Below, in pieces: positions 1 to 64,000 of a stretch of 64,000 nt of DNA (the stretch's first letter is position 1; each line of letters begins with the position of its first letter). The stretch is from the NCBI GenBank assembly GCA_026874595.1, contig CM049308.1:92383624-92447623 (forward strand), in the 5' to 3' direction. The position numbers were made by a program, and so were the translations under genes. The stretch is from Sipunculus nudus. Lineage: Eukaryota; Annelida; Sipuncula; Golfingiida; Sipunculidae. The notes under the pieces were generated by a model, which saw nothing but the letters and a program-made list of their open reading frames with translations, was not told where the DNA came from and made no database searches.

Positions 1-470
1 GTGATCCAGTCTGCAGGACATTGATTGTGCTGACCTACTAGTGCTTTATAGGCTGAGTGTTACCAGGTGCTGGAAACAGCTTGTCACCCAGCAAGGCTAA
101 TGGGTCAGTGGAACTGTGACAAATTTCATCCAGTAAGCACCCCAGCCAGTTACCACTCCAGCCAGTAAGGTATTGATTTACTGGGAAGACTTGGTGTGGG
201 CAGACTCAGCAATAACGGTGACACCAGATGATTGGGGGGGGGGGGGGGAGGGGTTTTGCAGTGATGGGGAGAGGGATCGTTAATGATCACACCCTATTAT
301 TGGCCATGGTCATCTATTTGGAGGTAGATTCTATTCAATTGTGTGGCATTTCTTTAGGATGTGTGGCTCTATTTGTTTTTCATATTTACAACATATCTAC
401 TAAAGTCCTTACTTTAAAAATTAATTCTGATATTAATTTTTTTTTACCTGAGAGTTTCTTGTTTCTACAG

Positions 471-571
471 TCAGACAAAGAAAAAATCTTGTGTATCTCA
501 TTTCTCGCAGTCCTGGTCCAAATACAACCTTTCCAAGTAGTCCCAAACGAGCCTTGATTTCCACAAATTAA
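471..571 (+). CDS. Possible terminal exon of an unidentified upstream gene
   Basis: A good acceptor (pyrimidine-rich stretch ending in CTACAG at 470) is followed by two bases that would complete a split codon and then 32 open codons to a TAA at 569-571. The peptide is basic and Ser/Pro-rich, containing SRSPGPNTTFPSSPKRALIS, which resembles a flexible phosphorylatable C-terminal tail. An AATAAA overlaps the stop. I do not recognise the family. The surrounding CpG-poor base composition fits the end of a gene body. A chance open frame in intergenic DNA is a serious alternative. Confidence 0.25.
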
Positions 572-989
572 TAAATATTGGACTGATACCGTAGTTTTTT
601 ATTATGCTAAATATACATAAAAATTAAGCAATGGTTTTTTTTTGGGAGGCCACTGGAATAACTTCTAGAGGCAACCACAGCAAGCCAAACCAATCACTAC
701 TCTATATCAGGTTCATAGCTGTGTGACCCCTTGTCATATGAATAAATGGGACTGTAACCTTTAAAATGCCCTTAACTGCCCTACTTTCCATTTTGTGTCC
801 ATTTTGAGCAAAATTGAGCTTTTATATTTTATTCTAAAATGCCTTCCCTATGAACATGATTTTTGTTTCCAGCTGTGTTTTGCAGCTGCCCAGGCAGCAG
901 AACTTAAAGAAACTTGTTTTATGAATGACATTATTTATATTAAAATTTCAGGTGTCTGATGTTGTTGACTCTCACCAGGGAAGATGTAA

Positions 990-1163
990 CAGACAGGTAA
1001 TCCCAGCACTGGGCTTGTCATGGGAGAACCTGGTCACTACTCGTCTGATGCTGCTGAGAACCAGCAGAACAGTCAGTCTCCAGCAGACAGACAGTCACAG
1101 TCTCAATACTGTCAATGCCAATGTCAGGTCCATGGAGGTCATGTTTGCACCACACCTGCCTAA
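990..1163 (+). CDS. Exon-like Gln/Ser/Cys-rich open stretch, unidentified
   Basis: After an in-frame TAA at 987-989 the frame stays open to a TAA at 1161-1163. A Met codon lies at 1020. The peptide is rich in Gln, Ser and Cys, with a QCQCQ run and the end HGGHVCTTPA. Possible acceptors (AACAG, ACAG, CCCAG) lie between 990 and 1008 but have a poor pyrimidine tract. It could be an alternative last exon of the same upstream gene as the 471-571 candidate, or chance. No family is recognised. Confidence 0.15.
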   Translation, partial: QTGNPSTGLVMGEPGHYSSDAAENQQNSQSPADRQSQSQYCQCQCQVHGGHVCTTPA

Positions 1164-1514
1164 TTCTCTGTGTTACTACGTCATAGATAGCGAAGGGGTC
1201 AAAGGGTTGTCTTAGTGATGGCTGACGGAAATTTGATTCTTTGATAATTTCTTATGTTTAACAATACATTATAAATTGTTTGATTTGCATCAAATTTTTC
1301 AGTCATTATACACTTACATGGTATGTTCGTGAGATTCCAGGATGCTGAAGCCAAAATATTGATAACTGGACATGGGATCATGAATTGTCTAACATTGTAT
1401 TTTTTTTAGTGTTTTACATCATTTTTGTATCATTCTATAATTATCATTATTAAAATGTGTCATCCAAGCTTTACACAGATGGCTGGATTGTTTGAGGTGG
1501 TGGGTAATTTTCAG

Positions 1515-1655
1515 TTACTGCTACAATAACAAGCCCTGTCCTTTTAGTACTACCAGTACTGTGAGAAATTCTGGCATCCTATTGTATCTGGACACCCAGA
1601 AAAGAGCAGCTGTAAGAGATTTGAGTATCACAGAAACTTACATCCTTGTGCCTAA
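1515..1655 (+). CDS. Exon-like stretch with two competing frames, unidentified
   Basis: Two acceptors (TTTTCAG ending 1514 and CCTTTTAG ending 1547) precede open sequence. After the second acceptor, 35 codons run to a TAA at 1653-1655 and contain three Cys and several aromatic residues (starting YYQYCEKFW). After the first acceptor another frame stays open past a good GTAAGA donor at 1612. Both frames look protein-like, which shows how weak this kind of evidence is. The frame is unresolved and no family is recognised. Confidence 0.13.
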
Positions 1656-1659
1656 AAGC

Positions 1660-3595
1660 CCTTTGTATAATAATATGAGGTATATGTTATGCGACTTTGT
1701 ATTGTGATGTTTGGTTGTACCTTAGTCATTACAAACCTAATCATTGGTGTGTGAATGTATCATGTCTCATACTTATTGGGAGGAAGTTAAAGGACTGCCA
1801 TTATCATCTGTATCATACTTATCATCACATTCTCTGAGGTGCTTACTTATGTCAATAAATGATATTTTAATGTGTTGTCCATGTCATGCAATGGCCAATG
1901 TCTGCATTATTTGAATTACACATTACTGGCCATAAGAAGTACCTGATGAATGGGAGGTTTTATGAATTTATTAATATATATACAATAAACTAGCAGACAT
2001 GTCTCGTTCATATTAGCTTGCTTATAAGCTGTACTCCTTAAAGTTTATGTTCATTGAAATATCAGGAAAACAAAATGTTTGTTATCTCATTAGGACCATG
2101 TGTGAAGTTTGAAATGGTTTCCATTTTTCTCTTCTGAAAATTTTAATCAGATGCCATCAATCCCTACAAAAGTTTTCATTATAAGGTGAAATTTCATATT
2201 TTTTTTGTGATTTATATATTGTTTGATTCAGAAGTATGGTGTTACTTAAATGTGTCTTTAATTATTCTGTGATGCTGATTCACATGGTATAATTGAGAAG
2301 TCATCAAAACATGACAGATCAATGCCAGACTCTACTCTTGTCATATCAGTTATAAATAATTTCAGAGATTTTTTTTAGAATATTGTAGACTGATCGAGCT
2401 GGTAAAGCTTATAAGATACCGGTGTCTTGGCTGTATTGGTATATTGCAACACCCAGGACAGGTACTGCCACCTAGCAGCAAATTATATAACTAATTCAGG
2501 GATCTTTCAACTTTACACTCATTAGGGTATGGTTCACACAGAAATTCCAGAAACAGTTTTGCGTCTATTAAGGCACTGAATTAGTTTTATTTTAAGTATT
2601 TTAGAGATAAATGTTAATACTGACGACCTGGCAGGTCTAGAGAATGATAAAATGGTGCCATACATAACTAGGGAGATACAGAAATGGAGGGTTTTCGTAA
2701 ATTAGCCACACCTCTATAAAGAATCCTTACAAAGAATCCAGTTGGGTAAATTATGTAAAAATGTAACCATATTTCTGAATACGTCTTCATTATATACTGA
2801 GTTTCTGAAACTCAAAGCCATATACTTAACTATTTTTCTTTGTGTTGAATCATTTTTTTTGTGAAGATGGTTTGTCAGTAATGTTACTTTTGGGATTAGC
2901 CTGTGTTCTTATACGCATGGCTTGCATGAGACCACAGAATATATAGCGGAATCCAACAAATTTGTTCATAGAGGTGTAGAAAATTATATAAAATGGAACA
3001 GCTCCAGTATTTAAATATGTAACGCGCATCATCCATAATCCCTACAACTGCTGCAAACACAAACTCCAAAAAAGTTGAAATTATCTAGATATTTTAAAAT
3101 GGTTGATTTTACACTTGTAGATTAGAACAGCAGAGTTACGATCTGCTCCCAGTGATTCAGATTCTAAATGTTGGTAAAACCTTAACTTATTCCTGGCATT
3201 TTTTCTTATATATCCAAAGAGTGTGCTTATAAGTGTTGAGTTTTGGGGCGAACAGATTGTATTTATGCATACATTTATCTCACCTTTATTTTCACATGGT
3301 GTGATAATTTCAGACCTAAATATAAAGTTCAGCATCTTAAAATAACGAATATTTTCAAATGAAATGCACTTGATTTATCTATATATGTTAATGACGAAAT
3401 GAGTGCATGTTTATATAAAGTGATTGGGCCACAAAGATATACCTTCTACGACACTTCAGGCACACCATAAATAAGCAGATCCTGCTGACAGATGGGACAT
3501 GGGAATGAAATACAAATATTATAGGTATTTATCCAATTTGGCCCATTAGATTATCGACCATTATTACATAACGAAATCCGTTCCAGAGACAAAGG
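1660..3595. other. Non-coding stretch, AT-rich
   Basis: No recognisable gene or repeat is seen. Several AATAAA-type signals occur (for example near 1853 and 1984), compatible with a 3' flank of an upstream gene. CpG is sparse up to roughly 2.3 kb and becomes commoner after about 2.4-3.4 kb, which I read as leaving a methylated gene body. Confidence 0.4.
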
Positions 3596-4142
3596 TCAAG
3601 AAACGTGCCAAAATGCAGGGTGTGGTTTATTTGCGTGGATATGACAGATGAGTGCCTGTGAAATAATTGTAATTTGCACCCTGAATTCAGCATAAAATGT
3701 TCTCCTCAGCCGGAGATATCTACCACCGCATGCTGTGACCCTCTGCATGGTACATTTGCAGCACTGGGATCCACTGGATACCCACTCTGCTGCATATGTA
3801 CCTTCTGGTTCAAACACTCCGAATGCCCTAGTCACACACTACAACCAACCTCTACAAGGTAGACCCATTTCTGCCAATCCTAAATTATCTCTGCCCACTG
3901 TCAAGAGGTTTTGCTACTTGGCTCTGTACCTCTCAAGGGCTTATTATCATACCTATACTCCCAAGGAACAGTTAAGTCAATGACACCACAAAACAGTACC
4001 AGGTCTCGGATTCCTAGGCATGTACATGGGAAGTGGGAGTCTTGGGGTGAGGTCCGCTTCTAACTTCTGTCCCCAACTTGGGTTATGATGCCGATTCTGC
4101 AATATGTAAATTTACATGCTGCCCTACCTTCAGTCTCAAAGT

Positions 4143-4463
4143 CTACTTCATGTACTGTTTTCCTCTGGCCGTCCCGACTTTCTCCAAGACGATCTGTAAC
4201 TCGCATATTCCCGTTTTTGTGGATGTTTCTCCAGGCTTTCTGTGTGCATGTTTGCTGCATGTTGCTGGGTGTCCAGCACTGGCTGAAGAGAGAACCATAG
4301 TTGGTATTGTGGACACTTTCAAATCTGGTTCTGCGTTAGTGGTCATTGTCCTGTATTCCATCGTGTCCATGTCCTCTTGCAACCCAGCTCTTACTCTTGG
4401 TAGCCTTTCCACTTCTGCTCCATGAACTTGGCCTCTCCTCTCTGATATTCTAGCACTGGTCAT
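4143..4463 (-). pseudogene. Possible coding relic, unknown family
   Basis: On the minus strand a 106-codon frame reads through a purine-rich stretch with reasonably protein-like composition (for example RISERRGQVHGAEVERLPRV). The frame stays open upstream of the first Met for about 30 more codons, and a neighbouring frame carries another open piece towards 4060. I do not recognise a transposase, reverse transcriptase or cellular domain. The plus strand of 3.6-4.5 kb is also fairly open (a 115-codon frame from 4078), so the signal may only reflect GC-richer composition. It could be a decayed mobile-element ORF. Confidence 0.13.
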
Positions 4464-4639
4464 GCCTGATCCTATTCCTCTTCTGACTTCACCCAGGATG
4501 TTTTCGTGGCATAGTCTGTTTTCTGCTTCCTATGTAGCCTCGTTGGCTAGTCATTTTCTACTTGTCTTTGCTTTCACCCATGCCTTCTGACCTTATCGAT
4601 GGAATATAGCTTCATCATGACCAACCATCATGTTCCAAC

Positions 4640-6630
4640 CTTTTATTTCAGCACAGCTGAAAGTTAAGGCTTGACCGACATACTGGTAAGTCTGATAAAA
4701 GTGAAACTTGTTGGTACCTTTTGCCACTTCCAGAGGTGTTTATTAATGTTCTCATGTTTCTCCACCACCGTCACTGTAACCCCGTGTAGCATAAAAGGCC
4801 GAGCTAGACGTAGTAGATATTGATGTTGATATTGTTACGGAACCTAATAACAGCAGATCACGTAGTCATGACGAGCATAATTTTGTTACGGAGATAAATA
4901 AAAATCAGATTCTGTAACACTAGGTAGCATGAAATGTCTAGGGGAGTGAATAAAGAAGTCAGTGGTTTTTTTAAACAATTATAATTTATTCTTAAAACAA
5001 CCCTAACATTACAATACACTAAATCAATACAGTTACACAGTATAATAAATAAAGTGTACAGTACCAGAGTGTCCGGATCCCAGACTTTTCTGGATACCAC
5101 CACTGTCACAGCTCAACAAGTCCTTTAAAACATATAATCCTGATGAACAGTTCACGTAATTCTCAGAGAAAAATAGTCCAATTCAATCCCGAATTCAATC
5201 TGTTGTAATCCAAAAGTGGTAAAAGTCCCAAAGGCAAACTGAAGACTTAATAAAATCCGTTACAAAGTTCAAAGAATATCTAAAAGTACTGCAATTATCG
5301 AAAAGGTCCATAAACTGTCTCACACTCTTCAGTGTCCGCTGAAATATATTTCTCTCTCTCCCTCCCTAGGCTCTAAACAGCTATTTATAACTTTTTCATT
5401 AAAAAAAATACCAGAAATGGTAAACTCCATAGAACAAAACACCCGTAACAGGAACAGACTTGAAACACCTAGAACAAAGAACGCTGTGTTTCTACACTTC
5501 AGACCCTACATGTGGGCCAAGCCAACTCGCACGTCTCCCATGGTAACGAACTATGCTTGCGCTACAAGAATCAGAATGTAACACTCCAGTACACAATAAA
5601 CCCGGGCCTGCCTAACACGAATCAGAATGTCAACAGCGCCCAATAAAAGAAACACCTGCAACAATATATACATACCGTGATCCTCCCTCGTAAGCCAGTG
5701 ATGTTTTGCATCCCATGTCCCGCCTTCCTGATGTTGTCATTCACATTATATGTAATCGAACCGCGTTCTCGGGCATTTTATTGGATCCCTACAATTAATG
5801 GAATTATGCAGGTTTCTATCTTACGGTATTGATCATGCCCATTTAGACGTTGAGGTCAATCTAGACTGTGTTGCAATCTCCGCTAGGGCTTACAGTATCC
5901 ATAGTGTGTAAATTGTTAACTGTTGCAAAGTCTTTTAGTAGTTTCAACTGCCTGAACACCGCAGATTTATTCAACTGGTACAACTTCCGAAAAGGTGTCC
6001 AAACTTTAGCCCCTGCTCATTGAGCCGTTGGTATCGGTTCAGCTTGCTGGGGGCTGTATCTTCTCTTTTCTAAATGTAGCTCTCGGTTCATACGACATAT
6101 GTAGTTCTCTACTGACTGATGAAGTGCTCAGATCCATTCTGTTGCTCCTTATCTCATGTCTTTTCTCTCCGCTAGTTAGCGCTGCATTGTGTTGGGTCTT
6201 TTGTTCACCAAGAAACGATTGAAATCGAGCAAAACTATAAAAAAAATACTTTGACAATATTTCCCCTAGGAAAACCAGGAAGTAGTCGAAGACACAACCT
6301 CTGACTGGTTCCTAATCAAGATGTGCAAATCCCCACCCAAAGTATATTACGGTTTACCAGTCGCTTGGATTCATCTAGGCTATCTCTAGAACAAACACGG
6401 TCCATGATACCAGTGAATTAATGTCTCTGTCACTGTATATTTGATTTGCTGTATCTCAGAATAATAAAATACACTGTGGTGATAACATGCAAAATTAAAT
6501 AAATTGTTGAGCGGGCGTGTAACTGTTAACGGACATATAAAAAAAACAACCAACCATGGGAAAACATCAGTGACAAAATATATTGGTGACAACTGCTTAT
6601 CCCCTCCCCTCTGTGTCCGCTCTGGATCGA
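4640..6630. other. Intergenic stretch, no gene seen
   Basis: No coding signal is supported. The phrase GAATCAGAATGT recurs about 45 bp apart (5568-5625 region) inside a CpG-containing, AATAAA-containing stretch (about 4.83-5.68 kb) that could be an old interspersed repeat. Its boundaries are not visible. Confidence 0.3.
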
Positions 6631-6635
6631 ATGAA

Positions 6636-6649
6636 CCCCCCCCCCCCCC
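6636..6649. repeat. Poly(C) tract, 14 C
   Basis: Uninterrupted run of 14 C. It is one of at least a dozen poly(G)/poly(C) runs of 11-24 bases in this window. Confidence 0.95.
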
Positions 6650-6977
6650 GCCTATATCATATAGGTCGATACGGTAGCACAGAGGACAATATCACGATAT
6701 CCCCGTTTAGGTCTTAATCATTAAAATAAATCCTCTTATCATCTGTCTGGAAAGTAACTCCTGTTTATATGTCATTCATCTGGTACATTCAACAGTATAA
6801 ATAAATTCACATTTAATTATAACAATAAAAGAATATGTACATAGCTTAATTAAATGTCTGTCACTATAAACCAGAAACAAAACAGAATAACACTTGATAT
6901 ACATGTAAACCTACTATAATTCGAGCCATTTGGACGTGGTCCAAAAATGCGTTATTTAAATTTTTCTCGGCTGGACG

Positions 6978-7110
6978 CTATCCTCTGGGCACTTTCATGT
7001 CGGATCCCCGCGTCCTTATCGTATCCTGACGGGTTTATTTCTCCCAGTTTCTCGAGACCGCTTAAGGGCGCTGCCATTTTGTGTGCACAATAAAAGCCGG
7101 ATGTCGCATG
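6978..7110 (+). repeat. Dispersed repeat, copy 1 (CpG-rich)
   Basis: This stretch aligns with 39209-39328. Shared blocks include ATCCTCTGGG/GTCCTCTGAG, GGGTTTATTTC/AGGTTTATTTC, GGCTGCCATTTTG (here GCGCTGCCATTTTG) and CCGGATGTC. Homology may extend to about 7175. Copy 1 keeps CpGs that the intronic copy has as CpA, for example TTATCGTATC against TTATCAAATC. The family is not identified. Confidence 0.6.
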
Positions 7111-7969
7111 TCTAAATTATGGATGTACCCCTAGTTATGATCATTTGATCATTCATTGGTCCCTTGCCTGGCAGATGCATAATATTGATAAGACCGGGAT
7201 TGCACCTGTTTAGGGACATCTCTATGTACCAATATACCCGGCAATCGGATAATCCCCACTTGACCTGTCATCCTATGGGTCAGGCCCATGGCAGGGGAGC
7301 CTTTACGATATCGCCATTCAAGACTTTTATCTGTATAATCAATACTTCAATCAGCTGTCCAGAAAGTTTTCCTATTAATACGTCATTTGTCTCTTGTCCT
7401 ATAGCAAGCAATGTAATAGTGCGTGGAAAACTACCGAGGGAACACATGCTCCACCGGGCATACAATCATTGCTAGGGACTTGCCCTTCCGGTAGGCGGCG
7501 CCACTCACGCATGTCATGCGGTATGTCATTACAATTTAGATACGTACACACACACACATACATACAAACATACAGTATTTCCTTAATCAGACGCCGGGCA
7601 TCAAACAGCTGCCTGCCTTATTTAGTGGCCGAGGCAAAGCAAGGTCTCAGAAAAATAAGCGCCGGACTTAAATAGACGGGTAAATAGACACTAGTCTTTT
7701 TCAGAAGCCGGGTGTCAGAGTAGTTTTCACGCTTGCCGCCAGGTGTCTTTTCCCGTCGCTATAATTGTTGCTTTAATGGTCAAATTGACCGGAGATTGTT
7801 GTATGAATTTTTGTTTGTGTGTGTGTTGATACTATGTTTAATTCCTCTATCTTCCTCTTTTCTTACATGCATGCATATTTGTTTCCATATGTTATGTTCA
7901 TATGTTCATTGTTATAAAAGCCGATCACCGACTTAAGTAAATACAATGTTAATTTACAGTAAATACACA

Positions 7970-8006
<37 letters not shown>

Positions 8007-8558
8007 AAGCTAAAATCTGTAGAACATTGTATTTTTCAAAATATGTACTAGTCATATGTAGTTTAAGCATATTCCCCTTTGTAATTGTCTCTGTTAAAGA
8101 ATTATTTGTTCCTTTGACACACACATGCGCACACAAAGGATCAGCATATTCCTAAATATATAAACTTCATTTTGGTCCTAATGAATTATATGGTGCAGGA
8201 ATCAGTCTTGCCTAGGGCTTAGTCGCAGACGTGTCGGTAAGGTCGCCATTGATTATTAATAAGAAAACCATCCCCGTCCTGTCAGTACACTGCTTGTTGC
8301 TGCAGCGATGTCGTTGAAGCTTGGTATATAGATATACACAATAGTATAGTTGTATTGGCTTTGATCGAATATTTACACTCAAAACGTTTAGGTGCACTGA
8401 ATCGACTGACATCCCCCGTCACCGCACAGATGTTTTACGAACAGGTCTTATTTCTAATTAAAATCCACACTAAAACATGTGTACATGTGCGCTTACACGC
8501 CTGCATGTAACGAATTCTTGACTGAAATCATGTTAAATACCAATGTGTTATTTTACGA

Positions 8559-8560
<2 letters not shown>
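7111..8560. other. Intergenic stretch with small repeats
   Basis: No gene is supported. Two related pieces (around 7583-7630 and 7698-7745) share a CAGA(C/A)GCCGGGYRTCA core, suggesting a short degenerate direct repeat. A CA-rich run lies near 7543-7565. Confidence 0.35.
7971..8006. repeat. (TA)n microsatellite
   Basis: About 36 bp of alternating TA with a single TG interruption. Confidence 0.9.

Positions 8561-8561
<1 letters not shown>

Positions 8562-8600
<39 letters not shown>
8562..8600. repeat. (TC)n microsatellite
   Basis: About 39 bp of perfect alternating TC. Confidence 0.95.
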
Positions 8601-8601
<1 letters not shown>

Positions 8602-8852
8602 CACCGTATATAAGCATAATAAATGTTAACAATGTTCTGGGGCGTCTTCAGATTTGCACTCTCCGGTTCTCGTCACCTGTGTCATGTCCTGTACATGTCA
8701 AGCTTTTCAGTATGTTGCTTCGTTTTGTCCTAAAGACAGTATGCATATGTAGAACTTATGAAGAGTTCACGTTTTGGACTTGAACTGTTCACGTGGGCCA
8801 TTATCATGTGTGCAATCCGTATCATATCAACACCGAAGTCCAATAGAGTGAA

Positions 8853-8876
8853 GTGTGTGTGTGTGTGTGTGTGTGT
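8853..8876. repeat. (GT)n microsatellite with G-rich 3' flank
   Basis: Twelve GT units are followed by G-rich runs (GGGGGGTGGGGGG) up to about 8893. Confidence 0.9.
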
Positions 8877-8899
8877 TGGGGGGTGGGGGGTGGTTCTGT

Positions 8900-9780
8900 T
8901 TTTAATGATACGAGCAGGTATGAAATCAAGTCCTTAGATATTTCAAGCCATTATGACCGACAAACGTCAATATTACTGTGTTTGCGGCGATATTCTTGAT
9001 TCGTAAAGTTCTTTGTACCTTCGCCAGAAAATTGTTTCTATGTCAGTTGATTAGTTTATTTTTTGCAAAATGATTAAACTGATTTTGATCAATATTTTTG
9101 TGGAAGGTTACAACCATTTACATTATAGATGAAATCTTGAAGAACATATAATATGCTTCATTTTCTTATGACACGTTACACCTTTATGAGAAGGACAATC
9201 TAGGCCCTCGTCTTTAACTATAATTTTGGGGAAGCTTGAAGTATAGATTTACAAACGAATCTGTTTGCTCGGTTGACACATATTTCTTTTCGCTTGAATT
9301 AATATATTTTCGACGCTTTGCTGTCAAACATCAAAGCTGGACCAGGAAACCTGGTAATAAACCGGATCTGGTGATCCAAAGAATTTCAAAGAACAGACGC
9401 CATTTTGAAAGGCACCCACACAAGTCTTCCTGTCTAATGTTTATAGACTGTCTTGTGTATAGACTTAAGTTTTCCCGGACAATCCGACAATGACAATGCA
9501 GCAACGGCAAAAACATCGGTCATATGAAAATTCATTGGAGTTTTCACATGCGCACGACACATCAACGACAATGCGCCACGATTATCCGGATATTTTCGAA
9601 TCGGTCTGTGAGCGATGTTTTTAACCGTACGGTGCCACTCCCGTAAAATGACTTCACTAATACCATGCAGGGACATCCTTTTCCAGCACTGAAGTTGTAA
9701 GAACACTGAGATGCACCGAAAAGGCAAAATATTGGCTTAATGGGTTAAAAAGGGTCCAGATACATGATATTATAATCTAA
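8900..9780. other. Intergenic stretch, nothing recognised
   Basis: Open frames here are short and overlap on both strands. No splice-bounded exon or repeat unit is seen. Confidence 0.4.
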
Positions 9781-10345
9781 ATCTTCAGGGATGAAGATAT
9801 TGGCAGGTAAGTCTTCAGTAGAGGAGACTATGATAGCAAAAGATCTTCAGTAGACGTGAAGATGGCAAAAGTAGAAGTGACCATGAAAGCAGACAGATCT
9901 TCAGCAGAGATGACCATGATGACAGACAGATCTTCAGTAGAAGAGATCATGATGGCATAAAATCTTCAGTATAGGTGACCATGATTGCAAAAGATCTTCA
10001 GTAAAGGTGACCATGATGGAAAAAAAGTTCTTAAATAGGGGTGACCATGATGGTATAAGGTCTTCATCAGAGGTGACGTGGATAGCAAAAGATCGTCAGT
10101 ACAAGTAACCATGATGGCAAAGGTCTTCAGTAAAGGTAACCATGATGGAAAAAAAGTTCTTAAATAGGGGTGACCATGATGGTATAAGGTCTTAAATAGA
10201 AGTGACCATAACAAAAGATCTTCAGTACAGGTAACCATGATGGCAAAAGATCTTAAGTAAAGGTGACCAGACATGCATGATGGCTAAAGTAGAAGTGACC
10301 ATGATGGCAAAAGACCTTCAGTAGAGGAGACCATGATTGCAAAAG
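9781..10345. repeat. Minisatellite array, subfamily 1 (about 32-bp unit)
   Basis: Tandem degenerate units of the type ATCTTCAGTARAGGTGACC followed by ATGATGGCAAAAG. A longer segment containing a run of seven A and GTTCTTAAATAGGGGTGACC recurs at 10015 and 10144, an offset of 129 bp, so the array has a local higher-order repeat of about four units. It grades into subfamily 2 near 10.34 kb. Confidence 0.93.
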
Positions 10346-11410
10346 ATCTTCAGCAGACATTACGATGACGGCAGCCTAATCTTCAGCAGAGATGACGATG
10401 ACGGCAGCCTAATCTTCAGAGATGACGATAATATCAGATCTTTAGCAGAGATGACGAGGACGGCAGCCTGATCTTCAGCAGAGATAACAATGACGGCAGG
10501 CAAATCTTCAGAGATGACGATAATGGCGGGTCTTTAGCTGGAATGACAAGGACGGCAGCCTGATCTTCAGCAAAGATGACAATGACGGCAAACTAATCTT
10601 TAGAGATGACGATAATGGCGGGTCTTTAGCTGGGATGACGAGGACGGCAACTTGATTTACAGCAGAGATGACGATGACGGCAGGCAAATCTTCAGAGATG
10701 ATAATATCAGATCTTTAGCAGAGATGACGAGGACAGCAACCTGATCTTCAGCAGAGATGACGATGACGGCAGGCAAATCTTCAGAGATTACGATAATGGC
10801 AGATCTTTAGCAGAGATGACGAGGACGGCAGCCTGATCTTCAGAGATGACGATAATATCAGATTTTTAGCAGAGATGACGAGGACGGCAGCCTGATCTTC
10901 AGCAGAGATGACAATGACGGCAGGCAAATCTTCAGAGATGACGATAATGGCAGGTCTTTAGCTGGGATGACGAGGACGGCAGCCTGATCTTCGGCAAAGA
11001 TGACAATGACGGCAGGCTACTCTTCAGAGATGACGATAATGGCGGGTCTTTAGCTGGGATGACGAGGACGGTAGCATGATCTTCAGCAGAGATGACGATG
11101 ACGGCAGGCAAATCTTCAGAGATGATAATATCAGATCTTTAGCAGAGATGACGAGGACAGCAACCTGATCTTCAGCAGAGATGACGATGACGGCAGGCAA
11201 ATCTTCAGAGATTACGATAATGGCAGATCTTTAGCTGGGATGACGAGGACGGCAGCCTGATCTTCAGCAGAGATGACGATACTGGCAGGCTGATCTTCAG
11301 AGATGACGATAATGGCAGATCTTCAACAGGTATGACGATGACGGCAGTGTGATCTTCAGCAGACATGACGATGACGGCAGTGTGATCTTCATTTAAGATG
11401 GCGATACTGC
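10346..11410. repeat. Minisatellite array, subfamily 2 (three-monomer, about 91-bp higher order)
   Basis: Three related monomers alternate: a ~33-bp type (CTTCAGCAGAGATGACGATG), a ~27-bp type lacking the CAG insertion, and a ~32-bp type (CTTTAGCTGGGATGACGAGG). The phrase GGCAGGCAAATCTTCAGAGA recurs at spacings near 91, 150 and 184 bp. The stretch 10681-10810 is repeated without mismatch at 11105-11234, an offset of 424 bp, so a multi-unit block was duplicated recently inside the array. Confidence 0.95.
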
Positions 11411-12660
11411 GAAAATGCAGATCATGAATGTCCCTTTCTTGTGTTCGTGTCGTTAAAATATATCAGGAAACAACATGGTGACAGAAAGATCATTTTAGTA
11501 TTTCCCCATGGTAAAAAAAAAATGTTCACATCAGACTAAGCTAATTTATATCAGTGGAGTGAATAAGAACGGATGCAACAGAATGTACATTAGTAGTTGG
11601 TTGAAAAAATGGTCCGACTTCTAAAATCATGTTTGACGTAAACAGGGTCATGATTGATACAAATACTGAACTCCTATATAAGCTTACATACGACTTTTGC
11701 AATGCGAAAGCATCCAATAGGAGGGAGGCGTGTTAGTCTTACGCTTTCTGCGGTGATCTTCTGCCTGAATCCAATACGTATATATATATATAAATCTTAA
11801 TGTGTGATTGGTTTGCTCGTTTTCCACAACAAAATTACTTCTCCCATTCCAATCAGCGTAAGCATGCACAGGTTGATTTATTCTGATGATTAAAAGTTAG
11901 CGGTGCATAGGAATAATACAACCAAGTTGGTGTTTCAGCTTATCGCCTCTAAACGTGTTTTCATGTAATATAAAATCTAGAAATTTATTTTGACCGGCCT
12001 AAGCCCATGAATATGATCCAAAAAGCTTACTGAATACCAAAGGTTCATTGGATTAAATCCTGTTTATATAGACTAATACATATGCAAATAATATATAAAA
12101 TTTATATTAGCATGCAAACTTTATAATATTGTATAAAGTTACGTCAACACCTGTAATCTGAGCTCGAATTTTCTGCTATTCATCCGCCCTGGAGAATGAA
12201 TGCAGCGTGGTCTATATAAAGCTTTACTGCTCATTATAAAGTCGATGGCGAGAAAACAAACAGATTTCTTGCACGTTAATCTCCCAGACATGAAGATAAT
12301 GCGAACCCAAACCATAACCACGCCGTTTAAAAACATCATTAAATGATATATACCGGGAGGAGGGGGGGGGGGGGTAACATTGCCTTGGCTGATAAGTCGA
12401 GCAGTCTTGATAGCACAAACATCCAAGTTTCATAAATTGCAAAAGTCAAGAAGTGATTAAGTCGGATTTACCATGGTCGATGCAATTTGGTATCTGTAGA
12501 TCATTTGGCAGGGCCAGGCAAGCTCAGCTAGCCAGGTCAAGGACCGACCACGGCCTCTATATGCTGACAGACTGCTGTGACATTCAGCTTTCGATTTCCT
12601 AGACTAATTCATTCACTAGTAATTCCGTGCCTTCGTGATCTGTACCTAACTGTCTGTTCA
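11411..12660. other. Intergenic stretch, no gene seen
   Basis: AT-rich, with a short (TA)n near 11777-11792 and a run of 13 G at 12362-12374. The open frames here show no splice-bounded or conserved appearance. Confidence 0.4.
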
Positions 12661-12673
12661 TCCGTCCCTACAG

Positions 12674-12750
12674 AGTTTGGGAAGTATGGCTATGTGGCAA
12701 ACAAACATGATATCATGCAGCGTTCAAAGAACGCATACCCATGGCAATAA
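12674..12750 (+). CDS. Possible short terminal exon, unidentified
   Basis: A pyrimidine-rich stretch ending in CCCTACAG (12673) is followed by 24 open codons to a TAA at 12748-12750. The peptide starts FGKYGYVANKHDIM and has a natural composition. I do not recognise a family, no partner exon is visible on either side, and a chance open frame is more likely than not. Confidence 0.15.
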
Positions 12751-15339
12751 TCGGTGTTTTTTATTATGCTCGCCGAAAAATTTTAAAACGGTCAGCTGGA
12801 TGGTTGGCATTCACACATACATAAACACGGCAACTTGTGACATAATTTAGTTTTGCACACGGATACGTAGTATAGGGTATGAAACAAGATTGACAGGAAA
12901 TCAATTTATTTTCATCACAAAATTCTCGAAAGCCCTCTCTGCAGGGTCTTTCCCAGGATCAGCCCTTGCATTATGAGTAACCCGATTTAGAAACAATCTT
13001 CGTGAATGTAGATTATATACAGACCAGAAAGGCGCACCTGAGGGAAATATTAATACAAAACAAAAAACGGTCAGTACATGGTGCAATATATTTTAAGATA
13101 AAAATATTGTTTTGTAAAGGTCACTCCTACAGGACACCTTTCAAAGGTGTGAACAGCGCCCCGCGTGAAGATGGGAAATCGATAGGTTGTAACACCTGGG
13201 GCGAATCAAAATTATAGGTGCATGCGGTGATAAGGGCAAAATTGTATGCTTCCAGACAGCATGTTATACCTCCAATTTCGTTTTCAAAGATGGCACTTTA
13301 TGGATTCTGGCATCTTTAAACACCTTGATAGATTCTGCATCATTCGGCATACGTATTCCACACTGTTCCACCAACACCTACCGAAATATCATTAGTGATT
13401 TGCATAAATGAAACATTTTTTTTGTTTTTTGATGGGAGCAAAGTTTTTCATGCCCTGCATCCAGTTCAGCGTCACCGCGCCAAGCATGCAGCGAACTATC
13501 ATGCTGAATTCTGCGAATAAAATACAAACTTGCAAAGGAAAGTATCAGAATAATATTGCTACTAAAAGTGATAGGTTATACTGATCAAATATTCGTTTGT
13601 GCACGTTTGCATCCTGAACACAAATTTAAGGAATCAGGTTACTCTCCTTTAATAATAGGCCTAACAGTATTCCATTCCAACGATGAATAGAACTTTGGAG
13701 TAAAAATCATCTTTTCATGTGAAAGGATATATTTCATGAAATAATCATTCACTTCTGATGAAGTATCAACTGAGCGGTGAGCACTGGTTCACCACTACAC
13801 AGCGAGTGCGTCTATAAATCCTGTTGCGGGCCACTGATCACCCAGTGCAGTGTGCATGAAGAAACGCCCTCTGGCGGTATTGGGCCTTGTGACAATCAAA
13901 TATATATATATATTTATTTATTTGTTTCTGTATCGTACACTAGTTATAGGCCTAAATTATGGGCCAATTCGGAACACAGTAATTTACACTGCCCATTTCT
14001 AAAATAATCTTCGTGCTTGATCTGTTTATACCCTAGCCTATGATAAGTTAGGGAATCGTAAATAAAAAAGAGGGGGGGGGGGGGGGGGGGGGGGGAATTT
14101 GCAGCCGAGCGAGTAACCAATAGGATGGAGGTAGGTGTAAGAACTGGAGCATTAATGAAGCACTTTTTCAATAACTAATTTTGTTTCAAATATCTGTATG
14201 CTATAATTATTCGGCGCACCCTCTAATGTTACACGTTAAACAGCGCACCCGCTATACGTTGAATAGCCCAGATCGAAGACAAAGTATCAACACTTTTCAA
14301 CCGACTTTCATTCTTTCCAAAAAAGGGGTTCCAGAAGCATGAGCCCACAGTTGTTATGTAAATATATTTTCCGTTTTGGCTATTTTTTTTCCGCTAATTT
14401 TTAATTTAAATTATAAGGAATGCTCATGTACAAAATATTGAAGCCTCCAAGCTTTGAAAACAACGAAAATGGCATGCTCAGGTAATTGTTATTGTAAAAG
14501 CACATTGTCTTTCTGTAGGTTTCGTAAAAGAATACCCAGCATGAAGATTTTATGAAGTAATTCCATGTATTTATCTTGGACCAAGCACTGCAACCTATTA
14601 AACCAGGTCAAAATTATGGCTCATTTTTATAATTAGTGAACTGACACGTATCCTCTGATTGACTTCCGCGTTAACCCTGAAATGAATGCTTTGTGTTCTG
14701 AGGTGTAGATCTGTATCTTGAAATTATTGCTCACGCTACCCTCAAATATAACATCCAATATACCGTCCTCAGCTCCTCTATTTAGCAAATCAATTCATGA
14801 TGCTTATACACGCATTATGGATATAAACGTGCACCATTATAATACATCGAATGAAACGCAACTTCTTCGTGAATGATGGGTAAAGATCAACCATATCCAC
14901 TGTGTATTCATCTCCTTGATGATTAATTAAACATTTTTAATTATCATAGGAGATCATTAAGATTCCGAGTTTCAGTGCTTATCATCCGGTGTTCTGTGTT
15001 TAAAACTGATGAATGTCTCAATCATGCCAGTTATTTTGCGTTTTGTCATACATGTCTACATCGACTTGTTTCTTCAGTAGGCCAAGGGCAAGGTGAACTA
15101 CTTAAAGTTAAGCCTGCACAGCGTACAGGTTGGCCTCAATGCACGTCAACATTCAGATTGTGCCGAGTATATCTAACAGGTGCGCTTATGACGTTACCAT
15201 TGTGATATTCTCACATTGTAGCTATCCATAATATCCAATATTATGCCTGTGGATTTGATTCTGTCTTTAAAATTGACAATATCCATATTAAAGTCTTCTT
15301 CCTTGCGTTGGAGACAAAACTCCCGCTTCTGGTTTCAGC
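12751..15339. other. Intergenic stretch upstream of MARK
   Basis: No gene is supported. It holds a (TA)n near 13899-13912, a 24-base poly(G) at 14072-14095, and a short pair of related phrases (GGCGCACCCTCTAATGTTACACG and CAGCGCACCCGCTATACG type) at 14213-14265. Confidence 0.4.
14072..14095. repeat. Poly(G) tract, 24 G
   Basis: This is the longest G run in the window. Run length may be unreliable in the assembly. Confidence 0.9.
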
Positions 15340-15470
15340 TGATCGCTCCTGGACTCATGACGTCAGTGACCCAAGCCCGGCCAATCAGGTGCCCGTGTCG
15401 GCCCTGACGTTTGCACACGACCCGCTGATTTGGCGTGGAAGACAAGTCGGCCATCTTAGTCAAGGGCTTC
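15340..15470 (+). promoter_or_regulatory. Candidate promoter of MARK
   Basis: A local CpG-rich stretch lies about 400-500 bp upstream of the MARK start codon. It contains a perfect palindromic cAMP-response element TGACGTCA (15358-15365), a CCAATCAG box (15381-15388), a second half-CRE TGACGT (15405-15410) and a YY1-like CCATCTT (15451-15457). There is no TATA box, which fits a housekeeping-type promoter. The transcription start cannot be placed exactly but is likely just downstream. Confidence 0.55.
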
Positions 15471-15626
15471 CCTGAAATTTTTTATTTGAAGCCATGAAAC
15501 CACGTTAAAAAGAGAATTTCTGTTCGGTTTGACTGACTATTTCTTAAGCCTCAGTGTATGGAAGGTTAAGGGCCACCCATCTGCAGACAGCGGAAGTGGA
15601 TAACTGCTCTGAATGCTTGGATATCC

Positions 15627-15839
15627 ATGTTCTTTGTGGGGCAACCGGCTCGAGATTTTGACGTCTCTGTGAATTCGGGTGCTACGACAGGGTTGTTATT
15701 TGCACTTCCGAGGTGTCACATGCAGCAAAAGGGTTCGCTACAACTAAGATTAAGACCTACAGCTTGTATTGCACTCAATGGTCTTGTTTATAAACAAGGA
15801 AATTGTCCTTATTTTGTGTTACCACGGGACGTAATTTAA
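15627..15839 (+). promoter_or_regulatory. Upstream ORF in the putative MARK 5' leader
   Basis: An ATG-started frame of 70 codons ends with TAA at 15837-15839, only 8 nt before the MARK ATG at 15848. A tiny earlier uORF (ATG at about 15494, four codons) is also present. If the leader is unspliced these would reduce or tune initiation at the main start. Part of the stretch could instead be a 5'-UTR intron. The peptide resembles no family I know. Confidence 0.35.
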
Positions 15840-15847
15840 TATTCAAA

Positions 15848-15919
15848 ATGTCGACAACCAGGAATGCAGGGGTTCTACAAACGGTCCACGAATCTGTGAC
15901 ATCTGATCACAAAAACAAG
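15848..15919 (+). CDS. MARK: MARK/PAR-1 kinase, coding exon 1
   Basis: This exon encodes residues 1-24 (beginning MSTTRNAGVLQTVHESV), the variable N-terminal header of MARK/PAR-1 kinases. It ends in AAG followed by the donor GTAAAT, phase 0, and joins in frame to exon 2 at 21276. The ATG has A at -3. It is the first in-frame ATG after an in-frame TAA at 15791-15793, so the start is well supported. The MST... opening followed by an acidic Ser-rich header matches the family style as I recall it. The header is not catalytic. The exon lies about 400 bp downstream of the CpG-rich promoter. Confidence 0.8.
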
Positions 15920-18900
15920 GTAAATATGACAAAGATGCCCCTCCTAGTCCGTCTCCTGATCCTCTTTCACACCTCTGTATCACTGTTTACCTATCCTAGG
16001 AGAGAACCCCTTTCCCTGGACCCCCACCCCTTTTCGCGACCCCAGTCCAGGCTTCAGTGAAATTAACATTTGCAGTGTGCAGCGAAGTTTACTGATCGTC
16101 CGAAAGGTGTGATTGTGCGATAAAAAAGTTTTTTTATTCACCTTTAATATAGTGAAATAACTGAAAAGAAGTCTTTACAGAGAGTGGATGGGTCCTGGTG
16201 AAATAGCTGTGAACATCAATATTACATGACCTCATGAAATGTTTGATTAAAAACGCTTTTATTGAAAGAAAAGTGGCCAGGTGGCTGCTGCCAACTAACA
16301 TGAGTTGATTTTTGTCTAACATTTTGCAGTTTCTGCATTTGCCAAGCATTTACACTTTTACAGTCACTGTTATGTTAGAATGACAGCCGGTCACCCTTGA
16401 ACACGAAGTATTCTTCATCTTGTCATAATAACCAGAAATTAAAATGTTTACAAAGTGATGTATTTCATCCAGTGACTGTTTTTATCAGTAAATGTTATGT
16501 TTGGATATTTTTTAATGTGCTTTCTTGCATCGCCAAATAATAAATGGTACAAGCAATATTTCATTGAAGTGGAAAATTGGTTGAGCCTCTGAAATGGGTA
16601 TCATTCATACAACATATATAAACAATAAATATACCTGATATCTGAGATTATTAAGATTTGTGAGTTGATTTAGTGATGAACTAATCTGTAATCATCACCA
16701 GTTTGCACATTCTGATTTGCTTTCCATATTTCACATCTGATCATTAATACAGGGTGGAATCACACCTGAAAATGTTTTCAGCATTTCTGTTTCTGTCCTG
16801 CAGTCATCCACTCAGAAAAGCCCCAAATCGCGCCCAGGTGATATCACTGGCAGGGTTACCACCCCAAAAGCTGCAATACCCCGAAAACAGGTTGGTTGAT
16901 GATGTCCTGGCCTGCACAGATCAAAGGGACATTAAAGTTTTAATTCATACCTTTCTTATTGGCTTGCTTCCAGTGCACACATATCTATGCACATGAATTG
17001 TCCAGCATTTAAGTTCATTGTAAGGTAATTGGGGCAAAGTACAAAGTCTGATTGCCCACCTAAGTGCACCTCAAACAGACAGGAAATATTATTTGGTGAA
17101 TTAGCAAGGATTACAATCACTGTTGGAGCCATGGTAAGCATTAAACAAAATTAAAGCATTGGTAATTGAATACATTTCAATTTGTTATGATAAATATTAC
17201 AATTTACCTTCTGGTAATTTAATTAAGAGTTCATAAGAAATCTGCAGAGGAAAATTTATATTGCACTCTTGAGATCTCATGTGCAGTTGATAACTGACTA
17301 GTTAACTAATGCATGAATAACAAGGGATTAGGGGTTTTGTAGAGAAAGAGTTGAATTACAGTGCACATGCTTTTGCTTGCAGCATGCTAACCTCAAACAC
17401 TTGTTTGCCAGTGCCTGGAGCATACGTATTTTAATGTTAACTGGTTTATTTTACAATACATAAAATTTGTTTTCACCTGTTTTGTTAGCTACTTTTATTT
17501 TGTCCATCTCTGCTGCATTGATGTTTGTTTCACAGCTGCCTGAAACCTGACCAGTTTTCAGATTCCTTCAAGGCTTCTGTTCTTGTCATCCTTTTGTTAC
17601 CATTGCTGCTTACTTTGCAATGTTTAATATATATGCTCCATATTTCTGAAAACCATAGTTTGAAAATTGTCATTAGAAATTACATGCTTTCAAATACCAG
17701 TCCCTCTTCCTTGTTACCTGAAGAGGTACATGCTGGTGTCTTTTGTGACCCCACTAGACTTTGGTAATAGACAATAAATTTAAAAGGATCATTTGGCTCA
17801 ATTGCCAGAATAACATGATCCATATGAATGGAGCTCTAAGCAGGCCATACAATATACTTCTGTGGCAGACTCTGCAGACCTCCTGTTGAACAAATGCCAA
17901 CTCCTGTTGCATCCAAAGTGAAAACTCATGTTTTCTTCCATCTTAAGCACAAAATTATGCTTGTTTTAAGTGTGAAAATCCCCATGCAAGTCAGTAGCGT
18001 ACATGATGGACAGTCTTATTTGTTACTAATGGTGCCCATAATCTCCAAAACCTTCCCATGTTTTGTAGTTTTATTGCAGTTTTGCAGTGATTGTTCATAA
18101 GAAAGACATTTTTTGCACCACAAGCAAGGATGCATGTTATTTGAATACAAGCTTGAAATTTGGATAGCATTAGTGAATGAATTTATATGCCACTGTTACG
18201 CTTGCATGATCAGTGCAGTCTGTTTTGATTCCCATCAGCATATTAATACCAAGACTGCACAATGCCTCCTGTAGGCCTTCATGTATCACACCCAGGTAAC
18301 CTGCCTGGGGTATGGAGATAAGAAATATGATGTCACACATTGGAGAAACCCACTTATGATATCAGGGATGAGGAAAACTAAAAAATAACCATGTAGAAAA
18401 ATCAGAATTAATAATGGTGTTTAACAGTCACCATGTCTCATTATGATAACACTTGCTGACCCAGTTTTTGGATGAAAGCATAGTGCTTTTGAATTGTACC
18501 TTTCAGAAATGGGATGGTCCATAAGTCTCTTTATACTGAGAAGCTTTCAGATATAGTGTGGTAAAGTGTAATACAGTATGTTTCAGATCTGATTTGATGA
18601 AAGTGTTAATATAGAAGGTAGTTTGGCTGGTGGAGCCTGTGTTCCTCAAAACATTTTTTGAATAAAACCTTGGGTTTGTTGTTCTATACTAGTATACCAT
18701 CCTGCCTGACTAATATATTATATAATTTATTTTGCAGGTTAACTCTTGGACTGCTTGTTTTGTGTCTTCATGTGTACAAAATTTTATTTCAGTCCCATCA
18801 TCAGACAATTTGATGATTCAGGACATGATTGTATTTCAGTTTTCTTATGACATGTACTCAAAGTTACACTACTTTTGTCACACATACTGAATCTTACACT

Positions 18901-21275
18901 TCTGTGTCATGTGTTACTGCATGGTGTTTCTGTAATATGTGCAGTGAAATCTCTCCTGATGGCCACCAAGCTATCATGACCACCTTGCTAAGACCACTTT
19001 TGTTTGGTCCCAGACTGATGGTAAATCATCACTAAAACACTTTAAAATCATGGTGGTTGTTTAACAAGATTTCACTGTATTTGCTTAACATTATGAATTT
19101 ATAATGATAAAAGTGCCTAATCTCTTACCTTTTGGAAAAGAATTTATATGATTTCTGGCGTCCTCTGTGTATAGATTTATAATCTAAAGGTAATTTTGGT
19201 TGTGAAAAATTCTTATAAAGCCTTCTGGGAGGATGTGTTAATTCTTTATCAACATGTTTGTAAACAAAGCAATGTTGACAAATAGGGAAAAAAAACAGGT
19301 AACCTGAGGTGGTAGGTTGAGCCATGCGGAGGTAGAAAGGTCACTTGTTGCAAAACACAATTTGCATATAGCTCTTCCTTATCTGACTTGCTGCCAGATA
19401 CCCTTTTTGAATTTGCTTTATTATTTTGGTGGGCCCCTACATATTATAAACATGTTGATATAAAACAGGCAGCCTGTGTGTGGTGATATCAACATTTTTC
19501 TGGACTTTTTATGAAAGCTCCAAGGGAGAACCTTTAGTTTATAATGGTCAGATAGGTCGTTGGGGCTCCTTAAGGCAACATCAGCACAAGTTTCTTAAGA
19601 AATAGCAGTTTATGATATTTCTTGTATTTAGTTTTCATTATATTTTTTTAGACAAAGTAAGAGAAGAGAAGGAAAGTTTGTTCTGGAAAGAGACCACAGG
19701 CTCAAAGTTCCTGCAATACAATATAATTAAAAAAATAGAAATACATGCTTCAAGTAAACAGAGAACTCCCTTTCAATTTGCATACCTACAACCAGATTGT
19801 TAGAGACCAGTGTACTTATTAAGCTGATCCTCTGTGACAGTTACTTCAGTAAGTTATATCTCCATGTTTTGAATTTAAAGCCATGGTGATAGGGCACTTT
19901 GCTACAAAATGACTAAAACTGATCACAAAAACTTTTAAGTTACTTACAGGGTTATTGCTAGACAAAATATTAGTGCCAGCTAAATTTACAGACACTGGCA
20001 AAGCAAGAGGAGATGGTCACGGCCAGGGGGGTCACTGCGAGGAAGCCCATCCCTGCTACCCCCTACTGGCACCCACCAGCGTGGCTATAACCTTGGTTAC
20101 TAATCATTAATACATTTTCTAGGTTGTAGTATCATATCAATAACACAAGAACAAAAGCAACATTGAACCAACTTTGGAATTAGACCTTGTTGCACCCTGT
20201 CTTTACATACAACCTTTTCAGTGCTAATCTGATTTGCCTGACTTATCTAGTGTCCCATTTCCACCTAGTTTGAGTTGTAAAGTCCTTTTATATATTGCCC
20301 TGTGTAAATTGGGGGAAAGAAAGGTGCACATAATCCATAATAAGCATAATCTTTTATTCCATCCAGCATTGGTAGAATTCATTTGTGATGCCCCATGGTG
20401 TGTTCATGTCATCAAAGTAAGATAAACAACCATCAGTACTAATGAATTAAAGATTATTAAAGTGTGAATGATATGGCATCATGGTAGGTATTATTATCTG
20501 TAACTTTTCTTTTTTTTATAAAAATTTATTTTATAAGATGTGTTTTAATAACCACACTGTTATGTGATGCTTGGCATGCTCCCCATGCTTTAGCAGTGTG
20601 AAATGATTGTCCCTTTTTTGTTCATACTTAATACCAACCTTACTAAGTTATATTTGTAATAAATATGCAGGAAGCTTGCTTTTGTGTAAATAAAATTTTT
20701 ATAAATTGTTATAAATGACCTTAAACACTAAGGTGTCAGTAAAAGATCCATCAGTTTTTTTAAACAAATAGGCTTTTTATTAACTTTAATAATTAATGAA
20801 TTATCTATTGCCTTTTTAAAGTTTGTCTTTCACCTGTGTAAATAATTCAGCAGGTGCAAATGAAAAAGTTCAGGTAGGTTTGTAACTGGGGAAAAGGAGC
20901 AGGTAAATCAACAGAGCTGAACTTGACATTGTTGCTCATTTGCAGTTAATTGATTAGTAAATGTGTATTATTAATTTATAATTGTTGGTTTTATGCTGGA
21001 TAATATATGCATGCAATTAATGGTTGTTAGGTTTTCACTACTAAACAACTATGTAACAACCACGGTGCTTGGTATTTGATTACCTTCCATCGTGTAGAAC
21101 ATACTGACATCAGCACCATTTGATTCTAATGTAAACCATCACACTCGCATGTGTGTGAGGGAGCTTGATGGTGTTATATTCTTTGTAGGATACACTTATA
21201 GGAATGGTTGACACTCTAGCGGATGGTCACTTCTTTGTACATGAGGTGAAACCTTCAATATTTTGTTGCTTTCAG
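15920..21275 (+). other. MARK intron 1
   Basis: The intron is 5356 bp, from donor GTAAAT to acceptor TTGCTTTCAG. It is AT-rich with few CpGs. Apart from the dispersed repeat at 19131-19503 I see no recognisable element, and its open frames look like chance. Confidence 0.75.
19131..19503 (+). repeat. Dispersed repeat, copy 1 (pairs with 52530-52823)
   Basis: Shared landmarks in the same order with 52530-52823 are GGAAAAG, CCTCTGTG, a poly(A) run after a CAAA(C/T)A piece, GTTGCAAAA, GACTTGC(T/A)GCCAG, TTATTTTG, GGGCCC and CAGCCTGTGTGTGGTG followed by TTTTCTGG. The homology is degenerate but collinear over about 300-370 bp. The family is unknown. Confidence 0.7.
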
Positions 21276-21428
21276 GGTACAGATGACAATGCTAACCCCA
21301 GAATATCGTCCTCGCGAGGGAGGACGGCCGATGAGCCACACATAGGGAAATACCGGCTCATCAAAACCATTGGCAAGGGCAACTTTGCCAAGGTGAAATT
21401 AGCCAAACATGTGCCAACAGGAAAGGAG
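21276..21428 (+). CDS. MARK: MARK/PAR-1 kinase, exon 2 (linker and glycine loop)
   Basis: 51 codons, residues 25-75, with phase 0 at both ends (acceptor TTTCAG, donor GTAAGT). A Ser/Arg-rich linker leads into [17 protein letters not shown], the start of the kinase N-lobe. The ATP-binding glycine loop G57-K-G-N-F-A-K-V64 is intact, followed by the beta-2 strand and PTGKE. This reading is nearly family-consensus for MARK/PAR-1 kinases, which phosphorylate KXGS motifs of microtubule-associated proteins, act in cell polarity and are activated by LKB1 on the T-loop (established knowledge). The gene continues into exon 3 at 26510. Confidence 0.96.
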
Positions 21429-24400
21429 GTAAGTTTTGTTTAAAAAAAAAGTCTTAATTTATCATTGTCTATTTACGTCTTTGTTTAGTTCTATGCAGCA
21501 GTCTTTATTGTCAACAGGTGACTCACAGTCTAGAGTAGACACTGTGCTGACTGCGTTTTGCCATTGAGTGGTGTTTGTATGGATAAACTAAGATCTGCCA
21601 CCATTGCAAAGTTAGAAATCAAGTCTAGGATTAGTATTTTCTTGAATGGGTGTTAAACATGTTGAGAAATAATTTTAATAATTCCAGGGGTCAGTGATAC
21701 ACTGCTTAGAGCCTGACATCATATTAAATTTGTCATTAAGCTGTTGACTCTTGGGTATATTAAGCCAAAAGCATAAATTATTGACTCCCATTTTCAAAAT
21801 CAGCATTCTGTTGCTCATACTGCACAACCATTTGGGATGGAAACAACAAGTATAGCAGTGAAAGGCACATTTTTCTGTGAATGTGTTCATATTGAATCTT
21901 CCGAACCCAAAAGTTTATAAATTCAGATTGGTACTTGACGTCCAAGATTCCAAGCACTATAGCCTGATGGCTCCTGATTCAGCAACTTTGTCTCTGGAAA
22001 GTAGGTCACAATGAACTCTTTACACTAGAGTTCCAGCAACTTTTAAACATTATTTGCAACTTGTAGCCACAAAGGGACGTCACTGCTCCAAGTGCTTTGT
22101 ATTGCTTTTGTGAATTTGCTTCCATCATGATGTATCAATTGCAGCTAATGAACAATGTCGTGGTTGTATTTAGTTTTCATTAACAATACAAAGGATGCAT
22201 ATATAGAGTGGCACAATTCACTGTTTAGTTGCTGGCAGTGAATTATTTGTAAAAAAAACAGTTGCCAGCTTTGATAACCTCTTTAGAAAAAAGAATACTG
22301 GTTACAGCTGAAATGGTTGTGACCTTGTTTGCTCCTTAAATTGAAACCATTGTATTACTATTAATGATGGTATTATTCATGTATTCCCTGAGAGTAGTAC
22401 CTCATTAAAAGTGTCCTCTCTGTCCGGCCTGTTATGATTGATTTTGGCTTTATAAATTAGACATTGTCTGTGCACCTTTAAAGCATGCTCTTAATAAAGC
22501 AGACAAACTGGACTAGAGTTCTCTAATATATTCTTGGGTCATATTTCACATGTATTTCCAATCTTTTTGTGTCAGGTGCTGTATTTCTACCTTCAGGCCT
22601 GTGCTGCTATTTCTTACCAAGCTACAATTTTTATAAATTGACTGTGGTACTCATGAAGTCTGATGTCTCTTTCTCCACTTGAGCCAACTAACTGAGACCT
22701 TATTCACAGATACACAACTGGCCAGTAGACAGGCAGTTCAGAAATAGGATCAGAATTAAACAACAAACTTGAACAATGGAAATAATAGCTGCTTTAGTAA
22801 CCCTTCTAAGAGACAAAAACAGAGATTTTTGTTTAAATTATTTCATTGTGCAGGTAATTGACAACAGATAATGTCTTACCTGTGTTTTTGTTAAAGTCTG
22901 TCTGTTATTTGGATAGCTTAGACCCAAATTATAGCTGATGGAATATATGATCTTATTTTCCTGCTTTCGGGAACCAGCCAGAATAATTGGACTCAAGATA
23001 AAAAAAACGTACTGTGTGTACAGTGTTTATTTTTACCTAAGTCTTGAGTTCATGACCTGGAGCTTTGAAGTACATCAAGTTCAAATATGACAACTGATTA
23101 TGAAAAAAGTGAAACACACTTAACCAGCTCTGAACACAACCATTTGTATGGCTTTTACATTCATTTCATGAATAAATGTGTAAATTGATTGGTCTTCTAA
23201 CATGACCAATGACTGCCATGTTTATTGGCCCTTGGTGGTCATGCATTTTGCTGAGATGTATATGATTACACAGGAAGGCTGCCATAAATAAGTATTGTAA
23301 TTTATACTGGCTGGTAGTAATTTTAGGCTTTGTTCAGGACTTGTTTCTTATTCAGATATTTATATGGTATTTTAGTCTGACAATCTTAAGGTGAGTCAAT
23401 GCAAAGTCGATGAAGTCATCATTTAATTATTATTTTTTTTTTTACTTTGGCATTAGTTATATTCATTGAAATGGAAATTTTTAAGTGTATCTCTCTCTCT
23501 CTCTCTCTCTGCCTCTGTCTCTGTCTCTTGGACATGATTGCCCAAGATCACTCTAAAATGCACTGAATTTCATGGGCATGTAGCTTGACTCTTTACCTTT
23601 ATTATTGTGTTGCTGGTACAAAAACCTTGCCAAAAACGGCACATGCCTGGGACACTTGCGTAATCTTGTTAACAATGGTTTACAACAGCATGGCATCACA
23701 GAGCACCTTTGTCACCCATCACAATTTCATTACTTGTCTTAAAACATGGGAAGGTTAGGAGAAGAGAAAATCTCATTTGCATATATGCTCCTCACGCAGC
23801 AGTTATACACAGCAGTCATCCTGGACAGGCTTTGTTTTAACTTCTGCATTGTTAAGCAAGATTCTCTGGGTGCCACCACCAGGGTTGGCACAGAACAAAG
23901 ACGTGACACCTGTTATCATTTTTCTGATTTTTGGCCTGTTGCAGAACCTGTGTTTACAATAGGATCAACAAGAGTTGGTATCCCTTGTTTAAAATTTGAA
24001 ACTGGATGATCAGTGTGATACCACACACCCATTGGTCTGATTACCATTATTCGCTCTGCCAGCCCTGGTGGTGAAACCCGGAGAATCTTGCTGTACATAG
24101 CAGCGGTTAAAGTGGGAGTTATGTAATTTGCATACAGCCCTAACGGTAACATAATTATAAGACATCAATTGGTTTGCACTCATTAAACATAGATGGAACA
24201 TCAGGAGTAAGTCTGGTTATTTTGCATCATGGGTCATCATTGTATCTGTATGTGTGTATTCAGGTTGTTTGTCATTGGCATAACAGACCCTTATATCTGT
24301 GATAATAACACGTAGGTGGTTGATTTCAGTTTTCATCCAGGCCTTTAATAATCTCATCATCATTGTGTCAGAGTGTGTGATAAAGCAGGTAGAAGTTTCA

Positions 24401-26509
24401 CTACTTCCTTATTCAAGTTTTCAAAACCAGCATGATTTTCATATGATGAATTCTGTGGTTTTAATTTATTCAAATGTTAATGTTATCTATAACCACGTTA
24501 GTCGAGTCTGAGTTGCAGGCACACTTGACATTTATATGAAAAGTTATATGTATTACAGGTATTTTACTGCTGGGTTTTGATGAGGTCTCTGTACCCAGCT
24601 GGGCATATTTTCCACTTTCATCTATTCTTTTCAAGCTTTTTTTTGTCAAAGAATGCCACAAGGAATGCCATCAAATGTTCTCTACAGTGACTCTGTTTTT
24701 AATTTAAGCATGATTGTATAGCAATTTTTCTATCCCTTTCAATAAGAATATTAATAAAAGGTGCACTCAGTTTATCCCAGTATCAAATGGCATGATATGG
24801 CACTGAGAAAAGATAAGATGCAAAGCTGTACACAGAAATAAGTAAAGTGCAAACTTTATACTCTAACAGTTAACATATATGTTTAAAGTTGAATATTGAT
24901 TTTGTAGGCTATGGCTAATGCCAGGAACATTATCAAATAAGTTTGTTATTTAGTTATGTAAGGAATAAGCTGGAACTTTCACTTTTTCCTTTTGAACTGA
25001 CAAAATATTGTCTGTTCAAAATGTATTCTGTCAGATTATTGGAAGTATAGATTTATTGAATGTGGTCCTATCACTAACCCAGTGTTCCAGATTGCAGGGA
25101 AATATAGCCACTCAGGTGTCAACAAATGTTTCTAATTAGCCCGGTTTTCTGTGCAGTTTCACCAGTGGATACATTTAGAAGTATATTCTGCTTGTAATGT
25201 AGAGATGAAGCAGAATTCCCCCAAGTTGTCAGTTATATTCACCCATCTGTATTGCTGATACACACAAGAGCATACTTGATACATTTATTGTATAAACATT
25301 AATGTAAACACAGAATGTGATGCAGATTCACATGTTTAATATAACATTACCTATAAACTTAATTACTACTAGTACATTGAGCATACATAGTACTTTAACA
25401 AGGTAACCCGATACAGTTTACCAGACCAGTTACTCTGGATTAGATATCTTTTAAAACTTAGACCATCAGCCATTGATCCAGTCCATGCCGCACTGTTACT
25501 GGCATGTGTTGCCTGCTTATTTATCGCCATATTCAGCCTAGGTCTGATTTGCATAATGAATTAGATAAGAGAAATAGTGTTGCATATTAATGAGGATCAG
25601 GCTGAATTCTTTGGTTATGGACTTGTTACACAGCTGGCAAACCATTCATTCAGGTTTAGTCACTGGATATTATCATGTTACTTTGACCTCTGGATTGCTA
25701 TGCTGATGTGGAGAGGAATTATAAATGTCATTAGCTCATGATAGTAACCCTCTATATTTCCTTTGAACCTGTGGATTCATATTGATTATTTGATGTTGGC
25801 TTTCGAAGTGGGGCCAGCATGAGAGATGCATATATGAATAAGTGTTTGAAATACATTTTTTACCTAATAAATACTATACCACTTGAACAATTAGTTTCAG
25901 ATGGATGCTGAAGGTCAAATGGTTGATACTTTGCTGTTTCTAATTTCATCGTCATCGTGCTCCTTTTTCATTGTACATCAAGGGATAATCATGCTGTTTG
26001 TTTAAAAAATAATAAAAAAAAGATAAATTATGGTGACTGAAAATTGTATTTCTGATATTTTATTGATTATCTTGAATCCCCTGCTGGCATACCATAGACT
26101 ACAGCTGAGCTTTTGCTGACATGTTCTGTCTTGCTGTGCACACGTCTAAATATGTCCATGGAAGGCTTGTATGAACCTTTTGGAAATGTCTGCCCAGCCA
26201 CTCTGTATTTCTGTGATACTGAATGCAAAAGATGCAGTTACTGCAAGTGGCAGATGATGACATATCCCTATTATTATTTGGCTTGTGTTTCTCAAACACT
26301 TCATCAATTCCAGAATATGGATCAGGTATAGTCTTGAACTACTAAAACATAATTTAACATTAATCAGCTGGAGTAAGGAATTGACAGGAATGTATATGTG
26401 TTGCAGATTTGTCAGTTGCCAGGTATGTTGATTAAATTTGATGTCAAATGTTGGCTCATCTTACATTTTTTTAGACTGTTACTTAACACATTTTGCACTT
26501 ATCTTTCAG
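21429..26509 (+). other. MARK intron 2
   Basis: The intron is 5081 bp, from donor GTAAGT to acceptor TATCTTTCAG. It contains a (TC)n run (23490-23510) and an inverted-repeat element (23835-24111). No other structure or coding signal is recognised. Confidence 0.8.
23835..24111. mobile_element. Inverted-repeat (MITE-like) element
   Basis: The left arm 23835-23890 and right arm 24057-24111 are reverse complements with scattered mismatches. The right arm read on the minus strand has CAAGATTCTC, CACCACCAGGG and TGGCA in the same order and spacing as the left arm. About 165 bp separates the arms. Weak similarity (TTTGCATA / TATGCAAA) suggests the element extends to roughly 23765-24150. No target-site duplication or transposase is seen, so it would be non-autonomous. 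A simple inverted duplication is the alternative. Confidence 0.6.
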
Positions 26510-26563
26510 GTTGCCATAAAAATAATAGACAAGACACAGTTGAATCCATCCAGTCTACAGAAG
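26510..26563 (+). CDS. MARK: MARK/PAR-1 kinase, exon 3 (catalytic lysine)
   Basis: 18 codons, residues 76-93, reading VAIKIIDKTQLNPSSLQK, phase 0 at both ends, with acceptor ATCTTTCAG and donor GTAAGA. VAIK carries the invariant beta-3 lysine (K79) that holds ATP phosphates. DKTQLNP-SLQK is diagnostic of MARK/PAR-1 among AMPK-related kinases. The exon is too short for ordinary ORF calling. It must splice over about 36 kb to one of the two exon-4 copies at 62.6 kb, whose alpha-C glutamate pairs with K79. Confidence 0.96.
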
Positions 26564-28793
26564 GTAAGACCATTTCTTTGTTTGAATATGCAGTTTTAAT
26601 CAAATGTCTATGTCTATATAACTTAATATTTGCATATTTATAAATAAAAAAAAGTGCAACAATCAGTTCAGTTGCCAACTTGACAAGGATACATATATGT
26701 GAATAAATTCAGCATTTACATAGTATAATAAACCTCACCTCAGCAAGAGAAAAAACAAGCTTTTTAATCGAGTTTAAAAAGTTCAGACAACACATACATA
26801 AATTGAAGTGGTAAATGTTATGCATGCCTAATAACATGATGAATTCCTGCATGTCCAGTTACTGTTTAAAATGCAGAAAATGTTTGTTACTTGAATCTTT
26901 GATGGTCTCAGTCTAAAACCAATTAAATAATCTTAAGTATGACTCTGAAAATCTGTAAGCAAAATCTAATAATTAGTTGCAATTAATCTTTGATTTATAT
27001 ATTTTAAGTAATTTTCTTCTAAACACATTGACTTTTAAGGGCAAAAAAACATACACAAACTCTGATTACTTGTTAGTAATGGATAATGACTGTTAAGGTC
27101 TATATTTTAGTAAGGCTTCTAATGTAAATATTCTTCTATTGTGACACTTGTGCAAGATTTCATATATCTGTTTCCATAATTGGACAAGTTTTGATAGATT
27201 TACAGTAAAAAATACAGACAGAAAATATTAATGGACATTGATAAAAGGATCCCACATGCATCTCTGAATGAAGTTGTGATGATACTATTGATTTAAAATA
27301 GGCAAATAGAAGCGCACATTCTATAGGTCAGACCAACTAAATATGTGAATAAATATATGAAATGTGACAGGACATATGTATATTATAGTAAAATTAGATA
27401 AACCAGGTATTTGAAAAGCTCAAAAATATCGAAATGAAGTTATTTACTTCTGAGACTATCAAAAACAAGTTTTCTTGACGTGTTATTTGTGAAGTTTACT
27501 TTGAATAATCAGCAAATAAACCTAATGTGTAAGAACAGAAAAATACATATACATGTATCTGCAGTCTGCATCATTTTATGTTGGATGTTTTCCACTGAAA
27601 GCCAGATAACCTGGTGTTTAGTTTGTGATCTTTAGTCAATATCCACAATCTAGGTATACCATCTTGAACATATCAGGTCTGCCACGTGCAACTTTCAATT
27701 GTAGTTTAATGCTGTATCTTTTTTACTCCAGTTTATCCAGCAGCATTAATGTATGTACTGTGTATGAGGTTTTATCAGCTGTTACAATATGGTTAACCAA
27801 CTGACCTGTCATTGTGTTGATAGTTTGGCAGGTTTAGGTTACTTTACATTTTCATGCATTTTCCTGTAATTATCGGCTGTGTGAATGGTAATTATACCTC
27901 GCCTGAATGTTCTATGCATAACATGGTTAAAAAAAGCTCTGATTCAAGATTTTATTTTCAACTGAAAACTTAAGAATCGGATCTATGAACAACATTTTTT
28001 GCAAGTAATCAAGTATTGCCCAGAGATTTATCATTGTCTGTAAATGGGAACAGTGATGTTAAAGGTTGATTATGTCTTGTATGAAATGTCATCAAGAGAG
28101 GTACAAGACCATGAACTGCTGTAATATGGAGTTGATGTGATATGTGGTGCTGCTATAGAAAAACCTAAAGGCCCCTGGTTGGCCCTGGTGCAACATTGGG
28201 TGTTCAGTGGTGCTTGGTGTCTTTGTGTGCCACCAAGTATTATTTGCTAGTAAAGACTGGCATCTTTTGTCCAGTGCCAGGTATGGAGCTTTCTATAATA
28301 CCTGGAGCTTTAGTTGTAAGCTTATGCAGGGTGGGCTATGTAATTGCTTACACACAAGGCCCGCAGTGTGGGGGGCATTCAGTGAAACCTGTATGTTGCC
28401 ATGTCAGAGTCAATGTTGTTTGAAGGAAATCATCGCAGACAAGGCCAGGTTAATGGTGATCTTCAGGGTTTAAGATTTCCTGGTGAATGGTTGCTAGGCA
28501 ACCTGCAGCTTCCTTCTGGTTGTGATGCCCTGGATACTGATTAAAGTTGCTTTGACGTGGAGGAGGGCAGCTCTAATGCTGCCCGAATGAATCTTGTAAC
28601 ACATGGATCAAATAGTTTTAGTGGTTTACCAAGCAGGGGAACATAGTTTTTCTTCAGGAAAAATTTATCAGGTTATTTTCTATGGAACATTTTTGGCCTA
28701 TCTGAGTGGGATTCCTGCAGTATCTGTATTTAGTATTGCAAAATAATGCAACAGATGTTGTGACTGTAACATAAATATAAGGCTATCAGCCAA
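26564..28793 (+). other. MARK intron 3, first part
   Basis: Intron 3 as a whole runs from 26564 to 62561 (about 36 kb). This part is AT-rich, CpG-poor sequence in which I recognise no gene, RNA or repeat family. Confidence 0.7.
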
Positions 28794-28936
28794 TTTGAAT
28801 GTTCATACACAAAAAGTGTTTAACAAAAAGTCCTTGCTACCAAAAAGATAGATACAAATAAATATGCCTCATGACAAGTTAATAAATGGCCTGGTGTTCC
28901 CATGTATTTGAATGTTCATACACAAAAAGTGTTTAA
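28794..28936. repeat. 113-bp partial tandem duplication containing a shared 85-bp module
   Basis: Two identical 30-bp direct repeats (28794-28823 and 28907-28936, beginning TTTGAATGTTCATACAC) bracket an 85-bp module (28825-28909). That module is found again at 29631-29715 with a single mismatch (TCCTTGCT against TCCTAGCT). Confidence 0.9.
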
Positions 28937-29630
28937 TTTACCTATGAGAACTGCGAATTCAGCTGATTTTCTTTGTGTATTAACATTTAAGGATATGTGT
29001 TTTGTAGGAGTATAAAAAACTGGTACAGAACACAGTACCCTGTGTTCCTTCTTAATCTCATGATGATAAAATAAGCTGTAATTTAGTGATCAATAAAAAT
29101 ATATATTAATACAAGTACATTATTAAAGATTCAAAAGCTTTCAAACAGATACTGTAGGTGTGTGTTCCTGAATCAACAACAAATATTCTTTATGTGAAAC
29201 CATTTAGAACAAGCATGATAGTCTAGAGAAAAGAAAATGTTAAATATTACATATTACTTGATATCATATACATTTATAGACATTATTATATTTTATACCC
29301 CTGCTTGGAAGGGGGGGGGGGAGGTTACTGAACTGAACATTTTGTATTTTCATCTGTTCCACAGATGGTCTTGAGATCTTTCATGGCAGGGAAGGAGGTA
29401 TTATATTTTGCTTGATGAAGATGGAGTGCCCTTAAATCTTTATCAATTTAAGGTGCAAGTTTTAATCAATTGTAATTAAGATAAGCCGATAACAGGTGCT
29501 TTGATATGTAAATTTGGAAATCTCTAGTTTAAATTTAAGTAGTTGGATGAGTATTTCCATAAATCTGTAAACCCACAAACAGAAATCTTCCTATAAACAT
29601 AGTTCAGCACGTTTAAGTTAACCTAGCTAG
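28937..29630 (+). other. Intron 3 spacer
   Basis: AT-rich sequence with an 11-base poly(G) run at 29311-29321. Nothing else is recognised. Confidence 0.6.
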
Positions 29631-29715
29631 AAAAAGTCCTAGCTACCAAAAAGATAGATACAAATAAATATGCCTCATGACAAGTTAATAAATGGCCTGG
29701 TGTTCCCATGTATTT
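29631..29715. repeat. Second copy of the 85-bp module
   Basis: 84 of 85 positions match 28825-28909. It lies immediately before the 370-bp segment that flanks the 42-bp satellite. Confidence 0.9.
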
Positions 29716-29740
29716 ATAAACCTAGATTAATAATGTCATA

Positions 29741-30115
29741 TTTTGACATTGAATACTACATTTATTTCCCTACACCTGTCTGATAAGAGCGTCCAATCTC
29801 CGGTAACATGAAAATAAACTTAAAAACACCTGCACAGGTCACGTTAGGAATAGTGTATTCATTAGTTTCATCATATACATGCAACAGTTCGGCAAAACCC
29901 ACTGTGCTATATAACCATTAAACAACATTACTAATATATAAAAAAAATAAAAATTATGACCATGGATGGCACAGAAAATTCTGGGAAAGTTCTAAGGTTT
30001 ATTACTGACTAACTTGCATTAAAAACACTTGCATGTTTATATAAATTTATATAAGTTTATTGCTTTATGTATAAGGTTAGGTTGCCCACATTCTGTATTT
30101 TACTAGAACCTAATT
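29741..30115. repeat. Left flanking copy of a ~375-bp direct duplication
   Basis: It aligns collinearly with 32273-32645. Shared phrases are TTTTGACATTGAATACT, CCCTACACCTGTCT, AAAACACCTGCACAGGTCA, AGGAATAGTGTATTCAT, TTTCATCATATACATGCAAC and AAGGTTAGGTTGC. The offset is about 2532 bp, so the segment brackets the 42-bp satellite. Confidence 0.9.
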
Positions 30116-30275
30116 GATTTAAAAAATAATGTATTTATGAAAAAAGATCAGGTAAAATAGTTCAAACAGATATACAGATTATTGTCTATAAAAGGTTTGA
30201 ACAACCCAAATTACCCACAAAAACAGGCAATCTGCATATTTTGCTCTGGAGCCATGGATAAACGGACATAATTTT

Positions 30276-32272
30276 TAGGTCTTGGTTAATCATCACAAAA
30301 TGTGGATATGGGTCAGAGCAGGGCAGTCTTAGTTAATCATGTAAACATTCCACAGCAAGACATTCTCAGTTAATCATCTTGTGTATGTGTTCCACAGTAA
30401 GCCAGTCTCAGTTAATCATGTCATCTATTTGGTCCACAGCAACACAGCCTTAATTTATCATCTTGTTTATGGGGTCCACAGCAAGACAGTGTTAGTTAAT
30501 CATCTCATGTATGTGGTCCACAGCAAGAATCTCAGTTAATCATCTCATGTTTGTTGTCCACAGTCAGTCTTGGTTAATCATCTTGTGAATGTTGTCCACA
30601 ATAAGTCAGTCTCGGTTAATCATTTTGTGTATGTGGTCCACAGCAAGACCATCTAGTTTAATCATCTCATGTATGTGGTCAATAGCAAGACACTTTGAGT
30701 TAATTATCTTGGTATGTTATCCACAGCAAGACAGTCTCAGATAATCATTATGTGCACATGTATGCTCCACAGCAAGACAGTCTCAGTTAATCATCTTGTT
30801 TATTTTGTCCACAGTAAGTCAGTCATGGTTAATGATCTTGTGTAGGTTGTCCACAGTAAGTCAGTCTAGGTCAATCATCTCATGTATGTGGTCCATATTA
30901 AGTTAGTCTTGGTTAATCATCTCATGTATGTGGTCCACAACAAGACAGTCTCAGTTAATCATCTCAAGTATGTTGTCCACAGTCAGTCTTTGTTAATCAT
31001 CTTGTGAATGTGTTCCACAGTAAGTCAGTCTCGGTTAATCATTTTGTGTATGTGGTCCACAGCAAGACCATCTAGTTTTTATCATCTCATTTATGTGATC
31101 CATAGCAAGACACTTGAGTAAATTATCTTGGTATGTGGTCCACAGCAAGACAGTCTCAGTTATTCATTATGTGCACATGTATGCTGCACAGCAAGACAGT
31201 CTCAGTTAATCATCTTGTTTATGTTGTCCACAATAAGTCAGTCTTGGTTAATCATCTTGTGTATGTTGTCCACAGTAAGTTAGTCTAGGTTAATCATCTC
31301 ATGTATATGGTCCACAGTAAGTCAGTCTTGGTTAATCATCTCATGTATGTGGTGCACAACAAGACAGTCTCAGTTAATCATCTCAAGTATGTTGTCCACA
31401 GTCAGTCTTTGTTAATCATCTTGTGAATGTTGTCCACAGCAAGTCAGTCTCGGTTAATCATTTTGTGTATGTGGTCCACAGCAATACCATCTAGTTTAAT
31501 CATCTCATTTATGTGGTCCATAGCAAGACACTTGAGTTAATTATCTTGGTATGTGGTCCACAGCAAGACAGTCTCAGTTATTCATTATGTGCACATGTAT
31601 GCTGCACAGCAAGACAGTCTCAGTTAATCATCTTGTTTATGTTGTCCACAATAAGTCAGTCTTGGTTAATCATCTTGTGTTTGTTGTCCACAGTAAGTTA
31701 GTCTAGGTTAATCATCTCATGTATGTGGTCCACAGTAAGTCAGTCTTGGTTAATCATCTCATGTATGTGGTGCACAACAAGACAGTCTCAGTTAATCATC
31801 TCAAGTATGTTGTCCACAGTCTCGATAAATCATTTTGTCCACAGCGTGGACCACAAGACAGTCTCAGTTAATCATCTAGTGTATGTGGTCAACAGCAAGA
31901 CTGTCTCAGTTAATCATCTCTTGTATGTTGTCCACAGTCATCTTGTGAATGTTGTCCACAGTAAGTCAGTCTCGGTTAATCATCTCATGTATGTGGTCCA
32001 CAACAAGACAGTCTTGATTTATCTTCTTGTGTATGGGGTACACAGCAAGACAGTCTTAGTTAAACATATTATGTATGTGTTCCACATCAAGACAGTCTCA
32101 GTTTATCATCTGGTGTATGTGTTCAACATAAGACAGTCAGTTTATCATCTGGTGTATGAGGTCCACAGCAAGACAGTATCTGTTTTTAAATCAACTCATG
32201 TATGTGGTCAACAGCAGGAGTCTCTGTTAATAATCTTTTTGCATGTTGTCCACAGCAAAACAATCTCAGTTA
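30276..32272. repeat. 42-bp satellite array with 10-monomer higher-order repeat
   Basis: About 47 monomers of about 42 bp share the cores GTTAATCATC and TGTCCACAGYAAG. A marker phrase GTGCACATGTATGCT occurs at 30752, 31171 and 31589, spacings of 419 and 418 bp, and the whole monomer order repeats with it, so ten monomers form a higher-order unit. Because 42 is divisible by 3, long open frames run through the array by chance. A few further units follow the right flank at about 32650-32820. Confidence 0.96.
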
Positions 32273-32645
32273 TTTTGACATTGAATACTTCATTTTTCCC
32301 TACACCTGTCTCAGGTGAGAATCCAAGCTCAGGTAGCATGAAAATTAACTTTAAAAACACCTGCACAGGTCAAGGTAGGAATAGTGTATTCATGAGTTTC
32401 ATCATATACATGCAACAGGTCCGCAAAACCTACTGTGCTACATAACAATTAAACAATGTTACTGATATATAAAATAAAAAGAAAAATAAAACTTATTTAC
32501 CATTGATAGCACAGAAAATTCCTGTAAAATTCTATAGTTTATGACTAGCTTGCATTAAAAACATTTGCATATTCATATCAGTTTTTCTGATTTTATTGGT
32601 TCATGTGTAAGGTTAGGTTGCTCGCATTCTTTATTTAACCACAAC
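32273..32645. repeat. Right flanking copy of the ~375-bp direct duplication
   Basis: Partner of 29741-30115. The satellite starts again just after it (about 32650-32820), so a unit of flank plus satellite was duplicated. Confidence 0.9.
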
Positions 32646-32850
32646 TTGAATGGGTCAGTTTCATCTGGTGTATATGGTCCACAACAAAAGACAGTCTCAG
32701 TTAATCATTTCCTGTATGTGGTCCACAGTTAGTGGGTTCCATTTATTGATCACATCTCAGTTAATCATCAGGTGTACATGTCTAAATGGCCCATAGCAAG
32801 ACAGTCCCAGTTAATCATCAGTGAGCCATCATATTCGTTTTCAAGGCAAT

Positions 32851-33001
32851 CAGAGATAATTTATCGCAGTTTGTGTACATTTTCTTTGGTTAAGACATAT
32901 GTCTATATGTTTAATATGGACACTCAGAGATAATTTATCACAGTTTGTCTACATTTTCCTTGGTTAAGACTTATATGTCTATATATGTTTAATATGGACA
33001 C
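32851..33001. repeat. 74-bp tandem duplication
   Basis: Two adjacent copies (starting 32851 and 32925) begin CAGAGATAATTTATC and end TTTAATATGGACAC, with small differences. Confidence 0.95.
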
Positions 33002-35489
33002 TGTATATCCCACAGCACAACAAGTGCAAGGCAACCACTGCCTGTCAATCTTGGCTTTTGTGTAGGTTCCATAGCAAGAGTTTTAAGAATATCTGGCACA
33101 TGTGGCAGTGATGCTCCCATCTCTGTAATCATCACAGATTATGTACATATGTATTGTCGGTTAGAATTAATGATGACAAGGTGTACACTTTCCATGACCA
33201 GGAAGTATGAGTTACTCACCACTGGTTGCACATACTCATTCCATGGCTTAGCAAGCAGAGTTCATCCTCAAAATGACAATTTATAGCATCAGAGACAAAC
33301 AATCTTATTCTGCCTGACTATTCAGAAAGAGATGGTGTTGTTTACAAACAAGCATATTATACCTGACTATTCAAGAGGAACCTATAGAGCACCAGGACAT
33401 CCTAATGTTAACGGCAAGACCCCAGGCTTAACCCCCAGGTGCACTGTTTCCAGACAGTGGCCGGGTCCTTGTGCTGTAACATGCTGTTTGCTCACAAAGC
33501 ACGGTTATTTTTACAGCCTGGTGGGGATTATCAGTGAGGAAGAAAAGTATACAGCTCATCCCTGGGCTGAAATTATTCATTTTGCCCGGCTGAGTGTACT
33601 TAAAGGAGAGCCTGTAAGAAATGACCCCTGGCTGCCCACGTGGAGACCTTTATGTTCCTGATAGAGCAGAGTGGAGTCTTTATCACATGTTTGTATATCA
33701 GGCTTGTATTGATCCTGAATAAATGATATTATAATGATGGTGCCATTATGTACCAGTAGTAGTATAAACAACACAGAGGACTGGTTAGTAATAATGATTA
33801 TATATAAATTAGAGTATTGGTTATAATCAGGATAGTGGTTATTACAGTAAAAAATAATGATAAAATTATAATAGAATAATAATAATAACAATAATAATAT
33901 ATTCAGGGCCCCAGATCATTAATTTGAATTTCAAAATTGCATTGAAGGATCAAAAGAAAATGAAGTAATCTATATTTGTAAATTATTTTTTACTGTAATA
34001 ATAATCACTATCCTGGTGATACAGACCAATATTACATTAATTGGTAATTTGAATCAAATGTTATGAGATCTAAAATTGAAACAACTTGTAATTTAGAAGT
34101 ATTGTTTACAAAAATGCATACACAAAAAAGATTCCATGTACTAGCTCTTTCTCTCGTTGATCTTGCACATGCATTTCCTCACGATGATGTTACTAAAACC
34201 TGTAAAGATCTGTGGATAGCTGACTGTTACAGGTCTGTTTGATCAGGTGGCTACAGATTGTATGTGTTCTATCCACAAATATATAAAGTGGTCTTGGTTT
34301 ACTGTATACTTGCCAGTAAGTGACACTTCAGTAGTGTAGAGAAGGGAAAACCGGTGAAGCTGTTAACGCTGGAGGCCAGGGGGTTATCGTTCAAAGTGCA
34401 GTTGGATGTTTACTTGTGTGTATTTGGGTCACCTCAGTCCTGACCTCGCTTAAGCCAAATGTGGAGCACTCCTCCATTGGTCTTGTGAACATAGATGATC
34501 AATTATTATTGGGGCATTGCTTGAGCTGTGTTATATGTTATTTCTAGAGAGAAGCTTGGAAATACACAATCAAAGGTAGTGTTTCCTGTGCAGGATAAGG
34601 ATGTGAATATTATGCAAGACCTTGTGATATCAAATTGAAGTCATAACCTGTTGGCTCTTTTGCATTAGTTGAATAATAAATGTGTATGAAATCTGCTTGC
34701 AACAAACATGTAGCAACACAAACAGGTTTTGCACAGTATGAAGTAATATGATTTGGAAGAATCTTAAATGGTAAAACCTGTCCAAAATTTGTAAAATCAA
34801 CCCTTAGTAAAGGCAGGCAAATTCTTAAATTGTAAACCTGTAAAAAATACAAACCACCTGGGGAAAGGCAAAATTTTTATTTATTAATTCCTCTGATAAT
34901 TTTCTATCGGCACTGAAAATTGTATTTGCACAGAGCATTCCCTTAAGATTTTGTTGGCATTAAAATTGTATGTCAGATTGTCAGCACATGCATGTGCTCG
35001 GCAGCTTGTTAATACTGATGTAACTTGCAGGAATCAGTATTCTTATTTAGACAGTTTGTGGGGGAGCAGGGTACTTGTGACTTTTTGCAGCTGAAATCTG
35101 CTGTTACTTGTTTGATTGGCAGGTCATCTGTATGCCTGGAAGTTCTCCAGTTGTCGTATTGAGAATATTCAGGCACACTGGCAGTATTCTGTCGGTCCGC
35201 TATTCATATTCATGTCCTCCATGTTCAGTTCAACAGTGAAAAACGATCTTACTGTATTTATTAACACTTGCCATTGCAGAGCAGAATAATACTAACAGGA
35301 ACCATGTTTATTGACAGTATTGTATAATCTCAGGTGGACTCTCCCATGCTCTAGTTAAGTGTCATATTCAATGAGTTTTGGAAAAAATGTTAGTTTGAAC
35401 CAAAGACCTTGTGAATAGTATGTCCATTTCACTATTGCACGGCTTGTTAACTCAGCTCAGTTCACCAACTATCGTATTGAATGTACAGA
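33002..35489 (+). other. Intron 3 spacer
   Basis: No repeat or exon is recognised. A 109-codon frame at 33332-33661 has no splice context or family resemblance. AT-rich low-complexity sequence (AATAAT runs) lies near 33870-33900. Confidence 0.5.
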
Positions 35490-35985
35490 ATTGTTTGTAA
35501 TATTATGTGTATTATCTCGTGCCATTTTATAGTTCATTTTGGCTTTTAAAATAAAAACTATTCCCTGCAAATTTATCCCGGCACTTGCTACCCCCAGTTC
35601 ACCTGTTTTATATGTTTTGTTATGGTTCTGTTTCTGTTTAACCATATCAAGACCAGGTCTGACCTTGTGCGTGCATGCATATGTCACAAACAAGGGGAAA
35701 AAACATGAAGGGAAATACACAGAAGAAACTTCAGTTTAAGTAAAGCTTGAAAAATGTGGATTTGTACAGTTTAGCAACAATGAGTGATGAGCTCACCAGG
35801 TAGCATGCCACTGGGCATGCCCTGTGCAGGCATATTTTCCTACTTGTGTATAGGAGTTAGCAAATAGTTTTAGAGTGAACTTTGTCAGATAGCATGATAT
35901 TTAAAATACTGATAAAACACTAATATTTCATGTGTATTCAGTGTGCCTGGTATGTGAATAGGTCCCTTTAATAGGGATAAATAAT
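35490..35985. repeat. Degenerate direct repeat, copy 1
   Basis: Collinear with 36635-37160 at an offset of about 1.15 kb. Shared landmarks are ATATGTGTATTATCTC (ATTATGTGTATTATCTC here), TTCACCTGTTTTATA, CATGAA(A/G)GG, GAAGCTTGAAAA-like, ACCAGGTAGCATGC/ACCAGGTGGCATGC, TGCCTGGTA and TGTCCCT-like pieces. Divergence is high, so the copies are old. Confidence 0.7.
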
Positions 35986-36634
35986 TAAAAATAATAAAGA
36001 TTCCTTTTTTCGTTCATAGAAAGTTGTCAAAAAGGGTTTTTTTTTTCAAGAATAAAATAATAAAATAGAATTGCTTAGCAGGTGCTAATTAGTTTCTTTA
36101 AAATATGTTTCTGACCAAAAGCATTTCACCTGTAAGTCATGACATGGCACTCAGGAACTATTATAACATGATAGGCATGGCTGTCCATCAGATAATCAGT
36201 AAAGTTATTTATTTGACACAGGGACATAGAGGAAAATCTTTGCATTATGGTATATCTGTGTACTGGTGTATCATCACAGACTTACTGTGCAGGCATCAGA
36301 GCAGAACTCTAGAAATTTCAAACAGTGGGCCCTGAATGCTCTAATGAGCTTTGAACCAGGGTACCTTCCCCTTTGAAGTCCACCTGGACCTTTCTGTTAG
36401 AGCTTGCCTTGAGATGGCTGACATTTGTGCAGCCTCATCATGCTGTTTGTTTGTATTTAAGGACAGTGAACTTATTCTCTGAAAGGTCTTGGTGTTTGGA
36501 ATATTAGATGGTAAAAGGTTGTCATATGTCCAAATGAATGAAATGACTACCAGACAGCTCCTTGCAGTCTTTCATATTTGTCTATACACATGTATAATTG
36601 GACACTAGAGAGTTCTTTAAAGTGACATAAACAT

Positions 36635-37160
36635 TTGCAATAATATGTGTATTATCTCACGCTGTTAGTTCATGTTGGCTGAATACAAAAGTATTCCAGC
36701 AAAACCATCTTTATCATGCAGACTTATATCTATTCACCTGTTTTATACATTGTTTTGGTGTAAGAGTTGGAGTAAACTCAGTCCACATGTGTCTGTTTAT
36801 CATAACAAGACTGTTTGACCAGAGGTTAGATCTTGAGTAAGCACGATAACTCCTAACCAAGGAAAAGAAACATGAAAGGATAAAGGCAGGAGAAACAAGT
36901 TTTTGAAGCTTGAAAAGTCTTTATTTGTGAAGTGGGGCAGTACGGCTACCAGGTGGCATGCATCCTATGTTTATGTTTAGTGCCACTGGTTGTGCCTGGT
37001 ACAAGCTTTTCTCCTCCTTGTGTACAGAAGTCGGCAAACTGTTTGAAAACAAAGTATTGGCAGATACCATAATATTTTAAGGAGAAAACACTTTGTTGCT
37101 TGTATATTTAACATACCTTGTTTTTGAATATGTCCCTCTAAATTTATAGTTGTGATCAAG
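36635..37160. repeat. Degenerate direct repeat, copy 2
   Basis: Partner of 35490-35985. The two copies in one orientation could be two insertions of an unidentified dispersed family or one local duplication. Confidence 0.7.
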
Positions 37161-39208
37161 GCTGCAGTGACATTTTTATTAGAGCATATGAAATCAGTAT
37201 ATGAAATGTTCAGAAAGCACAAATAGGATAAATAAATGTTTTGCGTTAACAAATAACCCCGGAATAGGTGTAGCCAAATAATCACCAAGAATTGTTTGTG
37301 GATCTATACTGATCTGCCCTCATTAAAAACAGAGTTAATGCACCTAAATAACCTTGGAACACCCAAGTTAATATTTGTAAATCATCATTTGCTGTAACCA
37401 CAGCCCAGAGATGTGGTTATACCCCACTTGCATATATGTATAGAATTGGTGTAATATATTCGTTGATAAGGGTTATATGTGAAACAAGGTATTTTGATTT
37501 ATAATTCTCTCTGCGTTATTTTAGGATTGCTTTATCATGGAGGAAGTTGGCCTCTGTCCAGCTCAAACATGTATATAACCTCTCATTGTTAAAGCAGTGA
37601 AGGAAATCATGTTTGTATAATAAGAGTGATATGATCAGTGCCCAATTTAGTTACCTGCTCAGTCGGTATTTGATGTAATAAGTGCCTTTACCATAATTAC
37701 CCCCCCCCCCCCCCGGAGTTTTTAGGGCTAACAGAGCTCTAATCTGGGTAACTTAAGCTGTTATCATGCCTCATATGTACAGTTGTTTGAGCTGAGGGGA
37801 ATGAATGGCTAACACGCAAGTCATAAGGTCAATGGCTGTAATGTCTTATGTGTGGCACCCCCTGGATATAACATGGTGCGTTAATACTTTCAAAAAGAAA
37901 GACACCCTGCAAAAATACAATGTGTACATATGGCACAAGTGCTTTTTTGGGTATAAAATAATTTGTAAAAAAAGGGGGGCGGCTTTTTATGTTGAATACG
38001 ATAATAATATTGTCCTGGATCTATTTATATCAGTTGTATCAGTAACCCTTGAGTTGTGATTATGTGTTCATGCCTAGCATGATATGAGTGTTTTTATGGT
38101 ATCCATACCCCACTGAGTGAAATGACAGCTGCAGTGCTGGTTATCATGTATGGGTATGACTGTAATCCAAGAGATTTCTCTGCCTGAGGACAAATAATAA
38201 CACCAGGGACTTTAAATGTGTATTGTTTGTTCTTGCTCTATAATGTGACCTGCTGGATCCATTGAATGGTGATTTAATCCAGTTTTCATACAGTGCCTAA
38301 AATCATTTGAAGTCATGGTTAATCATAAAAAAATATTGCAGGGTCTTGAAATAACTAAAAACTTTATGCCTGAAAGGAGTTTGAACAAATATTGAAATAT
38401 CCAAATGCGTATTATGAAAAATGGGCCATATAAGACTTACAGTAGTTACATCTTGGTATTTTAAGATGCATATAATTACAGTGTGTTAAAATAAGTATAA
38501 AATCATTCATGGTTAAAGTCTTCTCTCTAGAAACAAAATGCTCAATATATGCTTTACTTCTACGTAGAATTTCAAGCACAGTTTTATTGGTTTCAGCAGG
38601 TTTGAAAGGAAATTTGCATTTTATTGGTCTTTGGATATCGGGTGTCAGAGTCTGAGAATATTTTCTCCATGAGTGTGTATAACTTGTATTTGACTTGACT
38701 GGCTGTTCCAGCATTAAGCATTGGGCCTGCAGCATCAGCAGGATCAGTGGCCCAGGTCTTACTGTTGTTATCAGCCGACTGGGTAGAGCAGCATTGTTCA
38801 TGGAATATAATCCAGCATTGTCTGTGATGCTGAAGCAGTGCTCATCAGAAAAATTGCTCAGTGGCTCAGCCTAATCTCCCGGAACTATTGTCTCCAGGAG
38901 GTCATCAAGGTATGCTCAAGGTTGCTCAGGATTAAATCTGCAAACCTGGATGTTTCCATTATGGGATTATCATGGTAATGACAGATCATGTGTTTTGTAT
39001 AAAAATCTGCAAAAAATGGATGTGTTTGCTAATTGCTATTGACATAGTTACAGGATTTAAGTAATCATTAAACTGTAATGTATATCTTCTACTGTAATTT
39101 GAGGATTTTGACATTTTCCAAAAAAGCATTATTTTGCATGCTCTACTCTTTGCTGATGGTGTCCTCTTGCTGTCATACTCCCTCCAAACATAGATTCTCT
39201 CATAGAGG
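37161..39208 (+). other. Intron 3 spacer with poly(C)
   Basis: A 15-base poly(C) lies at 37700-37714. A 129-codon minus-strand frame at 38412-38801 is the longest non-repeat open frame in the window, but it shows no recognised motif. Confidence 0.45.
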
Positions 39209-39328
39209 CTGTCCTCTGAGTACTTATGTGTAACGTCCCACTCCCTTTATCAAATCTTGTCAGGTTTATTTCACTAAACCACTCATGGGGGCTGCCATTT
39301 TGCATACACTAATACCCGGATGTCACAG
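39209..39328 (+). repeat. Dispersed repeat, copy 2 (CpG-decayed)
   Basis: Partner of 6978-7110. Aligned CpG sites of copy 1 appear here as CpA at several places (for example GTCGCA against GTCACA), consistent with methylation-driven decay inside the MARK intron. Confidence 0.6.
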
Positions 39329-41520
39329 GTTGTATATCATACTTATAGATTTACCACAAGTTAATATTTAATGATGCCCTATTGATTAAACTATGCCGGG
39401 CCAGTTCTGGATTTCCAACTTAAAAACACTCTTTCATGTGACTTTAATGGGGGTACGTAGGTCTGTAAATGGTATCAATTTATATGTTACTTTTTTACTG
39501 AAATTGACCTACATAGTGCATGATATGCCTTTTGTTTTTAACCATATGGGTTTGTGCCAGTGTCCACAGTTTGAGAATATATGACTGAAAGGTCTGTGGC
39601 CTGAATGTCCATTGAGTGAAGGTCCTGCACTCATTCTCAGTTTAATGTGTCCATTGACCCATCCTGGACACAATGTAACAAGGTTTCCACATGACTGGTC
39701 TGGGGCCAGTGGGTGTGTGAAGTTTTCCACCTTTGCTACATCAAATGTACCAGCTGCACCAGGCTGTGTTATTCATGACAGTGATAATTGGCCGGCTTGC
39801 TGTGACAGCTGAAGCAGACTTATCTCTGCCTGGCTGCTACAGGGCACCTGTCTGTCTGTGTCAGTGTGTTAGTCTAGTCTATGGAACCTGTCTTCTCTTC
39901 TGCTGCTAATTTTATATCAGATTATTGTTACAAGGTACATTAATTCAAACTGGTCAGGAACTATAAATTTAAAAAATGTTTGTTTCAGTCTAGTAACTGT
40001 TTTTGGAGGTTGTTCTTTCTTTTGTTTCCAAACTTAAGATAAAGCAAACCCTTCTTAATATTTTGTTCATGCTAACAGATTACAAACATCATGTAACTGT
40101 GACAACAGTTAACCAAAGGTGTACTTCTTTGCTTTAGGATTCAATAATAAATAATTACTAAATATATTTCGGTCAAAATACCTCATTTCTTGTAGGGAAA
40201 AAACTGTTATGATGTATTTCATTTTGCCTTTTTATCAATCACCAAGCATGTGGCCATAAAATAAACTGATAATAGGAGCTCGAAGAAGCTAGACCTGTAA
40301 AGAATTGAGAGTATTCTGTAACACCTGGGCTTGATATTGTCAGTGGGGGGGGGGGGGGATTCGTTACCCTCTTGGTAGGTCTGGTGATTATGATGCCAAG
40401 TTTGATAATTTAAACTTGTGCAGCCAGGTATGAAGGTAAGCAAAACAGGTATATATGATACAAGGAGGATGCTTATTGTAAACCCTGCTCTGTTTTCCTT
40501 GATCATTATCATGGGATGAGGATGGGTAAATAGGCTTTCAGATGTGTTGACTTATGTTTTGTTTGACTACAGTGATGGTTCCTCTCTCACTACAGTTTAG
40601 TCACCAAAAACACTGTTATATAACTATTGATGGACTACCATACCATACTAGCAGGTAGATTTTGCTGCCTTTTTAGGCTTTTTGTATTTATAAATGGACA
40701 GTAAGTCAAATCAGACTGTGCCCTGTTCACACTGTGAATCCTAATGATACACAAAATAGACCAAAATATCATTGTTGGGGAGAGAGGGAGACCCCTGTTC
40801 ATTGGAGCAGTATCTGGAAGTATTGACCACACATCTTACACAGCTTGAGTATAGATTAGCCAACGCCATCTGCAGAGGGTTGGACATGTTTTGACATTGA
40901 CACTGAAAGCAATGAACCCCATGGACAACACATGGTGTTTATAGAACATGGCACTCTTTTGTCATGTGACACAGAAATTGCTTGCTGAGGTGGGGCTACA
41001 CATCACAAATTGTAGGTTTCTGTCCCCATTAGATATACCTCTTGTCAGATTTATAGTTTGACCGACATCTGAGTCCCCCCACCATCAATTATACTGGGTC
41101 ATAAATAGGTCATGTCAGGGTCAGAAGGTCAAGCTTGAAAATTGCTTCCATCATGATGGACATCAATGATGAGTGTGTGAGGAAGTTGGGAATGTGGCTG
41201 GCCCAGCTGCTGCTCCAGTCATTGGGCAGCTGCAGGTATAAACCCTGTCCAGTCAGGTGTAGTAAGATGTCTGAGGCTGGGAGGGCTGGACAGCTGATCA
41301 TGTTGCGGAACTGGTATGGGTCAGCAGGATGGGTGGAGCTGATGAAGTTACCCAGCAGTTAAACTGTTTATTTTCACAGTCTGCTGAAGATTATGGATCC
41401 TATCAGTCCAAACCTCTGTTGCTGCAGCCATGCAACATACAGAATTGGTGCCACAACAGAATTGGTCCCACATACAGATTTGGTTCCAGTATAAAGGGAC
41501 ATCCTTGGATGAATGGTTTT
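39329..41520 (+). other. Intron 3 spacer
   Basis: Apart from a 14-base poly(G) at 40345-40358 I see no structure or coding signal. Confidence 0.5.
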
Positions 41521-41569
41521 TAGCTCAGCTGACTGAAAGTCATCTGAGCTATAGCGATCACTCTTTGTC

Positions 41570-43880
41570 CGTCTGTCTGTATGTCCGTCTGTCCACCAGG
41601 CACAAATCATAACCGCTGAACCTAGAACCTTGTAACTTGGGATTCTGAGAGGTCCATGAAAAATCTCCTTGGAAACCAGAAATTAGGTCTCTGTTACCCA
41701 TATCCTTCGAGCTATCGGGCCCCAAAGTACCCCCCAGAAAAGTCAAAAATTTCATACAAAAACTTCAATATCTATTAACTACTTGACTGATGGTCATGAT
41801 TTTTGGCATACATATTGATCATGAGATGTTCCATCACTTCCTGCAGACTGGTGGCGCCACCTGTATTTTTCGATTTTTTACAAATTTTTTTCTCTATTTT
41901 TGAGACCTTTAAAAATGTGAACATCTGTTAACAAGGCACAAATCGTAAAGCCTAGACCTAGAATCTTAATTCTTGATACACTGAGAGGTCCATGAAAAAT
42001 CTCCTTGGAAACCAGAAATTAGGTCTCTGTTACCCATATCCTTTGAGCTATTGGGGCCCCAAAGTACCCCCCAGAATAGTAAAAAATTTCATACAAAAAC
42101 TTCAATATCTCAATAACTACAACACTGATGGTCATGATTTTTGTCATACATATTGATCATGAGATGTTCCATAAGTTCCTGCCGACTGGTGGCGCCACCT
42201 GTATTTTTCGATTTTTTTACAATTTTTTCCTCTATTTTTGAGACGTTTAAAGATGCTGTCATCTGTAAACGTGGCACAAATCGTAACCGCTGGACCTAGA
42301 ATCTTCATTCTCGACACACTGAGAAACCTATTAAAAGTCTCCGTGGAAACCATAAATTAGATCTCTGTTACCCATATCCTTCGAGCTATGGGGCCCCAAA
42401 GTACCCCCCAGAAAAGTCAAAAATTTCATACAAAAACTTCAATATCTCATTAACTACTTGACTGATGGTCATGATTTTTGGCATACGTATTGATCATGAG
42501 ATGTTCCATCACTTCCTGCAGACTGGTTGTGCCACCTGAATTTTTTGATTTTTTACAAATTTAAAAATGTGAACAGCTGTTAACAGGGCACAAATCATAA
42601 AGACTAGACCTAGAATCTTCATTCTTGACACACTGAGAGGTCCATAAAAAGTCTGCATGGAAACCTGAAATAAGGTCTCTGTTACCCATATCCTTTGAGC
42701 TATGGGGGGCTCCCAATAACCCCCCAGAATAATGGAAAATTTGATAAAAACAAACTGCAACATCTCAATAACTACAACACTGATGGTCATGATTTTTGGC
42801 ATACATATTGATCAAGAGGTGTTTCATCAGTACCTGCAGACTGGTGGTGCCACCTGTATTTTTTCAAATTTTCACAATTTTTTTTTCTCTATTTTCGAGA
42901 TTTTACAGGATGTAGTTATCTGTCAACAGGGTACAAATCGCAACAACTGGACCTAGAATCTTCATTGTTGACACACAGGGAGACCCATGATAAGCCCCAT
43001 GGACACCTGAAATTAGGTCTCTGTTACCCATATCCTTTGAGCTATGGCACTCCAAAGTACAGCTCAGAATAATGGAAAATTTGATACAAAAGCTGAAGTA
43101 TCTGAACAACTAATGCAGAGATCACCATAATTGTTTTCATGGATATTGATCATGGAGTGTTTCATCAGTTTCTGCAGACTGGTGGCACCACCTGTATTTG
43201 TTCGATTTTTTTACGAATTTTTTCTCTATTTTTGAGACCTTTAAAGTTATGAACATCTGTTAACAGGGCACAAATCATTAAAACTGGACCTAGAATCTTC
43301 ATTCTTGACACACAGGGAGACCCATGAAAATTCTCCATGGAAACCTGAAATTAGGTCTCTGTTACCCATATTCTTTAAGCTGTATGGCTCCAAATTACCC
43401 CCCAGAATAATGGAAAATTTGATACAAAAACTGCAGTATCTCAATAACTACAACACTGATGGTCATGATTTTCGGCATACATATTGATCATGACCTGTTC
43501 CATCAGTTTCTGCAGACTGGGTGCGCCACCTCTATTTTTTTCAAATTTTTATGATTTTTTTTCTCTTTTTTTGATACCTTTAAGATGTGGTTATCTGTCA
43601 ACAGGGTACAAATCGCAACAACTGGACCTAGAATCTTCATTCTTGTCATGCAAGAAGGCCCATGAAAAGTGCCTGTGGAAACTTAAAATTAGGTCTCTGT
43701 TACCCATATCCTTCAAGCTATAGGACTCTGAAGTATCGCTCAGAATAATGGACAATTTGATACAAAAGCTGAAGTATCTGAACAACTAATAGGGAGATCA
43801 CCATGATTCTTTGCATGGATATTGATGTTTGTAAGTGTTTTTATTAGTTTCTGCAGACTGGTGGAGCCACCTGTATTTTT
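41570..43880 (+). repeat. ~338-bp tandem units of element A
   Basis: Seven units are marked by CTGCAGACTGG-type anchors at 41841, 42179, 42516, 42834, 43172, 43510 and 43851 (spacings 338, 337, 318, 338, 338, 341). Each unit carries ACCTAGAATCTTCATTC, TAGGTCTCTGTTACCCATAT, GATGGTCATGATTTTTGGCA and a GGTGGCGCCACCTGTATTTT-type segment. Confidence 0.95.
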
Positions 43881-45475
43881 GTACCCGCCAAAACGAAGTT
43901 TTGTGGATACTATGTTTTTGACAGGGTTCCTCCGCCGTTGCGGCGTTCGTTTCCAGAGAGCTCCTCTGGGACTTGATTTTATCAGCTTTCCAAGCTCATA
44001 TCTCGGGAACCGTTTGACTGATCAGGAAATAAAATTTATACTAATGTAGCCCTTGGATAGCTCTATAACATACACAACATACGCCACCTGTAACCATGTT
44101 TGCACAGTGTCCATCTGTTCATCTGCCTTTGGTTAAAATCACTCATATCTCTGCAGTGAATTGACTAATTCACCTGAAATTCGGCATGCGTATACATCCT
44201 GGATAGCTTTCTTGATTTTATGACAGGTGGCGCCACCTACATTCTCATTCACGCTGATGACATCCAAGCTCATATTGCGGGAACCGTTTGACCAATCGGG
44301 CCAAAATTTTGCATGTATATAGATCTAACATAGCTCTTTATCATACACAAAACTGGTGGCGCCACCTGCAACCATTTTTGCACAGCGTCTGTCTGTTTGT
44401 CTGCCGTGCAATAATGTCACTCATATCTCGGCAGTGGTTTGACATATCTGCCTAAAATTTTGCAGTTTTATACATCCTGGATAGCTTTCTTGATTTTATG
44501 ACAGGTGGCACCACCTACATTCACGTTCACGCTGATGACATCCAAGCTCATATCTCGGGAACCGTTTGACCGATCGGGCCAAAATTTTGCATCTTTATAG
44601 ATCTAACATAGCTCTTTATCATACACAAAACTGGTGGCACCACCTGCAACCATTTTTGCACAGCATCTGTCTGTTTGTCTGCCGTGCAATAAAGTCACTC
44701 ACATCTTGGCAGTGGTTTGACATATCTGCCTAAAATTTTGCAGTTTTATACATCCTGGATAGCTTTCTTGATTTTATGACAGGTGGCGCCACCTTTATTC
44801 TAGTTTATGCTGCAGACATCCAAGCTCATATCTCGGGAACCGTTTGAACGATTGGGCCAAAATTCTGCATGTGTATAGATCTCACATAGGTCTTTATCAT
44901 ACACAAAACTGGAGGGGCCACCTGCAACCATTTTTGCACATTTCGCACAGCGTCTGTCTGTTGGTCTGCCGTGGCCTAAAATCACTCATTTCTCTGTAGT
45001 GGTTTGACATAACTGCCTAACATTTTGCAGGTTTATACATCCTGGATAGCTTTCATGATTTTATGACAGGTGGCGCCACCTACATTCTAGTTAACGCTGC
45101 ACACATCCAAGCTAATATCTCAGGAACCATTTGACTGATTGGGCCAAAATTGTGCTTGTGTTTAGATCTCACATAGGTCTTTATCATACACAAAACTGCA
45201 ACCATTTTTGCACAGCGTCTGTCTGTTTGTCTGCCGTGGGCTAAAATCACTCATATCCATGTAGTGGTTTGACTTTTCTGCTTAAAATTTTGCATATGTA
45301 TACAACTTGGACAGCTTTCTGGATTTGTGGTAGGTTGCACAACCTACATACACATTTAGGCTGCAGACATCAATGCTAATATGCAACATACCTCACTCTG
45401 TTTCCCCTTGCAACTCAATCCATGCCTCACTTCACTCTGATTTTGGCAGATACACGTAGTCACTTGTCGGCTACC
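43881..45475 (+). mobile_element. Hairpin-headed element nested in A (element B)
   Basis: It begins with a hairpin (43881-43910) whose arms are GTACCCGCCAAAAC and GTTTTGTGGATAC around loop GAA. Near its end, ATTTTGGCAGATAC (about 45448-45461) resembles the reverse complement of the left arm (11 of 14). On both sides of B the element-A unit continues: CACCTGTATTTTT before it, and a TTTTTTCTCTATTTTTCAGA segment after it. B therefore inserted into A. Its body is about five units of about 278 bp, anchored by CCAAGCTCATATCTCGGGAA at about 43990, 44263, 44542, 44820 and 45107. Confidence 0.65.
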
Positions 45476-45714
45476 CGTATTCTAGTTTTTAAAGTTTACA
45501 CATTTTTTCTCTATTTTTCAGATATATAAATACAGACTAAATCTTGGCCTGTTGGTTAAACTGTTTGATGCTTCAGTTGAATGGGTATCTATCATTCTGA
45601 TGATAAAATTTCCTTTTGTGAATCTTTTCCCAGTCAGCTGAGCGTCATGACCCATGGGTCACTTGTTAAGGTTACTGCTGGCCTTGGAAATCATTGAAAT
45701 CCAGTTTACCTATT

Positions 45715-46155
45715 GTGCCAGCTATCACACTATTTCAAACATATTGTCTCAAGAACCATTTTAACCATTGCCATTAAATTTTTATGGGAGATAGGTACCA
45801 GGGAGAGACTGTGTGCTGTCAGAAATGAAACATGTCTGCCAGGCAGCCACCTTTGAATTCCTTTCAAGTGCCTTACCTCAAAAACCAATCAAGTAATTAA
45901 TTTGAATTTGTAAAGAAATTGCTACTTATTAGAACGTGTGCTATCCAATTCTAAGTCCATCAGGATTCAAATATGGTAGCCAGACTACCATCATGGAATT
46001 CTTTTCACATGCATTGTCACAAAAAATGTTGGCTGTGAAAGTTTGATGAAGATTGGTCCATATTATCAGAGGATGTGCCAATGTCAAACCAATTAGAAAT
46101 CTTCTCGGCAGCAATCTTTGAATTCCATCATTGAGCATTATCTCAAGAAGCGAAT
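45715..46155. repeat. Degenerate ~115-140-bp direct repeats
   Basis: Three related pieces share a GAATTC(C/T)-containing core followed by CATTGTCACAAAAA-type text (around 45853, 45994 and 46107). An earlier TTGTCTCAAGAACCA piece lies at about 45745. They lie directly downstream of element A. Confidence 0.5.
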
Positions 46156-47914
46156 GCAGCAGTGCCCTAACTGTGGACATTTACTGTCCTGATCGGTTCT
46201 ACTTTAATCCTATATTCCTTTATTTCCATATTGATAGAATTGATTTGTTAACCAGATTAAGATAGTACAGAAAATTGTTAGATATAATTTGAATTAATGC
46301 CCACTGTTATTAAAGCCCTCTTTTATCTCTTATTTGTACTGGGCCATCCTGGCCTGTGACATGACAGACCTACAGACAATCATTCATATACATACCTTAT
46401 TATATGTTCAGAAGTAGTGAGGTTGGTTTCCATTTCATGCTTAATTTACTGCTGCAAGACTGATCCAGTTTGCTGACGGTTTGTTTAGTGTTTTGCTCCA
46501 CTAAACAGCCTGGTGTTAATGTACAATTGAAAGACCTGATGGATTCTTGCTGCATCTTGATTCTGGACAGATGCTGCGATACTGAAACAAAAATCAACAA
46601 GTGTCAACAAAAATGCTGCACACATAATCAAAAATAGCTGTATGATCACCTCATTCTGACAGATATGTGTCAGAACAATGCTATTTTCAAAACTTTTACA
46701 GAAATACAAGCATATCTATGTGACCTTAAAACATTGCAATATGGATTTTAAGATAATGTCAAGATATCCTATGGCAAAACTGCAGGTTAAACATATCTGT
46801 GTGAGCTTCTTCATTGTTCAAGCAATTTATACCACTGAAACGGGGAAATTTAATTAAATTTTACAGGTGATTTTCAGTACTAGTATTTTATCAAATTTTG
46901 TGATTGTATTATTATAATCAAATGTTGTGATATTATTATAATTTTCAATATGAATGTTGCTAGCAAGCTGAGATGTTTTAAAAAAAATCATGAAAACCTG
47001 GTGTGCTATCCTCTAATTGGAATCTATTGGTTACACTTGGCTATGACCAGCATTAAATGATGTGGGTGATAATTATGATCATGGAGTGAGTGTATCAGGA
47101 AGATCAGGACAGATGTTAGTGATTGTTGGCATTATCTGGTCTGCATCCTCGCAGCAACAACAGCTGTACCGGGTGTAAGGTGTGGCCCTGAGTCACTTCA
47201 CATGCTCCAATGTTTTTGTGCATACTGCGCTCAGGTCATGCCCTACCCAAAGAATACAAACATTGATTTACATTACTCTAACATTGGGCTGATCACACTG
47301 CTTCTCCTCTTGCCTCGTTAGTCATCTGTGAAAACCACATTATACAAATATCCCAAAGCACAGTGTGATTACTCAGTTATTATAACCCAGAATACATGTG
47401 GTCAAATTTCTCACACGAAAATGTGAAAATGCCTCCATCATGTCTAAAAACATTTTTGAATATTATATAAATTATTAGTGTCATTTTAATTATCAAATTA
47501 AGATTTGAAAATTAAAATGGTTCCTCAATATTTATTTTCTGCAGTATGTGTAAAATTAGTGTTGGTGATACCTTACTAAAAATTAGATCAAAGCCTGCCA
47601 CCATGGAAATTTCAATATAGGGCACACAGATAAGTGTGTCAAAACAATTGGTTTGTTGATTTTTCTACCTCTCCTTTCTCTCAATGCTGGATACAGGTAC
47701 CAGTTCATATATATATGTTGCCCCCCCCCCCCCCCCCCCACACACACCATACTTCCTATTTATGATACAAGTCTCTTCATAATTTTCCGAGTACCTCATT
47801 GAATGTACTATATGCTGGTGCTGCACCCACATTTCATTTCCTGCTTAGGTGAATAAACTAGTCACAAGTACATTGGATGATTGCTGTATCTATATTGTTT
47901 CCGTGCATTAATTG
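46156..47914 (+). other. Intron 3 spacer with poly(C)
   Basis: A 19-base poly(C) followed by CACACA lies at 47721-47747. Nothing else is recognised. Confidence 0.5.
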
Positions 47915-48800
47915 TATCCAAAGACAAAGTCGGGGGATAATATGTTTTCATACCGGTCCCGCTGCCGCATATAAATCTTGTTAGCGTGATAACTCAAAAA
48001 ATATTTCACAGATCTTTACCAAACTTTGTATATGTATAGATATTGGTGAGAGGACAACGCCTATTTAAAATGAGGTCATGACCTTGACGAGGAGAGTGTC
48101 CTTGACCTTGAATAGGTCCAATTTAGGGGAAAATCACACAAATTCTTAAATATCTCAAGAAATCTTGCATGGATTGATCCAAAAATCAAGTTGATGGAGG
48201 ATCATGGATAGGGTTGTCATTTTCTAGAAACTGGTGGCACCACCTATTATTCTTTACTTGTTTTCGTGCCGTTTAATACCCCCAAAATTGCCACTTGACA
48301 GAACTGTGAGCATTATAAGTCAAAAACTAATGGACAGATTTCTTTTATATTATGCATATACATAGATAAGGGTTATGGGATGATGTTTATTTAAATTGGG
48401 GTCATGACCTTTCCTATGAGAGTGGCCTTGACCTTGAATATTGCCATATATGGTGAAAATCACACAAAATCATTAATATCTCAATAAGGGATGCATTGAT
48501 TGGTCCAAAAATCAACTTGACTGAAGATCTTGGATAGTGTTGTCATGTACCGGAAACTGGTAGCGCCACCTGTTATTCTTTTACTTGTTTTTGTGCCGTT
48601 TAATACCCCATCATTGCCACTTAACAGTACTTTGAGCATTATAAGTAAAAAACTGATGGAGAGATTTCTTTTATATTATGCATATACATAAACATGGGTT
48701 AGGGGATGATGTATATTGAAATTGGGGTCATGACCTTTTCTATGAGAGTGACCTTTTCTATGAGTGTGGTCTGATATTAATTGTTGCTGAAGATGGGGGG
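47915..48800 (+). mobile_element. Third hairpin-headed tandem element (element C)
   Basis: It starts with a decayed hairpin: TATCCAAAGAC and GTCGGGGGATA around AAA, with three mismatches. The text ATATGTTTTCA follows, comparable to the TATGTTTTTGA after the element B hairpin. The body is about 2.5 units of about 325-335 bp sharing GTCATGACCTT, TTGACCTTGAATA, GGTCCAAAAATCAA and a degenerate GGTGGCACCACC / GGTAGCGCCACC. The 3' limit is uncertain. Confidence 0.55.
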
Positions 48801-51800
48801 CCTATTCTTAAAGGGGGGTGGGGATTAATTGTCTGGGGATACTATGGCACCTGCGACACCTAGAAATACCTAGTTTAGTAGAAAGGTTTAGGGGTACAAT
48901 AGAGATTTGTTAGGTGGATCTTACCAATAAGTAAGTAATCTTATCTATCAGTGTAATACACAACAGGTGCCCCATATTTGACCTTTCTTTGGAGAGATCT
49001 ACACAAAGGATATGGAACTGGTCTGCATTTATTTTCCAGTGTTCACTGGTGTCCCCTTTGAAGCAGGCCAGGCATATATACTTATGATAATTACATTTGG
49101 CTTGTTGGCATGTTTACAAACAGGTAGAGCTTGAAAACTGGGACACCTTGAGTATGTTCATGGGATCTGTCATTATGTCTTCCTAGTCATATTTCATTCA
49201 TGGCAATAAGCCTACTCTGACATAATGTTGACAGCATGTTTACAATCAAACACCCAGGACCAACCAGAATCATATATATATTTCATCAGTGTCATTTTGG
49301 TGACAGGAATGCTGTGTGATGGTTACTTTTTTTAAGTGCCAAGGAAAGGTCTGGTCTTATATCTTGATTTAATAGTTTGACCTAGAAAATGCTTGCCTAG
49401 TTCAGAAGAGATGACAGAGTTATAATCTTTTAGTAATTTGGATACTCACCCCCCCCCCCCCACTTCCTCAGCCAATAAAAATTACCCCTGAGAGATGAGT
49501 AAGGCAGTATATTATGATGAAAAATGCCAACTTGGACTAAATGTGTTGCATTTGCATGATGCAAATATTTTTATAAGCTGTAAAGCTGATAAAGGAATGC
49601 CTTGTTAATACCAGGTTATGGTGGCTGTTTGTTATGTGAATACAAAGGCCCAGGGTTACATTTATATTATATTACAATAGTGACTCACTCATGTGGTTAT
49701 ATTACATATTAAAATGTCATATCTAGAGTTGTATGTTGTAAATTTTGAATGTTATTGTTTGATATATAACCAACTAAAGTGTCCTTTTTTATTCCATTGT
49801 TTATTATAGGGCTTAGATGACCTAATATCAGCTGGTAATAGGGGAAATTACTGGAGTCCTTTCACCCATGTAGATGATTTGTTCTTTTTAAGGTTAAATC
49901 AAAATTATTAATTACAAAGCATTATACATTTATAGACTTTTTAGTTCTAGTCTGATTAATCTTCTCTAATTGAAAAATGAATTTTGCAAATTAGATATGT
50001 AACTGTATAGTTAAAATGGTTTGTGTAATTCAGAGATAAAAATAATTCCATAATATGTGAGGGTGATTTACCTTGGAGGGATCTATGGTTGCTGTCAAGG
50101 ATGTGGTTACTGTAAATACCTTATTTTTAAGGTAGCAACAGGTAGTAAAAAGTTTATAATGTACTCTTTTGCTGCAAATGGCATATGGCATTAAGACACC
50201 TGTGGATGAAGCACAGGCCAGCCATTAGCAGGTGATACTTCATAACATTGTGAACATCAGAATCCTTTCAAGAAGTTAATCAATAGCTTATTGCAAGATC
50301 GAAGGAACCAGGGCAGCCTCATACACACACAGGCTTAAAGTCATAAGGGAAATATATAATGTGCGACGCTGTATTTGTCCCCATGCTGAGATCCTTTGGA
50401 AGAATTTTGAAAAAGCATCACTGTGCAATTTTGTATTTCTTTGTACTGTGGAACACTCCAGAAAAATATGTAATAAGCATGATGCTGTTGAGGGATTTGG
50501 AGGCAGAAGCAGGTCTTTCTTGTGAGGTTATTGTGAAGTCTTACGTACAGTGGGATTGACAAACACAGCCAGAGCTGTATCATTGTTGAGGAGCAGAGCT
50601 AGAGCCCTGGGACTTTAATCCTGTCCAGAAAAGGTGGCGCAGGCGCTGCCTGGTCCACTGCCCTGGATGCCTGCTCCTGCTGCAGAATCCAAAGGATGTG
50701 GTCAAATATAAGTCTGATATTGTTTATCCAGTCCTCGCGAGGAAAAAGGTTAACATACCATAGGTTATATCATGTATACAACTCTGTGCTGGTAATTAAA
50801 ACTCGGCTAGGGTTTTTGTTTGACTTAGGTTTCATTGCTGGTTTCTTCACAGTGCAGTTGCGGTGAATCTGTTGTTTTCACTGACTCCATATTTAATATT
50901 ATCAGTGCACAGAGTCCCTGCCATGACTGATAACTGCCTGAAAAAAAGATCACCATGGAAACATACTAATAATCTGTTTTGCGGATTAATGCTATAATAA
51001 TGACTAATGTTGTCTGCTGTTGTTAACCTTTTTACTTCACTGAATAAAGCATGGTCATTCATTGAACACCTCTTTGAATAAAAGATCTCAGTTATTTGTC
51101 AAAGATTTTGGAAATGTTAAACCATCAATACTAGTTGATTTTGTTATTTGAGTCTGACATGTTATCTTGTTGGAATTAACTCAGTATTTGAAATCATCAC
51201 AGGTGAATATAGCATGAAGAAACTGTCACATGATGTTTCATTTGTTCATGTTTTGTAAGCCAGATATGGGAGTACCTGGCAGTCATAGCAGAGGTCTTCA
51301 CAGAATAAACTCTGGTTCCGCAGAGCTTTTTCTTCTGATTACTCTGGCTACCTTGGACAGAGATTGTCAATGTTGCGGCAATCGCTGCATCAATAATTAC
51401 CCAACCAGAATGGCTCCATCACTGAAGCCCTGTCTGGCTGCTGTAGGTGATTCGCAGATCCTGGTGCTCTGTTTAAAGGGACATCATATTGAAGGCCTCA
51501 TACACTTCAGCTTTATCTGATTTGAGAGCGATGCAGGAAAATCAAAACACCAATTGCTGCATGACTAATTATGCAGTTGTTGAAAATTTGAAATTATAAA
51601 ATTTGCAAGATACCATTGATATATACATGATTTTATGACTTGTAAAATGATTAATAGCACGTCAGATTGAAATAATATTAGCTAGTAGACTTAATAAAAT
51701 GCTTTTATACTTGATATTGTATTGTAAAGGTGAGTGATACACTTCAGTATAAGAATCATGATTCATCCTTTGATTAAGATTAAATATATCGTGATATATC

Positions 51801-52529
51801 TTTATTGGCTCAAGAAATATTCAAATGATCATTTCATGCCAACATTACAATGATAAGGTTGCTTTAGCTTATCAAAGTTTTAAACTGTGTCACACTTTGC
51901 AATAGAATGTTTATAATAGCTAACACAGTAAATGCGTGTATTTTTAGCAATTTCATTGCAAACATTACATCATCCACTAATTAAAGGAAATGACAAGTGA
52001 AACTCCAAATCCAGTTTCCTGATACCCTCTATGATAATGATTATTAATAAATGTGAAATAAAAAGAATGCTAGTTTTGGTACAATACCAGTTTAATGCCA
52101 GCTCTGCGGTGTGGGTATGGTCCCAGACAATGTTTGATTTGTTTGGTTCCTCATGATTAAATTGACCTGGTGGCCATGTGATGGATTAATTTATCATATG
52201 ACTAGGAAATGAAGCCAGGCATATGGACAATGACTGTCATTCTCCAGGAAGTTCCTGATCACATGATGACAGTAGTGAGAACTAGGGGGTAACATTACCT
52301 GTACATTCATGTTCATTACAGCGTAGCCAACCACATCCCTGTCTCCTGTCAGGTGGTCACATACAAACATGGACTGTTTGAAAGAAAATGTTTCATGAAC
52401 AGACACAGCCCTGTATCGTGCACAGACCTCCCAGCCAGTATCTGAAAGTCAGCTATTCATGGCCTTTTCTATAGAATATGTCATATCTGTCTTACTGTGC
52501 ATATATATTTATGAACTCAAGTTAATTCT
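48801..52529 (+). other. Intron 3 spacer
   Basis: Apart from poly(C) at 49449-49461 I recognise no repeat or coding exon. The open frames at 50.3-51.5 kb look like chance. Confidence 0.5.
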
Positions 52530-52823
52530 CTCAGGAAAAGTTCTTATATTTCCTCTGTGATGGATGTATGAGCTTGTGTATCTACAAGCTGTTGGCAAAC
52601 AGAAAAAAAAAATTTATTACCATAGATGGTTGGTTGCATATATATGTGGAAGCCACTAGTTGCAAAATGCCCTTTGGAAAACTCTGACTTGCAGCCAGCT
52701 GCCTTGTTGAATATATTTGGATTATTTTGCTCGGGGGGGGGGGGGGGGGGGGGGCCCATCTTATTAACATAAGGACACAAACAGACTCAGCAGCCTGTGT
52801 GTGGTGGGATTGGCATTTTCTGG
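52530..52823 (+). repeat. Dispersed repeat, copy 2 (pairs with 19131-19503), with poly(G) expansion
   Basis: It is collinear with 19131-19503. Where copy 1 has GGTGGGCCC, this copy has a run of 22 G (52733-52754) followed by CCC, so the homopolymer appears to have grown from a short G block inside the repeat. Confidence 0.7.
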
Positions 52824-52877
52824 CCTGTAACGATTATCTTTAGTAAATAGATGTCAGATTTGGAATATGCCCTTGTT

Positions 52878-53297
52878 ACATCCTCTCATCCCTCCATCTC
52901 CCAGTACCAGTCAAACTCAGTGACACTTATTACTGTAACATCCTCTCATCTCTGCATCTCACAGTACCAGTCAAACTCAGTGACACTTATTACTGTAACA
53001 TCCTCTCATCCCTCCATCTCCCAGTACCAGTCAAACTCAGTGACACTTATTACTGTAACATCCTCTCATCCCTCCATCTCCCAGTACCAGTCAAACTCAG
53101 TGACACTTATAACTGTAACATCCTCTCATCCCTCCATCTCCCAGTACCAGTCAAACTCAGTGACACTTATTACTGTAACATCCTCTCATCCCTCCATCTC
53201 CCAGTACCAGTTAAACTCATTGACACTTATTACAGTAATATCCTCTCATCCCTCCATCTCCCAGTACCAGTTAAACTCAGTGACACTCATTACTTGT
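52878..53297. repeat. 60-bp tandem array, seven near-identical units
   Basis: The exact 60-bp period starts with ACATCCTCTCATCCCTCCAT. Most units differ by 0-3 bases, with the outer units more diverged, so the array is young or homogenised. Because 60 is divisible by 3 it reads as a 20-residue peptide repeat, but it lies inside the MARK intron without splice context. Confidence 0.98.
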
Positions 53298-56200
53298 GTT
53301 ATGAATGTTGGGCCTTTGTAATTTCTTGCAAACTTTAGTTTGAAACTGACCTGGTTACTATGGCTTGGCTTCTGTGGCGTCTCAATCGACTTAAATGCTA
53401 CATCACAATAGAAAATAAAATATTTTGTTAGTCTTATAATGTTATGAGTATAGGAACCATGTTTTTATTTTGAGTAATTATGAAGTATTATGATGATTCC
53501 CAGCCTTATAACAATAGTACAGGGAGCATCATACAGGGAGCATGCTAATACACACTTGAAAACAAGGAAGACATTCCTATAATAATAATAATTAATTTCT
53601 TGTTGCACATATTTAGGGCAGTTTGCAGTTTGCTTCAGTGTGTATAAATGTATGTTGTGTTATATATCACAGAGTATGACTATTATCATGATGACACAAT
53701 GAAGATATAGTACAAAGAATGAAGGAAACCTTATTAAAAGTTAAGTCAGTAAATTTTGCTATTATGATTCACTCTGATACCTGAATTTAATATCAGTGTG
53801 TGAGTCAAAATTCCACAGTGATAGAGGGGTGACTTGGATTTAGGGTGAATGCTTTGTGGGACTGGTTTGGTATTCCCATTTGGACTGTATTGTGGATATG
53901 GCATGTCTTGTGAACAGGAAATGCAGCCTGATATTTGTCAGGGCAGTATGTGGGCCACACACTGTGTGTGAAGGAGAACAGGTCCTGACAGGGAGCCCTC
54001 TTGACCCTCATGTATAATCTCTCACACTGCCCTGAGTGGTACCACTGTCATTTGCAAATATGGCCTCCCCAAATACACGCAGTTACCAAGTCCAGTATAT
54101 TCTATTATATCAAGAGAGTCACAGTTCTCTGAACAAGAGAGTGAGAGACAGAAAGACAGACTTTATTAGACCAAGGAACTGTTTACATCTGAAAATTAAA
54201 ATTGATCTTTCACTGAGATGTAACATTTAAGGAGAGAGCAATTATTGGATGACCGTTAAAAGAAAAACATGATGTATTAAATGTAAACCACATCCCAAAA
54301 AGGATACTTCTCCAGTCTAGTTTTTGTGTTATTTATTGGGAGAAAGCAGTATATAGGTATGTAAGAGATAAATGAACAGTTGATCACAAGTGAAAAAGCA
54401 AGGAAAGGTTACAGTGACCAGACTGTATACAGGAATCTGTATCATCACATGAAATAGGTGTATGATTAAATGAATAAACCTGTGTTATATCCTTTGCAAA
54501 AGAAATTTAGTGTCAGAACTGTTGAAAGTCCATTTGGTAAAGTCCTACCCTGAAGCCTAAGTTGATATGCTACAGTTAAATAATCTCAAAGGTAGTATGA
54601 TAAACTGCCAATTGATAGATGATTCTGGATGATGCCCCAAGTTTTATATATTTTATTATGAACCTTTTAATGCAGTTGAAAGTGAAAAGGGAAACTTGTA
54701 ATCTGAAGTGAAGGAGTACAACAAGTACTTTTACTACTACTGTATGATCTGGTACTTAAAGCTTTGTAACCCTGGAGGTAATTGGTGCAACAAAATCCTG
54801 TACCGCTCCAGTACAAACCAGTATATAACATGTGTACATGTAACCATTGCGCTGCAGCACTTCACAATCTGTACCTGTCATTGTTGTGTGTATGCCGTGT
54901 ATGATCAGTACACTAAATGTTTACACTTGGATGAAAAAAAGGGTACTTGAACTGTACCCAAGTACCACTGACATACACAGTTCAAACGGTGGTACATGAT
55001 ATTTGGGAATTTTATGGAAGTAAAAAGATAAACTACAAACTATCCAAACTGTGCAGTCATGACCTTCCTCTTTTCATCCCAACACAGATTTTAGGGACTG
55101 GGTGTTTATGAATATTCATGTGGGAATCATAGACCTGTTGAATATTCATGATTTGCTCCATTACCTACCAGTAAAGACATTGATCTTGAAAGGTAAATGC
55201 CCTCTTGTTAAACCCTGTGTCAAAACATAATTATCCATTTCAACTGTACTCTGTTTGAAAAACAAGGTACACCAACTAAAGGTGCTATTATTGACTCTGA
55301 GTATATGAAACCCTAATATCTTGAAGGCTTATAAAATGAACACAGTGTATCATTCTTTATCATATGTTGAATCTTTTCTTCTTTCAGAAGTTTCTTGTCT
55401 AGTCCCTTCTTTTGAAAAAAATCCCATGGCATACAAGATTGTCCATACAAGATACAAGATATAAAAAATAAATGTTTGAGTGTACTTTAGCACCTCAAGA
55501 TCATACACTGACACCTCTGCATCAGTAAAATCCAACCCCCCACAATAAGCTTGTTTATTTAGCCACCAATAGTCAAGCACTTGGGTCTGGTGCAGTTCAT
55601 TCCGGTTGAACTTTGTCAAGACCTAATCTGATATGGAGATTTCTGTCTCCTGCAGGCACACATCAACCTGACATTAAAAAAGTTGACATGATCTAGTGCA
55701 TGACAAGTTCAGAGTTTTGTCTAAGGATCCAAAAATGCTGTACTAAGGATGTGCCTGATAAGGGGATTTCTTTTGCAGTGTGATGGAGCACATATACTGA
55801 TGCTTGTATAAGGTGTTATTTATAGTGAAGATGATCAGGGAGAATTGACATAGATAACACATGCATAAGAAACACTGAGAATCAGGAAAATTGATATATT
55901 TCAATTACTTGCAGTAATTTGTTACAAGTTAATATTATCCATCATTACTGTAGTTTGTGTCAACCAGTCATCTTTATTTATTGTTTTGATGGTATGTTTA
56001 TTAATATCTTAAAAAGGCTTTCAGTTAAAGTTTATAGAGATGCATGTCTTTGTAATGTTGCACAAAACTTTGTGGAAGAAACTTGCTTGTAAATATTCTA
56101 ATTATTTAATTTATGAACATGAATATTATAATGAATGGTATACAAACATCTGAAAAATACATATATTGACAATATGCTCACACCCTCTTTTTTTCTGTAT

Positions 56201-57093
56201 GAAACTACCTTTCTGAAATATTATTATAGTCTGTGACTGTTTCATTATAATATAACTTATTTATTTCAATATTCAGGCTTGCAGACAGGTTTGAATGAGT
56301 TAAAGCCCCAGGTGGTTTGATTGACAGCTGAATGATACAAGTTACCAGATAACCAGCTTACTTATTACATATACCATTTCTTACATGAGGTAATTTTAGT
56401 TTGATTTAATTTATATTTAGAGGTCAGTGAGAAAGTGGGGAATTTTTATTTTTAATAAAAAGGGATTGTTATTTTTGTTTGCATTTTACACTTTAATTCC
56501 TTCCTGTGAAGCACAAACAAAGCACCAAATTCCAGTACTGGCAGATTTCCCAGAAAACTGTTTAACAGTTTACAAATGGATAGAACAGCAAGAAATCGCC
56601 TGAATTACTTTTTCCATTGCCATGATGTCATCGCTGCTTATTTTGGCAGGTTTTAATGTGTGTTTAGTGTATCCATCATTTTGATTGCTGGTGATGTGTT
56701 TATTAGGTGTTTACCACCTGCTGTAATTCAAACAGATTAACATGGTAGGATTGTTTTTCTTTCTGAATTCTGTCATGCTGTCATACCACAAACAGTTAAT
56801 GCAGCCTGGGTAAATTAAGTAACTGATGATATAAAGTGATGTTCAGGAGGAGACCAGTTTGGTTGTGTCAGGAATGTGTTACCTGTATGTAGCTGTCTGG
56901 CAGTGTTACATGTTTTTAACCCACGAGTACTGAGCACTGCTGATTTTTCGTCTAAATACACTTTTAGATAGTATCAGCTGTTGCTTTAAAATTAGGTCTT
57001 TCAAGACCTATAATTTTAAAATGAAGCACCAAGTATATTTTTGTCAAAATACTGCTGAAAACTGGCCTTTTTACACGCCCATCTGTGATAGAA
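53298..57093 (+). other. Intron 3 spacer
   Basis: AT-rich, with no repeat family, RNA gene or exon recognised. Small local hairpins occur around 54945-54990. Confidence 0.5.
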
Positions 57094-57570
57094 CGTATTA
57101 TGGTATACCTTCGGTATGTCTGTCCGTCTGTCAACTTTATGTGTCTCCGCAATAATTTACTGGGGCTTTGCTTGATTTTCACAAATCTCACCATTACTAC
57201 TCAGCAATAGATTATCTCACCCAGGTTCGATTATGGGCAAAATTCACGCATATTTAATAAGGTCAGAGCACACCAGACTACTTTGTGCTGTCGCCATGAT
57301 AACTTATGAGAATTGGATAGATTTTGATAAAACTTAACACAAATATTAATCAATATATCTCACGTAAGTTCGATTTTCAGCAAAATCCATGCATATTTAT
57401 TGGGGTCAGAGGATACCAGACTTGGTTGCTCCATGGTGACTTAACAAAAGTCTTACTTATTTTTATGAAGATCTTTAAATGTATTTACCAATAGAGTTTC
57501 TCCCATGAATTACATTCTCAGCAAATTTTGTGCATATTTAATGAGGTCAGAGGTCACCAGATACTTCACA
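57094..57570 (+). mobile_element. Fourth, weak hairpin-headed tandem element (element D)
   Basis: ATACC-TTC-GGTAT (57105-57117) is followed by GTCTGTCCGTCTGTC, like the head of element A. Three degenerate units of about 140 bp follow, sharing (T)CGATT-type text, GCAAAATTCACGCATATTTA and GGTCAGAG-CACCAGA. The 3' end is not defined. Confidence 0.45.
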
Positions 57571-58117
57571 GGCGTATTATGCACCATTTGCATTGCACTT
57601 GATCAAATATACACTGCAGGCTTCATTTAAGTCAAAGAACAGGGGCTAAAATCTAGGTCATTTTGACCAGTTCAGTTTTCCCTAGATAACAAAATATATC
57701 TTCAAATGATACATGTACACTCTGAAACAACAGTGTATTATGTTTACCATACAGCCATGACTAGGAAGACTTGGATGTCCCCCGTTTACCAGATTACAGA
57801 ACACAGCAAACATAAAAAGTAAAGGTTGGTTCGTTAAAGTATATAGTTACCATGGCTGTAAAAATAAAGAGACCACACAATGTTGTGTACATATACAGAG
57901 GTGTTTTTGAGAGTGTTGTGCTGAGTTGATAGTTCCGTCAACTTGCCCTGTTTTACAAGCTGATCTCCTGGTCCCTCCGTGACTTTGCTTACATAAACCT
58001 GTATACACCAGTGTACAAACAGCTTCGTATGCATATGGTGCCATACTCCATGTAACAGTTGTAGAGACTTGTTTGGACTTGGTCATGTATCACAGTATAC
58101 ATATGTCAGGGTAGAGT

Positions 58118-58270
58118 TAGTGATCTGGTAGAATTGGAGTTTCTACTGGGAGAAACTATGATCGTAGTCTCTGCTGGTAGAAACCATGATCAGAGTTTCT
58201 ACCAGTAGAAACTCCGATCTCACTGGTAGAGATTCTGATCGTGGTTTCTACCAGTTGAAACTGCGATTGA
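58118..58270. repeat. Dyad-symmetric minisatellite, block 1
   Basis: Units of about 26-30 bp are built from GTTTCTAC and GTAGAAAC half-sites joined by CTGG/CCAG and separated by GATCG/CGATC-type spacers. Half-sites alternate in orientation, so adjacent units can pair. Confidence 0.85.
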
Positions 58271-58659
58271 TCATTACACAACTAATTAACACCTTAACTG
58301 TGACAGCTTTCACACCTTGTGAGTTGTTTGGTTACGAGAACAAACATTAAAGGTAAAACATTAAAGGTAAACATTTCACACCTAATCAATACTTGCCTGT
58401 TATCTTTCCCACTTAGTGAATTATTTTGTTTGAAGAACAAACATCAAGCATAATAATTTTAGAACACAGTGGTTCCTTGCCTGTGATATACTGGAAAATA
58501 AATAGGAAATAAATTCACAGGTTTTTAAAGGGGAAAAAGGCATAAGAAATAAAGTGACAATTTTTTAAGAAAATTCACATATTTAATATTTAGATAAATA
58601 TATAATATTATTAAACAACCATAGAAACTTATTTCAGGATTTGCACCAATAGAGTTCCT
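58271..58659 (+). other. Spacer between the two dyad-repeat blocks
   Basis: AT-rich. A degenerate direct repeat (GAGTTGTTTGGTTACGAGAACAAACAT-type and GAATTATTTTGTTTGAAGAACAAACAT-type) spans about 58320-58447. Confidence 0.4.
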
Positions 58660-59140
58660 ATCTATAGATCCTACCAGTAGGATCGCATTTTCTACTGGTT
58701 GGCTTATTTATCATTAATTGAAGTTCCTACCAGTAAGATGGCAGTTTCTACTGGCCTGGTAGGATTGCAGTTTCTACTAGTTGGCTTATTTATCATTAAT
58801 TGAAGTTCCTACCAGTAAGATCACAGTTTCTACTGGCCTGGTAGGATTGCAGTTTCTACTGGTTGGCCCATAAGTAAAATTGAAGTTCCTACCAGTAGGA
58901 TCACAGTTTCTTCAGGTAGGAACTGTGATTGGAGTCTCTACCAGTATAGTATCAGTAGAATTGAAGTTTCTAACTGTAGGATCGGAGTTCCTACTGGTAG
59001 AAACCATGATCAAAATCTCTACTAGTAGGATCGGAGTTTCTACCTGTAGAAACTCCGATTGTGGTTTCTACCAGCAGAGACTCTGATCGTAGTTTCTACT
59101 GGTAGAAACTCCGATTCTACCAGATCGCAGTCTCTACCTT
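58660..59140. repeat. Dyad-symmetric minisatellite, block 2
   Basis: It uses the same half-sites as block 1. An internal 81-bp repeat carries GTTGGCTTATTTATCATTAA. A perfect palindrome with 14-nt arms ATCGGAGTTTCTAC / GTAGAAACTCCGAT and a 2-nt centre lies at 59030-59059. Confidence 0.9.
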
Positions 59141-62100
59141 GACACATATATTATAGATAATTTAGTTTAAGGTATATTAGGTTAATGAAAAATTTAAACT
59201 ATGACATGTGATCAAATTTCCTGAGAACAAGTACCAGCTGATAGGATAAGATAAACATTGTGTTTAAACAATCTTATCATGATGTAAGACAAATAAACAT
59301 GTACCCTGAATGATAATGAAATATATAGTAATGAGAAGTACTTGAAATACAAAGGGTAACCTGAAACAAGTCATACATTTGACAGTCATCCAGTGGGTTA
59401 GGTCATGTCATCATATTGTAAGGCATTAACAATGTCATCTTACCTCAGCCAAGGTTTTCATATTGGCTTGCTGGTTCTCTTTTAATTTTACTAGGAGCAT
59501 TTACAAGGTCATTAACCCATCTCATACCCGGATCCTGTCATCCTTTAATGTTTTTTCTAGGTCTGTATACAGATTCAAGATCATTTATTTTTCTGTTGAT
59601 TTTCTCTTTGATTTCTTATTTACAGTCTATTTTTCAAACTTAAAAGAGGAAGGTTTTTATATGAAAGGTCGATTTGATTAGTTGGACAGGTTTTTTGTGA
59701 GCATACATATGCTCACTTCACCCAGGATCCAGATGGCCAAAAACAGATGGCCTTGTGTGAAAACCTTGTCTTGCACTTCTGTTAATATTGGCCCTGATGA
59801 TTGGCCACAGCAGAGAGGCGCATTGCTAATTGACTGGCAATTAATACCGTAATATAAATCTGTGGTAAATTTGCTACCAGATACATCCTTATGTACTTAC
59901 TGTGGTTATTATGGCCATTTATGTTTGTGATCTGCGGAATGGAAATAAGATAGGAAATTTCTTACTTTGTGTTTTGCTTCCAAGACTTACAGAGCAAGTG
60001 AAGTTAAGCTGTCTGGATTTTGGTTTAATCATGATCAGCAGCTGATGTCATAAAGTTTATTATCCTAGGTACATGAACTGAATGCAATATGAGATCATGA
60101 TTATTATTACATGAACTGTTTACCTGTAACATGAGATATCTGACTTTCAGGTCAATGATGGGAGGTCTGTCAGGAACAGGTGTTCCATCCATCAGTGTCT
60201 TGACAGGTTAAAGTACCTGAATACCACAGTATTAGGTTTAATTGCAACCCACCAAGGAAAAAAAATAATGAAATAGAATGGACTGAGTGTAACCCTGTTG
60301 TCTTAGGTCAGACAGTTCATTAGTATACAACCAGGTGACAGATGATTTGTGTATCTAGGGGATTCTGTGCAACAGATGGTTGTGCAGAACACTCATGTTA
60401 ACCTGATCATGCAGTTTCTTGCATATATTTGGCCTTCCAACAGTCGAGCTTTTGCTTATCAGCAAAATGTTCACTTCATATCATTATTGAATTTGCTCGG
60501 CTCTGTATCATGACAAGAGTCCAGTCTGTTTTCGTGTTACCTTTATTTTAGTCACCTTTATAGGTCAACCATCATTTTGTGTTACCTTAATGCCAATAAA
60601 GCCTGATTTCTTAAACTGGTTAATATGTTTAATTTGATGTCCCCAGTATGTTGTACATTAATAGCTATTTGTGAAATGGTTAAAAAAGTAGCAGTCAACC
60701 TGCTTATATCAAGCTATACATCAAGCAGGAACGAACTGGCCACTTTTGGTCTTTCACAACCTCTGGTACTAGCCATATGTAAGCATTTTAAGGAAAGACA
60801 ATTTTCTAATTGAAATTAGGTCTCTGTGACCTCATTTATAATAACTCAACAAAAAATAAGTAAATTATCTTCAAATGCCACATAGATCAGAAACAGACAG
60901 GATATACTCCTGGTCCTGATGTAAATTTATTTTTGGAGTTGTTAAGTAATGAATGTTGAGATGTTGTCATCACTCACAAGTGGCCTCTATAGTCATGTAT
61001 CTTCAGACTTGTGACACTATATGTGATCTTCTTGCTTTGTTACACCACACCAGAGGTGTTTCCATGATTGATATCTTTGTCATACATTCAGGGTCAGGGA
61101 TAGGCTTGTCCATATGGAAAATGCAGGACAGTTAGCACTGTTTGACATAAGTGTTAGATAATGAGAGTTGTCATGTCAACATTGATATACTGTCAGGGTA
61201 TGGATAAAATTTATCGTGTAAGTTTTTCATAACATAAGATTGATATTGTATGTGGCTGTCCAGACTGTCAGCTAGTACTGGCAGCTAATATATGTCATGA
61301 TTATCACAAAACTTTATAAAAGATGGAATTTCATGATGGAAATGCTATAAATGTTAAGTTAAAGTAAGATATACTATATAAATTCCTTGCTCTGAAATGA
61401 CATTGTGCCTGCACAGCAGTTAAAAGGGAAAAATTAACATTAATCATTATTACTACAAACTTGCCAAACATCATAAGTATGTATATGGGTGTGTGCCAGC
61501 ATAAACCAAGAGCGTTACTGCTACATGATGAGCATCTGAAATGCACTGAACCAGAAATCCAGTGGATAAGAAATAAACATGGGTGCAGTGAACTGAAAAC
61601 CAATTAAATAATCATTAATTATATTGCAGAGTTCTAACTGAAAAACAATTTATAACTTGTATGCACAGAACTGAAATATGATTATTAATCTTGGTATTTT
61701 TATCTAGGAACCGAACATCATCCCATAAATATAATATGTATATATGCAAAGAAGCAAAAACAAAACATGATGACTACAGCAGCACAAATTCAAAGAATTG
61801 GTACTGATTAATAATATTCTTCAATCTGAAAAATAAAATAGCATAATGCCATATTAAGGTGAAATGGTACCTGTTCTTATATAAAATTACATCAAAATGA
61901 CTGTTTGTGTGTGCTACTTTCCTTATTTCATCCAATGCATTATTGGCTCAAGAATATTTGAGCATTGTTTCTTATCAAGTCAAGATATTAAAAATATATT
62001 GGAATATCATCTTTTAAATGTTAACAATTCTATGCATGTTGCTTTGTTCATTATATTTTAACATATGTATGGTGTGTATAAATTCGTAAGACATTCCTGC

Positions 62101-62561
62101 CAAGATATATATTTAGTTTTGAAGTTTTAGTAAACATTTATCAGGGTTTGTCAGTAGTAAGGAAAAAAAATTGGAAATAATTTTTTTTTTTGGGGGGGGG
62201 GGGAGGAAAAAATTGTAAAAAGAATCAGAAGTCAAGTGAAATCAGAATTAAGCAAATCTAGTAAATGTTTTGATGGAAATTTGAAATTTCAACTTCTTTA
62301 CAAAACAATTACTGTACGTGCTCAGACTTCTGTATACAGGCTTAAAAAATAGTAATTTATGCTATTTAAACCCCTCTGTTGCCTGCATCTGAGCAAAATA
62401 ATTAGGGTGGTTTCAAATGAAAATATTGAAGCAGACTTCCCTGTGTTTTATTGATCTGGGAAAAGTTGAACATTCATAAAGGGTTCCAATTGGGATGTGG
62501 CAACCTTGCTGAATTTGTCGCAAAACCTGGTACTTTTGGTAAACAAAAATACTCATTTCAG
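59141..62561 (+). other. Intron 3, last part
   Basis: AT-rich, with poly(G) at 62192-62203. No exon or repeat is recognised before the acceptor TCATTTCAG at 62561. Confidence 0.6.
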
Positions 62562-62610
62562 CTGTACAGGGAAGTAAGAATAATGAAAACATTGGACCAT
62601 CCTAACATAG
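62562..62610 (+). CDS. MARK: MARK/PAR-1 kinase, exon 4 version a (alternative)
   Basis: 49 nt: 16 codons LYREVRIMKTLDHPNI plus one base, entering in phase 0 after exon 3 and leaving one base (G) for the next codon. Acceptor TCATTTCAG and donor GTAAGT are good. It encodes the alpha-C helix region, with the glutamate E97 that forms the salt bridge to K79. Compared with version b it has Tyr at 95 and Thr at 103. The third-position differences from version b are mostly silent, which argues that both copies are functional. Including both exons would add 98 nt and break the frame, so only one can be used per transcript. The following exon lies outside the window. Confidence 0.88.
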
Positions 62611-62698
62611 GTAAGTTTTGTTATATGTGTGGCCTCTGCAGGCTTGCTGTTGGTGTGGTTCTAACCTAACCCTGCCCTTGCCTGCTCTGTCTTTGCAG

Positions 62699-62747
62699 CT
62701 TTTTAGGGAAGTAAGAATAATGAAGGTTCTAGATCACCCCAACATAG
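62699..62747 (+). CDS. MARK: MARK/PAR-1 kinase, exon 4 version b (canonical-like)
   Basis: 49 nt, LFREVRIMKVLDHPNI plus one base, with acceptor TCTTTGCAG and donor GTGAGT. This version matches the usual MARK/PAR-1 wording (LFREVRIMK-L-HPNI), so it is probably the ancestral or default form. It differs from version a at 12 of 49 bases and 2 of 16 residues. Only 88 bp separate the exons, which could sterically prevent splicing of one to the other. The phase-1 end fits the family continuation (Ile-Val) in the next exon beyond the window. Confidence 0.93.
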
Positions 62748-62982
62748 GTGAGTGTGCTTCTGTGATATCTTCATTGTTGTCATCCTCTCTGGTGCTGAAA
62801 TTGGTAAAGTTAATATCTGCTGATGCTGGTGTGGAAAAAACTGGCACTGGTCTAGTGAGACAAGAAGTTATAAATAACACATCATGTTTAGGATTATCTC
62901 ATTTTGACAAAACTATAGACTATAATATACTTTTTTTGTGGTCACAGAAATGCTTTATTCCTCTACAAAGTCAGCTGATACA
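62748..62982 (+). other. Start of MARK intron 4
   Basis: The sequence after donor GTGAGT has no recognised structure until the composition change at about 62.98 kb. Confidence 0.6.
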
Positions 62983-64000
62983 TAGAGCCCCGTTTTTTCC
63001 GTTTTAACAGAAAAATGGACGGAAAAACGGAATTACGGTTCGAAAACAGAACAAGGGTTCAAAAACCGAATTTTATTAAATGCATGTAATACGGCGGAAA
63101 GTTGGAATTTAGAGCAGATTTAAATTGCAAATAAAGAAATTCTCAGCCAATATCTTGTAAAAAAATCTTTCAAACTGCACCAGCCATCTACATAATGATT
63201 TAACAAGCAAATTCTGCCAATTTCGGCTCACAACTGTTACAGTAAGCACCAAGCTTTGATGTTACGATTATTAACAAACATGCCTGAAACGCAGATACCT
63301 TTGTGTGACATACATGCGGTTTCGCCGTGCGGTGGTAATCAGCCGAACCAAATCAGAATTATTCCAGATTCAATTCTTCAGTCCATTAAACCAACATTTT
63401 ATTACGTAAACATAATTGTGAGCTGTTTCTGTATTAATGAGAATTTTCTCTGTTAAAGTTTATACGCCAGAGTAAGCCAACCGAAAATTTTCCCTTATTG
63501 GGCCTATTATCGCCCATCCCGCCTCGTTCCCATGTATCTAGGTCACACTTCCGGGGGAGGGGGGGGGGGGATCCTACCATGGGTGGACGCAACACGTCCA
63601 TGTTACGTTCCCCTTCTATTTAACCTGTGTAGTTACTTCCCCGGTAGTTCTCCTGCTAATTATCTTTCCTATTAATTTCATCACATTCGGCCAAGTCCGC
63701 TTATTCCATTTTGAGTTATCTCTCATGTTTTTGCTCTCCCATGGTGTCGGATCTAGACGATTCGTCTCGACCCGCATCTTTTCACCTGGTTGCCTCTCCT
63801 ACCCGGTTCTCTGTCTTCGACCGCTGCCTCCCCGCCGGCCCCCCGCCGGCTTCCTTCCTTGTTTACGGAGCTGGCTGTTGCTGTCATGCTGGATTCCTCG
63901 GGGCTGCATAGAGCTGAGGTAGGTAATTCCGGCCCTCCTGCTTCCCCCTTTTTTTTTTTCAGCCGCCCTTGCTTCCTGTGATTCCCGCTGCTCCGACAGG
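62983..64000. mobile_element. CpG-rich insertion or internal promoter, nature unresolved
   Basis: An abrupt switch to CpG-rich text begins with an imperfect hairpin (CCGTTTTTTCCGTTTT and GGACGGAAAAACGG, about 62983-63026). The region contains a 12-G run (63559-63570), an ETS-like ACTTCCGG, Pro/Ser-rich open frames from about 63710, and a possible tiny intron (GTAGGT at 63918 to TTTTTTCAG at about 63961). Removing that intron would keep one frame open to the window end. It may be the 5' part of a young transposable element or a second promoter with its own exon. No domain is recognised. Confidence 0.35.

Follow-up and report, generated by a model that had tools for sequence, protein, structure and literature searches.

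Candidate mutually exclusive exons for helix C in a MARK/PAR-1 kinase gene of Sipunculus nudus

Mutually exclusive exons occur in several protein kinase genes, namely exons 6a/6b of JNK (MAPK8/9/10), 7A/7B of FYN and A1/A2 of the Aplysia PKA catalytic subunit; to our knowledge these pairs all lie outside helix C, and none is in MARK. The accessible portion of PMC3625193 gives no confirmation of the Aplysia exons. Tandemly duplicated exons are reported in about 10% of animal genes (PMC9013439, in excerpt), and in 60% of human clusters of mutually exclusive exons there are exon lengths that are not multiples of three (PMC5740500, in excerpt). Drosophila par-1 (CG8201) appears in a list of genes that have mutually exclusive exons, their place in the gene being unstated in the available portion of PMC3303723. 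No description of a helix C exon pair in MARK was found among the best literature matches listed (main text of open-licence papers). A sequence-only reading of the present locus knew of no exon pair described at this place in MARK genes, a statement that those matches do not contradict but that has to be tempered by the Drosophila case.

The window, by which we mean the whole 64,000-nucleotide stretch of Sipunculus nudus DNA analysed here, lies on a 97.9-Mb contig of the 1.43-Gb assembly that was searched. Kinase exons were placed by tblastn with a MARK-like kinase query, and their coordinates are given in window numbering, which is continued beyond 64000 (loci L002-L005 and L008-L010). The exons lie in consecutive order along the contig, those within the window on the + strand. 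The conserved part of exon 2 (21351..21428, from tblastn and sequence) encodes the glycine-rich loop in 26 residues and has a gtaagt donor; exon 3 (26510..26563, from tblastn and splice sites; 54 nt, VAIKIIDKTQLNPSSLQK) carries the catalytic Lys and ends in phase 0, at the base previously read as its end. Next come two copies of exon 4, here called 4a and 4b, which match the query with E values of 5.8e-5 and 1.4e-5 over 104 kb. Further exons lie 3' of these at 83269-83334, 84062-84132, 85042-85098, 91504-91639, 92377-92477 and 98840-98959, followed by exons 11a and 11b, a UBA exon from about 104119 and a KA1 exon at about 122448. Large tandem arrays with periods of 32 to 424 bp are present 5' of exon 2 and within intron 3 (window 9812-11391, 30349-32272, 41599-43880, 44082-45382, 48062-48755, 52874-53294 and 58677-59027), and two of them overlap long open frames (31702-32445 and 52847-53338).

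The gene is a MARK/PAR-1 gene, as had been proposed, having a kinase domain closest to MARK together with UBA and KA1 domains. Among the best 60 of 230 matches to the joined kinase exons, to which Pfam assigns Pkinase, the leading ones are chains of MARK1-4 (E 1.7e-155 to 1.7e-145), followed by SIK3 (1e-109). The UBA exon sits 3' of the kinase domain, and Pfam places UBA_MELK above its cut-off and UBA_SIK3 below. The KA1 domain is recognised by PF02149 (E 1e-17 at C3:92506200) and by tblastn at 93% to a MARK KA1; it is the best KA1 match in the genome, where two more, on C2 and C17, exceed the family cut-off.

Exons 4a (62562..62610, +) and 4b (62699..62747, +) are each 49 nt long, run from phase 0 to phase 1 with AG acceptors and GT donors, and are separated by an intron of 88 nt (62611..62698, +), exactly as the two same-phase exons with splice sites had been described. 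Exon 4a (LYREVRIMKTLDHPNI) has the acceptor aacaaaaatactcatttcag and the donor TAG/gtaagt, and exon 4b (LFREVRIMKVLDHPNI) the donor TAG/gtgagt, both donors being near consensus. A recount agreed with the earlier figures: the copies differ at 12 of 49 bases and at two of 16 residues (F/Y and V/T), and the eight codons that differ (of 16) comprise six silent and two residue-changing cases. None of 500 shuffles reached the local alignment score of 4a with 4b, and a degenerate REVRIMK-xx-LDHP pattern, allowing zero mismatches, has two matches in the entire genome, which are 4a and 4b themselves (reversed control, 0); with the tblastn matches, these results rule out chance similarity. The adjoining introns show no similarity beyond that of shuffled sequences over 88-bp flanks, their scores being reached by 114 (5') and 177 (3') of 500 shuffles, and this loss of intron similarity suggests that the duplication is probably old. 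The two are thus adjacent, internal exons of similar length and the same phase, homologous and with splice sites, the combination by which clusters of mutually exclusive exons are defined.

Another MARK gene or a retrocopy was rejected as the source of 4a, the best KA1 match lying in this gene and the exact pattern being found only at 4a and 4b in a search that a diverged, pattern-breaking copy would escape. A SIK-type helix C motif, searched as an exact pattern, gave no matches, but its reversed control itself gave one, so that the absence carries no weight. Elsewhere in the assembly, an open kinase frame of 216 aa at C11:22753383-22753937 has 52% identity to residues 1-183 of the MARK-like query and may represent an intron-poor MARK-related kinase or a retrocopy. 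Of 11 COX1 matches in the assembly, ten are long frames without stops in the bacterial code (on C60, C61, C62, C66, C72, C74, C75, C89 and C123). There is no clear mitochondrial COX1 among these matches, and the copy on C60 is 52-58% identical to the 80 listed relatives from GTDB. The contigs with bacterial-type COX1 perhaps derive from associated bacteria, of several similar strains, within the animal's assembly.

The reading frame bears directly on how 4a and 4b can be used. The exon that follows 4b begins in phase 1, so that a single copy fits after exon 3. Joint inclusion of 4a and 4b shifts the frame, as the sequence-only reading had it, and was computed to give a stop inside 4b, while skipping of both gives a stop directly after exon 3. 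Since both or neither copy means an early stop, a productive mRNA must contain exactly one, and from the exon anatomy we infer that 4a and 4b are used in a mutually exclusive manner. Within the intervening intron, two CTAAC motifs are putative branch points by sequence: the first has its A at 62664, 53 nt from the 4a donor and 34 nt from the 4b acceptor, and the second at 62669, with distances of 58 and 29 nt. In the available text of PMC5740500, a human survey set a donor-to-branch-point distance of < 50 bp for steric block; the spacing at 4a/4b is just above this limit, which would make such a block borderline, and steric exclusion was not adopted as the main mechanism for this reason.

The same MARK gene contains a second duplicated pair, which lies outside the window and 37 kb further on. 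Exon 11a is 100 nt long (C3:92483894-92483993, L005:6271-6370, window numbering 100271-100370; 33 residues) and exon 11b 97 nt (C3:92484638-92484734, L005:7015-7111, window numbering 101015-101111; TVMKDRWMNIGHEEHELRPYREPSKEFDTQRI). Each runs from phase 0 to phase 1, and both encode the end of the kinase domain, a common-docking-like motif and the UBA linker. They have 18 of 32 aligned residues in common and differ at 15.5 of 18.7 synonymous sites, near saturation; no shuffle of 500 reaches their alignment score, and the flanks show no clear likeness (scores reached by 47 and 130 of 500). Neutral evolution for half of their divergence is rejected (P 0.005), for a quarter it is not (P 0.73). 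Joint inclusion was computed to give a stop inside 11b, and none of the four combinations of 4a/4b with 11a/11b meets a stop between exon 3 and the end of exon 11. The distance of 644 bp between 11a and 11b makes a steric block unlikely here. On its exon structure, the gene probably comprises two mutually exclusive clusters and could encode four isoforms.

Queries made of exon 11a or 11b plus UBA each returned 20 distinct PDB sequences (E up to 0.001), all 20 of them MARK, in part by way of the common UBA. As given in an excerpt of PMC2604893, the MARK docking motif is ExxE with x being E or D, with the exception of EGEE in MARK4; the corresponding motifs are EDEE in 11a and EEHE in 11b. At two diagnostic positions only, 11a reads DKW...GYE as in MARK4 and 11b DRW...GHE as in MARK1, MARK2 and MARK3. 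Identities over 33 residues are 22 for 11a and 22 for 11b to MARK1, 22 and 19 to MARK4, and 19 and 18 to MARK3, and overall identity does not cleanly separate a MARK4-like 11a from a MARK1-3-like 11b.

We consider it likely that the MARK exon for helix C of the kinase N-lobe was duplicated in tandem long ago, giving 4a and 4b, and that these are used as mutually exclusive alternatives. Silent and replacement differences between them are very uneven by the Nei-Gojobori method, with pS of 0.87 (9 of 10.3 sites) and pN of 0.08 (3 of 37.7 sites), and silent sites so near saturation with so little change in protein make both copies look selected, in support of what had been claimed earlier. When 12 random substitutions were placed on 4b, two or fewer residue changes without a stop resulted in a fraction 2e-5 of 100,000 trials, rising to 0.036 for 6 changes, 0.10 for 5 and 0.26 for 4, so that the test is weak with regard to 4a should its branch have received only a small share of the 12 changes. 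Silent divergence is itself uneven along the exon. A purine-rich core of 20 nt, AGGGAAGTAAGAATAATGAA, is identical in both copies (62568-62587 and 62705-62724) and has a donor-like AAGTAAGA within it; degenerate codons have changed in 0 of 5 cases in this core and in 6 of 8 elsewhere (Fisher P 0.02, for a region chosen post hoc). The core could serve as an exonic splicing signal or reflect a patch of conversion.

An alternative holds 4a to be a relic of the old duplication, now either unspliced or spliced only as noise removed by nonsense-mediated decay, with all protein made from 4b; it draws on two kinds of difference between the copies. The 4a acceptor is the weaker, with pyrimidines at 7 of the 16 bases upstream compared to 13 of 16 for 4b and 7 to 15 for the other nine exons (the lowest value, 7, being shared by exon 9). 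Within 100 nt upstream of 4a, yUnAy motifs are confined to positions 85 and 6 nt before the acceptor, and none lies at a usual distance. In addition, 4b resembles the compared MARK chains, which are presumably mammalian, more closely, agreeing with MARK2 at 15 of 16 residues where 4a agrees at 13. However, the reading frame of 4a, its acceptor and donor and 14 of 16 residues have been retained despite the near-saturation of silent sites, which speaks against a relic. At the lower 95% limit of synonymous divergence (1.24), and with site counts rounded to whole numbers, neutral drift for half of the divergence would produce about 16 nonsynonymous differences compared to the 3 observed (P 3e-6), and drift for a quarter of it about 10 (P 0.006). 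We therefore regard a relic 4a as unlikely.

It is also conceivable, if much less probable, that joint inclusion of 4a with 4b or of 11a with 11b is frequent and leads to mRNA decay, the duplicates acting as poison exons that mainly set the amount of MARK and not its sequence. The donors of 4a and 4b are near consensus, the 88-nt intron is in principle removable, and joint inclusion of this pair leads to a stop inside 4b; yet a poison exon has no need to keep its protein sequence, and the silent and replacement differences point to constraint at the protein level. That the pair is known from a single assembly leaves some room for an artefact in which two allelic versions were set in tandem. 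We consider this extremely improbable given the number of exon bases that differ, the unlike flanking introns and the further duplicated pair, 11a/11b, that this gene carries.

Returning to alternative use of both pairs, we propose that each productive mRNA would include one exon of each pair through frame-dependent decay of the other products; exclusive splicing of the two pairs is expected chiefly because early stops interrupt those other products. The short 88-nt intron between 4a and 4b might help exclusion there, subject to its borderline spacing. The stronger pyrimidine tract of 4b suggests that 4b is probably the default and 4a the regulated form. In this way one gene may give rise to a cell-polarity enzyme in several tuned forms.

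The swap had been placed in the alpha-C helix beside the catalytic Lys-Glu pair. Its location in helix C stands, and can be refined in that each exon contains the helix C Glu itself, that of REVRIMK and the catalytic partner of Lys; the residues that vary are at Glu-2 (F/Y) and Glu+6 (V/T). Glu+6 also differs among the MARK1, MARK2 and MARK4 chains listed (I, V and G, respectively), so if the pair is used as proposed the site varied by splicing would be one that differs among these chains. Tyrosine at Glu-2 is not claimed as a SIK feature, as a SIK-like query had Y and both SIK3 sequences listed have F. The UBA linker of mouse MELK (MPK38) holds helix C, pushing it inward and contacting Arg65, eight residues past the catalytic Glu57, and in inactive MARK1 the linker makes only one N-lobe contact near helix C (both from the accessible part of PMC3940201). 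In a SAD kinase, UBA residues pack against the C-terminal end of helix C, and MARK UBA domains have been reported to act indirectly (PMC4686854, as excerpted). The MELK linker and SAD UBA contacts with helix C indicate that both exon pairs encode elements able to touch in relatives. The single contact in MARK1 and the indirect action of MARK UBA domains weigh against such an effect in MARK itself. It is plausible, as a hypothesis, that the 4a/4b swap affects kinase activity or control by LKB1, as had been suggested, and the F/Y and V/T changes together with the linker swap would shift the helix C balance and the contact between kinase and UBA, without switching the kinase off. It is possible, though we think it rather doubtful, that the two clusters act as a 2 x 2 system on touching elements, helix C and UBA linker, with four isoforms giving graded autoregulation by splicing in place of the four MARK genes of vertebrates.

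The JNK, FYN and Aplysia PKA exons are likewise alternative duplicated exons in or beside a kinase domain that tune the enzyme. The place in the MARK helix C, a main control lever of protein kinases, is what sets the present pair apart, together with the second pair for the UBA linker, its partner in part of the family; mutually exclusive exons formed by tandem duplication are a known class. With that general class, as it appears in excerpts of PMC5740500, PMC3228551 and PMC9013439, the MARK pair shares near-equal length, phase, likeness, adjacency and a frame break on joint inclusion, and it differs in encoding helix C of a protein kinase, in being accompanied by the linker pair and in being known here from DNA alone. 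Drosophila par-1 is also a PAR-1 gene, listed with mutually exclusive exons, although the criterion in the available portion of PMC3303723 does not require homologous copies. If the proposed use is correct, a splice swap of helix C and linker would give matched isoforms, distinguished by two helix C residues and the linker, for testing how MARK activity, LKB1 activation and UBA docking are tuned. In vertebrate MARK1-4 the docking motif and linker vary, as does Glu+6 in the three chains named above; there the variation is between genes, whereas that of 4a/4b is between exons of one gene, and exon duplication in one lineage would then parallel gene duplication in another.
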